Position numbers and translations under genes: made by a program. Below the pieces are notes generated by a model that was given only the letters and a program-made list of their open reading frames with translations, was not told the DNA's origin and did no database searches. From the NCBI GenBank assembly GCA_004123355.1, contig SCHM01000003.1, positions 6,901,058 through 6,965,057 of the forward strand: a stretch of DNA of 64,000 bases, in the 5' to 3' direction. Within the stretch, counting starts at the first letter, position 1. Each line of letters begins with the position of its first letter. This DNA comes from Amphirosellinia nigrospora (taxonomy: Eukaryota > Ascomycota > Sordariomycetes > Xylariales > Xylariaceae). Of the stretch, positions 1 through 64,000 are shown piece after piece.

Positions 1-1135
1 TTCGATACCACGGCAGCGAGTAAGTGCTCTGTTCCCCATACCGCTCTTCCAGGCCCCTTAATAGTTAGCCGGATGTTACTACAAGCGGCAAGCTCTAACA
101 CCTGGGTTATGGCAGATGCTACAGCCTCAGGATTCGAGATCCATAATTTCGTCCAAGCAGTACCGAAAAGGAAGCTTCCTCAAGTATCAAATCCTTTCTT
201 GGGCAACCTAAACATTGCTGCGGCGGAATCATTTATAGATAAGCACCCAGGGCGAGTAAAGTTAATCTTGATCACAATTACAAATAACTGGGCTGCAGCA
301 CAGCCCGTGTCAATGGCAAATATCAAGGGTACGGCCGAGCTAGCGCGCGTAAAGGGGTGCCCTTATTCTTCGACGCTTGTCGATTTGCGGAAAACTCTTG
401 GTTCATTCGTAACTCGGAGGACGGATACACTGATATGCCGGTCGCCGATATCGTACAGGAAATGTTTTCTAACGTGACGGGTTTACTATCAGTTTAAAGA
501 AGGATGGCCTCTCGAACATGGGCGGTGTCCTGTGTTTCCGCGACAAGTCGCTCTTCGCGGAACAGTACCCCGGCATAGGACACCGCTTGAAGCAGCGACA
601 AATATTGTGCTACGGGAACGACTCTTATGGTGGTAGTAAGTGCCGAGAAAGCAAGCTGGATGATCCGTCGAGACTAACGACGATGCCAGTGAGCGGTCGC
701 GATTTAATGACGGCTGTTACCGGTTTGTACGAGGTCATAAAGAGAGTTACCTCCGCAGCCGCGTTTCTCAAGTCCATTGTTTTGCTCAGAAGTTGAGTGA
801 CAGCAACCTGCCAGTTATTTTGCCGGCTGGGGGACATGCAGTCTACCTAGATATGGACGAATTCTTTCACGGCTGTGATAGACAGCTCGGCGACTTTCCT
901 CAGTAGGATTTACCCTAGAACTTCTCAGGAGTATGGGAAGAGCATTCGAATCCGGCCCCTTCGCGTGGGAATGGGATAAGAAACCTCCTGAGGAGCGCAA
1001 GAAAATACCCAATCTAGTTCGATTTGCTGTGCCACGAACGTTCTTTCCGATGCACATATCAATTACACAGTCGCAGCGATCAAGGCGCTTTACGATCGCA
1101 GACACATCCTCCTAATGTTAAGGTCACTAGAGGCA
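1..1135 (+). pseudogene. Tryptophanase/tyrosine phenol-lyase-type beta-eliminating lyase, partial and frame-broken
   Basis: PLP-dependent beta-eliminating lyase family (TnaA/TPL), which splits tryptophan to indole or tyrosine to phenol, with pyruvate and ammonia. The 5' end lies outside the window. Visible family blocks in order: an ITNNWAAAQPVSMANIK block near 283-330, DACRFAEN at 372-395, the PLP-lysine region SLKKDGLSNMGG near 491-526, a YGG|MSGRDLM block, PAGGHAVYLDMDEF near 824-862, and NLVRFAVPR near 1010-1040 followed by an INYTVAAIKALYDRRH-like C-terminal block. The frame changes before DACRFAEN, again before SLKKDG, and at least once more later. A well-formed intron at 636-689 (GTAAGT, CTAAC, CAG) joins YGG to MSGRDL exactly, and another GTAAGT lies at position 20. 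Whether the substrate was tryptophan or tyrosine cannot be told. It sits directly upstream of a prenyltransferase remnant in the same orientation. Family certain; broken state likely, but some breaks may be sequence errors. Confidence 0.85.
636..689 (+). other. Spliceosomal intron inside the lyase gene
   Basis: GTAAGT donor, CTAAC branch sequence and GCCAG acceptor, 54 bp. Removing it restores YGG|MSGRDLM, a conserved stretch of the tryptophanase/TPL family. The length and motifs match the functional introns elsewhere in this window. Confidence 0.8.
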
Positions 1136-1142
1136 AGATATG

Positions 1143-2282
1143 ATGCTTCGCCATTTCTCTTGCGGAATGAAACCCGTTCCTATGGAATGCAACGTTTTAG
1201 GGACGTATCTTGATGAGGCTAGACGCCAAGTATCTCACCTCTCTCGAGCTATTGGGCAAGATGGGGTGTCAAAAAACAAAGTTACTTAACGCTCTCGCCC
1301 TATTAGCTGTGAATGGGGCCAGACAACGATCCCACGATCTATAGACCCCTCCAGTTGGGTTTCTTCTATTAGCAATGACAATTCGCCTTTTGAGTATTCA
1401 ATTCTATTGAATCAGGCAACTGGGGAAGCAGAACTGCGGCTCCTAGTTGATGCTCAACTGAAAAACCACAGCCTGTCACAGCTTCAGGAACGGATATTGC
1501 ATCTGAACGAAGCTATTCTGATGAGACATGGCGCAACGGTTTCGCTCGATAGTTAGAAACTTATCAGGGATATATTTATGCCGAAGGAACCTGAAGGAAA
1601 CTTTGCTGCGTGGCATAGTTGCGCGGTACCGAGACGGGACCCAAGTGGAGGATATATCTCAACCCCTATGCATGGGTAGACGAAATGCGTTGTCTTCATC
1701 CCGGGCGGCATTTGAGCGGTTGGCATGACCAATGAATGGAACTTGGTAGAGAGGACTATGACTCCTACTGACTCGATTGCGTATATCTCACTCGACCTAA
1801 CCCCTAGCCAGGGGAACGCCCGCATCGAGTCTACATGGCTCATGAGGGTCTCAGCACGTGAAATCGCGCGGAAACGAGGCGATTTGCCCACATTCATGCG
1901 CGTTCGATACAACGGTTCTGCGAGTCCATGGCTGGTACCCTGGGGCCTATACAAGAAGCCTCTAATGTCTAGCTTCGCCTCACGAGCAGTACTGGAGTCG
2001 ATCTGTAGGCACGATACACTTCCCAGTGAGTGCTTATGCGAACAATGACGGGGAAATCCAAGACCGCGTTGAACTCTACATGTGCTGAGTGAAATCGGTG
2101 CCCCTATCTTTGCTGCAGAACGCTACAGGAAGGCAGTTAGTGCGGTACAGCGTAGGCCGCTAGCTCAAAGGTGTGGATTACATACCTGGGTCAGCTTGAA
2201 CAGTCCGGACGGTGCGCTGTCTAACGCATTCTACCTTTCGGCAGAACTCTTTTCGCATGAGAGGAGCAATCATTGTGAATGA
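1143..2282 (+). pseudogene. DMATS-type aromatic (indole) prenyltransferase remnant
   Basis: ABBA-fold prenyltransferases move a dimethylallyl group onto indoles or tryptophan. Recognisable blocks lie in the right order but in changing frames: SISNDNSPFEYS near 1360-1395, GEAELRLLVDAQ near 1422-1458, NFAAWHSCAVPRRDP near 1590-1633, WRIYLNPYAW near 1646-1675 (the K/R-x-Y-LNP diphosphate-binding motif), ISLDLTPSQGNARI near 1785-1827 followed by VYMAHEG, PVSAYANNDGEIQDRV near 2022-2072, and the terminal GLHTWVSL...YLSAELF strand near 2170-2250. The PVxAYxxxD and ARIxVYxxH forms resemble bacterial DMATS enzymes more than FgaPT2-like fungal ones. There are at least six frame changes and an in-frame stop near 1553, more than in neighbouring genes. 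Start unclear. It follows the lyase remnant by a few bases, as in bacterial prenylindole loci. The family call is firm; the bacterial affinity is inference from motifs. Confidence 0.75.
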
Positions 2283-2740
2283 GGGAACCTAAGTTTAGGC
2301 GGAGGTTTGAATAGGGGCTGTAACCTATAACCGGCTATTAGCTTTAGGTGCATTTCTATATTGATTTAGCGGCTAACGCAATTTCCTTAACTTACAATAA
2401 ATGGCCAAGCCCCCTCAGCTGCATATACACTTAAAAGACTTTTCTACGCGACTATACACGATATCTGTCACCGGCGTGTCACCTCTGACGACGGGTAGCT
2501 GATACATACGCGCGATAGACTTTCATGAACAAGTCTTAGAGGAGCTAAAATTGTATGCACAAGCTAACCGGCCAGTGAACTCATCTAGACAGCGCCAGCC
2601 GGTCGAGTAGTCTGATTGCATACGCTACAATAAGCTTGTCTTCAACATAGTACCCTAGGCGATTAGTTCATACCCGTGCTTTGACTCGGAAGTTCTTGTA
2701 CTTCGTTCGAACTCTTTGGTTACTACTCTACATTTTCGCA
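2283..2740. other. Non-coding stretch before the methyltransferase
   Basis: No supported gene. Short open frames only; presumably the decayed 3' flank of the prenyltransferase plus the promoter of the next gene. Confidence 0.4.
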
Positions 2741-3540
2741 ATGGCTGAACTGAGAATTGCAGACCCGTCGTTCAACTCCGTCCGCTATCTTCCCACAAAT
2801 GAAGCATACGACAGATGGGCAAAGGTATACGACAGCGATGGCAACTTCCTGCAGGCACTTGACGATCTGGAACTCAAGACACTCTTCCCACGTTTCCTGG
2901 CGTCAATCAAGTCACCTAAGCCCTGGCGTGTTGTGGATTTGGGCTGCGGGACTGGCCGCAACACGGCACTTCTACTAGGGATCCCCGAGAGCGAGATCAT
3001 TGCCCTGGATTCGAGCAGAGGAATGTTAGAAGTAGCGAAGGCTCGGCTTCTTAGCCCGAATTCCGGTCTCGAAGTTGCGGGAGACCAGTCCAATCTCCAC
3101 TTCGACATTTTCGATATGCTAGCCACATCGTCCACCCAGCGTCCGTGGCGCCACACTCAGTGGATGCCATAATTAGTACACTGGTCGTCGAACACATACC
3201 ACTACCAACGTTTTTCGCGCACGTGGCACAGCTTCTTCGCCCTGGGGGTGTGCTGCTCTTGACTAATATGCACTCTGAAATGGGCGGGATCTCACAAGCG
3301 GGGTTCGTGGACACTGCCACAGGCGAGAAGATACGGCCAACGAGCTATGCGCATGCTGTCCAAGAAGTGATAGAGGAGGCGCAGAAACACAGTTTGGAGA
3401 TTGAGACTGACGAGGAAGGGACTGGGATGAGGGAGAGGGCTGTTGATGAGAATATGGTAGAAAAGCTCGGACTTAGGAGCGGGAAGTGGGTTGGTATCAA
3501 ATGCTGGTATGGTGGGATTTTTCGAAAGGTAGAATCGTGA
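2741..3540 (+). CDS. Class I SAM-dependent methyltransferase (one frame break)
   Basis: Small methyltransferase of about 266 residues with a Rossmann fold. Motif I is VVDLGCGTGRNTALLL near 2932-2980; the acidic SAM-ribose residue follows in IIALDSSRGML; the post-motif block VDAIISTLVVEHIPLP and LLRPGGVLLLTNMH (motifs II/III) follow. The start at 2741 (MAELRIADPSF) is preferred to the upstream ATG at 2681 because homologous small methyltransferases begin near the SVRYLPTNEAYDRWA block. The reading frame shifts by one base near 3135, within a tccacccagcg stretch, between FDMLATSS and SVDAII; no intron fits, so this is either a lesion or a sequence error. Substrate unknown. Its position next to the lyase/prenyltransferase remnants suggests, but does not show, a tailoring role. 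Confidence 0.75.
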
Positions 3541-4057
3541 AGCGGCCAAAGGAAGCGAAGGAGTTGTGCTGTCAAAATGGGAGTGGAAGAAACGTAGGGA
3601 TGTTCCCTCCAGGCTTCTGCACTTATCGGTGAACTTACTCTGGACGAAACGGAATAAAATAAGGCACTATTAATTTGTTGTTATTGATACAATGTTAAAA
3701 TGTATGTTGCATTATCGATCGTAGTTAATACCATGACCCCTATTTTAGTCATTTTCATCTTGACCCTCAGCATTGGGTTCTGGTTGCACAGCAGCAGTCG
3801 CCCAAGGTTGTAGCCCAATTTTAACCTTCACATCATTAAGGCACCTATCTTGGCTGTTAAACCCCACTTATGTGCTCAGTGCATGAGAGATCTTTGCTGG
3901 AATTAGCATAGTTGTGTGGAGTATGGAAACCAATCTACCTCTTTTTGGCGATAGTCGACCCAAATAGTGACGGTCGCAGTAAACAGTTCTTCCTGAGTCG
4001 CTCACTCTCACATCTCATCAGTCTCAGTCTCACTCTCAGTCGAGCCCAAATCGCAAC
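3541..4057. other. Intergenic; pyrimidine-rich leader at its right end
   Basis: No gene seen. Positions 3994-4042 form a CT-rich tract (repeated ctcactctc/cagtctcag units) immediately before the ATG at 4058, typical of the 5' leader of a fungal gene. Confidence 0.5.
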
Positions 4058-4420
4058 ATGCCTTCCCCAGCAGCTATCACGATCTATATGTTTGGTGCCA
4101 CCGCGTTCTTGGCGGGCGTTTCATCCCTGATCGATCCATCCTCGTCGGCCTCACAGCTCAACTTTCCCCTCGCCTGCACACCCGTAGCACGAGGCAATGG
4201 GCTCGCTGCCATCGCGATGGGGCTTTACTATACCTTGGCGGCCTATCAAGAAAACACCATGTTTTTCGCTGCTACTGTGCCTATGCGGTTGCTCACTACC
4301 GCTGTATTCTTTGGTCAGGGCTGGAGCGCACCGGCGGTCTGGGAAGGCGCGGGTGCGGTCATCACAGGAATTGCGCTTTTGCTAGGGCAGCGTACGAGTG
4401 AAAAGAATAAAGTTAATTAA
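4058..4420 (+). CDS. Small four-helix membrane protein, DUF4267-like
   Basis: Intact 120-residue protein without introns. Hydrophobic segments at about residues 5-24, 46-62, 68-88 and 93-111 predict four membrane helices, with a short basic tail. Size, topology and the conserved ARGNG at the start of the second helix recall the DUF4267 / DoxX-like small fungal membrane proteins often seen in secondary-metabolite loci; biochemical role unknown. The start is the only ATG after the CT-rich leader. It lies between a methyltransferase and an O-methyltransferase. The family call is moderate; the membrane prediction is firm. Confidence 0.6.
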   Translation: MPSPAAITIYMFGATAFLAGVSSLIDPSSSASQLNFPLACTPVARGNGLAAIAMGLYYTLAAYQENTMFFAATVPMRLLTTAVFFGQGWSAPAVWEGAGAVITGIALLLGQRTSEKNKVN

Positions 4421-4645
4421 ATTTGGAAGATAACGAAAAGGAAAGTTTAATTGAGCTGAGGGTTAGAATGAGATTGTATTGGGCTGGGCCTGGTTATAGG
4501 ATCATGAGACGGCGTAGTGAGTGAAGGGGTGAGATATGAAGACAGAGGCCGACACAGAATAAAAAAAAACGCTGTCCAATTTGACGCAGATTCTCTATTC
4601 AGGTTTTATCACTTCATACCGACTTGTAACAGAGGAGGCCTAGGG

Positions 4646-6170
4646 TCATACTATCTCGGCCTCAATCACGCTTTCTAATGACGAAGGATGGCACCATATC
4701 TTACAGATTTTAAAGCCGGCAAACTGAAGAAGCTCCCTCCACCTTAATTCTGTTCGCTCAGCTGCTGAGATAAGATGCATAATGCTGACGTCTGCCACGC
4801 TTTGGTACATTGTTGAGCCTGTACTCACGAGCACACTCTCGTAAAGTAGAAGTTTAGAATAACCCTTTCTCATTGCTGCGGCGATGTTCTTGAGAATGCG
4901 GCATGCATCGCCGTCATCCCAGTCGTGAAGAATTGCATGCATAAAGTAAGTTCGGGCTTCTAAACAGTTAGAGGCGTGTCAGCAAGGCAATTACACTCTT
5001 GAAGCTATTAAGATAACGGCACTATAAGACGATGTGGAAGTAGGACACGGATGACTGAGGGTAAGAAACGGGTTCAAGGAGTATCTTTTACCTACCTCTT
5101 ACGGGCTGAGGCGTGAAAAAGTCATGACCCATGATTTGGATCTTTTCACTAACGCTGGCCATCGCGACGACATCTGGTGTGTCTTGTAAGATGAGTTTTC
5201 CGCTGGGCAGGTCTGGATACCGACGAAGCAGACGCTCCAAATCTATACCATGAGCACCTCCAATGTCAACTAGAAGTGCCTCTTCGCCGTTCACGTCAAA
5301 GTCACGCAAGAGGATGCTTGTGTCATAGATCTCAGTCCAGTCTAACTTATAAGCCGCGAGTCCGCGCATGAACCCGATGAAGCTGGCTTGATAGTCAGGA
5401 TTTACGCGGCATCGCTCGAACATTCCCAATCGGTCTGCTGTCAGGTCCATATAGTTCGTATTTTTCGGGTCCAAGGGCTCTGCGTATCCTGTTCGTGACA
5501 AGAAGCGTGGTAGATTCCGACTTGAATCCAGGCCATGATGCGTTCTTTCCAGCGCGTATAACTGTCAGAGAAGATAGGCGGACGCAGGAAGGGACATTGC
5601 AAGCCTTATACTTACCCTGATAATATTGTCTGAGCGACAGACTCTTCCTTCTGACCCAGAGTATCTGAGAAGGCGGTTGCACCGTAGACATCTTCCCTAA
5701 GCTCTTGAATGACGTACTCGGCAGCAAGAAGACGAAGCAAGCGGCCTTACACATATTGTTAGCAGATAATATCATCATCAATACTAAGATGGTGTGTTTC
5801 GAGACGCCATAAACGACGTTTTTCGGATAGAATACGGAGTAAAATTGATTGACCTACGAAGGAGGTTTACATCACATGGTATCCGAGCCAAAGCGTGGAG
5901 CTCTAATAGTGAAATCTCACGGCGCTTGCTTATATACCATGCCTCCCAGATTCCGAGATCTAAGATGACTTGTATCGCGGCGTGCACGTTACCGTTAATC
6001 CAAGAAAGTCTCCACGCTCGTTCGAAGGGTGTCTCCAAGCGGGCGAGCAGTCGTCGCGCGGCTTCTGCGATCAATACACGATCGCCATGTCCACTCGAAT
6101 CACCTTTGAAATTTGACACTTCAGCGCTATCAAGGAGCGCGATGAGCTCCTCGGCCCTGCTAGATGGCAT
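4646..6170 (-). CDS. O-methyltransferase (plant/fungal OMT family, COMT-like)
   Basis: SAM-dependent O-methyltransferase of the type acting on phenolic or polyketide hydroxyls. Exon 1 (6170-5858) carries the N-terminal winged-helix/dimerisation region (LGIWEAW, ISLLELHALARIP). An intron at about 5857-5746 joins DVNLLR to RLLRLLAAEYVIQEL, continuing to GATAFSDTLGQKEES. An intron with donor GTAAGT near 5615 follows. The next exon holds NLPRFLSRTGY and the SAM-binding block LLVDIGGAHGIDLERLL. A last intron ends before ARTYFMHAILHDWDDGDA, the catalytic HDWDD motif, with the terminal GFKICKIW...IEAEIV. The frame across the third exon start does not join perfectly (one base off). All catalytic landmarks are present. 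It shares the accessory block with the prenyltransferase remnant; its substrate is unknown. Confidence 0.8.
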
Positions 6171-8162
6171 TGTGAGGATTTAATGATCTCATACCCCTCG
6201 CGGAAGTTGTAATGACTTCCTTTCTTAATAGGAATATTAAGATGCCAGGTACCATTATGGCTAGCGCGCACCCTAGGTAGTCTTGAGTCTAGACTCGAGA
6301 TTTCATTTTTGAACTGTGGTCCATGGTCATCACGAAGCTTCACCGTTCTTGCCAAAAATGCAAAACCGCAAGAACATCCAACAACCACAAAAAGAGGCTA
6401 ATTGATGCGCTTTCATGACTCACCGCCTTGACCTGCCTTGTGGTGAGCTACGGGTGATTGTAGTATCCCCTACAACAACAAACATGGTGTCGTTGAATCC
6501 ATATCATCGGCCAACTTGACTCTGGTGCGTCTTATGTTAGTAGTTCTCATCGCAATTCCCTTTGCCAAGATTGAGTGGAATCATGGAACTTTGTATTACG
6601 TACAGGGTAAGTTCAACACAACATTGCAAGTATTAATGAGTTGAGGAAAGTGGCCTGATTCTGGTAACTGTAGGATCTTCAATCACCCTGCAGCCGTCAC
6701 TGGTCTCCTGGATATCGCTAATGTAGCATTTTGTCTGGTGCGTCTCCAGCCTACATATCCCGGACATATCTAATGAATGTCGCACTTCAATCAAAATCAT
6801 CTTGAATCACATATATTCTACAACACATTTATATAAGCGCGCTGGAGAATTGGGTCACAATAAGGTCACAAGGTCTGTTCCTCGTCCTCTGACTCAGTAC
6901 AGTGGCCATTACACCAATTGAAATGGCTTTGGAGTAATGTTACTGGGTCAAGGGCGACTGGACTCTCCTATATCGACCTAGACCTGCTCGATTATCGCAC
7001 TCCGGTTGTTCCTGGGACGCCGAATGTCGAGGCAATCCCCCGAATGTCGGCCAAGTACGCTCACAAATTTGAGTGGAAAAGCATCAGCAAAACTCGGGCT
7101 TTCAGAGACAAAAAGGGTCACAAAGAAAATGATGGTTCTTGTACTTAACCATGGCATAGCCGGGTTATAAACATATAAATGATTTCAATGATACGATTAT
7201 TCGAGGATTATGTATCATTTATGTCTGTTTATACAACCTGGGGCCTATGCTTATACCACTGTTTAAGTACTATAGTTACAGTAGACATACCTACTCAGTG
7301 TTTAACCTTCCCAAGTTTTTTCATTTTAAAAAGACTGAATCGCTGCCCGGACCAGACGATGATAGTCTTCGAGGTGGGTGAACCATTCTCAACTGGGGTC
7401 TACTCTACCAGTCATAACTCATACAATAGTATTGCCCACGATAATGCATCCGTATCTGGCGCGTGATGTCATGACTGCACCAATATGAAGTCGTTTGATG
7501 AAACTCGTCTTGGAACGAACGAGATCGATGATTACCAGGTCATGCTCGTCGCCTTGTATTCCCCGGGCAGTTCTGACTTCTATAATATTTGGCCAATTGT
7601 AGCGGACGCCAACCAGCTTAGATTCTTCTCGGTCACGTTAACCTGTGCTGCGTATGGGGCGACGATGCTGATGGGAAATCGCTTGCCGTCCGCGTGACAC
7701 AGCGCCGTTGCTGATTTGAGGGATCGCGGGTTTGTCAATCAGAGTAGTCGGCAAAGGTCTTGTGTGTGTCAGTTGATTCTAGTAGCCGTGACGGATATGA
7801 ATAGAACCTGTGCCATATATCGCGTTGTTTACCTCAATAGTATGACTGCAGCCAACTGTTTGATTTGAACCGAACGATGGCCGGGAATTGGTTATCGGGA
7901 TGAGAGAGGTCGTACGTATAGCAATTATAATTAACTCTTTTGAATATAATCACTCATACAAGATTTATAAAGCTTTAAAGCTAGAAGAGATAAATATAAA
8001 CAACGGGCATAAACCTCTTCTACTAAACAAATCCTATCTTACATCTTTTTGCGGAAGAATGGAGGGGCAACCCCCAAGGCGGGGTACCCCGCACTAGACC
8101 CCTCAGTTAGCGGCCAAAATGGATATAAACCTGTGCTCAGACCAAATTGTTATCAGTTGACC
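6171..8162. other. Gene-poor stretch with intron-like traces
   Basis: No gene can be supported. Around 6530-6720 two short open stretches are separated by a plausible intron (gtaagt at 6606 to ctgtag near 6674), which may be a remnant of a spliced gene. Open frames at 6918-7148 and 7485-7697 match no family I recognise. Confidence 0.35.
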
Positions 8163-8266
8163 GGCCTCGTGGCCCAATGGCAAGGCGTCTGACTACGAAA
8201 GATTCCATTAAGAGATGGAGTCTCAGAGACATCAGGAGATTCTGGGTTCGACCCCCAGCGAGGTCA
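8163..8266 (+). tRNA. tRNA-Arg (anticodon ACG) with an intron
   Basis: The acceptor stem ggcctcg (8163-8169) pairs with cgaggtc (8259-8265). The D arm gcc...ggc is at 8172-8186, the anticodon loop ctacgaa has ACG at 8195-8197, and the anticodon stem tctga pairs with tcagg. The T arm is ctggg-ttcgacc-cccag, and an A discriminator is at 8266. An intron of about 32-33 nt sits just 3' of the anticodon, at the canonical eukaryotic tRNA intron position. A T-rich Pol III terminator follows (tttt at 8271-8274 and 8279-8283). Confidence 0.93.
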
Positions 8267-8377
8267 TTATTTTGCTCTTTTTATCGATTTTGCGGAATCT
8301 TCTTTGATAAATACATCCATCCATTTCTATCACATACGAAAGTCCGTTTACCTCAACGTGTTTATCTTTGCCCGGTA

Positions 8378-9303
8378 TTAAGCACTACCTGTACCCCAGC
8401 TGAAGCAAGCTCCCGAGGTACAAGAAAGGTCGAACCAAGACATGACCACCGCCTCCTGGTTCTGGATATTATGTGACACGCCCCCAGCACTGAAAGCCTG
8501 AAACCAGTTGTTGTCGCCATATGTGTACTGTGTCCAGTTGCTGACGGTGTGTTGGGCGTCGAGCTGGTGGGCGTCTGGCTGTAGCCCAGAACAGCGTTCC
8601 ATTCTTTGACCTCCTCGTCAAAGTTCGTGTAATTCAACGTCTCGTCCACGGTGCCATGGAAGATCTGCATTTTCGGCCGCCAGCCGTTGTATGAAGGATA
8701 AGCCGCCTTGACCAATGCTGCCCACTCCGCTGGCGTATGCGTGATCTTCCCCGTTGCGCACGCGTCGCTCCAAACGCCGTACCCGTCCCCGGCAAAACAC
8801 CCGAATGGAACGCCGGCAAATGCAGATCCAGCGGCGAAGACGTCCGGATACGCCCCGATCAGTGTGGTGGTCATCATCGCGCCTGAAGAGACGCCCGTCA
8901 CGAATACGCGCTTCGGGTCGCCGTTGTATTTGTCCAGTGTCCAGCGCACCATGCTGACAATCCCCAAGCTATCGCCGCCCGCATCATGCGCCAGAGTGGC
9001 GTTTGACGACACATCCCAGCACTTGTCAGCTGTGTTTGGCGAATCCGGGTAGATTACGATAAACCCATATTCTGATGCCAAAGTCGCGTATTGCGATCCG
9101 GCGTAGCATGCTTGTGCATCGCCGTGACACGCGTGGGGGTTGACTAAGATCGGAGGGTTTGTCGCAAGTGTGTCTGGCACGTAGATATAGAATCCCACGT
9201 TTCGTGGGTTTGGACCGAAGTCTTCGGTAACTTGGGTCAGTGAAGCCGCGTTGGCCCCACCTGCGATGCCGGTCGCTAACAGTACCCAGGATCCCCAACG
9301 CAT
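8378..9303 (-). CDS. Acetyl xylan esterase / CE1-type secreted esterase (one frame break)
   Basis: Secreted carbohydrate esterase that deacetylates xylan in the plant cell wall. Residues 1-19 (MRWGSWVLLATGIAGGANA) form a signal peptide ending in ANA. The nucleophile elbow GVSSG is near residue 137, the acidic residue lies in FHGTVDETLNY, and the catalytic His in SAGGVSHNIQ, followed by the family's terminal SWFDL. Length about 308 residues, normal for CE1 without a cellulose-binding domain. The frame shifts once near 8550-8575, between TPTSSTPNT and VSNWTQYTYGD; the second frame ends at 8378. No intron fits, so this is a recent lesion or a sequence error. The tRNA gene lies just downstream and gene-poor DNA upstream. 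Confidence 0.85.
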
Positions 9304-12300
9304 TGTGATTATCCTCTGTCAATGTACAACAGATTCTCAAAGCTAAGCACGAATCTTGACATCAATAAGTTCATTGTTCGAAACAGATATATATACTCGT
9401 CGAGACGGATAGTCGCTCAGCAACTCCGTCACTTCATGATCCTTTGCGAACTATGATAGCGGTCAAAGACGGAGATTGGTGCTCCGCTGCCACACTGGGC
9501 TACGGTGGGCAGGGCCACTCCGTCCAGAGAGAAGCTGAAATTCTTCATAAACTGCGCAGTATTCTATTGCCATAAAGCAAGATTGATAGAAGAAAGCGCT
9601 TGCTCACTGCCCAGGCAAATATCTCAGGTAATACGCCCCCAGCAGACAATCAGAAGTGTTGTTCGCCGAGGTGTTCGGACTATCAGCATTGCCATTGCCC
9701 AGGTTGTTTATGTTAGTCCAAAGACGAGCGAATCGAATTTAGACCACATTCCTATTTCGGCATCCGGGCTTTCTCGACATCACCATGATCGCGAGACAGT
9801 TTTCCATATATGCAACATTATGAAACGTAATGGCAAGGGTTGTAGGACCCGACGAGTCCACATATCGATACTTTCTCACTAAAAAAGTCTAGATGACGAC
9901 GATACAATTATCGATTGGCAATACGCCAAGGAGCAGAATAGTAGCGTAGGAACAACAGGTCGCGCCCTCCTTTCTTCGCATCATAAGAACTAGGGGTGTC
10001 GTTATAACTATCCGTCTTGCCTGCATTACTTTGATGTTGGACGATCTAACAACTCCGCATTCTTGCTTAGCGTCTTATGTGTTCAAGTAGGACACTTGAG
10101 AGGCATTAGCAGGTTATGATTTTGACGCTACCTCCTCCGTGCCAAATACCGCTGAGCGTGAACAGCGCGGATGCGACGTACAGGTCACAAAAATAAAGGC
10201 ACATCATAACATACATTAAATACGTGTAAATTTCTCTTTCACTACTATTCTGAAACACGATATTTTAGCCCCTTAGTTAGAATGCTTGAACAATGACTCC
10301 GAACTCCCCATTTCACAATATCTATTTGGAGGCTTGGATGCCAGTGTTGGTTCCGCTTTCTAGCGATGTCAACAGTTTCTCGACACGTAGGGAATCGCAA
10401 GTGCGACCCGACAGAATCCCGTCAACAAATATTTTGAGCAGGATGGGCTCCTGCAATATGTTTGTCTAAGGATTATTCTTGTGCTTGATCCGTTAATTGC
10501 AGACGCCTATCAGGTACCTTGCTCTAGAGTTGCAACCCTGACACACCAACCTACCCGAGCCATCAATCGCCTGCTGAATGATAGTCTTGAGGGTTAGGTG
10601 TCCCTTCTTCTTGCATAAGCAATAACACCAAGCGCAGCCTTTGCCGAGAGTCCTTGATGCGATGCTATGTGACGGCTCAGTAGTATCAGACTTTTTGCTG
10701 CCCTTACGAGATGTTGATTTACCTATATCGGCGGGCAGAGACATAGTGAAATTAGGGGACTTGGTATGCAGCTTGGGTTCTCGAAACGATTAGTGTGTAT
10801 GTATTTAGTTGAGGGTAATGTATGTTTTGGCAGTAAATAAGGTAAGAGGCACTTTTTTTAATATTGTCAAAGGAGCCAAAACACATTCTGGCGGCGATTT
10901 TCACTCGCTTATATACCCTGACGCAATGTAAGTTACTTGTTATCACCTGTTCCCCAAACTAATGGTCTGTATTTCATTATCTATTGTTGACTCACTGATG
11001 CGAAACAATGAGCTTTCGATCTTGTTTTGCGTGAACAAGTAGTAACTACCTTGTCCTAACACGCCCACTATTGGGGGAGACGATCGAGTTGTTTATGTTC
11101 GCTCTCAACATATAGGGCAGAAAAAGCAATATTGATAACTCGGTATAATACCTCTACTAACTCATTGCACGGGCACCTAGTTTCCGCCTGTTCTGCCTTG
11201 TCTAACCGCCCTCCACTCGTAGACACCGGCGTTCTATCAGAAATCACTAAAAAATTGAACTTTGCTCAATTCTGGCTTCGCTCGAATTGTGCATCTATCG
11301 CAACAATGACTTTACGTTCTTGATAAGATCGGCTTCATCGCATACTTAGACATTCCAAATTTGGGTCGGCGCCTTCTAAGTTAACCGATTCGTAGCATAG
11401 GCTTAGATATTGGCAGTTAGTTTAAATACTTTCCAAGCAGATCTATGGTGGTACGTGCTTACTTCTACAAGTAGGTAGAGAAGCGCCTGCAGTTTTGGCA
11501 CTATAAAGGCGGCAGGGGTGAATAATACCGGTTGAGTTCCCAGCACACCTAATAATGAGTTACTCATTGCCGAATAACCTAATAATATTGCCTATTTGAC
11601 GTAATACATACCTAAGCAGATAGGTATTAAGTAAGTTAGTAACTACCTATCCAAGGCAGGATATCATAGGAATATGTACGTCAGGTAATCATTTTCAAGT
11701 TCAGCATCTCCGGCTGGACTGGAGGTATATAATCCATAAATCCCCCCTGAACTCCTCAAAGCTCTTGACAGCATCACGTCCTACTAGCTACCTCTCACGG
11801 AATAAAAACGACGCCGTTAATACTCCGCGAGTATTAACGGTATATGTATCCACTTCTACGCAACACTACCAGGACACGACCTTCGCACAACCTGTCTAAT
11901 GTGTACATCTGCTACTAGGTCCCCCAAGACGTCAGGGCTTTCTTACTCTCCCTTTGAGTGATCCTGAATACAATCTACTTTCATTTCTCACACCTCCTCT
12001 GCCCGCCCCAGTTCCCGAGGGTTGTGTTGCTCCGTGGAAAGGTCTTGCTCGACACCGAATCCAGTATTGGCACAATGGCACAGTAAATCTTGAGACCTTG
12101 TCGACTGTATCGCTGTCTGACTTTTGTGGTTCTCTTGGGGAATGCCCGGCGCTATACTTTGCGGGGATCGTGCTACAGACGTCGTAACCTCTCCGCACCA
12201 ACACCAATACGACCGCCGTCTTCGGGGCATTCGAATGGTATAGCCGCGTGCCGTTAGGGCAAAATACGCAAACTTCGCAATAGTTCGTCACTAGAATCCA

Positions 12301-12519
12301 CTGCCTTCCGACAGTGGCCAGGGCGTGGTGTTCCTACGACTACTTGTCATGAAGCCACAATGTCCAAGCCACAGTGCTACGGAAACAAAGACATCATCTG
12401 TATATAGCTTCAGTTACGTCTATGAAGGTAGATTTAGAGACCTTCGCGCAACAACAATTATAGATGGCCTACCCCATATATCACAGGGTCACTGACACTA
12501 CTTATTAAAAATCGTGGGC
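9304..12519. other. Gene-poor stretch
   Basis: No protein family recognised on either strand. A short Cys-containing open frame on the minus strand (10493-10744) is unassigned. From about 11530 to 11660 the DNA is rich in short taggta/tacct motifs. A perfect hairpin is listed separately. Confidence 0.4.
11814..11840. repeat. Perfect 11-bp inverted repeat with 5-nt loop
   Basis: ccgttaatact and its exact reverse complement agtattaacgg flank ccgcg. It is isolated in gene-poor DNA; function unknown. Confidence 0.75.
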
Positions 12520-13074
12520 TGATGGCATTCGCCAATTTATCGATGGCGATGAGTGGAAGAAGGTCATCTTTCTGTGCAGGAGGGGCAAAACCCTTCACTC
12601 GGATCAGCGTGATACAACTGCTAGAGATATTAGCGTTGACATCTACGCGGATGCGAAACTCCTTATTCGCCGCATATCCGAAGGTGTACCGCGAACCCGC
12701 CAGAATATGGAAAGCTGGTCCAACATTACTGCGGAGTATATGGTAACTGTGCCCCCGGAGAATCGAAGAAAAGTGATTCGATGGTTTTCAAGGGCTGGGA
12801 TACAATACGTGAACTTGAAAAGAACAGCAGCCATACACAAAACTGTCAAGAGTCTGGATCGCAAACATTTCTTGGCGGTTACGGCAACACCCATGCTGAC
12901 CACAGTTATCGACATTCTAGGTCTGCTACTACTGGCTATGCCTAAGGTGGCTGCCACATACTCGCCACCGATCTACTCTTACCACACTGTGTATGGTCTT
13001 GGTGAGGAGCTTCACCTTATAAATCCTAAAAAGGACCCCCGCGAGGAGGGATACTGTCACACGGATCCTGGCTG
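12520..13074 (+). pseudogene. SNF2-like helicase-domain fragment
   Basis: An open frame of about 185 residues. Its informative part is RKHFLAVTATPMLTTVIDIL near 12860-12920, matching motif III (S/T-A-T-P, followed by N/D-x-x-D-hh-G-hh) of fungal SNF2-family helicases, preceded by a degenerate IHKTVKSLDRKH stretch like the usual xxHKAVKxLxxxH. No Walker A or DEAH box is visible in the window on this strand, so it is an isolated remnant rather than a functional helicase. No neighbours explain it. Moderate confidence in the family, good confidence that it is not a whole gene. Confidence 0.45.
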
Positions 13075-14062
13075 AGTGCGCAATACAGTGCCACACAGGG
13101 TCCCACACGGAGTTCACTAAATACTACCCTATGAGGCTGAGGCAGTCGTACGAAGTTGTCGTAAGTCTTAGAAGCAGATACCGAGCTGAACTCGAATACC
13201 GAAACACTTGCTTTTCCGGTTACACAGGTCTTTAGCTAGGTTGGCGGAGGTCCGCGAAAGAGAGGAGAATTCTGAGCATAAAAAGGCACGAATCCTCCCT
13301 CAAGGGAATAAATAACTTAGATCTATATGGCCCCTTTGGCACCATAGTTGCTTATTACTCAATCCTAATCCATACAAGTCCTCTATCTGAGCCCTTGTGA
13401 CACTGAGTTTAATAATCTTGGTTAGAATTATACTGCTCTTCTATGGTATAAAGCAACCTAGAGCTTGGTTATGCGAGATCTAAAAGAGAGTTATACGTAA
13501 ACATTTCGGGGATTATTCATAAATATGTTGAGTTTTCCGTCGCTTTCAGTGCCGTGATACACCGGCGGATCTTCGGCCAGATATCATGGCAGCTTTACGA
13601 CCTCTGGAGTATCAACTGGGCCTTCTATTATAAAACCTGTGTCGAGCTTTAACTTGAGGAAGATACAAGGGCTAGGTTGTTGAGAAATAAGATAATGCAT
13701 CACACAGGGGATGTAGATACGAGTTGGTAGAAGTAACACGTAAGGGTAAAGACTTCACAGGCGCCAAAGACAGGCAGGAAAATTATATATAAGGTAAAGT
13801 TTTAATATATACCTTAACACGTGAGGTCACAGGAGTTGGCGGGTTTAGAGTATTCCCTTTCATAGACCGGTGGTACTCGCACTCCATAGGTTTGACTTAC
13901 GCACGCAACACCAGTGGAATCATGTAGCTTATTTACTTTTATTCTCAATAGACAGAGCACGCATGAATATACTGTAAGGACTCCATGGCAGTAATTGCAA
14001 GGTGATGCACTCGACCCAAGGTATGCAGAATGATAATGACGCGACAGAGTCGCGCATAGCCC
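13075..14062. other. Gene-poor stretch
   Basis: No gene seen. AT-rich around 13770-13815, with a short taaggta/tacctta inverted repeat. It may include decayed downstream sequence of the helicase fragment. Confidence 0.4.
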
Positions 14063-14855
14063 CTATCGCTTCGCAACAACCCACAAGAAAGAAGAACCAT
14101 CTAACACATCATCAGCCACATCATTGACGACAATCTCGAATCCCAAGTCTTTCATTTGGCCAAGAGTCTTCTCCGCACCCCATGCACTCCAGAACATCCA
14201 CCCTTCACTATCGTCCAGCCACTTTTCCATGACTGCAGACTCCCGCTCTTCCTTTGAGAAGTTCGCAACGAAGCATCCGCCTGGCTTAAGCCATTTGGCA
14301 ATGCGCTCAAGCAACGTTGTCTGTTCGGCGCGAGGGAGGTGAATAATGCTGTAAAATGCGACAACCAAGTCCAAGGACGCCTCGGGGAACGCAAGATTGT
14401 TCATGTCGCCTTGGATGAGCTCCAGTCGCTTGGCTACCTCATCTTCGGGTCCCTGGATAAGATTCTGTTTCGCTAGAGCTACCTGGGTGTCGGAGAGATC
14501 GTTTGCGATGACTCTTGCCTCGGGTAAGATAGGAGCTTCTTCGTGATAGGAAGCCCGCAACCGCATCCTAGTTCGAGAAATGTCGACTTCCCTGGCTCCG
14601 TTGATTGAGCAAGGCATTCCAATGCCTTTTCGAGATATGCAAGGCGCTCCTTGGAATGTGGGATTGTCCATTCATTGTACGTAGTCGCCACTTGAACACC
14701 CAGAGTAAGTTATAGCTCGTGAGAGATCATAACTTAAGACGAAATTAAAGTTCCCAAGAAAGACAAAATGAGTCGGCGAATTACTCACTGGCATCGTATG
14801 ACGCTTTCAAGCGGTCCTTCATATTCTCGGGGGTTTGAGTATCCATTGCGGCCAT
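14063..14855 (-). CDS. Class I SAM-dependent methyltransferase (second copy type, one frame break)
   Basis: About 231 residues. Exon 1 (14855-14789) encodes MAAMDTQTPENMKDRLKASY and joins across an 98-bp intron (GTGAGT...AAG) to MATTYNEWTIPHSKERLAYL. Motif I is FLELGCGCGLPITKKLL, motif II follows in ARVIANDLSDTQVALAKQN, then LIQGDMNNLAFPEASLDLVV and the post-I block LKPGGCFVANFS. The frame is off by one between KKLLS and EARVIAND near 14535. The MKDRLKASYDAMA opening and the GCGCG variant of motif I mark it as a different subfamily from the methyltransferase at 2741. Substrate unknown. Confidence 0.8.
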
Positions 14856-15487
14856 GGTAATTTTACTCACTAACAACGATAGAGAGCACACGGCTAGTAT
14901 AGGCTATAGGCATACAATTACTGGCATCTTAGGGATTGGTTGGGGGTATTTATGGGCAGGGTGGAAATCGTGCACGTGACCTGATCCTCCGCGTATGACC
15001 CTCACTGCCGAATGACTCTTCCGATTGACTCTTCTGATGACTCAATGCCGATGGGAACAGGTATGCACAAGCACAGCTTTAGGTCTAAGATAACAGGGTA
15101 TATAGTCATTGCAGAGGCCGGAGTAGTAGAAATGCGAAGCAACAAGATTAATCAAAGGTGTTAAACCTATCTAGTATGGAGCCCAGAGCATGATAGCAAT
15201 TGCTGGCTTCGCGGGGACGCTTCTAGGTCACGGAACCTTATTAGAAAAAGTGCAAATTTCACCACTTGCAACGAATGTTAGACGAGATAGAAGTAAGTAG
15301 ATAAATGTTATAGCATTTTCTTTCGCAAGAAATAGCCAAACTTCTTGAACGAACCCCGTTTTGAGGAGCTTGAGATGTATCATAAATAGGATTCTTTGTT
15401 ATTGATACTATATCTAGCGATTTCATGTTCCTCTCGCGGACTATTCTGGTACTTGTAACGGCATTGAGGTTTGTTCCAGTCTTGAGC
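14856..15487. other. Intergenic, no gene seen
   Basis: Promoter of the methyltransferase on the left. The remainder has only short frames, including the 3' flank of the next minus-strand gene. Confidence 0.4.
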
Positions 15488-16105
15488 CTAAGCACAGCCC
15501 CCACCACTACTCCGACCGAGAGTGACATTACTGGTATCAGACATTGCGCTGGAATTGCCCTCTCCCATGGGCTTAGAGGAAAGAACAGTCGGATAACGAT
15601 AATCTTCGCCATTATACCCAACAGCGAACGGATCTGATCCTATTTCTTTGTTGGTCGTTCTTAAACGGTACCGAGTGGCTGGCCTTTTTGACGCGAGCTT
15701 ATAAACACTTTCACCAGTCGAAGAATATGGCCCCGGTGGCGGCGGCGGCGGCGGTGGCGAAGTCAAACTTTGTCGATAGGCCGCCTTAATGATTTTATAG
15801 CGGTCTACACACTTGGCGGGTGGCACGACAAAACCGTCTGGAAAGTTCGTTACCCAGCCGGGCGGGATTTCGCCCCCACTAAGGACATCCTGCTCATTGT
15901 CGATTTCATCGTATACAATCAGTGAGCCAATGCCGAGAAATTCACCTAAGTAATAGACGGAGTAGCCTCGCTGCGGGCCGTTGTCTTCAACTTTGTCTGC
16001 CCATCTCCATTCTCCATCCGAGTTGTACTGAAACGCGCCCGGACCATTCCCGGCAATCCAGAGTTGGGAGATATCGGGAGTCTCTTCGGTCTTTGAGGTC
16101 TGCAT
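15488..16105 (-). CDS. Hypothetical 205-residue protein with a proline run
   Basis: Uninterrupted frame starting MQTSKTEETPDISQLWIAGN and ending RSSGGGCA. It is rich in Trp, Gly and acidic residues in the first 100 residues, then has a run of eight prolines (SPPPPPPPPGPYS) near residues 117-126 and a Lys/Arg-rich linker. There is no signal peptide or membrane helix. I do not recognise a family. The openness of the frame in a gene-poor region, a plausible ATG and a normal codon pattern support a real gene. An extra upstream exon around 16140-16340 is possible but not shown. Confidence 0.45.
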   Translation of the reverse strand: MQTSKTEETPDISQLWIAGNGPGAFQYNSDGEWRWADKVEDNGPQRGYSVYYLGEFLGIGSLIVYDEIDNEQDVLSGGEIPPGWVTNFPDGFVVPPAKCVDRYKIIKAAYRQSLTSPPPPPPPPGPYSSTGESVYKLASKRPATRYRLRTTNKEIGSDPFAVGYNGEDYRYPTVLSSKPMGEGNSSAMSDTSNVTLGRSSGGGCA

Positions 16106-18530
16106 GTTAGATTGATATTAATGGGTTGTGGAAAAGATGACAACTTACGGATTGAGTTGTACCGTTTGAAGGCGATTGAGAATAGAGGTAAGGATTCATT
16201 TCGGATTTTCAAGTTCCTTGAAGATAATGTGGAGGATTTGGAGGAGGACAACGGTTGGATTGTAGGGGCAAAACTCTTTCTACCATGTGATTTACTATGG
16301 GCTTTTATATATGGCATTTGTTGACAAGTGCGTGTCATCAAAACTTTGAAAACCTTTCAGTCGCGTCAGGATAATATGCTAGGGATGTCAACAGGCTTTT
16401 TTTTTTTTTTTTTTTTTTTTGCCACTTTCCATCGCGGTGTTGAGCTCGTGGCGCAAGGGAGGATGGAAGGCAACAAACAAACACAAAAGATCTGCAGGCA
16501 GGAAAATGTGCATCTGTATCTGGATGGCTGGCGTATAGATTGCTCGACCATGGCCAATACATAGTTCCCCGCCCCGATATCCCGTTGCCGGTGTAACGGT
16601 GTTAGATATACGAGGATCGTGAATATCGTCACGTCCAATTCACATCTAAAACCAAGTCGGGGACAAACATGTTTCGGTCAACTATCAAAACCTTGCCGGG
16701 ATTTTACGTCCATTATGGATGAACAATCTAAAGATTAGAGAAGTGGTAAAATAGGGAAAACATAAATTCCGTTTAACATATCGTGTTTACAGACACGCTT
16801 TGATATCATTCTACAGGTGTCGCGGTGCATAAGTTTGTTGATACTACCTTGAACAAAGAATGGTTTTTACCAATCCATCAAGTCCCACAATCACCCGCCA
16901 ACCCGTTAGTAGTCTGTTCTCGATGTTCGTATAATAGTAAATATAAATGTTCAGTATACGTAGCTCAATAGAAGTTACATCCCAGCTAGGGGGTAAGCGC
17001 TAAACAAAGGAATATTCAAATGAGGCGTCGATCTAACTCCCTGTATAACCTATTCTATATTTATTCCAATATATCCCTTGAACCGATCTTTCGTAGGGAG
17101 ATGGATATCAGCACAAGGATCAAAAGAATACATATGGTCGCCACGTGTTGAAGCTGAGGGATCAACGCCGAGCGCAGGACATTTAATATGATGCGAGAGG
17201 ACACAGATACACAAACACGGACAAAGAGGCCTCCAGTATGTAATCACATGGCGTTCAGGGAAATAGTTTATATCCCTTCGTTGAACAAACAACGTGCAAG
17301 TTGTTAGCGGGGCTTTGTGTTTGATGACATGGACTGACTAAGACATATGAACCGCTCGCTCAAACGAATGTAGCTGACTTAGACCGTGAAAGCCGGATAA
17401 CTTTATGGTACGACCAGAGCACGACCGACTAGATCGTATCATTGCTGGAATGTACCCTCGGCTTCTTAGATCAGTCGCTAGTCAAATGACGAAGGGCCGT
17501 TATTATCCACATTATTGATAAGCAGGTCACTTCGTGATACACGACTCCAATTGCACCATATCCAACGATACTTGGCGGTTCAACTAATATACCTAGCAGA
17601 ATATCGTTGACAAGTAAAAGAATAATGAAATAAGTAAGTAGTGCGCCATATAGCTCCACTTGTAGTTCTATTCCCGGTTGTCTAATTTAATCGTGGGGTG
17701 TGCCATCTTTTCTACTTAAGTACACAAGTAACGTGGCTAGTGAACGCAATAATCCTTATCCTCTCAGTGATCGACCTAGTATATTTGTCACCGATATCAC
17801 CGATACATCCCATTTATGACCGAAAAAGGCTAAGAACTGTTATAAATCTTGGTCTCGCTCTATATATAGCAACGTGTGAAGGATCGTCGCTCTCAGCTCG
17901 GCGGTCTTGTCGCCATTCTCACTATGCCCTCTTTACTTAATCCTCTCTCCCTGAAGTCAAAGATGCAAACGACTACGAGATAAAAAAGGGAAATATCCAC
18001 GAATCTAATAAACACTGAGAGCTAAGAAGTCAAATAAGCTCGATAAGATGCTACATCACGATGACCATTGGTGGCGTAAAGTTCTTAGCGTATCTTTACC
18101 GAGCGTAGAGTTGAAGATACGGAATACATCCACGCCTACCGGCCCGTGTCCCTTGAAGCTATCGATCCGACCCGCCCGACCCGCTCGAGCCGCTTTATCT
18201 AAAGATTCTGGGCCGATATCGTCTATTATCTAGCAAAATGACCCGAACGTAGCCACGTGGGAGCCTCGGGGTACGGAAGTCTCCGAGAAGTACCGATCCT
18301 ATCATTATCATATTGCGGTTTTGCCGTCTCTTTCCCGTCTAGCTTGATTTCAACGCTTTATCTGCTAGAGAGTGGCTAATCGAGAGTTATCCAGAGAGTC
18401 TTGCCACTATTGCCAATAGGTCTATGTCTAGATATGCTTATGAAGACCACAACAGTACTTAAATTCCGTGCTGCCACCTACCTTACATTTTCGTTCCAAC
18501 TACGTTAAAATTATTATTACCTAAATTAAT
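16106..18530. other. Gene-poor stretch
   Basis: No supported gene on either strand. It contains a 24-base T run (listed separately). The right end, from about 18420, is AT-rich and is presumably the promoter of the monooxygenase. Confidence 0.4.
16397..16420. repeat. Homopolymer run of 24 T
   Basis: Uninterrupted T tract. On the minus strand it is an A24 tail, which could be a simple repeat or the tail of a retroposed insert; no target-site duplication or element body is evident. Confidence 0.9.
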
Positions 18531-20138
18531 ATGGCTATTAAGAAAAGAGTTGCTGTGGTCGGAGCTGGTCCTGCAGGTGCTCTTGCAACGGATGCTCTAT
18601 TCAAGGAACACGCATTTGACACCATCCGTGTCTTTGAACGACAGGACAAGATTGGTGGAACATGGTTCGTGAATCTAAGGTTTCTAACGGTAAAGATTTC
18701 TAACCGAGCATCAGGGTATACAATGCTGAGCACACTCATCGCATTCCTTCTCTGAGGGCTCTAATTGAGCACCGTGCAGACGACCCCGTTTGCATACCGA
18801 AGTCTCTCCCATGTCACTCTGCCAAGAAGGATACCATCAGCTCTCCTGAGCTACGCTATGCGGATTCTGGAGCTCACTATCATTTACACAGCAATGTGCC
18901 ACCCGAGATAATGGCTTCCACGCAGGAGCCTATCCCACAGGTAGTCTCAGATCGCATGAAAGCACAGCATGGTATAAATGCTCCCTTCAGGCACCGAGAA
19001 GTAATGCGCGAGTGGGTTGAAGGGTTCTTCACTCGCGGTAACTACATGAGCTTGGTAGAATTAAACACGACGCTGGAGCGAGCAGAGAAGGTTGATAACG
19101 AATGGGTTCTCACGCTACGCAAATCTATCGCTGGCGAGAAACACGACGAATGGTGGCAGGAGAGGTTTGACTATCTCGTTGTTGCCACCGGGCACTTTTA
19201 TTTGCCTTACGTACCGGCAATTCCTGGTCTACTTGACTATGATGAGAAATTCCCGGGAAGAATCTTACATAGTAAACATTACCCTGAATTGTCTCACTTC
19301 GAGCGGAAGGTCAGTAACTTTATAACATATCGTATATCTCAGCGTATCTGATAAGAATTTTGATAGCGTGTGGTTGTGGTCGGTGGTTCGGTGTCGGCCT
19401 TCGATACTTTACATGACATTAGAGCCGTGACCAAAGGTCCCGTGATCACATCGATACGAAAGCCAAATCCAATCTACGGATGGGAGCCGTTCATTCATCC
19501 GAGCATAGATATCCGGTCGGAGATATCGTCGTTCGAGCCTGCAACGGGACGAATAAACTTCGCAGATGGTTCGTCGGCGGATGACATTGACCTAGTGCTA
19601 TTTGCAACAGGTTATGAGTTCAGCTTCCCATTTCTCCCATCTATAAAGGCTGTTAACGGTCGGCTTCCTGGTTTATACGAGCACGTTTTCAGTATCAATG
19701 ATCCAAGCTTGGTGCTCATAGGTATGGTAAGTATTGATCGTAAAACCGATATCATTCTCCATAATTATCCCCCTGAATACTAATCTAATGTAGGTATACG
19801 GCGGCTTTGGCATCCGTGTCTTCGAGTGGCAGGCGGTTGCAGCGGCGCGCGTGTTAGCAGGGCATGCAACTTTACCGCCCAGGAGCGAGATGGAAAAATG
19901 GGAAAGGGATAGGGTAGCTAAGACGGGCGACAACGTTTCGTTTCTAGGGCTCATCCCAGACTTCGAGGTACACTATGAGGCTCTGAGAGCCATCGCAGGT
20001 GACCCTGTACCGAAGACAGCAGGGAGAGTTTTGCCAAAATATGAGGCAGCATGGGGTGATGCTTTCTGGAGATCAGTTAAGTATCGGCAAGACTGGTGGC
20101 GAACGGAAGCTGAGAAAGCGAGGAAGATTAGTGTTTAA
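18531..20138 (+). CDS. Flavin-containing monooxygenase (FMO family)
   Basis: NADPH- and FAD-dependent monooxygenase that oxidises N, S or activated carbon of small molecules. Four exons (18531-18664, 18715-19309, 19367-19726, 19794-20138) give 1434 bp, 477 residues, fully in frame. The FAD site VAVVGAGPAGALATDAL is at residues 7-23, the GGTW motif at about 42-45, and the FMO fingerprint FPGRILHSKHY near residue 225 (FxGxxxHxxxY). The NADPH site VVVVGGSVSAFD follows the second intron, then the FATGY motif. Introns have GT..AG ends; the first donor is gttcgt, unusual but consistent. It is one of the few genes here without a frame break. It is tail-to-tail with a quinone reductase. FMOs accompany tryptophanase and DMATS in some bacterial prenylindole loci, but 16 kb separates them here, so the link is inference. 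Confidence 0.92.
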
Positions 20139-20303
20139 TATCAGCGCGGACTGTTTAGGCAGATCGGGAGGCGGAGATGAATATCAGATTTCTGAAACGT
20201 TGATTTGAATTGATAACTTCGACACTATATACATGTTGCCTGCAGGGCTCGGCTTCTTATTTCTCTATGATGCATCAGGTAGACATTTATCAATGGCAGA
20301 GTT

Positions 20304-21255
20304 TCAAGGCGCCGCCAAACCATTTGTTTCAGTCGATCCTGGAGCCCTCACAGTATGCAGTGAGAAGTATGAATCAGAAGCATCTCCCAAGTTTGACTTC
20401 AGAGTCAAGGCTGGTATGTCGTAATCCCCGCCATTCTGGGTTCGATACGCAATAGGCTTCTCAACAGAGAGTGTTCTCAGTTTCTGGCGGAGCTCATCGG
20501 CCGTTGCCTTGAATGCCACTTCGTCCGATCGATCCGTCTGGTAAACAACCAACGATGGCAGAACTTCAAACCCGGTGTAAAAGAGCAGGCCATGGTTTAT
20601 AGGGAATAGCAAATCGTCGATTGGGCCGCTGATTCCTCGAGCAGAGAAGTGCTCTTTCCAGCCCCCAACCGTTACGACCACAAAGGCCCGTTTCCCGGAC
20701 ATTTTTCCTTCTCCGTATCGGTCACCCCATCGTTTATCATTGTACTCTCCGAGGCCGTATGCAAATCCTAATGAATAGACCCTTTCAAACCAGCCTTTCA
20801 GGATCGCAGGCATCCCCATCCACCACATTGGGAATTGGAAGATAACGGTATCTGCCCACAAGAGCTTCTCTTGTTCGCGCTTCACGTCGTCTGTGAGACT
20901 GTTTAATGCCGTAGCCTCAGCTGAGGCGCTGTAACGCTCAGAGTCAGATATTACCATTGCCGTCATATTTATGAAGAGCTGGTTTTCAGATATTTCTTTG
21001 CAGTGAACATAGCGTATCATGCCAAACTAACAAGAAAATAATACCGAGAATTACTTACTAGGCGACTTTAAGCCGTGCATCCGGCGAAAGATGTGGGAAG
21101 TCTGACCGATCGACCTGGCTCTTCCATTTCATGGCATACAGGTCGGAGACTTGAACTTCATGACCCTGCGCTTCCAATTCATCAACGGCCGTTCGAAGGA
21201 GAGAACCATTGAGAGACTTTGGCTCCGGGTGGGCGAAAACAATGAAGACTTTCAT
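20304..21255 (-). CDS. NAD(P)H quinone oxidoreductase, NQO1-like flavodoxin fold
   Basis: Two-electron quinone reductase or NAD(P)H-dependent oxidoreductase using FAD/FMN. The start at 21255 (MKVFIVFAHPEPKSLNGSLL) is chosen because the first strand begins there; a longer start at 21276 is possible. Family blocks: HPEPKSLNGSL (flavin phosphate), DLYAMKWKSQVDRSDFP, then after an intron LLWADTVIFQFPMWWMGMPA, LKGWFERVYSLGFAYG, AFVVVTVGGWKEHFS and FYTGFEVLPSLVVYQ. The intron starts with GTAAGT near 21060; the expected acceptor near 20960 does not restore frame exactly, so one base is probably wrong. The C-terminal tail is about 35 residues longer than usual. Convergent with the FMO, 165 bp apart. 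Confidence 0.85.
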
Positions 21256-22231
21256 TTTGAAAAGCAGTAAAGGCAACTAATCGCTTGTTGTGAGTGAAGA
21301 GGTAACAAAGAGTGTCCCTTGTCTATCGGGCGAGCCCTCTTATGAATGGCGAAAACTCATGATAGCAAGCAAGCGCTTCAACCACCAGTGAGTCCATGAT
21401 GCGGCGCTCGGTTCGCTGAAACTATCCGATGATTAAGAATTGCGACAACACGATCCATTTCAAAGGTGTTCTTTGATTCAGTCGGGCGGTTCAATTAGCC
21501 CATTGGGATGGAGGACCCCTAAATGATTCGCAATCAACCATTAGTCAGCTTCGCAGGTACTCGGCAAGATTTCGCTCTGTTTTCGGACACACAGACCCGC
21601 GATGTAAACAACTCTAGGAAAAGCGCAGGGACAAGTCACAACCCGCTTTGAATATTTTGCTACGCCCTCGTGCAACTACCTACGCCTAATCCGACGAGAA
21701 TCGAACTACATCCATCCCGGAGAACAACATCAACATTTACCCCGACGCGCGCGGCATAGGAAAAGGTCCATCTAATGCGACTCTTTCTTAATAGAAATAG
21801 CGATGCCATCAACATATGTTTGACGAAAGATATTCATTCATTGAGAGATAGCAAGCATGCGGTTCAATGGGACATATCCTGCTGGGACTGATTGGTCTCA
21901 GGTTCTTATTGAACCATCTCGGTTGCTTTGCCGAGTATTCAAGTAGACCACACGCCTGTTGCTAGGAACTTCAATTGGGCACCTCAAGAACATGCGCCAG
22001 TCTCGCGCTGTCGATTCTATGCAGCCGGAGATCGACTAGGGCCTTCAGTTTCACCGGGTTAGAAGTCCACATTAATCCTATTCTTTCAAAACCTTCAGGG
22101 CCCCAATGCATTTAAAACGAGTGCAACTTTGACGACTAACCGAGGATTCTTGCCTTCCGTTTTCACGGCAACGTGAGCGATAATTTGGTTATGTTGTCCG
22201 GAACCTAACCGAACCCCGTACCTAATCTATC
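21256..22231. other. Intergenic, no gene seen
   Basis: Promoter of the quinone reductase at the left. Otherwise no coding signal on either strand. Confidence 0.4.
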
Positions 22232-22702
22232 CTACACATATAAAACGTTATACCAACGACCGTTTGCTTGTCGCGTTAACTTATCCCAGTGCTTATTCTG
22301 ATAATAGGCACTGTGGTTACGAGACACTATTTCGGCCGCTTCTGATATGACGATGAGTTCTATCGTGCCTCGATCATATTTCGATGACTCTTCGTCCCCT
22401 CGGATGAAGCCATAGTACTTATCGTCTGGGCCCAAGACCTGTTGGGCGACTTCTCACGGACTCACGCCAGGCAAGCCAAAGTTCGCATCGAAACCGTTCG
22501 CCGCGATGATAGTGAAGCATGAATGTTCGTAAATCATGCTCAAAGTGTTTATTCCCATAGCCACCACTTCTACGTCGCCCCACACAGGGCACGTAGCATC
22601 GACCCAAGGATATCGAAGGTTCAACTTATGAACCAGCTCTATAGCGTTCCTAATGATAGCTGCTATCTCATCCTGGCAACCTTCTAATGCTCCAAGCTTC
22701 AC
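22232..22702 (-). pseudogene. HET (heterokaryon incompatibility) domain remnant
   Basis: The segment ELVHKLNLRYPWVDATCPVW, then SMIYEHSCFTIIAANG and ANFGLPGVSP, is the middle of a HET domain (RYLWVDALCI ... IYxxAxxTIIAAxG motifs). The N-terminal Y-x-x-LSYVWG block and the long C-terminal region typical of these proteins are not seen, so this is a relic. HET proteins act in fungal self/non-self recognition. Such remnants are common in accessory regions of filamentous ascomycetes. Confidence 0.7.
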
Positions 22703-23619
22703 GAATTCTTCTTTGTTAGCCTAAAGAGGATGTGGGATTGGTGCCCCCCCCATACGTAGCTCTGGTAGGAGAGTATCGAGATGGGCGCCTGCACCGAAAA
22801 GAAAAGAAAGAATGAAGCTAATACATGACATACATGACGAATGCAAACAACAGCGACATCTAGTCATATTGTGTAATAGTGTTTCATCCGTAATAGGACA
22901 TTTAGTGACTCGATCTTCATCGGCGCTCCATCAGCCATGATTAGTGATAGTCATCTGCATGGCGATGGGGGGACGGTACCGACAAGAAAGTAACCCCCGG
23001 AGCTGCAGTAAGTGCCTTGCCGGCATCTCTTGCTAGGCGTGACATAAAAGGACTCCAGTAGTCATAGTATGCTAGCAAACACGTGCACTGACGTATGGAG
23101 TCAGAAATGATAGGCAAGAGGTTATACAATGACCAATTCGATTCTTAGATCATCAAGGGGACAGGATAGGATGAGGAGAGTGTCTTTAATAATTACCAAA
23201 CTTTTATTTTTTGAAATTCTGCGCGACCTATAACCTAAGCGAAACGACTTCTTGAATCAATGTACATTTTAGCCATTAGTGCATTCATTGCTTCAACGTG
23301 TTCCAATACTTCCTTTTCCCGTTTTTGTTCCCTTGTTCCTTTATACACATACATATGCATGAGATCTTTTCCCAAATCTCTGCATACCGGCTACCAGCCC
23401 CCCATTGATCGATATAACATGCACTGCAAGGCGTCGTCGGAAAGCCGCCTGCAGAATATGTGTTAAAGAATCAATGGTACTCGATTAGCCGTCCACCTTA
23501 CACTTGTCCTCATCTGTATCATGGCCCGAGAGCTTTCGCAGCTCTCACGACAGATCCATCTTATCCCCTCCCCTTGCGCCGGACACCGGCAGCAGCGTCG
23601 TCCGTTGACTCTTCCCTCT
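22703..23619. other. Intergenic, no gene seen
   Basis: No recognisable family. Positions 23463-23619 may carry 3' sequence of the next minus-strand gene in another frame. Confidence 0.35.
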
Positions 23620-26309
23620 TCACCTTCGGAACTGTAGACGGGCCGAGTAACTTCTTGCCGCTTCTTCTGGGTGTGGAAACGCTCTGAATCGCTTCCGGGA
23701 GGGGTCGATGGGCGCTGGCTTGGGCGCAAGCCGACGCAGGGGCCTTCGCGTAGAAAGGGCCGACGATTGATCAACGCCAGAATCAGCAATACCAGGTCCA
23801 CCATTCTCCGCCCAAGCCCGTGATGTCGCCGCTCGAGTCCGTTGCCTGGCAGGCACGGAAGGAGGTTGGGGGACTTGTATGTCGCTGACGTTGTTGGTAG
23901 GTTGCCCTTGGGGCTTTCTCGGGGTAGGTGTCTGCTGCGCAGACCTAGTCCGAGATCTCGCTGGTGTATACTCCTCGTCTTCGTTGTCATCAGCACATTT
24001 GCGCTTCGTCACGCTACGCTGTCGATCTCGTCTTGGGGTTGCCTTGTTCTGAACAGAGGGGCCCGGGACAGCGATTTCAGCTGAGACTCCGGGCCGCGAG
24101 TCCGCTACCGCCAAAGTACCCAAATTCGGATCGACTTGGTCGCTAGAGCTCTGTTTCTTTAGCGCTCTGCGATTTTTGACGATCTGTGACAAGGGCGCAT
24201 CTTCAATAACAGTATACCCCTCGTCCTCGTTGCCATCAGCACTTTTGCACTTTGTCACGCTACGCTGTCGATCTCGTCTTGGAGTTGCCTTGTTCTTAAC
24301 AGAGCGGCCCGGCACAGCGATGTCAGCCACAGCGATGTTGGCTGAGTGTCCGGGCCGCGAGTCCGCTACCGACAAAGCACCTAAATTCGGATCGGCTTGG
24401 TCATCGGAGCTCTGTTGCTTTGGTGCTCTGCGACTTTTGACGATCTGTGACAAGGGCGCATCTTCAGCAACAGTCCCCTCGACCCTTGCTTGCTCTTGGG
24501 CCTGCCGCTCCTGTAACGCCTTTTGTCGGGTTTCGCGTTCTTCTCTCACGATCTTTTGGCGGTCCTTCTCTCTCACTCTTCTTGCCTCGAACCGCGCACG
24601 CTCTTTGATCTGCTCATCGAATCGCAGTTCTTCGGCTTCCTGCTGGTTGAGCCAATCCCGATGAGGTTCCAAAAGCTTCAAGGCCAAAGTTAGCGATTTC
24701 CTACTATCCTCCTTGTTGATTTAAACTTTCCAAGATGCACAGATAAGGACGAAACACTCCGTTTGATAAGCATAGTCTACCCGCAAGTCCAGATGAGGGA
24801 ATATCAAATCAAAACACTTACTTCCATGGCTTCGTCGATTACAGACGAACTTCTTGTTTCGTTTTGAGCCTGCTCACTAAGCTCTTCACGGAGCACTTCG
24901 CGTCTGTCGACCCGGGAAGAATACTGTAGCAACCCTCCGTCTTGAGAACTTCGTAGCACCCACGCGCATTGTACAAGTCGAGACGACCCTCTTGTGTGCT
25001 CCATTCATGAACTCCCGTCTCAACAAAGCCAGGCAGTACCATGCCGTTGCGGATGAGTACTAGCCTCTCCGTAATTTTGAAGCGGAAGGGGACATTGGGG
25101 GTAGCTCATCCATCTTGAAGCTCGTGCCTATCAGTGTTTGCTGGAACTGCACAATGTGATACATACCTCCGATTCCGCGAGGATTGCCCCTTTCATCGTA
25201 CCTTTCGTGATTAGGTGGATCAAAGGTAACTATGTACCCCTGTGGCCCCAAAATGGTGTACTCATGAGGCAGTCGGAATTGAAAGATTTGACCGTTCCAG
25301 TCGCTCCACGTCTGTTGTAGCTTTGGGTTTGTCAACTCTCTCGAGGGCCCTTGCGGCTCATGTCGCGGATGGAACGGAGTTGTACGTCCGTCTTTGGAAT
25401 TGTATGTATCGGGCATATGAGGTCGAGAAATGGCCTTCGGGTTAACTGTTCCATCTTGGGTCAGCAATAGATATTGGTCTATGTGCGAGGCTTTGTGTAG
25501 ATCGGAATTACTGCCGTCTTCGTTATTGTCAGATGTATTCTTCGCGAAGACAAAGTCGTTGTATTCGTTATTCGCCAGACTACCGACTCGCCAGCAAACC
25601 GAGTAGCGACCTGGATCGATGAGTTCCCTTGAGCCGCCAGGCCCAAATACCACACAATTCTTCGGCACGTTGATGAAAGATATGCGAGTATCTGGGGATC
25701 CATCCTTGTTCGGTCGCCAAGCGCCGACAAACCCGACCATTGATCGATCGTCGTTCCCTAGTGAGCCGGTGTATCTTGTATACGCACGTTGTCTTTTGGG
25801 CACGGGAAAGTTGATTACTGGCTGGTCGATCTGCGAGGTATCGAGGTCGGGTATGCAAATGTAGGGGGCCATGTGATATGTCGCCGACTCCAAGCCCACA
25901 CCGCTTGAGCGTAATCGTGATATCCTAGTGCTTCGAGGAAGGTGCAAGCTGGCCCGATTGACGAGGGAACGACAAGTACAGGTCGTTGTTGAGGGATGTC
26001 TGCGTCGTCGTCGTCGTCTGCTGGCACTGCTCGATCCCGACCCCACTGCTTCGCTATCACCTCGCCCCTCTTAGAAGCTTGCTGATAATGGAGATGGGTT
26101 GAAATAAAACTTTGGACCTCATTGGATTGTAGATTTAAGGCTTTGCATGCATTTTGAAACGAGCCAAGACGAGGTGCGAGTTCTGCCATGATGATCGTTT
26201 GACCTATGATATCAATTTTGGACCAGTCGGGGCAGTTGAACCGGAGGAAGCCTTCACCGTCCCGGGAAGGGAGCTTACAAGTGTGCGCCTTCTCAGACTT
26301 AGAAGCCAT
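23620..26309 (-). CDS. Large unknown fungal protein with coiled-coil and duplicated basic C-terminal segment
   Basis: Reading 26309 to 23620. The N-terminus (MASKSEKAHTCKLPSRDGEG) leads to a helical stretch (AELAPRLGSFQNACKALNLQ). A long globular part follows (MAPYICIPDLDTSQ, VGFVGAWRPNKDGSPDTRIS, IFQFRLPHEYTILGPQGYIV, ERLVLIRNGMVLPGFVETGV). A Glu/Arg-rich coiled coil (QKIVREERETRQKALQERQA) and a basic tail with two copies of an 80-87 residue unit beginning EDAPLSQIVK close the protein. An intron probably lies near 24690-24820. The frame shifts by one base near 25890, 25095 (acccccaa) and 24930. I recognise no family. The composition of the tail (TPRRDRQRSVTK, KNKATPRR) suggests a nuclear or DNA-binding location. 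Single gene versus two adjacent genes is not certain. Confidence 0.55.
23965..24465 (-). repeat. Tandem duplication of an 80-87 codon unit inside the unknown protein
   Basis: Unit A at 24465-24205 and unit B at 24204-23965 both run EDAPLSQIVK(S/N)RRA ... DPNLG(A/T)L(S/A)VADSRPG ... NKATPRRDRQRSVTK ... (G/D)NEDE(G/E)Y. Most of the difference is one extra VADIA-like insert in unit A. High identity at the DNA level indicates a recent duplication. Confidence 0.85.
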
Positions 26310-27426
26310 CTTGGGACATGGTTCAGTCGTGGGAGTGTTGCAACTTGAATGTTCCTTTTGAAGGGGTGGAGGGGGCGAGGGTGGTTAGCTGCAACTGATG
26401 AGTTGTTGTAGTAATTGCTGTTGTAGCGGGTCCTTCAGGGTGTAGTAGTTTTGTAATTGAACACTGGGCGTTATTGATAAACCTAACTACTGTTTATAGG
26501 TATCGAGGACAATCTCGTCGCCCGGTGCAAGCTTTGTTTGTTGACTGTCTCGCGTACCCAATTTCTGCACAGCGTAGTGAACGAGTGACCTGGGAAATAT
26601 TGGTAAGAGCAAGCTCCATTATGCTACCTAGGCTGCTGGTCGAGGATGGAGGCCATCCAGACGAGAGTTCCGAGGTCGTCTAGGCTCTCGCACCAGGTGC
26701 CCAAGTCTTTCTGCACTAAAGGGTCTGTAGCATCACTCGCTCCAGCCTTTCCAGGGCCCAGAGAATTATATAAATCTTCAATTATGAGCCCTCTATTAGA
26801 AACCAGTCGACTTTTATACCTATGCAGACGTAGACCAAACGTTTCGGTGGCCTCAGGCTCCCAGAGATCCCGTCCACATGGCAACGGGGGTGTCTAGGAT
26901 ACCACAACCTCAGCGTGTTTAGGAGGGCCCCGATCCGAATAATCAATAGTATTCCAATGATGTAAAACAGATTAATAGTCCTAAGCAAGCATCAACATTC
27001 TGAACACATAACTCATTGCTTGTGTCTATGGAGCCAATTAGGCGCTCACCTTCGTATGCTCTCGTGAATAACCCAATTTTTCTCGCTCAAATTGTGATTA
27101 TGCAAAATATCAATGTGATATTTGCTTCGAAAATGAAGGGCCCCTGCCATCTCCTGAAAAGACATCAGCATCATTTTCTCGTTTTTCACTCTTTGTGGAA
27201 GAATAGACAGAAGCACTCACGGAAAGTGTTACCGCCATGGAGGCTAGTTCATTTTGAGCTATTGTGTCGGTATCCTCTGCTTGAACTAAGATTGCTACAA
27301 GTGCTCTTAGTACTTTTTATTCGGAGCGTGTAGTTTCAAGTCTACATTCAGTCCCCCAACACAGTAGATCACTTCAGATAGGAATTCATGTGCATAGAAA
27401 GTCTGAAATACTTGAAAGTTACTCAC
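26310..27426. other. Intergenic / possible 3' exons of the Zn2Cys6 gene
   Basis: An 86-codon minus-strand frame (26624-26884, MPCGRDLWEPEATETFGLRL) has no family I recognise. No continuation of the transcription factor could be shown with confidence. Confidence 0.35.
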
Positions 27427-28591
27427 TATACATTACCACGGCTTGAACGGCCGCCAGCAGCGTTGGGGTATCGAAGGTGGCAAACTACATTTGCATTATT
27501 ACTATCAGCCTCAATACTTAACGAACTCTTTCTATACCTATAGTTCGCCTCCAAGCTACAATCAAAGAGTACAAAGGAAAAGGATAGCTCACTTGCTCGT
27601 GTAAACGTTTTTGCTCATTATACATTGTTTTCCAAACGAACTGGGCATTGTCGGGGTTACGACTGTAGTACAATTGGGCCCAAGCAGCACAATTCGCCAA
27701 CGGCTCGGGTAAGCACTGGTGCGATCCATTTTCCGCAATGCATTGATGACACAGTCTACTGTTCAATACACACTGAGGATAGATGAAAGGCGGCAGTCGG
27801 CTCCCTCGTATCAGCATCCTCGGAAAGTTCTCGACTTGACCAATCAGCGTTTTAGCCATCAGCAACTGTTGGGTGCTTGCACCTCGTCGTAAGGCTTGGA
27901 AACGTTCATAGGGTCTTCCTTTAACCACGACTTCCGTATCGTCTCCTATATCTGCGGACATTTCCCCTTCCTTCATGGGCGATGGTGAACGGTGAGGTTG
28001 GGTTGGACTTGTGGCAGATGCTACACATGCAGCAGTCTCTTCCGCTCCGAATGCCGAGTGTTTATTGAGTTGAGTGTCCGGAGACTGGGACTTCTCTGTA
28101 GGGTCCGAAGGCAACATAAAAGTAGGCAATCCATTCAAAGTGGGACTGCTACGTGCTCCATAGAGTGGAGAGTCTACGGTTAGAGCTGGGCGTGCTTCTA
28201 TTTCATTGCTATTTCGGGCAACCCGATCCAATGATATACCCTCCGACCCATTGGCCTGATATAAGTTCCAATGAGCGAGTTGAAGATTGTCTATTGTAGG
28301 AGTGTCCTCGTGAAGAAAGTCACGAGCCCCAAAGTCTAGGAAAGGAATACCTAAGTCTGAAGAGCTGAACAAGCTGGAGAGGGGCTCCGCGTGGACGGTG
28401 GGGGTAGCTAGAGACAGGCGGCCATCCGATTCAGAGAGATGCGGTCGGGTGTAAGGCCCTACGCGGGATGGGCCTCTACTGTATTCGCAAGTTAACCCTC
28501 TATTAAAGCATCGGGAGCAAACGGTTTCAAGGGAGCATCTGGCCTTGGCGACCCTGCATGGCTCACAGGCTTTCTTGCGGGAAATAGGCAT
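27427..28591 (-). CDS. Zn2Cys6 transcription factor, 3' end unresolved
   Basis: Fungal-specific binuclear zinc cluster regulator. The start MPISRKKACEPCRVAKARC gives the pattern CxxC-x6-C-x5-CxxC-x6-C (CEPC..C, C..C, C) within residues 9-36, right at the N-terminus as usual. A long Ser/Pro-rich linker follows. The C-terminal half has CVLNSRLCHQCIAENGSHQC-like and LANCAAWAQLYYSRNP blocks, typical of small secondary-metabolite regulators. Exon 1 (28591-27593) ends KRLHEQ at a GTGAGC donor; exon 2 (27484-27427) reads FATFDTPTLLAAVQAVVMY, matching the LLAAVQAxLIY helix of this class. Further exons should exist but were not found with confidence, so the gene may be truncated. Target genes unknown. 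Confidence 0.85.
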
Positions 28592-29368
28592 TGGGAAAAA
28601 GAAGGGCGGGATAAGTACATGAATGCCCTATGAAAGCTTGAAGGGATGGGAATGGAGAGGTATGAGCTTCAATCGCCTTCAAGCTCAACCTTAGAGGCCT
28701 CAGCCAATGATGACGCCATAACCGAGCCAGTCCGTCAGTGAATGTTAGGTGGCCTAGAAAATTTATCAGCACCGGAATTCCAACGTTAGCGCCGGGGTTG
28801 GCCCCACAGCCCCCGGAGTTCAAGCGGGTCCGCGTATACATGATTACCTAAGTAAGTAGCTGAGTTATCTCGGTGGCTTAACTCCCGAATGACGAACCTC
28901 GCTCGTTAAACTCGTATCAAAGAGAAAAAGAGGCATCATAGGGATTTAGTTAGCGGTCTTTTTCATTTTATGACCTATTACAAAGTTTTTCTATATGAGC
29001 ACTTCTTCTAATAGTGAATTCGATCAAGACAGCTGTGCCGTATCGTGACTGCATGCGTCCGCCTGGGTATCGTAACTACCTATGCTTACGAGTAAGCTCA
29101 GGCATCCAGTATAAACGTCATTCCATGGAAACCTCTCTTGAATCTGACTATATTCCCGGTGTCAGTGCTAGGCCACCGGAATTCAAGTGGACACTCCAAT
29201 GAGAATGTAATAAGTGCTGTTGTAAGGGAACAGGATGGGCAGACATGTATAAAAGGGGGTTTACCCCTCCAAAGTTCCAGCTGAATTTTTTAAAAGCACC
29301 GTTCCATATTCATACAGAATCTCATTTCATTTGCTGAACAATTACTCTATAATCTCGACTCTCTCAAG
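28592..29368. other. Divergent promoter region
   Basis: Lies between the Zn2Cys6 gene (minus) and the Gal80-like gene (plus). No gene seen. The last 100 bases are CT-rich with a tataaaagg-like box near 29248. Confidence 0.45.
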
Positions 29369-30658
29369 ATGGCCCCAATTCGTGTTGGTATTATTGGACT
29401 ACGACCCAAACCCGAGGGCAGCTCGGATGTCTCGGGTCAACCTGGCTATTGGGCTGCAAATGCCCATCTCCCAGGGCTTCTAGCGATGCCCGAAGACTAC
29501 AAGATAGTTGCGGTTTGTAACTCAAACCTAGAGTCTTCAACAAGAGCAAGTAAGTACTGAACTGAATTGTCACCTAGAAAGCCTCGAACGCCGATACTAA
29601 CTATGAAATCAAAGTCAAGCAGTATAATCTGCCGGAATCCACGAAAGCCTATGCGGATCCTAAAGACCTCGCGAATGACCCATCTGTGGATCTTGTCGTG
29701 GTGTCTGTGAACGTTGGAAAGCACTTGGAGCTGGCGAAGCCGGCGCTTGAGAAGAAAAAGCAAGTCTTCGTCGAATGGCCTCTCGGCGCCGGTATATCTA
29801 AGACCGAGGAGCTAGCTAAACTAGCTGCTGCCGCGGGCGTACGCACATCTGTAGGCGTACAAGCTAGAGCGGATCCTCTAATCCGGAAAGTCAAGAGTAT
29901 CGTCGAGTCGGGGCAGATTGGAAAAGTTTCTAGCTCTTCCGCGTGGGTCTCTTCTGCTGTTTTCCAGCTGGATGCGTGGATCCAAGATGGTGAATACTAT
30001 CTCGATCATAAGTCCGGTGGCAATGTTTTCTTCATCTTCTTTGGTCATTGTAAGTACATTGCCTCGACAAACCGCTTCTGATATCCTTGGAACGAAAGCT
30101 GACTCAACTCATTAGTCCTCGATAGTTTCGTTCATGTGCTTGGCGATTTCGCCGAGGTACAAGCCATCATGAAAAACGGTCAAGGAGGTCCCGATATTTA
30201 GCCCCAAGGGTGAGCTAGTTAACCCCGCTTATCCTAAGACGGCCCCAGACGAGGTGCTCGTACAGGGGGTTCTCGAGAATGATGCTATGGCTTCTCTCCA
30301 AGTTAGAAAGCCAAGGACCGAAGTTGACGGCGTGGCCTTTCGCTGGCTGATCTCAGGGACCGAGGGGGAGATTGAGGTCACCATGCCTAACGCGGGAATG
30401 GGCACAGCTTGGCAGTTCGGTGCGGCCGGGCGGACTCTCAGACTCAGAATTGGAGGCGGCGAGGCCCAGAATGTAGATTTCCTGGCCAATGACGAGTTCG
30501 AGGGCAAGGTGCCGGGCACCGCAGCAAACGTAGCTCGGCAATACCGTGCCTTCGCAAAGGGCGACTCGACAGAAGCTGTCGCGACTTTCGAGTCAGCCCT
30601 CAAGTCCCAGCGACTACTCGACAGGATCATCAAAGCTGCCGGCTGGGAATCCGTTTGA
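29369..30658 (+). CDS. Gal80-like GFO/IDH/MocA family oxidoreductase (one frame break)
   Basis: NAD(P)-binding Rossmann oxidoreductase related to yeast Gal80. Exons 29369-29549, 29615-30049 and 30116-30658 give about 386 residues. The dinucleotide site is IRVGIIGL near residues 4-11 (a divergent form without the usual GxGxxG). Then SSTRA|IKQYNLPESTKAYADP, LVVVSVNVGKHLELAKPALE, VFVEWPLGAGI (the EKP-like motif is EWP, as in Gal80), GVQARADP, and KSGGNVFFIFFGHFLDSF. The frame breaks by one base near 30198, between GGPDI and SPKGELVNP. EWPLG and VQARADP are the Gal80-type signatures, so a regulatory or sugar-oxidising role is possible; which one is not shown by sequence. Confidence 0.85.
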
Positions 30659-31330
30659 AGTTCGTAGCATAAAACGTAACAATGGTACGAGAGTACGTGC
30701 GGATGTGGAGTTGGTAGCTGTTCCTCTGCGGCTTGGGGATGAGGTCGGGGGTTATAGAACATAGTATCCAATATACAGAATGTTACCATTCATTGACAAG
30801 TCTCCTGATATATGCCACTGTGCTGTCAGTTACCCAAGCAAAGAGTCATTGTTAAATAGCGTAAAAGCTGCTGCCATGGTCAACTGCTATCGTTATGCGG
30901 TCTCCCTTCGGAAGTATTTTTTTGTCTCTTGCTACCGGCCTGAATGGGATCTCATGTTAGCCATAGTCGCAGCTTCTCGAAATAAAAAATATCGTTTTTC
31001 GTTTCAGAGAGCGGATTGCCTCGATTAGAAGGAATGAGGGTGAACATGGTTGTGTGATGGATTAACTAAGCCACAGGTCTTGCGAATGGGGCTGATTGAA
31101 AGGTGGCTCCAGCTTCCCGGTATCACGGACCCACTGGTAGTGCTACACTGCGTACAGGGACACTTGCGCCTGAGCAGTTACGTACCTATGTATTCCATAC
31201 TTATACGCGTGTTCAACTCAGCATTCTAAACCAAAATAAATTTCCTGCCTCATCCAAGCCGAAAAGCTCCAATAACTGCCTGTACCAGACGAACAGAAAA
31301 GCCATTGGCGACAGCCGGACACGCCCCAAG
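30659..31330. other. Intergenic, no gene seen
   Basis: Contains only short frames. The right end is the promoter and leader of the END3 gene. Confidence 0.45.
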
Positions 31331-32664
31331 ATGGCCCCGCGCATCGAACCTCAGGAGATCGAGACATATTGGAACATCTTCACGACACGGACAAATGGCG
31401 GCAAGTTCCTTACCGGCGAACAGGCCGCGCTCTTCTGAAGAACAGTGGTCTGCGAGATGACCAGCTGGAGCGCGTCTGGGACGTGGCCGACGTCGACAAC
31501 GATGGTAATCTGGATTTTGAGGAGTTCTGCGTAGCCATGCGCATCATCTTCGACATAGTGAACGGGGTGCGTGGCCTCGCTTCCGGCCTTCTTTATGCCG
31601 GGGAGGGAAATATATCTAATGTTATATATAGGAGTATGCCGACGTCCCCGCAACGCTACCAGATTGGCTAGTCCCCGAATCGAAATCACATCTCGTACAA
31701 GCAAACCGAGCGCTCACCGGCAAGCAAGTACAATTCGAGCAAGTAGACGACGACTCCGACACGCCGGGCTTGAAGGATGGCTTCGATTGGTACATGAGCC
31801 CGCAAGACAAGTCTAAGTACGAGTCAATATACCAGGAGAACAGAGATATGCGTGGTGAAATATCCTGTGCGTATATACTACTAGTCACCACCTAGGATAC
31901 CAATGGGGCCGTAACTAACTTCCACGCTGCGCAGTTAACGCCTCGAAGACTTATACGAATCACTCGATGTACCCGACACCGACATTAGATCCGCGTGGAA
32001 CCTAATCAACCCATCCGCCGGGTCCTCCATCAACAAAGACGCATGCCTCGCCTTCCTCCACATCCTCAACAACCGGCACGAAGGGTTCCGGATCCCGCGG
32101 ACGGTGCCAGCCTCCCTGCGGTCGTCCTTCGAGCGGAATCAGATCGACTACCAGCTAGACAGCGAGCGGAACTCGTCCGCGGCCTCGCGGTGGGCGGCCA
32201 AGGCCGACGACAGCACGGCGACGGGCCGCAAGGCCAAGTTCGGCGACCAGTACCTCACACGGCTGGGCCGCAGCAGCTTCAAGGCGGCGGGCACAGACTT
32301 CAGCACGGCCAAGTCGGACGCCGAGTGGGAGGAGGTGCGGCTGAAGAAGCAGCTGGCGGAGCTCGAGGCCAAGATGGAGAAGGTTGAGGCCGACGCGAAC
32401 CGTCGGCGCGGCGGCAAGAGGGAGAGCAAGCCCGCCCTCGTCAAGCGGGAGCTGGAGCAGCTGCTGGATTACAAGCGGAAGGAGCTGAGAGACCTCGAGG
32501 AGGGCGGCGGCAAGGCCAAAGTTGGGGGCAATCTACGCGGTGTATCGGACGATTTACAGACGGTCAAGGAGCAGATCGATGGGCTGGAGACGCACCTTTC
32601 TTCCCGTATGCAGATTCTCGAGCAGCTGAGGAGGGACATCGACGACGAGAAAGCAGGAAGATAA
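31331..32664 (+). CDS. END3: Actin cytoskeleton-regulatory complex protein END3
   Basis: Endocytic adaptor that works with PAN1 and SLA1 to link actin patches to endocytosis at the cell cortex. The first EH domain carries [20 protein letters not shown] with a canonical EF-hand loop and [13 protein letters not shown] second EH-like domain ([20 protein letters not shown]) and C-terminal coiled coils ([40 protein letters not shown]) follow. Exons 31331-31566, 31632-31866 and 31935-32664; about 400 residues, the family's usual length. There are two single-base frame breaks, near 31430 (AAL|LKNSGL) and 31938 (NASKTY versus LEDLYESL). In so conserved a gene these are better read as sequence errors than as loss. 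Confidence 0.93.
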
Positions 32665-33202
32665 AGACTACGTCAGACGAAGCGAGGCGCATTATTTATT
32701 AGAGGGCAAAGACGGAGTTCAGTCAGTTTGGGTATAATTAGGAAGTGTCAAATGAATATCTGTCAACCACCCACTCCTAGATTGGATATTCTAGTGTGAC
32801 TCTTGTCATGTTTATCAAGATGCGTCCAATTTAGTAAGTTGAAAGCAGGAGCAATTTAAATATATTCATTAATGACACACTTCCCAGGGTAGGTAAGCCC
32901 AATATGGGGTGAGGTATTCCGGGTATCAATTATTAAGCTCCTCGTTCCTATCTTCCCATATTCGTTTCAAATCCATCTTTTGTTTAGCTAAAAAACAAAC
33001 GGGGAAAGTTGAAAGGTAAAATTGCCTCATTATCATCCTGCTTCTTCCCTCCTTCTGCCTACACTTTATCCCCTGTGATGGTACAGGGTGGAAACGTCCC
33101 CAAAGCACATATAACCGTTTTAGTGGAGAGACTATCGACGTTGTGGCATCGCTGTAACTGTATCAACCATAGCGTGACGTGAACCTAGATTTTAGGTCAT
33201 GC
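32665..33202. other. Convergent 3' region, no gene seen
   Basis: AT-rich DNA between END3 and the AIF-like gene, which converge here. Confidence 0.5.
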
Positions 33203-34550
33203 TTAGAATAGGCTACCATCGACCCACGAGGACAATTTGTCGGTACCAAGCGTTTTGCCCTTGATTAGGTAGACCAAGAAACTGAAAGCCTTGACGGGGC
33301 CCATCCGACCAGTTCCTCGAGATCGACCCGTGGCAACCATGAGGACGTCTATAGGGAGAGTTTTGACCGGAGTCTGATTCTTCCCTCTGAGTACAGCGTC
33401 AATATTCTTGGCTACCCCAGCAGCCTGCTTGTCGGTGAGGACGAAGCTACCCGTGGTTTCCAGACAACGTCACCAGCAGCCCAGATGTTCTCGGCACCCT
33501 TCACAGCGTAGAACTCGTCGATATCGACGAATTTACTAGTTGTAAGGAGCGTTTCCGGGAAGAATTCGGTGTTGGGCGTCACGCCCATCGTGGGCAAATA
33601 CATGTCGGTGACGATCTTCTCGCCATTTTCAAGCACGATTTCGGTTTTGCCGTCCGGTGATGCGGTGGCGTTTGTAACCCGTGCTGACCCGCGAACCTTG
33701 ACGTTCAGCTTCTTCAGTTCCGATGCAGCATTGCTGGCGATGCTGTCGCCATTCAGGACCTCCTTCTGTGCGGACAGTAGGACAATCTCTTTCTTGTCGG
33801 CAGTGTTTTTCGGGTTTCCATATTCGAACCCCAGCTCCGCCGCTGTCTCAACACCTGTTGGGCCTGCACCGGCTACTACGATGTGCTTCGCGGCCTTGAC
33901 CCTTTCCTGCGTGTCGGCAAGGAGGGCTGTGATTTCCTCGTGTGTGCCGTTGTTCTTCCAAGGGACATTAGAGGTACCGGCGTTGCGTGTACCCGTAGTG
34001 ACCACCAGGTAATCGTAAGTAAGCTGGCGCTCGCTGGCATCTGCGCCCACAATCACATTCACCGTCTTGCTCTGGTGATCGACTGTCTGGGCCGTGCCGA
34101 TGATGAACTCGAACTGATCCGCGGAATACTTGGCGAAGCCTGGTGCAATTGGCTGTGTGTATTCTTCCGGTTTTAGGATACCTGGGATGATGGCACGAAC
34201 CGCGGCCAAGTTCCAATAGAAATTACTGTTCTGCACCTATTTGTTAGCGCCAACCCAAAACTTCGCACGTCAAGCAGGGGGCAACGGAACGTTCAAGGCG
34301 CGATAACACGGCCGCAGCATAGAAATAACAACAACATCGACAACAGCCAATCCAGCGATGCTCATTTCGAGGTCAGACAACATTTAGCTCCCAGATGCTT
34401 CAAACGCCAAATTACGTTAGTGTTTGTATTTACCTTTGAAACGAGAATGACCTTCAGGTCTTTCACATAAGGCAGGGTGGTTTTGAGCAATCGATGGGCA
34501 ACCTGCACGCCAGCAAATGCGCCGCCCAGAATCACAACCGTTTTCGTCAT
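33203..34550 (-). CDS. AIF/AMID-like FAD-dependent oxidoreductase
   Basis: Type II NADH dehydrogenase-fold oxidoreductase related to apoptosis-inducing factor homologue AMID/FSP1, reducing quinones at a membrane. Exon 1 (34550-34434) has the FAD site VVILGGAFAGVQVAHRLL; a 197-bp intron leads to exon 2 beginning VQNSNFYWNLAAVRAIIPG. Further landmarks are YDYLVVTTGTRN, the NADH site HIVVAGAGPTGVETAAELGF, and IWAAGDVV. The frame shifts by one base near 33455, after GDVVWKPR; the other frame continues ETTGSFVLTDKQAAGVAKNI and ends DKLSSWVDGSLF at 33203. About 383 residues. There is no obvious mitochondrial presequence. Divergent from ACBP, with a 2.5-kb gap. Confidence 0.88.
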
Positions 34551-37070
34551 TATGTCGAGGCCGTTCCGACGCCTTATCTGAAAGGGCAAGACGCTGGCGA
34601 AGTCCGGCGGGGGTAACAAGTACCTCAGGGTGCTGGCAAGTAAGCTGTAGTCGACGTTTACCAGTGTTACGGGAGGTCTCTCCAAAACGAAAGAGGAAGA
34701 AAAACGAGAGTGGAATAAACAAGGAATGTGGAAAGAAGAGAAACTTGGGGCGGATTTCAATCAAGTGAAATTTGTTCCCTGACTTGTATTACCATGCAGT
34801 CGGAACTCATTTAAATGTTCCGTTCTCTTGACCTGCCTGGTCTTACACGGGAAGTCGCACAATCCGGAGCCCCACCAAAGGTCCAGATCCAAGACAAGGT
34901 GCACAAGACAGGTTGTACCTATCGTTCGCTGCAAGACATTACCTACCTAGCCGGTTGTTTATCAGAATCTACCAAGCATAGAAGAAGCTACATTGTGGTT
35001 TCAGGATGCCGGAATTGCAAGATCTGACGCGTCTCTGTCTCTCAAAACAGCTCACAATACGACCTACGACAGACATCATTGATGACATACAATACCCCAA
35101 TATAGCTTATGATTGGGGGGTTATACCGACTTGATTGCAAATCTCAGCAATAGTCCGCCGCCCGGCGGCCGATGAAAGCCCCAGGCGGTCGAACTTACGT
35201 GGCAGGTTAGTGGTGAGGCTGAGGATATGGATGGATGTTTCATGTTGGAAGTATGTTTCGGTCCCGACAAGCTCAGATTCTCCTGCTGCATCTTCAATTG
35301 GGACCAATTAACTGCAACCGAAACTGGCCTTCCATTCTACATCGGCCCCACACTCTCCAATATTGAACAGCCCACTTGCGATTACCACGTGCTGGGCAGC
35401 TGCCTCTGTACCTCAGGCAGGCATGTCAATCATTTACCTACCTAGATCAATAAACTGAACCAACCCACGAAGGAATCAGTCACATGTTAAAAAAACATCG
35501 TAGCGATTGTCACTATCTATTAGACATTTCTAGCATCGATGGTAAATAAGTTATGAAATATCTTTACTTGACGAACGAAGGCAGGGGCCTGGGAAACAAC
35601 TAAACTACTAGGTATCTTACGTAGGGGGTGGGGTGAGTAGGTAAAGATCCGGCCGATGTAGAATTGTTTTACGGTTAGTCTAGGTAGACTCATGCGGGTC
35701 GGCAGGGCAGGGTATCTACTTCAAAACTTACGTTGAACGGGCATTCCTCTTTTTACATACATCGAATTTACCGGCCTTAGAAACGTTCCAACTAGCCTAG
35801 CTCGTAGAAACTCCCTTCTCCTTTGGAATGCAACATTTGAGGTATGGTCACATTGCGGAAATGAGACATACTCGACATAGGTAATTGTGCGACAAGGTCT
35901 AAGACATTGACTTTGATCCTAACATTGGGTTAATATAGCGCCTAATGGACTGGATATGTTATGTCCAATTTGATGCATACCTAGGTAGATGATTTATGTG
36001 ACCACTATTTCATCGATTACCTTGCTCAACTGAACTTGCCATCATATTCTGACAGTAACATAAATGCATATCTTTATGGTATCTGAGAGAGGCTACGGCT
36101 CGGCAATACACACCAAGTAAATGCTCTTAAGAAGTACGCTTCCATCTCCAGCCATGTCTTCTCACAAACCCGTGTATGTAGGTCGAAGACGCAGAACTAT
36201 TAGAAACAGTAGAAATTGTAAAGTGGTCATGTATTCTAATTGATTCATTTTCGTCACTTTGGTACTAAGATTGAGGCTCCAGCCGATACCTTAGCCCCGC
36301 CAGTAGTTTTAGCCGAGTTAGGTCTATAACCTGCATCAATACATAAAGTAGACTAGAATTAGCATTTAGATATCCCCTTCCCTATTAAGTAGATATTGTG
36401 ATGTTGTGTGTGTGATCCTTGCCTCGAGATGGACGCGAAAAAGGACGTCCTGAGTGTGGAGAGGCCGGGACGGGGCAGATAGCATGTGGGGTTTCGTGGG
36501 GTCACGTCACAATACTTATACATACATACATTCCTTCCTATAAACATGTACCTATTACTCAAGCCTAAGACAAAGGTACAAACAGACCCAAAACCAGCCC
36601 TTATGTCGACTACAAGGGGGAACAGGGCCTCCCGTTCCTCGCCATTACTTAATGCTCCCTGTCCGCATGATAGTTTCCCAACCTAGTCCATATCTGAAGA
36701 GTTTTGGGCCGATGTATAAAAGCAAGATCAAACTATGGAGCAAAGACTAGACCAGACTAGACGCGCTGGGCCTCTCCGTGGGCACCATGGGACCAATCAA
36801 CAAAGCCGAGCCCGCCTGCTTCCTTCCCAACTTAGTGAGGGAGAGCCCCCGCCGGCAGGCACCTTGCCGATGTAGAACGAGGGAGCTTGGTGCGTATGAC
36901 GATGGTTGTACTGGAGACGACCCCGCCAAACTGCCCACATTCGAACGGTCGTCATCGACGTATTCCCCCTCCTCCCCCATCGTTGACTCTCACGATACAA
37001 ACGGCCGTCGAAATATCATCTCCTTTCCGAAGCTACTGAACGTCCATCCCCAAACAAATCATCCGTCATA
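34551..37070. other. Long gene-poor promoter region between AIF-like gene and ACBP
   Basis: About 2.5 kb without a supported gene. It is AT-rich at 35450-36400 with many short taggta/acctag motifs. A small upstream frame starting at 36778 runs to the ACBP start codon and may be a leader uORF. Confidence 0.45.
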
Positions 37071-37754
37071 ATGCCGAGAGAACTCTCCGACAAGGAAAAG
37101 GCCGCCTTTGCCGCAAACCCGGCTTTCGAGAAAGCGGCTGAGAAGGAATCGAAGCAGCTCCTGAAAAAGCCCGACAACAATGAGCTGCTTGAATTATATG
37201 GTTCGTGACGCCTTTATTCGATTCTTCTTTCTCTTGTAAACTTGTCGGCGGAGGACGCATCGCGACGACAATGCTTTGGTCCCCCGAGAGCTGTGCTCGT
37301 TAATAGATTAATTGCTAACGAACACTTTTCATCTTCCTTGCAGGTCTCTACAAAGTCGGCTGCAACGAAGACGTCTCAGAATATCAGAAGGGGCCCAAAG
37401 CTCCTGGCATGTTTGACTTGAAGGTTCGTTATGTCTTTATTACCCCGCGCTATCACACCGCACCTCGTCGCAACATAATTAGATTCAAGTTCTTTCCAAG
37501 GCAGTGCAACCTTGCCCGAACTAGTTTCCAAGCCTGGGATGCCGTTCCACCTTGGTGACATACGCGGAACTGCCTAGCTAATCATTTCTCAATGATAACA
37601 GGGTAAAGCCAAGCTGAAGGCCTGGGAAGGCATCGTCGACGAGAACCTGACCCCCGAGCAAGCGCAAGAACGCTACATCGCCCTCGTCGAGCAACTCAAG
37701 GCCAAGCACGGTTTCGACCCCGAGAAGGTGCCCGAGGTCGTCGGCAGCAGCTAG
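37071..37754 (+). CDS. Acyl-CoA-binding protein
   Basis: Cytosolic four-helix protein that binds long-chain acyl-CoA esters. Exons 37071-37200, 37344-37423 and 37602-37754 total 363 bp, 120 residues, fully in frame. Landmarks: MPRELSDKEKAAFAANPAFE, NELLELYGLYKVGCNED (the YGLYKQA-type motif), PGMFDLKGKAKLKAWEG (FDLKGKxKWxAW), then LTPEQAQERYIALVEQLKAK. Both introns have GT..AG ends and split the conserved GLYKV and DLK|GKAK blocks where family genes are often split. It is slightly longer than the usual 87-105 residues because of the C-terminal extension KHGFDPEKVPEVVGSS. Confidence 0.95.
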
Positions 37755-38190
37755 TTGTTGTCTGTGCCGCTTGTTTTGATCATCGGCTCGGCTCTCCTAT
37801 TGGTCTTTGTCATTATGCCTATTACGAATACACGCCCAGATACCTGACAATATGGAGCGTAGATAGCTTTAGAGGCATTTCACTCCTTTGTTGAAATGGC
37901 CACATGCGATTCGCATTGTTAGAACTCGCATCGAAAGCTGCACTACAAGAAGATGAGCTCGGATATACTTAGGAAGATAGAATATATCAACATGGGTTAA
38001 CACCAAACTTTTTTGATCGTAGCATATTTGAGTGCACAAGGTGCCAATTATTGCTTAAAAACTTGCACAGTTAAGAATTAATTCATGCCCCTAGATGGCA
38101 CGGCAGTATTGCTAGTCATACCTCATTGAATATTTCCATAATTATCTCAGTATATGATTAGTAAACCTGAGGTTTGGGTCTTCAATAACC
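37755..38190. other. Convergent 3' region, no gene seen
   Basis: AT-rich DNA between ACBP and TDP1, which converge. Confidence 0.5.
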
Positions 38191-39974
38191 CTACCACACC
38201 TGTCCCATCCAGTCTGGTTCTCTATACGACATTGTTGCGACCCAGGGTACCTCCAAGTTCCCGTACTTCTTTAACGGCAAGCTATACGGGATCCTGAGCC
38301 CAACTACGGGTGCGCTCTCATCATCAACGTCCTCTTCCTTCTTCGGCTCGTCCGTCTTGAACGTGCCTACCATCTTCGCCTCTATATCTCCCGCCAGAAG
38401 TTCCGGCCAAACCAAAACGCCAATCTCCCAGGACGCGATGCGCACCTCGCCAGATTTGTTGGTGGCCTCGCCCCACGCCTGTTTCGAGACGTTGGCTGAT
38501 GTGAGCATGGCCCAATCAATCGACTTCTCGCCGTACCGGATGTAGGTCTTGATGTGCGGCGCCGCCCGCTTGCGGCCTGCCTCCCCGGGGCCTGCGATGA
38601 TACTCCCCGGAGTCAGCGTCGATGCCAATACGCCATCGGGGACATCGTTTGCCCAGTGATGGAATAGCGGCCGCAAGTACTGGAGCTGCTTCGTCTGGGC
38701 TGCTGATTGGATCTTGGTATGAATCGAACCACCCGATGCGTAACCGTCTAGTGAATTGGCGATCTCGTCTCTTGTGGGAAAAACTATTTTGAAACTGGGT
38801 CTGGAAGCCCGGGATCCCGAGGGTGCGCTTTGGCACGCCGAGAGTGAATCGAACAATGTCTTTTGAAGCCACGTATCATTCGCCCCAAGAGTCGCAATGG
38901 ATGAGATCTGGACGACGACTTCCGAAGACCCTGCCTGGGCTGGGACTATTTTCAAGACCTCCTTCAATGATTGCCATCCCCAGCGCGTTACTCCTAGTTC
39001 TTGCTCAACGTCGTGCTTGCCTGGTACACTGGCGACGAGCGCGCCGCGGACTTCGGCGAAGTCATATTTTGTAAGCTCCTCGACTAATGAGACGCAGACG
39101 TTTCGTACTTTATTGTACGCCCGTAAGTAGTTTAATAGGTCGAATTTGAATCGTGTCCCGCTACCCATATCCCCATGTGTCTCGCCACCTCGTTGTGATT
39201 GTTGGAGTTTTGGGAGTAGAGGTGATGCCCAGACCCCATTAGTCATATTTGTCCAATCTTTGGCAATCATGTTCGCCGTATGAATTATGATCTGTGCCGT
39301 ATCGTCATGTCTGATAAGGACGAGCATCTTGGAGTGGTGAGTGCCGAACATCTCGGGCATATAAGCAGTGTGAAGCGTAACATTGTCGTATTGTTTTTTT
39401 GCTCCTAAGTTCAACATTAGTAAAGTAGGCGAATTTGCCCCCAAAATCTTCGTAGAGATATCATTTAGCCAGTTGAGGAGCACAGCGTAGCCTCATACGT
39501 CCGCTACCTACTAGCTCAAGTACAACTCATTGTTACGCAAAAGCTATGAAAATCGACGGACAAGAAAGACGACTAAGAGCTCACCTGCAGCAACAACCGA
39601 TTTGAATCCTCTCGTTTCCAGAACCCGTGGACAATGTGAACTTTAGTCAACGCCTGCGTGTCCTCGTCAAGGTGTCCCATCAAAAAGTCAATATCATGCA
39701 AATAGTTGAAGTCCCAGAGCTCCGCGATGAGGGGATCTCCGATTAGGTCTCTTAATGATACCGCGTCGACATTGAGGGCATCGGAGAGATCTCGAATGGT
39801 CGTGAGCCTAAACGGAGATGCGATTCGTATTCTTGTTCTTGTCTTTTGCTTTCTTGGTGGGCTGATAGGATGAGAAAGGGAAGGAGGGGTTGCGCGGTCA
39901 GTGTCACCAGTAGCTGGCGCATCATCGCCATCATGATTATCGGTGCGTTGACGCTTCGTTGGAGGTTCGGCCAT
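38191..39974 (-). CDS. TDP1: Tyrosyl-DNA phosphodiesterase 1
   Basis: Nuclear repair enzyme that removes topoisomerase I peptides from DNA 3' ends. Exon 1 (39974-39583) has a basic N-terminus (PPTKRQRTDNHDGDD), then LRDLIGDPLIAELWDFNYLH, DIDFLMGHL and KVHIVHGFWKREDSNRLL. An intron starting GTGAGC at about 39582 probably ends near 39413, before AKKQYDNVTLHTAYMPE; the join is off by one base next to an A7 run. The first HKD motif is TYMPE..GTHHSKMLVL (near 39330) with HTANMIAKDWTNMTNGVW; the second is HIKTYIRYGEKSIDWAMLT with SANVSKQAWG (near 38470-38555). Both catalytic His-Lys pairs are intact. The C-terminus is VPYSLPLKKY-like, ending EPDWMGQVW. About 540 residues. Divergent from the PDI-like gene. 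Confidence 0.93.
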
Positions 39975-41141
39975 TTTAATGTTGGGTCATGAACCGCTTA
40001 CAACGGGAAGATGAGTCTTGAATGTTGAAGCCTAAATTCTCAACTGCGGACAATGAAGGTGATGTACCAGATGGAATTTCGATATCCGCGGTGCATATCC
40101 CAAGCAAGATATGGGATCATGCGTACGAATTCCCGGTCATCATCGCCTTATATTCTGGATTTTTTTCGTCGGGGAGTCGTGTTGCAGGCAGTCGTGAGAA
40201 GCCACGTCGAAGCCGGTGCAGACGCCTTGTCTATCTAGGGAGTAGGTATCGGATCACATGTCACAACTCATTTAAGTAAGTAATTACTCCAGTGTAAGCA
40301 AAATAAGGTACTTCTTTAAAGAGTTCAGTTATTTCAAAACGATTATACCCGGCTTATTGTGCCCATTTGACAAAGAGAATACCTATTCTCTTCATACTTC
40401 ATACCCGCCGAGTGTAGGTAGTGAGGCCTGGCTTGAGCCAAGGTGGCTGTCAGCCACATTTCGAACCCCGTATCCATCAATTTGACCTTCCCTCATCAGG
40501 TATAGCTCTCTCCTGACTAGTTTAGTCTAGGCTCCATGCAGGCAAGGGGCACTGACCAGTGGCGGGTTGGATCTGGCGACCCTGGTGCTTGGCGCTACAG
40601 CGTGCAACCCGCCTAAAACACCGCTAGAAAGCAGACACCTCGACAGCAAATCCTGTTTCATCGGATAGACTTCGCCCCAACACTCTACCTTAGGAGGGTT
40701 GGACTTATCTCCCTTACACGAACACAACTAATTATCTTTCTTCCGCGTCCTTTGACTTCGAATCACTGGCTACTTACGTTTTGCGCCGGTAGACTTCTGC
40801 GTCTACTTTTCTCTTCTTCCGACGCCCCGATGTCCCTCTTTACTCTCGCTCATTAAGTAGACATTTAATCTCGATGCGCGAGTCCCGATAACGCGATACC
40901 TCTTTGAGATTCAAGCCCCTAATTCATCGCTACGTATCCAGCATCGCCGTCCACGAAATTTCCCCATCGCCCATTCGATCGCTCGTTCTAGGTGCGTCCC
41001 TAGCATCGAAATCTCGTGTTGCTCTTGCAACCCGTCAGCTGCGACAGCTTGCATGCGTCTTAGAGTAGACTGGCTTCTGCCGTGATCTTGGTCGTCGTCG
41101 AGACTATCCGCCATCGTCTTTCAGTTCTATAGATTGTAGCC
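39975..41141. other. Divergent promoter region of TDP1 and the PDI-like gene
   Basis: No gene supported. A perfect gtggctg-t-cagccac palindrome lies at 40443-40457. The last 350 bases are pyrimidine-rich and presumably the leader of the PDI-like gene. Confidence 0.45.
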
Positions 41142-43422
41142 ATGAGGCTCGCACCGCTCGCGCTGCTTCTCGGCGCCGTGACATCTGGCCTCGCCCAGGC
41201 CATCGGCTCCGACACGAAAGATGACCCCGAGAGGGAAAACACATATTTTAATGGCAAAAAGGTCCCTCCGCTGCTCGAACTGACCGGCGACAATTTCGAC
41301 ACAGAAGTCCAAGCATCTAAATTCTTGGTAGTCAAATATTTCAAGTAGGACACCCCTCCCATCAGCTGGCTGGCCGCGAAACTACACGTGGCGGTTTATC
41401 TCGACCTAATAAACCTAGAAAACTGGGTATACGTAATAGAATATGGCGCTGACATCCCTGATTACCAGTCCCTACTGTCCTCATTGTCAATTATTCGCTC
41501 CAACATATCAGACCTTGTACGAATTTTACTACACATCAGCCGCACCCGATCCCAATACGCCCACCTCCGCCGCCCCTTCGAAAAGGCCTATGATATCCGA
41601 TTTGGCAGTCTCGACTGTATGGTCCACGGAGACCTTTGCACTAAGCATGATATCGGTGCTTATCCCCGTACTGTCCTGTACAAAGATGGTAAACAGCTTG
41701 ATTACGTGGGCGGTGCGAAGCCGATGGAGAAAGTTTCCGACATGATTGAGACGGCACTAGAAAAAGAGTATCCCGGGACACGACCTAAGGAGCTCGTCCT
41801 ACCGGAGCCCGAAGCTACAAGCTCGCCAGAACCCCCCAAGAAGTCAGATCCCATAAAGGGGAAGTCTTCAGATGAAGAGGAGGAGGAAGAGGAAGATGGT
41901 ACTGCTTCCAAGACAACTACTACAACTAGCAAAACAGAGGTTGCCGAGAAGACAAAACCTGCCAAGCCGAGCGTCACCCGAACAAGGAGGGAAATTCCGT
42001 CCCGCTCACCGCCGAGAGCTTCCAAAATCTTGTGACTATGACACAGGAGCCCTGGTTCATCAAATTCTACGCCCCATGGTGCCATCATTGCCAGGCAATG
42101 GCTCCCAACTGGCAACAAATGGCCAAGGAGATGAAGGGTAAGCTGAACGTGGGTGAGGTGAATTGCGATGTTGAAACCAGACTTTGCAAAGATGTTCGTC
42201 TGAAGGGGTACCCGACGATCCTTTTCTTCAAGGGTGGCGAACGGGTCGAGTATGATGGTTTGCGAGGTTTCGGCGACCTCCTCCACTATGCTGAGAAGGC
42301 CCTCGATATTTGTGACGGCATTAAAGATGTTGATGCGACCTCCCTTGCTGAGCTCGAGAAAAAGGAAGATGTCATCTTTGTCTATTTTTACGACCACGCC
42401 ACTGCCACCGAGGATTTCCTAGCCTTAGAAAGATTACCTCTCAGCTTGATTGGGCGTGCCAAACTTGTCAAGACGAAGGACCCGCAACTATACGAACGAT
42501 TCAAGATCACGACCTGGCCAAGATTGCTTGTGTCGCGTGAAGGCCGTCCTACCTACTATACGCCTCTGACCCCACGTGAGATGCGTGACACACATATGGT
42601 TCTATCATGGATGAAGTCTGTTTGGCTGCCCATCGTACCAGAGCTCACAGCATCGAACGCTCGGGAAATCATGGATGGCAAGATGGTGGTGCTCGGCATG
42701 CTGAACAGAGACGATAAAGACTCGTTCACCGGCGCTTTGCATGAAATGAAAGAGGCTGCCAATGACTGGATGGACAAGCAGATCCAAGCTTTCCAATTGG
42801 AGAGACAAAACCTCCGTGATGCTAAGCAGCTACGCCTAGAAGAAGCCGAAGACCGAGGTGATCAACGAGGTGTCCGAGCAGCCAAAAATATTCGCATCAA
42901 CATGGACTGGTCCGACCGCAAGGAGGTTGCTTTTGCTTGGGTTGACAGCACTTTCTGGCAGAGGTGGATTCGAACTACTTATGGGATTGACATTAAGGAT
43001 GGCGATCGGGTAATCATTAATGATGAAGATGTAAGTTATCAGGGACAACATCGCAAACTGCTTGCTGACTTTGAGCGTAGAACCGAAGGTACTGGGACCA
43101 GACCATCAGCGGGTACAATATTGTCCCATCGCGTGTCTCCATCCTCGAGACTCTATCAAAAGTCACATCTAACCCTCCCACTATCAAGCCCAAACTCACT
43201 ATTTCAAGCTTTGAGAAGGTCTTCTTTGATATCAAGATGAACTTTATCGAGCACCCTTACCTCACATTTGGCTGCATTGCCGGGATTGCCTTTGGCATTA
43301 TTTCTTGGTATAGGAGCGGCCAGCGAAGAAACCGTTCGTCCTTTAGACTGGACGAAACGCTTCCGATCAAAGAGCTCAAGGACGGCTTCCTTGGCAACAC
43401 CGCCAATGGTAAGAACGATTAA
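41142..43422 (+). CDS. Membrane-anchored protein disulfide isomerase-like protein
   Basis: Endoplasmic reticulum thiol oxidoreductase. Signal peptide MRLAPLALLLGAVTSGLAQA. First thioredoxin domain with active site PYCPHCQLFAP, second with FYAPWCHHCQAMAPNWQQ (near 42065-42120). An acidic run of glutamates (41870-41895) and a Thr/Lys-rich linker separate them. A long C-terminal luminal part follows, then a membrane segment LTFGCIAGIAFGIISWY and a basic tail ending NTANGKND. Introns at 41345-41468 and 43031-43080. Frame breaks of one base near 41610 and at 41972 (in a CCC run; VTP|NKEGNS). About 700 residues. Both CxxC sites have a His before the second Cys, the PDI-type arrangement. Confidence 0.88.
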
Positions 43423-44277
43423 GCGCAGCATTCCGTGCTCGATGATATAATAAAAGAAAAAGCAATTCGACTACGATGGCGCCGCGGAGGTTTATTGGCC
43501 GCTCCTGATGCGATAGATCATGGTAGCGGGAGTTCTGTATATTACCCTTTTGTCACGTCATGCCGATATGTCCTACACATTCCTAGAATATGATATTCGG
43601 TGGCTTCTCGGATGGAATCTTATTGGGGTCTTGGTTATGAAACGGGTTTATAGCGGCGCTGAATCTGCACATTGCTAGCAAGAGCGTGTTGACACCATCG
43701 ATACTAAGTCCACAGGCCTGAGATGAAGGAAAGATGATGGCCAATTCGGTGCTCTTGTGGACACGGATGTGGCATAGAAGGTGTGGTCCGGCGGTGTCAT
43801 AATAATATATTCATTTACAAAATGTGTATGTGTAGCTAGCCAGTATAGCATTTGTATTGATGACTCTTTGGTCAAAGATCTTTCAGCCTAAAATTATAGG
43901 CTAGACTACTAATGTGTCTTTGACTTCCTTCATCCCAGGCCCCTCCACCAGTGCCATCTCGGTAGGCAAGGTGCGCGATCTTCTAGGGGACGAGTTGTTG
44001 TGAATGCTACAACAATCTATATATCAACTTTACTTACTGCTCCACAGATCAATATGGTGTAATGTCAAATTGATACGCTTTAGACTCTCGAGATAACTAC
44101 ATCTAACCTCAACTATTGTCTGAAACGTATACGGGTCAGGGCAAGAGCGTTCATAGCTGCAAAGACAGAAATCGCGAGTATATTTCAACAAGACTACCTA
44201 TCCTACGAGACTCAAGACATGGATCTCATCCTCCCCGGCTACATCTGTAAAATAAGACATAAGATGCGAGAACTAGG
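43423..44277. other. Convergent 3' region, no gene seen
   Basis: DNA between the PDI-like gene and PLD, which converge. Only short frames. Confidence 0.5.
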
Positions 44278-47200
44278 TTAGGTGTAGAGGTCATCCGTGA
44301 ACGCATTCAAGCTCAGCCCCTCTTTCGCCAGGTCCTCGACGTCGATGAGGAACTCGAGCGGCATCTCGACGAGCGTGCCGCGGACGCGCGAGAGCCACTC
44401 CTTGACCTCGCCCACGCCGCCCTCGAACTCGTCGCGCACGACGTGTCCGTAGTCGACGCGGCCCTCCCTGTCCCTGTCCCTGTCCTTGTCCTTGTCCTTG
44501 GTCTCCGCCCCCGGGATGATGAAGTGCCGGCTGAAGAAGCTGTCGTAGTCGTCCCAGTTGCGCACCCGGTCGTTGGGCACGTTGTGGAACACCTTGCTGA
44601 ACACCTCGGTGTTGGTGCGCGCCGTCTCGGTCCACGAGCGCCAGAAGTCCTCGGACAGCGGGTCCTCGGCCGCGCGGTCGGCCGGCGAGCCCCAGTCGTA
44701 GTCCTGCGGGTCGCGCGTGACGGGCGTCCAGTTGCTCGTGGGCTGGTCCCAGCGCTGGTCCCGGAGCCAGCCGAGGTGCTTCCGCCAGAGCTGGCGGCGC
44801 AGCGACGTGGCGAACCGCGAGGCCTGGTACGGGCGCCGTCCATCGTGCTGTCGACGAGGTCCTGGTCTTCGATGACGACGGCGATCTCGGAGTCGTGGGT
44901 GCCGAGCTGCGAGCGGTCGTTCAGGTTGGCCGAGCCGCAAATCACGAGCCGGTCGTCGGCGATCAACACCTTGGAATGGATGTACAGCTCCTCGGAGACG
45001 AATGCGTTCATCTCGGATTCCTCGTCGCCTTCCCAAGGGACGTTGCGGATATCTTCCCCGCCGTCCATGTAGCAGGAACTGACCGTGTCCCAGGTCTGAT
45101 CCGAGACCTTTGACGCCGCGGCCTGGTACCGGTCGTACTGATCGCGGTACCCTCCATCATCACCCCGACCGACGAGGTCATCGTGCTGGCGACGCGCATC
45201 GTCGTAGCGGACGGAGGACAAGCCCTCGGCTTCGCGCATGGTTAATGAGATGTTAATGCGATCGTAATTCCGTAGATTGTAGAAACCGATGTATCGCTGC
45301 CAGTCGTCGACTCCATTTTGCCTCAAGGATTCAATAATGCTATGTCCTCCACGGTTGATGGAATTGTATTGGTATTCCATTATCGCACGAGTTCCGAGAG
45401 CGCCGTCCGACTTCAGGTCGCCGGCAAAGGCTGGGACCGCTGGCATGAGGACGATAATGCGGAAGTTCTCGCCGTTTGAGTGGGCGCGCACTATGCGTGA
45501 CACGATACTTGCACCAATTTTGTTTTGCACCGGATATTGTTTGTCCCCCGTCGCGGTGATAAAGAACTATGTCCGTTAGTAACAGATAAGTAAGGTAAGA
45601 AGAATGAAATTGTGATGCTTACTTGGTTCTCAATGTATACGTAATGCTCTGCGCTCTCAATGGCATGTATGTACTGCAACACTCCGAATCAGTTATCTTT
45701 ATTCAAAGCGGAATTAATGTGGCTGGCCTAAAGAGGTATCTTGTTCTGTGAAATTTGCCAAATCGAGAGGACACAGCTCTGAGAATTACTTACCGCATTG
45801 GCAATAGAATGCTCCGTTGGATGACCTGCAGACCATTCACAGGCGCTTGATATCAAGTCAGTGAGGTCCCTGCCAAAACGAAGGCAGCTGTATACTCACC
45901 TACGACAGAGCTGAATGCTTGCTCCTCCAGAATTGCCTCGATACTCTCGGCTCCCGCCCTGATGCCCTTCGCGGTGATGGCCTCCCTCGCCCATAAAGTG
46001 ACGGACTCCTCGATTGAAACGATCTTCAAGTCCTTCAAACCCGGGGACAGGGAAGTGGTGACCATCATCCCCTTCTGGCTGGCCCCCCAACCTACGGTAT
46101 TTGCCTGGGTCCTTCTCATTATACTTTGCATCGAATATGAAATTCCTATGACGCGTCAGTGATTAGTCAGGCCCTTGGGGGATTGAAGCCTACCAGCGAT
46201 CATTGAAGTGGTTGATAAGACTGCCAACGATTGGCCCGTTCAATGATATCGCGATATCAGACCAGCCCATTCTAGAGTTGGTGGCTCTGTCCACTAAGAG
46301 CCAGGGTTAGTTTGTACGTTAGGATATCTGTCTCTGCCACATACGTTGATTGTGATCCCAATTGTTTACGCCCTCGAAATCGAATATCGGGCATTGTTGA
46401 AGTCCTGACCTGGGAACACAATGTCATCCAAGTTCCCCGGGTGAGCATCTGCAATTGGGTGGCCTATGTTTGATTTGTTAGTCTTCTTTGCCTCGAAAGG
46501 AGATAACAAGTAATCCCCAAAATGCCCCGACCAGTTCTGTTTCCATCTCGTGGGCCGGTCTCCAGACGGACCATAGATAACAAAGACCGATTGAATAAAT
46601 GTGTAAATCACACCAGCTGCGTTTAACATAGGGTATATCCATGGTTGCCGCTGGTAGTATACCAGAAAGAGAAAGAAATGTGAGGGGGTTTAGACACTCA
46701 CTGTTCGTATCATATCTTCCAAAACCTATAATGATGTTGTTAGTTTGCTAGCAATTGATGAGGGGCGGGATGTTTTAAGTAAGATTAAGCGTACACATAT
46801 CCAAGCCACCCATGAAGACGATGTGATTATCAACAACACAGAGTTTCTCGTGGTGAGCCCAATATAGCACGGTTTCGCCAAATGAACCGTAGAGTTCTTT
46901 TAGCGCATCTTTAGGAATTTTAGATAGCCCAAAAGCATTCATTTTTAGACTATCCAAAGATAGACCAGCAAAAGCCTGCTCGAGTCGGGCACGGCTGGTA
47001 GGCGAATGATCGGGATGCCGAAATACCTTAATGTTTGGGTGCAGCGCCTCTAGAGCATGTTTGGTGTGCTGGGAATCAGGTCAGCCCCTTGGAACTTGCA
47101 CTATTCATCAGCTCTCATCTCATACCGCTGAATCCACTGGAAAGTACAAGTCAGCCTGAGTTTCTCATTTCGTGATAAGCATGCTTACAGGTCAGAGCCT

Positions 47201-47822
47201 GGGTGACCTCCTTGTAGACGATGATGTTGACGTCTACCCCTCTCTCGGCGGCGGCCCGCAACATATTGTCGAGGCGATATTCCTCATTGCGAGAGGGCGG
47301 GCGTCGGAGATACAGCTCGGGGCTTAGCCACCAGTCAAGAATACAGATACTCTCTCGCGCCTCTAGTTCTATAGTAAGCTCGTGTGATCACCATCGATAC
47401 ACGAGGTAGACCTATCAACTCACCTTCAAGAGCCATGGAGACCGCCCAAAAGTACGACGCTCCATCAACATCTGTATCAAACAAGGTCAGTGAGGGTCTA
47501 ACTATGTTGAATGAGGTCCATTTTAAGCGATTAAGAAAAGGGAAACCACTGGAAGCGTGGTTTGAGCCACTTCCCAACAAAACCCAATATTACAAAACGA
47601 ATTGGAGTGTTACTTACACCACTTAGCGTTACCAGATGTTTGGGGCGAGAAGGATTGGAAGCGATGGGAGGTATCGACGGGTTGAATGTCGATGCCGGCC
47701 TGATTGTTCTGAACGTTCTGAACTTGCTCCTGAGGGGCATCCTCTTTATCGTCAACGCCCAAGACATCTTTGAGGATGTGGTCCTTCACCACGTGCTCTG
47801 CCTTGCGTAAAAATCGATCCAT
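44278..47822 (-). CDS. Phospholipase D, fungal SPO14-related short form
   Basis: Hydrolyses phosphatidylcholine to phosphatidic acid. Start at 47822 (MDRFLRKAEHVVKDHILKDV). Many short introns; the joins AKW|YVDGASYFWAVSMALE and E|EARESICILDWWLSPELY are clear. The first HKD motif is HHEKLCVVDNHIVFMGGLDM (46795-46860); the second is YIHSKVLIADDRLVICGSAN with LNDRSQLGTHDSEIAVV (near 44890-44990). Other PLD blocks: IANAYIHAIESAEHYVYIEN|QFF, IIVLMPAVPAFAGDL, and YIGFYNLRNY. The C-terminus runs RHFIIPGAET...LSLNAFTDDLYT. One base is off near 44838 (MDG|RPYQASRFA), in GC-rich DNA. There are no PX or PH domains, so it is the short fungal form. Roughly 900 residues. Divergent from ESF1. Confidence 0.93.
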
Positions 47823-48754
47823 TTTGACCGATTTTGACCGCTGATGTCCACGGCGCGTGCCACGGCCTGATGCTAATACCAACACCGATTGCGGGGTCAA
47901 TCAACACTTACTCGTAACCAGGAAGCGAGGTTGTGAATTGCCAAGAACTGTGCGCAAGCAGCTATAAACAAGAAACAAGAATACAAGATGAATAGCACTG
48001 TTCAAAGACGAGGCCAAGGCAATCTAAATAGGGATAATGGGAAAATAATGCTCGTCTCACCCCACGCTGTTTACATCACTGTTCATCTTAATAGGCTACG
48101 GAGGGGCATGTCGGATTATTTGCTAGGACATTTACTACGTAAATAATTATTAGTACACGCAGCCCTATAGGGCCCTATTGGATGGGCGACTCTTGGCGCC
48201 CTCAGCTGAGCCATGCATTTGAAACCGTTATACGAGTGACTCCGCTTGTATCCGGCCGTTGGATGACTTCAGGTTGAGGGAACTGGACAGCTAAAAATGG
48301 GCATAGTACTGGTTAAAATTGGATAATGCGCGACTCAAGTAAGTTGCCTTGAATAATAGCGCATCTTTTGGTGATAACAAGAAACATGATGTCCTACACA
48401 TGTAGCCACATCCAGTCGGTACATATGCTTCCTGCTACTGCGACTGAATACCTTAGGTACCTATATGTACCGGGACCGGTGGAATGCTACATGTAATATC
48501 TGAGCCCCCAACTACCCCCCATCAGTGGGGCTACCTACATATGGCAGGCGGTCGAAGCGGCACCTCGCGCTTTGGACGGCAGAAAAGGTTCGACCCACTT
48601 AAATTTTCAATTGAAAGTTGTCTGTCGCTCAAGCTTCGTCGCATTTTGAAATCCCAGTCGTACCGTTCATTTGTTGCTTCTATACATTGGTAACTCGCAA
48701 CACAAATATTCTGGGGATGCACTCTGTGAGCTCCTAAAAGGCTCCGTCGTAAGA
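47823..48754. other. Divergent promoter region of PLD and ESF1
   Basis: No gene seen. It holds the leader sequences of both genes. Confidence 0.5.
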
Positions 48755-50894
48755 ATGCCAAAAAAACAGACGAAACGTAGCGATGCCTCGCCCGCCGCGA
48801 AGAAGGACTCGCGCTTTGCTAGCTTCGAGACCAACCCCCGTTACCGTCTCCCATCCAAGGGTAGGGTCAAGACCAAGATCGACAAGCGATTCCAGCGAGT
48901 ATTCGAAGATGAGGACTTTACTGCCACCGCCAAGCTGGGACCGATACGGCCGGAAGCTAAAAGCAGACAACAAGAAGAAGGCGTTACGGGACATCTACGA
49001 ACCTGAAGAGAAGGAAGACGCCGAGATCGACGCTGATGATGTGATCCGCCGAGAACTCGAGAAAGCCGACGAAAACTACGATCCGGCCCGAGGCGGTGGT
49101 TTTGCTTCCTCTGAGAGCGAGTCAGAGTCCGAGGACGATGAAGACGACCAGGACGACGAGGAAGAGAAAGATGAAGAAAGCGCCAATGTGTCGTCGAAGC
49201 CAGCCAGCATGCAGAGGTTGCGTGATCAGCAGGCCGAGGTCGAAACTGGCGATATCACCAAAAGAATCGCCGTCGTGAACTTGGACTGGGACAACATCAA
49301 GGCGCCTGACCTAATGGCAGTCTTTTCTTCCTTCGTGCCGCAAGGTGGCCGTATCGAAAAAGTCTCAATATACCCATCTGAATTTGGCAAGGAGCGTATG
49401 AAACGAGAGGAGGTCGAAGGGCCCCAAAAGAAATTTTCAAAAAGGCCGCCAAAATGATGATCAATCAGATTACGATTCAGAAGACGATAATAAGGATAGC
49501 GAGGATGAAGACGAAGAGATTAAAAAGGATTTGTTGCAGGAGGGAGACGACCAGGACTTCGACAGCGACGCACTGAGATCATATCAACTCGACAGATTGC
49601 GATATTATTACGCGGTTGTCATCTGCTCGGACTTGTCGACCGCTGAGAAATTATACAACGCATGCGATGGCACAGAATACCTCGCGTCATCAAACTTTGT
49701 CGACCTGCGCTTTGTCCCTGACGATGTCACTTTTGACGATGAGCCGAGGGAGGAATGCGACTCAGTCGTCTCCAATTACGAGCCCACTGAATTTGTCACA
49801 GATGCTCTGCAACATTCACGCGTCAAGTTGACCTGGGACGTAGCACCAGACGAAGCTGCGCGAAAAGAGAATATCCGAAAGGCTTTCAGCGGTAGCAGAG
49901 CGGAACTGGAAGAGAATGATTTCCGCGCTTACCTTGCGAGTGACAGCGAGGAAGAAGATGATGGCGAGGTTGAAGTGGTAGATGCGGTAGAAATGGAAGC
50001 CGATGCAGTGGAAGACGAACCTAAATTAAGCAAGAAAGAGCTGAAAGCAAGGAAATTGCGAGAAGCTCTAGGCCTTAGTGCGGAACCAATGGCAAAGTCA
50101 TCGCGGAATATCGGGCCAGTTGGAGACATGCAAGTCACGTTCACCCCAGCCCTGATGGGTGAGGAGAAGAAGAAGGAGGCCCAAGTAGAAGAAACAACAG
50201 TCGAGAAATATATCCGGAAAGAGCGCGAGCGAAAAGCCCGCAAGAAGGAGAAGGCGTGTCGAAACGCAATGGAGATGAAGCCGAAGGTGATGAAGGCGGC
50301 GAAGAACTCGCAGAGCCAGAGGAAGACCTTGGGTTTGATGATCCTTTTTTCATGAATGACGAGCCCGCGAAGCCCTCCAAATCAGCCGAGAGGAAGGAAG
50401 AGAGGCGGAGGAGACGCGAGGAAAAGGAAGCTGCGGCGGCTGAAAATGCTGCTCAGAAGGCACAATTGGAGAAGATCATGGCGGACGACTCTAAGAACCA
50501 AGCCGAACACCTTGACCATTTCAATATGGATGAGATAGAAAAAGCCGAGAAGAAGAAGTCCAAGAAGAGTAAAAAGAAGGGCAAGAACCAAATCGAGGAT
50601 CACGGTGGTCTGCAAGAGGGTTTTGAGATGGATGTCAACGATGACCGATTCAAGGCCGTGTTTGAGAGCCACGAGTTTGCTATCGATCCCTCGAATCCCA
50701 AGTACAAGTCAACTCCTGGCATGAAGAAACTGCTAGAGGAGGGTCGCAAGAAGCGAAAGAACAAGTCGGATGATTTTGATGCACCGCCTGAGAGGAATGA
50801 TAAGCCCAAGAAGCAGAAGATAAAGGCCGCCAATGATGATCTCAGCAGTCTCGTCGAGTCCATACGGCGAAAATCCCAGGCAAAAAAACAATAG
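48755..50894 (+). CDS. ESF1: Pre-rRNA-processing protein ESF1
   Basis: Nucleolar factor of the 90S pre-ribosome needed for 18S rRNA maturation. Starts MPKKQTKRSDASPAAKKDSR, then RVKTKIDKRFQRVFEDEDF, DRYGRKLKADNKKKALRDIY, acidic SESESE/DDEDDQDDEEE runs, ITKRIAVVNLDWDNIKAPDL (RRM-like domain), IYPSEFGKERMKREEVEGP, LRSYQLDRLRYYYAVVICSD, FVPDDVTFDD and VKLTWDVAPDEAARKENIRK. The C-terminal NUC153 block (DDRFKAVFESHEFAIDPSNP, FKSTPGM-like) ends with SLVESIRRKSQAKKQ. About 710 residues, no introns. There are three single-base breaks, near 48935 (extra G in CTGGGACC), 49455 (A run) and 50257 (G run). All lie in homopolymers, so sequence error is the likelier reading for an essential gene. Confidence 0.93.
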
Positions 50895-51068
50895 ACCACC
50901 TTTAGACGGATGCTCAAGTTACCCGAATGTATTCGTCAATTTCATTCCGACTGTGACGTATGAACGCCGTTTCTACCTAATAATGTATCTGTTGTCGTCG
51001 ACATTCATGAATCATAGCGTTGAATTACTAGCCTGGGAGCCCTTTCAATGTTTGGTTCCCATTACGCT

Positions 51069-53085
51069 CTACAGCCTATCGCCGTTCTCACCACTTGCGT
51101 TTCTATCCTCCGAGTGACTTATCGTCTTTCTAAGTAGTGTGTTATCCGTTATGACCACATTATGGACGTGCTCCCTCGGCACCCAGAAGAGCTGCACTAT
51201 TCCCAATACAGCTACACCAGCACAGCTAAACCAGGCAGCACCAGAGCCTCCGGTCGCATATATAATGCCAGCTACCGGCGGCGAAATAGTTCGGGCGAGA
51301 CAACATCCGGACATGGCAAGACCATTAACGCGGCCCAAGATCGTGGAGCTCGGAGTCGCATTCTTTAAAAGGATAAGGGCGGTGGGAATGACTATAATGC
51401 CGAAGAAACTCTGCAGTACCATGGATAGGTAGATCCCAGGTGACTGCAAGGACTCAGGCAGCGCCGCGATAAACGGCATTACCACGTAACTCGAAGGGTA
51501 AAGCACTACCATCCAGATGAAAGAGTACCACACTCCAACGCGATCGACGAAGATGGGGAATATCAGTCCCTGGATTAGTAGTCCTAGGACACCGTTAACA
51601 GCTAGATAGATCCCAACGTCATGAACAGTGTAGCCTAGCCCGCCTATCAGGTCTAGCTGTCCGTGGGGCACTGCCGGATGGTCGAGGAGATGAGTCGGCA
51701 GTAGCGTCGCAAACGCCATCTGATGATAGGACACGAGAACTAGGGCGAAAGTAAGCATGATGATGGTGAAGTTGAATGTGGGACCTGTGTATTCTTCCGT
51801 TATATTTTGCGAAGATGAAAGGTTGGCTCGGGCTTCAGGAGTAAACTGGATCGAGTGAACCGTGCCGAATGACGTCCGGCGGAGATCAAAGCTCTGCTCT
51901 ACGGCAACAGGGAGACCCTCTTCGAGGATGACAGGCCGCTCGCTAACAGCTGATATCCTAGGGTGCTGGATTCGATGGCCGCGTGTCAATGGTGTTCTCT
52001 CATCTACTCTACTATCATCATCATCTTCGATAACGGCGACATCACTCCCAGGGGCGTGCTTGACATCGTCATGGAACAATTTTCCCCGCGGATTCGTCTC
52101 TTCCAGGAATAGCATGCCTTGGAGAATCGCAAGTACGATTACCACAACTGAGACTAGGTTTGGTAGCAAATAGGGGTACCGCCCAAAGATACCATCGGCT
52201 GGAAATAGCGAAGGGTAAAATGTTGCGGGCTGCGCGAGGAAGCCACCCATAGCCGACCCGATGATGCCGCCTAGCGTCCAAACAAATGGCTGTGAGGCAT
52301 ATGCTGCAGCTATTTCGGCGAAGTGTGTCAGTTAGATGCTGTCGAACATGTCAGTCAGAGGGGGTCGGCGTACGTTCATGCTCAGGCACTTTGACCATCT
52401 CGGCGACCATAGTTTGCATCACCTGTTTGTCGAAATTAGCTCATGTTCACTTTCGGAAACTTGATGATTGGGCTGAACCATATTTTTTGCTATCCCGAGA
52501 GAGCGAGGCCCAATATCAGTGGCCGACTTACAGCAACGTTTCCATTCAGTGCGCCGCCAACGAAGCGAGCAAGAAGCGCGACCCAGTAGTTCTTTGCAAG
52601 GCCAAATATCAAGCTAGATATGGCAACACCGCCCAGGCCAATTAGCACCACGGGCTTCCGCCCGTATCGGTCGGAGAGCGCACCCCAGCCGATGGCCGTC
52701 AGCGCCTCAGCGACGGCATACGCAGACACCAAAAGTCCGGCATAGAACGCTGTGTCTCGGTCCTCACCACCATTGAGGTCCTTGACCATGACGTATGTAT
52801 ACGCCAGGATGGAATTGAAGGCGATAGGCTCCGAGAAGCGACATATTGCTAAGCCGAGAGATTGGATTAGCGGTGTGCTCACTGCGTATTCTCATCTGGT
52901 GTTCTCGTTGGATTCAAATCCAAATAAAGAGATGATATGCGTTGGAGAAGACCCGAATGAGGGGAAAAGGACAAGGGCAGCGGCTGCGGTGAAGTAAGTG
53001 GGGGAAATGAAGGCATACCGAGTATTACAAGCTGCTTTAAAGGAAAAGGGGGCGTCACCCCGTTCTCAGGTGATGCTGGCGCCAT
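51069..53085 (-). CDS. MFS transporter, DHA1-like (YCR023C/ZIFL-like)
   Basis: Twelve-helix major facilitator transporter. Exon 1 (53085 to about 53020) begins MAPASPENGVTPPFPLKQLV; later exons begin at STPLIQSLGLAICRFSEPIA, with the MFS signature LSDRYGRKPVVLIGLGGVAI between helices 2 and 3 and RFVGGALNGNVA|VMQTMVAEM. A central acidic loop (VIEDDDDSRVDERTPLTRGH) divides the two halves. The second half has ALVLVSYHQMAFATLLPTHL and ends RKTISHSEDRNASGENGDRL. The 3-4 introns all join in frame, so the gene looks functional. The loop, the TPLTRG element and the ATLLPTHL helix place it with fungal DHA1 transporters of the YCR023C/ZIFL type; substrate unknown. Convergent with ESF1, 174 bp apart. 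Confidence 0.88.
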
Positions 53086-55074
53086 TGGTGATTAACCTGA
53101 GAATACTACAGGAAGAAGAAAGACAAACATTTAATTTTTCTGGTTCAAGTCTTGGGAGGTGAGCGGCTGGTTTGATACGAGGGAGGTGCTACTTTGTTAC
53201 CCAAGTTGGTATGTTCCTTCCCAGCAATGAGTGGGGTGCATGTGCGAAATCGGCGATTTCCAACAGTCCTGTATATTACGAAATAGGTGGTGCCTTCTCC
53301 CAAGATAGGAATTATTCCTTCTTGTAGTTTTCTCATAAAATAAATGAAAGAATTACGGTCATCCTCATCATCTTTTTTCCAAAGTTTATAGCAAGGCCAA
53401 AAGGCACGATGGGGCTTAAAGTTACTAAGGTTGGCCGCATAACCGTTTTGGGCTCGGCCGAGCTACCTCCGCTGCGATCCCATAATGGGCAGCCAATTAG
53501 AATCGACGCTCAAGCTAATGCATATTTCGTCTATCCTACTTAACGACCTGATTCCGCTGTAACCATTTGCATTTGACCAATTGTCGATGCCAAGACTTTT
53601 CTTGCACGGCATGTTTCCCTACTTTCCGATATGATTGCCCTATCATTTTTCATCATCTCTAACTAAACTATTACGGGTCCCGCTAGTAGCCGTATTGACT
53701 ACGGTTATTAGACAGGGAGGACGTGCTAGCAGAGTTTATTTAGTTCTTTGTATATCCTTTGCTTGTTTGGTCTATGCTCTATTTGATGTGGTTCTGTTAG
53801 ATCCCGTCCCATGACGCTGACCTATCTGCACGTTCCTGGAACTACCACGGTTTTGTTAGCCTTTGGGATTTGGCTAGCTTGGGGACTGAATAACTTGATA
53901 GTATAGTCTCAAGGTGCTTGCGGCAGCCGGGCATATAATCGGCCAAAGCTGGTTCATGGCCCAGCAGGTTTCAATTGCTGTAGAGAGTAGCATCATGTCT
54001 AAAAACTGAATTACTAACTGGAATGCCTCGTAGCCTCGCAACTTCAAGACATGATCCTGTCCCGCAGATTATACATAATAATCAGTCACAATTAAGAATA
54101 CGACTAGTTAGTTATGTGAATTTTGATGATGATTATTTAAGAAAAGACATGCAAAATACAACATTTCGAGGCAGGCGCAGTTAGACCCAGTATGAAATCG
54201 CTAAACATGAACGTATTATTCACTGATAAGCCAGTTTCGAAATTTAAAACTTAAGAAGAAACAAGTCAAAAAATTTAAAGAGATGCCGGATATAAAATTA
54301 TACATGTTATGCATTAAGTTCTCGGAAGAGACAGCTTTAGATATAAAATCCTAGGCTCATGTAGACATGTTGAGTTATAGCACATGCTCATGCCTATTCA
54401 ATATCAATCAGCCTTTTCAGCCTTCAACTTCTATTGCCGGTGAATCGATACATCAAAGCATTTTGTTTTGTGTTAGTTTCCTAGTCGGTACACCTGCTGG
54501 AGAACCTTTGCATACTCTACGATAGAATACGGTCGTAGAGTAAGGTTTACATGATAACTGATAATATAAATATAATAATGCTCATCGATCAGAGCTAAGC
54601 CATGTTACACCTTCATCACGGACATGGCGTATCCGTTTAGGTATAACTGATTTAAAAAAAAAAATGAGCCAGGGGAGCAAATTTGGAAAATTTCTTCCCG
54701 AGTCACAGCGAACTCGCGAGATGTAAAGTGTGGCATATATCACTGGCTTGAAGTCTCGGATGCGGGGATCAGGTTTGGTGAGGTAATGACGAAATGGGTA
54801 ATTTAATTTGTCTTGTCAAAACAATTCATCCCTACTTTATACAACCATCATTGCAGGCGCAGCCCACTTATCTCTGACACTGTTAACACCCCGTCTCTCG
54901 CTCGGCCCACCCATTCATTCACTGTCGTGGGTGGCAAACTTTCATATCGTTACAACTCGTTACCCCCTCCCCGAAGCTCAACTGTCATATCTAAGTTCCA
55001 TCGCTATTTGTTGGTATACATAACATTTTCCCCAGCTAGTCTTCTTTTGCTCGTGAAATCAATCGTTCGTTCTA
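53086..55074. other. Gene-poor AT-rich stretch
   Basis: About 2 kb without a supported gene on either strand, with A/T runs near 54650. It may contain the promoter of the MFS gene at its left end. Confidence 0.45.
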
Positions 55075-56049
55075 CAAGAGCCTAGCTAGAACAAAATCAG
55101 GGGAAAGTGATCTTTTCGTCATCTTCGCTCGAGAGAGGTCACGCATCGTCTCTTCCTGGCGGCTCTTCCAACGTCGAGTCATCTCGACGCCCCGCTTGCG
55201 CTTTCTCTGGGTCGGACTGGCGGCGGCGGGTATTAAAGTATTCGAAGTCGGCACATCAGCGCCTGCGAGAGCCACGCGGGGGGCTCTTTCTCGGTAACCC
55301 CAGCCACGTCGGGAATGCCCGTGAGACCAGTAATCTTAGATCGTCTCGTGGCAGGGTTGGGGCCAGTTCTCTGCTGAGGCGGCGGTGTGTAACCCGCACC
55401 ACGGTTTCCGCCGTCGTGGTCCGGCTGCTGCTGCTGCTGTCTGTGTACGATAATGATTGGCGGAGATTGCTTGTTTGTCGCGACCCCCTTGACACGTTTT
55501 CGGACCCTTGCGTGGTTGTACCTTGCTTTGACTTGACGAGAGTATCCGCCTTGCGAGAGGTGAGTAGCCGCCTGTCGGACCTGAAGTCATGGCTTGCTCT
55601 AGCATGCGGGTTGCGCTTTGGGATCGTTTCGCGGCTGCTTTTCTTTCGCTGATGTCACCCAGGCGAAGCCATTCGTCTTTGCTGGTGTGTCTGTTGGGGT
55701 AGTCCTGGTTGGTGTTTGAGCATGGCGGTTGGATCTTTTTGGCGACCAGGTAGAAGTCTTTTAATATATTTTGGGCTTTCTCGGCAACTCCTTTTGTTTT
55801 GCCTGCTCCATGAACTCGTACTAGCTTATCACTATTGCTCTTGCCGGGTGTGAGAGGGGGTGGTTGACAGCGAGGTCCTGACCAGGTTTTCTGGCCTCGA
55901 GAACCGTCATTTTGCCTTGCGGCGCTTTGCAAGTAGACATCTTTGGGAGCAGCTAAGTGGTGATGAGATGTGGTGCTGATAGAAAAAGTGGCGAGTAATG
56001 TGTGACACTGGAGTGAATGATTGATTGGGTGTCGTCGCAGGTCGGTCAC
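55075..56049 (-). CDS. Unknown basic, Ser/Arg-rich protein, frame-broken
   Basis: The best open part (about 55870-55540) reads KSNSDKLVRVHGAGKTKGVA, EKAQNILKDFYLVAKKIQPP and DEWLRLGDISERKAAAKRSQ. Other frames carry KGVATNKQSPPIIIVYTDSS, GYTPPPQQRTGPNPATRRSK and a basic end KRKRGVEMTRRWKSRQ. Codon use and the long open stretches indicate a coding gene with two or more single-base breaks. The exact start is unclear (an ATG at 55938 or the one at 56049). No family recognised; the basic, low-complexity composition suggests a nuclear protein. Confidence 0.4.
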
Positions 56050-57112
56050 TGGAAGCTATCTGAATTGTCTCATATCAGTGCTGCTCAATAAAGAAGATGG
56101 AAAAACTCACCAAATAGTTCTAACAGTTGGTAAAGAGCAAGTCTGAACCTCTTTCTGGTTGTTCGGTCCTCGAATCGGGGTAACTTTAATGTTTGATATG
56201 TAATCCTCAGCTTTGTGAGACTGAAAGATGCCTCAGAATTGCTTAAGCTATAACAGCAAGCTGCAGGGTTGGAATGCTTTCGGATTAGAATCTGCGATTG
56301 TAGAGGATGGGTAATTATCGATCGCAGATATCGTAGTGTTCGTGATGGACTTGGTTTGGTAGTAGTGATAGAGTAGAGCATGGGTTATAATGAGAGCCGG
56401 GCTCCTTATCGTTTCCCTTGGATGAACTAGCGGGCACAAGGGATGTCTCAACCTAGAGGTTGCGAGGATAATTCTTGCTCATGAAGAAATTATGATTTCG
56501 TTTGCTGTCTAAGTAAAAAGCAGGTAGTGTTGCAACTACTTAGCACATGACAGCACAGGTTGCTTGAGATGAAAAGAGTGCGTTTTCTAGCATACGGTGC
56601 AGAGCTTGAGCAATATGATAGGGAGATTTTGTATTGCAATTGCCGACGGTGTTACCATGGTCGGCGGCTATAGATGGAACGTAGCCAATGTGTGCAAGGC
56701 TGACTCGAGCCCTGACACCTGGACCTTGGTGTAGCGTACAAGAAGTCCACTTTCCATGTGGTGTTTGAGAATTAAGCACCCGCTAGGGCATGGGGTGTTG
56801 TACGAATTAACCTACAAAAGGTAATACTTTGTTTGCACTTTCAAACACGAAGTATTAGTATGCGACAAGTTGATTTACCTTATAATTACCAAAAACGTCA
56901 CCGCACCACACACATGAGCGTAATTGAACAATTCTCTGAATAATGAAATCAAAACGTATTCTAAGACTGCACTGCAAAGTCTGCTAGCCGATCTTCTAAT
57001 TAATAATTGTCTATGACCTCCATAACTCCATAAATGCACCACAGCTTTCTGCCCAGCATGCCATTGACGAGATCTAATGCAACACCGACTAACGAAGATA
57101 TCAATAACTAGT
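56050..57112. other. Intergenic, no gene seen
   Basis: No recognisable family on either strand. Confidence 0.4.
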
Positions 57113-58867
57113 TTAATAAGCAGCCAATTGATACTTCGATTTACTCCTGATGAATTTCCCGAATTTGAACAGGAGCCACGGCAACGGAGGAGCGCGAGGG
57201 AAAAAAACCTAGAAGACTAGAAGCCCAGGCAACTCCAAGATTTTGGTAAACTAAGTAAACCCGTTAGCTTGGCCTCGAAAAGTTGGTGAGAGGGATCAAT
57301 CACTTACGCGGGAGAGAAAACAAGGAAATACGGCGGCCAATCCATAACGGGCGAGACTATTGGCACTCGTCGCGCTGGCGACATTCGTACGATGATAGAC
57401 ATCGCCAGTGTATTGAAGAGCGCTGACGAACAGATTGATATTGCCCGCGCCGAAGATCACAATCGCTAGGATAGGTAAGCTGGAGAGATGCTTGGCCGAG
57501 TCGTCCATGCGAAGATGAATATGCTCACCGGGAGGGCGACACTACCGATCATGCTGGAACAACCGATATTCGGGAGGTACCTGGTGAGGCGGGAACCGAC
57601 GGACCTGAGGTTGATAGAAGAGCGCGTCGCAAAGCTTGATGATAACGGCACCGACTACGCACACCGAACGCGATCGCTAAAAATACCAGCCCGGACTGCT
57701 CTAGGGTGAAGTGGTAGACAAATTGGAAGATGTAGAAAAATGCGCCAAAGAAGTTGAAGAGCACGCCGAACACGAAGGCCACGTATAAGCAAGACAGCCG
57801 ACGATAGGTTCCGTAACCATCATATGAAGTGGTCTTAGAAGCCCGATGGTCAAAAAATGTCGTAGTGTAACAAGAAACGGTGTGGTTTGGTGGCTTCAGG
57901 CCCAAGTTCTTCATCCGACGTCGTTGGAGGACGGGGTGGTAGGACTCGCTTCCGATGATGGCCCATATCAAACTGAAGACAGAGAGGAACACGAGCGTGT
58001 ACTGGGTCCATCGCCAACCCACACGGTCAACGAGGAAGACGAGGACGGGACTATTATTGGGTCTCATAGCTTATTGGACACCGAACTGGGTGATTTCCAT
58101 GCCAAACCTACCCGAGGCAGGGCCCAAGAAGGGACTCAATATAAACAGAAGAGATGGCAGGCCTCTTTCGGCTGGAGTACTATACGAAATGCTGTGTTAG
58201 AAATTGAGCACATCCTTGTTGGTTTAAGATGTAGGAAGGCATACTACGTTCGGCGAGAAACCCGCTACCAATTGACAAGCTAGGGCCGTAGCAAACCCAG
58301 CAAAGAACCTTAGGACGCAGAGGCCGCGAAAGAGGTGGTGAAGCCAGCTCCCAATGTGAAAAGCCCACCCGCAGCTGCCGCACCGATATAGACCCATTTT
58401 CGGCCTACCGTCTCCGACAGAGGTCCGCCAAAGACGGGCCAAGGCCGAGCGCTAGTACACTACGAGCAGGACTTTAGTTATCGCCATCCTGAGTATATCA
58501 GAACATTGGAACTCCGGTAACTTACTATGTTGTCAGGGGCAGGAAGGCCACTGTACTGGAAACCCAAATTCATCAATTAATTGCTGATGGGCTGGACTAA
58601 TAATGGATGACCCGATAGACCTATGACATGAACTTGTGTTAGTGATGACGAGCTCGCTAAGAGTTGCTAGGAATTCACTTGCCCGTAACGCAATGATGGC
58701 AGTCGTTGCGAGTTGGATATTCTCCTCCATTTTGGCCAGTTGTACGGGTTTTCGGAGTCTTCATTCAGTTGAATTCCGTTGGGACTGCATCGTCCGGCTT
58801 TTCGACCGTGTTATTCCCGGGCTGCGCCGTATCATCTGAATCTGACATTTCTTGCTTCATTTCTTTC
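57113..58867 (-). pseudogene. MFS transporter, DHA1/polyamine-drug type, frame-broken
   Basis: N-terminus MKQEMSDSDDTAQPGNNTVE followed in another frame by SENPYNWPKWRRI, the hallmark of DHA1 drug/polyamine exporters. Then SIGSSIISPAHQQLIDEFGF (helix 1), VDRVGWRWTQYTLVFLSVFS with a WAIIGSESYHPVLQRRRMKN continuation (the ExYxPxLLxR-type motif), LFNFFGAFFYIFQFVYHFTL, and ILAIVIFGAGNINLFVSALQ with Y..D.Y.......SAxxANSLARY. The end WASSLLGFF...PPLPWLLFKFG stops at 57113. Introns occur near 57300 and elsewhere. Several frame changes, more than in the core genes, make real decay likely. Divergent from the BCS1-like gene. Confidence 0.75.
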
Positions 58868-59646
58868 TCCATTTCTTGGCGCGGATGGCTTCAGGCAGCA
58901 GATTTCTCTGATGTCCAACTGCTGTGCTTCGTCAATTCCTTGTTGCTACAGATCATCCACCACGTAGAGAGTGATGTAAACGATGGCTTATGGCGTCCTC
59001 TCTTATATGTAATACGCCTCTCTGCTAACCGTGCTGTTTTGATTTATCATTGAGTTGTCACGGTGTAATGCTGTCCCTAGTCTGCGCAATCTAGATATGA
59101 TTATATACATGCTATAATGAATCTCATCATCAAATTGAAATGCAATTGGTCGGTCGGGCTTTGGTTTCATGGGTAGGGCGTGGCATTCTGTATGTTGAAT
59201 GGATTCCCAATCGGCCTCGGCCTGGGGGATTTATGATTATTCATCGTAACACATCTCCCAGATCTGCAGGGCATTATTGTTAGGTTCTCAGCTATTGGAA
59301 GATTTTAGAAATTGACGAGCCATTGCTTATGAGAGCTGGAATAGACTAAATGGGTTGAGTTGCTGTAAATCACATCGTTGCTGAGTTTCGGCAGTTCCAA
59401 CAGGTTTCAACACACGATGCAGGTCCACGGTGCAGGCAAGTACTGTATAAGTGAATATGCATAATATTGTGGAATATTCTGTGCTAGATGCATAATAGCA
59501 GTTGCATTTAGAGAGTAGATATACTAAAGCAAATGAGACTAGCACAAAAGTAGCTAGCTTATATTTACCTACGTCAGTCTTCGAGGTTGGCTAAATTTCC
59601 TAATTGAAGCTTCGAAGCCCCCCCGCCTACTCCTCTGCGAATCGCC
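58868..59646. other. Divergent promoter region, no gene seen
   Basis: Lies between the MFS and BCS1-like genes. Confidence 0.45.
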
Positions 59647-60996
59647 ATGTCAGAGCCGGCACAGTCGGCAGCAGGATCTCTACTGAACTTCAATGGCCTC
59701 CTAGATAATCCTGTATTCGCCGGAGGCTTTGGCCTCGCATCATTGGGCGCCATACTGGCGTTTGCGAGGCGCGGCGCACTCACCACGGCGGCGCTCATGC
59801 GACGGCGTCTGCTGGTCAATGTCGAGATCAGTAGACAGGACCCGGCCTATCCCTGGTATTGGCATGGCTATCCGAACCTCGCCGCAGACATCCTTCCTCG
59901 CGAAACGTCTCACCCGCATCAAACAAGCTCTCCGTCACGACATCTACAAGTACCCCCGAACGGACCAACACAGGCCAGCTTCTTCCTACAGCCTGGCTAC
60001 GGTCGCCATATCGTCAAGTATAAGCATGCATATATCGCCGTCAACAGAGAGAAGCAGGCCACGGCCAAGACGAACACCGGCGAGCCGCACGAGACGCTGG
60101 AGCTGACCACTCTCTATGCGCACCGACATATCTTCGAAGACGTCTTCACAGAAGCACGCGCTCTTGCGCTGCAGGCAAACGAGGGCAAGACAGTGGTATA
60201 CTCAGTACGGAACTTCGACTGGGTGCCTCTTGTGTACCCCGTAGGAAGCGTCCTCTTGCCAGCGTTGTTTTGGACGAAGGGGTCAAGGAAGACATCGTGA
60301 ACGATGCGAGAGACTTCCTAGCTCGCCGCAGTGGTATGTCGATCGCGGTATACCCTATCGGCGGGGATATCTCCTCTATGGACCTCCAGGTAGTGGCAAG
60401 AGCTCCTTCATCCAAGCTCTTGCCGGAGAACTAGACTATAGTGTGGCTATGATTAACCTCAGCGAGATCGGTGTGACTGATGACAAGCTCGCCTTCCTGC
60501 TCACTAAACTCCCGAACGCTCTATTGTACTCCTAGAAGATGCCGACTCTGCATTTGTGAATCGGAGGAGGCGTGACACTGACGTTATAGCGGTGGAACTG
60601 TGACCTTCTCTGGCTTTTGAATGCCTTGGACGGACTATCTGCTGGCGAGGAGAGAATCGCATTCCTAACTACGAATCATGTTGAATTACTTGACCCTGCT
60701 CTAATCAGGCCTGGGCGAGTGACATGATGGTCCGCATTGGCGAAGCTACTCGATATCAAGCAGCACAGATGTGGGATCGGTTTTACGGTGACGTGGATCT
60801 CAACGGCGTCAACAGAGAACGATTTTTGACACGTCTAGACGAGCTAGGACTGTTCCGCGAGACTATAGAGGGCAGGCCCAGTACGGACTAGCACTGCTGC
60901 GATTCAGGGCTTTTCCTCTTCAACAAGAACGATATGGAGGGCGCCATCAACATGGCGGAGGGCTTGATCCCACAGAAAATTGAAGCCGAGCCGTAA
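59647..60996 (+). pseudogene. BCS1-type AAA ATPase, frame-broken
   Basis: Mitochondrial inner-membrane AAA protein related to BCS1, which inserts the Rieske protein into complex III; fungi also have many divergent paralogues. The BCS1 N-terminal domain reads from MSEPAQSAAGSLLNFNGLLD with a membrane segment AGGFGLASLGAILAFARRGA, RRLLVNVEISRQDPAYPWYW and HRHIFEDVFTEARALALQAN. Walker A is [20 protein letters not shown] (near 60370-60430). An [12 protein letters not shown]-like Walker B is in a shifted frame. Sensor and arginine-finger region: [18 protein letters not shown]. The C-terminus is LFLFNKNDMEGAINMAEGLI. At least four frame changes and an in-frame stop near 60534 separate these blocks, so the copy is probably inactive. 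The length between end points, about 450 codons, is normal. Confidence 0.8.
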
Positions 60997-61381
60997 AAAA
61001 TGTATATTACCTGTAACACATCTGTATCATATGAGATACCCAAAACATAGAGGAGAACGTCGACATTGGGGCATTTGACTATTACTAGAAACAACCACGC
61101 GATGAAGCCGAATAAGAAATATAGGCATGCGAGCTAGTGCGACAATTTCTCTTACAGTCTTTGGCCAATGTTTCTTCACAGGCTAAGAACATTATTCAGC
61201 CTCGGCAAAAAATGCGTCATTCAGATTATCACAGAAGGGAGACTACCGAATATTTAGAAGATAGTAAATCTGGGCTTATTGGAAAGCTTTGCTTCCTCGA
61301 ATAGGTATTTACGAAGTAAATTAAGTATGAGAGGGAAAGCGAAGCTTGAGAAGTTAAGCCGTGACCCCTAAAACTCTAAAT

Positions 61382-61440
61382 GGATTCTGCAGCCTTCTGA
61401 TTGGCCAGAGGGGACTCTGCAAGCTTCTGATTGGTCAAAC
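61382..61440. repeat. Two 30-bp direct repeats carrying inverted CCAAT boxes
   Basis: tctgcagccttctgattggcca at 61386 and tctgcaagcttctgattggtca at 61416 are near-copies exactly 30 bp apart, each with ATTGG (CCAAT on the other strand). A TATATAA box lies at 61558-61564. Confidence 0.7.
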
Positions 61441-61720
61441 CTTATTGAGTAATCAACCACAACGTATTCGCACTAGAAATGGACTGTGTGGCTTACGTAC
61501 CGCAATAGCGAGTATGGTCGCTAACAACCACTATATCTCGAATACGAATACGACGCTTATATAAGCCGTATTGCAAGCCACCACGGTTAAAGACACGCGT
61601 TGCAGAAGGGCCGGCTGGGGCGAGGGCCGGACCGTGAGGGACGGCGGCCGAGTTCCCAGAGGTCCAACCCTCCCGGCGGAGCCCCTCTGGATGTGTGAAT
61701 TTACGCAGGGGTAGGGCCTG

Positions 61721-61824
61721 GGGAGTAGGAGGTCTATCTAGGAATAGGGGTCTAAGAGTAAGAGGTCCAGGAGTAGGAGTCTAGAGTAGGAGGTCTGAGG
61801 AGTAGGAGGTCTAGGAGCTAAGAG
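61721..61824. repeat. Minisatellite, about seven imperfect 14-16 bp units
   Basis: Units of the form ggagtaggaggtcta, with variants ggaataggggtcta, gagtaagaggtcca and ggagtaggagtcta. It sits downstream of a GC-rich block at 61605-61690. Confidence 0.85.
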
Positions 61825-61837
61825 TATTCCCGTCACT

Positions 61838-61868
61838 TAAATCGAAGTGCTTTTGGCACTTCGATTTA
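61838..61868. repeat. Perfect 13-bp hairpin with 5-nt loop
   Basis: taaatcgaagtgc and its exact complement gcacttcgattta flank ttttg. It could act as a terminator-like or structural element; no gene ends right there on the plus strand. Confidence 0.85.
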
Positions 61869-62079
61869 CAACGTATTTAAATGAGAGCTTCGCCGGCAAA
61901 GCTTTCTATTTTAGTGACGACTTGCTCGGCGCTACACGGTATTTTTATATTCCCCTTGTCATAGTGCAGTTGGAACCCCTTACATGGCCATACCCGGCAG
62001 TTCTTTCAGCCCTGAGAATAGCGTTAGCAGCCATCATAACTGATCAGTAATCGATATTACAAAATTAAAGAGGTAGGGA

Positions 62080-63567
62080 CTAACAGCCTTCGACATCCTC
62101 GCCCACCGTATTCTGCACGCCACACTGGTTGGCAGCGGCGAAGGTCTGCGTCTTGAGGGCACTACAAGTTGCGCCAAAGCAACTAGCGTCCATGGCGTTC
62201 TGAAGCGATTGACCTTCCCACCCGAAGACATAATCTCCGTGCTGTGTGTATTTATAAGCTGGATTGTGTCTTTCATGGAGCGTAAAAAGGACAGTTCTCT
62301 CTTACCTGCCCGTACCCCGTGTTGTCCCCGTGGAAAAGTAGAACGGCTGAGAGCCGTCCTCGGGCCACAACGACTCGTCGTTGAACGGTGCCGTGTCCCA
62401 TATCACCTCGAACATCAGCTGCGGGAGCTGCACGGGATGAGTAGCTGGACAAGGTCCACTATTCTCAAACGTCCCTGACGCTGGGTACGAGACATGGCTC
62501 ATGTGGTCCGGACTATCGAGGTTCGTCCCGTCCCAGCATCTAAGTTGCAGGTCGCACGTTAGCGCTGAATCACCAACTCCCAAATACAGTGCAGTCTCCC
62601 GGAGACACTCACGTCGGGAACCGGACCGTCGTGCGGATTCCTCCCGGGCAGAACTTATCCGGCAGCGCGACGGAGTCGACCGTGCTGTCCGAGCAAGGGG
62701 CGAGGTTGTCGCCACCGAAGTTCGCCGTGTTGAAGCACCGGAAGCAGATCGCGTTCCATTTCGTCACGCCGCCAGGCTCTCGTTGCTCTTGGTGGCCGGC
62801 AAGCATGCGGAAGCCCTGGTCATATGTCAGCAGGAAGAGAAGGGTTAGAAAGCTGTGTGCGTACCGGCTTGAAGGCTGTCACTTTCGATCCGTCGTATGG
62901 GAGGTGTAGTACACCGTCATGCCGCCCTCCTCACCGTCTAGGAATCGGTTCGGCATTTGGCCCACGCGCTTGTATGTTCCGTTTCGGGCCTTGAAATACC
63001 TAGTCTGTGTGAGCTTCCATACACGCTAAGGGTTCGCCTGATGTCTGGACAGATACGGCGCCGCGCTTCCTTACTTACTAAGCCGGAGTCAGTGACGACA
63101 ATGAACAGCTTAAATGGGTAGAAAGTACTTTAGTCATTGCTCACCATATTCGCTGTCCAGTAATTACTCCTGTCTTCGGAAAAAGTGCAACTTGTGCAAT
63201 TCGCGATCCCCGAAACATCAGAATTCGGGATAGACGCCGCAAAGGCATTCTGTTCGCTACCTTAGTTCTCGCGCAGCACCAGCTTGTGTGACACGGACTT
63301 ACGCCTCCGATAATCTTCACTCAAGTTCATTAGTCGTAGCCATCACAGTTAGACGATCATCATATACCTGGTGCACATGTGGTGAGGGATTGACGTCCGG
63401 ATTCACGAGCCTGGGAATGTATTAGTTCCTATTTAGGGGCTTAGGAGCTGCAGTCACTCACGGATCAAGGCGCTCACGGCAATTTGTGAGCACCCAAAAC
63501 GCAAGACAGCGACGGCTGTGGCGCCTCGTGTAAGAAGCGCGAACGCTGTGGCGATGTTTAGCTGCAT
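62080..63567 (-). CDS. DUF1996 secreted protein
   Basis: Fungal secreted DUF1996 protein, function unknown, possibly wall-associated. The start MQLNIATAFALLTRGATAVA is a signal peptide, then (one base off) AFWVLTNCRERLDP|LVNPDVNPSPHVHQ|IIGG|NAFAAS, the family's opening block with PLVxPG..SxHxHxxxGG. Further blocks: FKARNGTYKRVGQMPNRFLD|GEEGGMTVYYT, WNAICFRCFNTANFGGDNLA, CPGGIRTTVRFPT|CWDGTNLDS, HMSHVSYPASGTFENSGPCP, THPVQLPQLMFEVIWDTAPF, WPEDGSQPFYFSTG and HGDYVFGWEGQSLQNAMDAS. It ends VGEDVEGC at 62080. About six short introns. Two or three joins are off by one base, as elsewhere in this window. No WSC domain is seen at the C-terminus. Confidence 0.85.
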
Positions 63568-64000
63568 TTCTTCGACAATCAATATAGGAGAAGTGTAAAA
63601 TTGAGGAGCTAGCAACGACGATACTGTGTTTGTCTTATTGAGACCCTGAACACTAATCGACCAGATCTATACATAAGTAGTGATAGGTCCCAGACAATCT
63701 ATGCCCACCTACGGTGCCAAAGCGACACAACAATTAGGCCGCCTTTTAATAACCTACCAGATATCCGATACCCCAATAGCGTGCCTTCAGCCAACGGCGC
63801 CTTTTGACTCGCAGCCGGGAAAAGTGCCAGCATATTCAACCGGATATGAAAGACATGACATGCCCAACCAGATTGTAGGCCCTTATTGGTTTTTCTACAA
63901 ATAGCCACCCTGAGCCTCCAACATGACGACATAGAGCTAGAGAAATGCCTGTTAGCGTTATCGTCGAAGCACTGCCTTGTTTTAACACTATGCATACGCG
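63568..64000. other. Upstream region of the DUF1996 gene; window edge
   Basis: No gene supported in the last 430 bases. Confidence 0.4.

Follow-up and report, generated by a model that had tools for sequence, protein, structure and literature searches.

A predicted tryptophanase–DMATS fusion gene in two diverged copies in the fungus Amphirosellinia nigrospora

Pathways that combine a tryptophanase with a DMATS prenyltransferase are known from actinomycetes. Ozaki et al. (2013, PMC3617294) distinguish two kinds of cluster, Type A with a tryptophanase and Type B with an FMO. They present the Type A cluster as separate tryptophanase and DMATS genes accompanied by a conservon and, citing Takahashi et al., pair the actinomycete tryptophanase with a tryptophan 6-prenyltransferase, an IptA-like DMATS. 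We collected 10 plasmid records with a DMATS and examined the regions of eight of them, leaving out two further S. clavuligerus records. A tryptophanase adjoins the DMATS in 2/8 regions, both from Streptomyces (L045 and L128); the two are separate genes, the order is DMATS then lyase, and the tryptophanases are of the short form. On a Calothrix plasmid (L131, 3815-7627) a flavin monooxygenase lies two genes beyond a cyanobacterial DMATS, so that a neighbourhood resembling Type B occurs outside the actinomycetes too.

Here we describe a gene of the fungus A. nigrospora that resembles the Type A pair in uniting a tryptophanase with a bacterial-type DMATS, presumably making a prenylindole from tryptophan. 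It differs from that pair in being fused, with the lyase first, in having a lyase of the long form and in carrying probable introns. The stretch analysed, called the window throughout, is 64,000 nucleotides long (C5:6901058-6965057) and belongs to an assembly of 48.1 Mb in 11 contigs. Positions 1-2282 of the window hold the 3' three-quarters of a single gene that starts ~0.8 kb upstream of the window. Our main reading, to which we give a probability of roughly 60%, is that one fungal gene, present as two diverged copies on contigs C5 and C7, encodes a predicted bifunctional protein of ~880-900 residues in which a long-form tryptophanase forms the N-terminal part and a bacterial-type DMATS the C-terminal part, and that this protein would function as a prenylindole synthase.

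Both copies emerged from profile searches of the whole genome. Tryptophanase models matched two loci, the one on C5, where matches set in 0.34 kb upstream of the window, and a second at C7:860466-862201. DMATS models matched one piece directly 3' of each lyase locus, so that the fungus has a second lyase-DMATS pair on C7, together with four further, ordinary DMATS genes elsewhere in the genome. One of these ordinary genes, C6:717855-718981 (L020), is likewise split by stops and frames. Within the window the unaltered open frames of both families lie on the + strand without a gap between them. The C5 and C7 copies align along their length in a pairwise alignment, and their lyase halves are 67.5% identical; blastn aligned the lyase half only, at 69-74% identity, plus 41 bases at 90%. 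Both loci are frame-broken in this assembly, with no intact copy among the two. At third codon positions GC reaches 0.51 in C5 and 0.635 in C7; five host frames span 0.47-0.61. The coordinates of the features in and next to the window are collected in Table 1.

Table 1. Parts of the predicted fusion gene at the C5 locus, in window positions unless a contig is named.
Feature	Position	Strand	Basis
5' part of lyase	upstream of window, from about C5:6900260	+	genome profile search, alignment
3' part of lyase (long-form tryptophanase) domain	1..1181	+	profile matches; aligned to column 531/534
Probable intron	20..115	+	GTAAGT, CTAAC, CAG; absent from C7 copy; ends by eye
Probable intron	636..689	+	54 bases, GTAAGT..CTAAC..CAG; C7 appears to have one at the same place; ends by eye
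Fusion joint, single open frame	1140..1287	+	conserved lyase C-terminus LRHFSCGMKPVP, then ~6 linker residues, then DMATS N-terminal helix GTYLDEARRQVSHL
Predicted DMATS (bacterial-type aromatic prenyltransferase) domain	1200..2282	+	runs to stop codon of its last open frame

A conserved cluster around the two copies was looked for and rejected. A blastn comparison of 84 kb around C5 with 29 kb around C7 gave four matches, all in the lyase half. In tblastx of the same regions, among the matches listed, a coherent run covers the fusion gene only and the rest are short and scattered. Elsewhere in the window we observed a methyltransferase in two overlapping frames with one apparent break (2651-3540), pieces of an O-methyltransferase (Methyltransf_2) in several frames on the - strand (4649-6179) and a Zn2-Cys6 regulator, which like the probable introns is in keeping with a fungal source.

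Judged by its sequence, the lyase half is a long-form tryptophanase. Unaltered open frames of the window match Beta_elim_lyase at 8.8e-8 and 3.5e-6, and those of positions 1-1112 match tryptophanase models. The NCBIfam tryptophanase model NF009709 / PRK13238 is matched by several separate frames, with E down to 2.8e-13 in C5 and 4.4e-43 in C7; because the frame is broken, every single piece stays below the 285-bit cut-off of NF009709. When frameshifts were tolerated, the alignment followed lyase columns 9-531 of 534 in C5 and 9-529 in C7, scoring 1044 and 1128 against 27-36 (maximum 36.1) in six shuffles of the C5 stretch. The equivalents of E. coli K270, which we take to be the PLP lysine, and of Y74, Y307, R419 and H463, which we also take to be catalytic, are conserved in both copies. 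The equivalent of R230, another position that we assume to be catalytic, is present in C5 and lies at a break in C7. The aligned path of C7 also departs at two residues beside the PLP lysine. At the site of E. coli TnaA V394, where tyrosine phenol-lyases presumably have an Arg, C5 carries Phe and C7 carries Ala, and we rejected a tyrosine phenol-lyase. A threonine aldolase is ruled out by the NCBIfam matches of the lyase pieces, which are to tryptophanase and TPL models apart from one unrelated match at E 0.032. The proposal of the first-pass annotation that this lyase is a tryptophanase and not a threonine aldolase is upheld by these matches and by the Phe and Ala residues. Differences between the C5 and C7 lyase halves amount to 0.264, 0.183 and 0.629 at codon positions 1, 2 and 3 (493 codons), from which it follows that the lyase halves diverged under purifying selection. 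The corresponding values for the DMATS halves, 0.473, 0.337 and 0.654, come from 315 codons that are partly misframed.

Among solved structures the best match of the lyase is PDB 8sl7 (3e-43), a long-form tryptophanase, and the best of 74 plasmid records is from Fusobacterium (40.9% over 93%), with a Streptomyces Type A lyase at 33.5% over 68%. From a scan of a genome collection we kept 80 of 158 relatives, belonging to Lokiarchaeia, other archaea, spirochaetes and Bacillota and sharing 41-49% identity with a 251-residue piece of C7; the two search patterns of the scan favour the long form, so these relatives are not an unbiased census. Long-form tryptophanases are frequent in Lokiarchaeia (L046-L080); no other relatives in the scan, two spirochaetes apart, come as close in identity to the fungal lyase. 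No relative was found in viral contigs. The long-form tryptophanases (8sl7 and those of Lokiarchaeia, Spirochaetota, Bacillota and Fusobacterium) have the same extended architecture as the fungal lyase. A tblastn search of nine DMATS proteins against the sequence around the 80 lyase loci (1.26 Mb; 3.5-20.7 kb each) gave no match, and the same search recovered three Streptomyces loci that had been added as positive controls.

We built a lyase tree of 33 rows, in which the two copies of the fungus were set beside 27 of the 80 loci, one row each from Fusobacterium and E. coli and two from Streptomyces. The two fungal lyases group together at 99/99 and lie on the long-form side of the tree; a 100/100 split, which involves three short-form rows only and long branches, divides them from E. 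coli and Streptomyces. The fungal copies fall outside all other sampled long-form rows, whose own grouping is weak (84/68). Given this outermost position and the program's long-branch warning, the tree points to no particular archaeal or bacterial donor of the lyase. The fungal lyase is nonetheless not the form that is paired with DMATS in Streptomyces, and for that reason the pairing of lyase and DMATS looks convergent with the Streptomyces pairs.

The DMATS half, by its profile scores and its place in a tree, is of the bacterial type, unlike the four ordinary DMATS genes of the same fungus. Its pieces match the DMATS model TIGR03429 at 2.8e-5 (C5) and 6.6e-6 (C7) and PF11991 at 0.0052 (C5), all under the cut-offs; the match in the window lies in the unaltered frame 1290-1553. 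Frameshift-tolerant alignment to a bacterial DMATS profile covered most of the domain and scored 126 for C5 and 212 for C7, where ten shuffles of the C7 stretch stayed at or below 31.2, and a fungal DMATS profile gave 40 and 34 against at most 28.3 in the shuffles. In a search of solved structures with E up to 1, the C7 frame matched seven DMATS chains, the best at 4.3e-5, and two unrelated chains at E 0.3-0.4, and the C5 frame matched three chains, the best at 0.036. All DMATS chains matched by the fusion, namely those of PriB, CymD and the 6-dimethylallyltryptophan synthase 7w8u, are also matched by a Streptomyces DMATS, whereas an ordinary DMATS of this genome matches 16 other chains (E up to 0.01), none of them shared with the fusion. 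We assign these chains a bacterial or fungal origin mainly from their names (3i4x and 8day, for example, presumably being fungal); fungal DMATS such as these two belong to the same superfamily as that of the fusion.

A DMATS tree of 14 rows places the fusion with eight bacterial DMATS, apart from the fungus's own four at 100/99, in a small sample with two long rows and with residue calls taken from the bacterial profile, which favours a bacterial placement. When a joint bacterial and fungal profile was used, only the C7 row stayed, with 135 residues and still on the bacterial side; the other copy aligned over 32 residues, and the power of this comparison is accordingly low. The first-pass annotation had looked to phylogeny to tie each half to bacterial homologues: the DMATS does fall on the bacterial side, but the lyase stands apart from the Streptomyces lyases. 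The DMATS of the fusion also branches outside the group in which the Type A and Type B members lie.

These placements bear on whether the fungus received an actinomycete Type A pair directly. Such a transfer would account for a bacterial-type DMATS and for the presence of the same two families, but it is the least probable of the explanations that we considered. The lyases of Streptomyces and those of the fungus lie on separate branches, with the reservation about rows and branches given above, the gene order is reversed, the fungal gene has probable introns, and the DMATS lies outside the group of Type A and Type B members. A direct copy of the Type A pair is disfavoured above all by the lyase tree and the gene order. 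The bacterial layout suggested by the first-pass annotation is likewise not what we see, since the Streptomyces pairs are separate genes in the opposite order with lyases on another branch. As a fused fungal gene whose lyase belongs elsewhere in the tree, the locus falls outside Type A.

The first-pass annotation had also described tandem lyase and DMATS genes on the same strand with almost no gap. The pairing and the strand are borne out by the Beta_elim_lyase, tryptophanase and DMATS matches, but a tandem arrangement is not, as the C5 frame crosses the joint. The joint was studied with a frameshift-tolerant alignment to a profile of 902 columns, composed of lyases, a six-column spacer and bacterial DMATS. 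Both copies followed this profile from lyase column 9 to near the DMATS end, over 842 columns in C5 and 847 in C7. In C5 a single frame is open from the conserved C-terminus of the lyase into the N-terminal helix of the DMATS. In C7 one frame break falls at the joint, between the lyase end and the DMATS frame; the lyase's own frame reaches a stop a few codons beyond the joint, the aligned path there has no stop, and one open frame leads from the linker to the DMATS core (SNDHSPYEYS). The linker is equally long in both copies, about six residues. Among the lyase relatives, 26/27 of those compared (archaeal and bacterial) end within about 14 residues of the place equivalent to the joint, where the fungal protein continues. 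The open C5 frame, the equal linkers and the common end point of the relatives together argue that the two domains were most likely already fused in the ancestral gene, some six residues apart. Two separate genes lying very close together would fit the Streptomyces arrangement, and an error-prone assembly and the break at the C7 joint could be read in the same way. We consider this very improbable, however, as the C5 frame is open across the joint, the linker is of one length in both copies and the halves lie too close for a terminator and a promoter to fit between them.

The fusion gene is interrupted by many frame breaks. Probable introns with consensus ends, two at sites shared by both copies and two in C5 only (ends placed by eye), account for some of the apparent breaks, including those at the two introns in the window. 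Outside intron edges there are 15 breaks in C5 (8 in the lyase and 7 in the DMATS, one of the 15 upstream of the window) and 18 in C7 (8 and 10). On the C5 path 13/15 breaks are single-base losses, and across the two lyase halves 15/16 are, with no in-frame stop in either. Three in-frame stops occur, all in the C5 DMATS part, one of them, by eye, in a misframed stretch.

To judge what such breaks mean in this assembly, we turned to its chaperones. HSP70 and chaperonin genes are split in the same way, each fragment overlapping the next by a few bases and the profile match carrying on from one to the other (for example C8:855379-857197 and C1:6115480-6116998). Over the 7,088 codons of 14 chaperone genes we counted 35 breaks, a figure that takes in cases at intron edges and amounts to ~1.65 per kb, and a single in-frame stop; 13 of these genes were aligned, the 14th (L143), an open frame of 508 codons, served as the reference, and weaker HSP70 and chaperonin loci were left out. 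Two other families served as further controls of frame integrity: the sugar transporters (Sugar_tr, 9 of 272 candidates scored) gave no overlapping splits, a result that counts against our main reading, and tRNA-synt_1 gave a mixed picture. Several long open frames of the window are intact, which indicates that assembly errors are unevenly spread. Many small indel errors nevertheless seem to be present in the assembly, and other apparent pseudogenes in the window may for this reason be artefacts.

The alternative to assembly error, in line with the decay that the first-pass annotation saw here, is that these are real pseudogenes, an ancestral fused gene having been duplicated, kept long in service and then lost to decay in one or both copies. 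In both copies breaks are about four times as dense as in the chaperones on average, at 15 in 842 codons for C5 and 18 in 847 for C7, and they are of a different mix of types, with 15/35 single-base losses in chaperones against 15/16 in the lyase halves. The three stops in the C5 DMATS part point the same way, as does the loss of conserved residues. In 16 relatives 161 lyase columns are invariant; of those covered, 138/159 are unchanged in C5 and 133/157 in C7. Every relative, when left out in turn, retains 95-100% and has thus lost fewer than either copy. Against decay, essential genes of the same assembly are frame-broken too, and one of the 14, L150, is about as dense in breaks (8 in 457 codons, ~5.8 per kb) as the C5 copy (5.9 per kb). 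Neither lyase half has an in-frame stop, and the examined catalytic residues are kept. Of the invariant-column losses, some of which lie beside breaks or introns, 16 are common to both copies, with 5 in C5 only and 8 in C7 only. On balance we regard real pseudogenes as the less likely reading, but a serious one. Errors of the assembly probably lie behind a large part of the frame breaks; by our reading they account for much of the damage, perhaps for all of it, and real decay of one or both copies may have contributed as well.

If the gene is a fusion as we propose, its two domains could act in sequence. The DMATS domain would transfer the dimethylallyl group of DMAPP onto the indole ring of L-tryptophan to give prenyl-tryptophan, and the PLP lyase domain would then break prenyl-tryptophan down by beta-elimination into prenylindole, pyruvate and ammonia, the reaction proposed for Type A clusters. 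The reverse order is also possible, with indole formed first and prenylated afterwards. In either case the fusion would hold both activities together. The substrate, prenyl position, order of steps, product and present-day activity are all features that we infer for this protein. A more specific reading is that a single-chain prenylindole synthase evolved independently of the actinomycetes by fusion of a long-form tryptophanase with a bacterial-type DMATS, that both of its paralogues work to this day, their substrate pockets differing by Phe or Ala at the V394 site, and that the damage is assembly error. We put this forward tentatively, as something just short of an even chance.

The C7 fusion copy is followed, ~1.8 kb downstream and on the same strand, by an FMO-like gene (C7:855490-857580, L040/L041). 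In an alignment made without a shuffle control, that gene matches a Calothrix FMO of 512 residues over columns 6-505, with seven frame breaks. No FMO counterpart stood out near C5, and we therefore make no claim that the C7 gene belongs to the pathway.

In titles and abstract openings of the literature, we recognized no paper on a tryptophanase-DMATS fusion or on a fungal pair of these families, and in our analysis the combination was otherwise met only as separate adjoining genes in Streptomyces. The locus carries a caution, in that what is read as decay from this assembly can be assembly error. If our main reading is correct, prenylation and carbon-carbon cleavage of tryptophan would be joined in one bifunctional chain, in a fungus whose genome bears a bacterial-type DMATS alongside ordinary fungal ones. 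The gene would then be a convergent counterpart of a pathway that actinomycetes are described as encoding in separate genes, and it would offer those working on natural products and biocatalysis a single gene to test.
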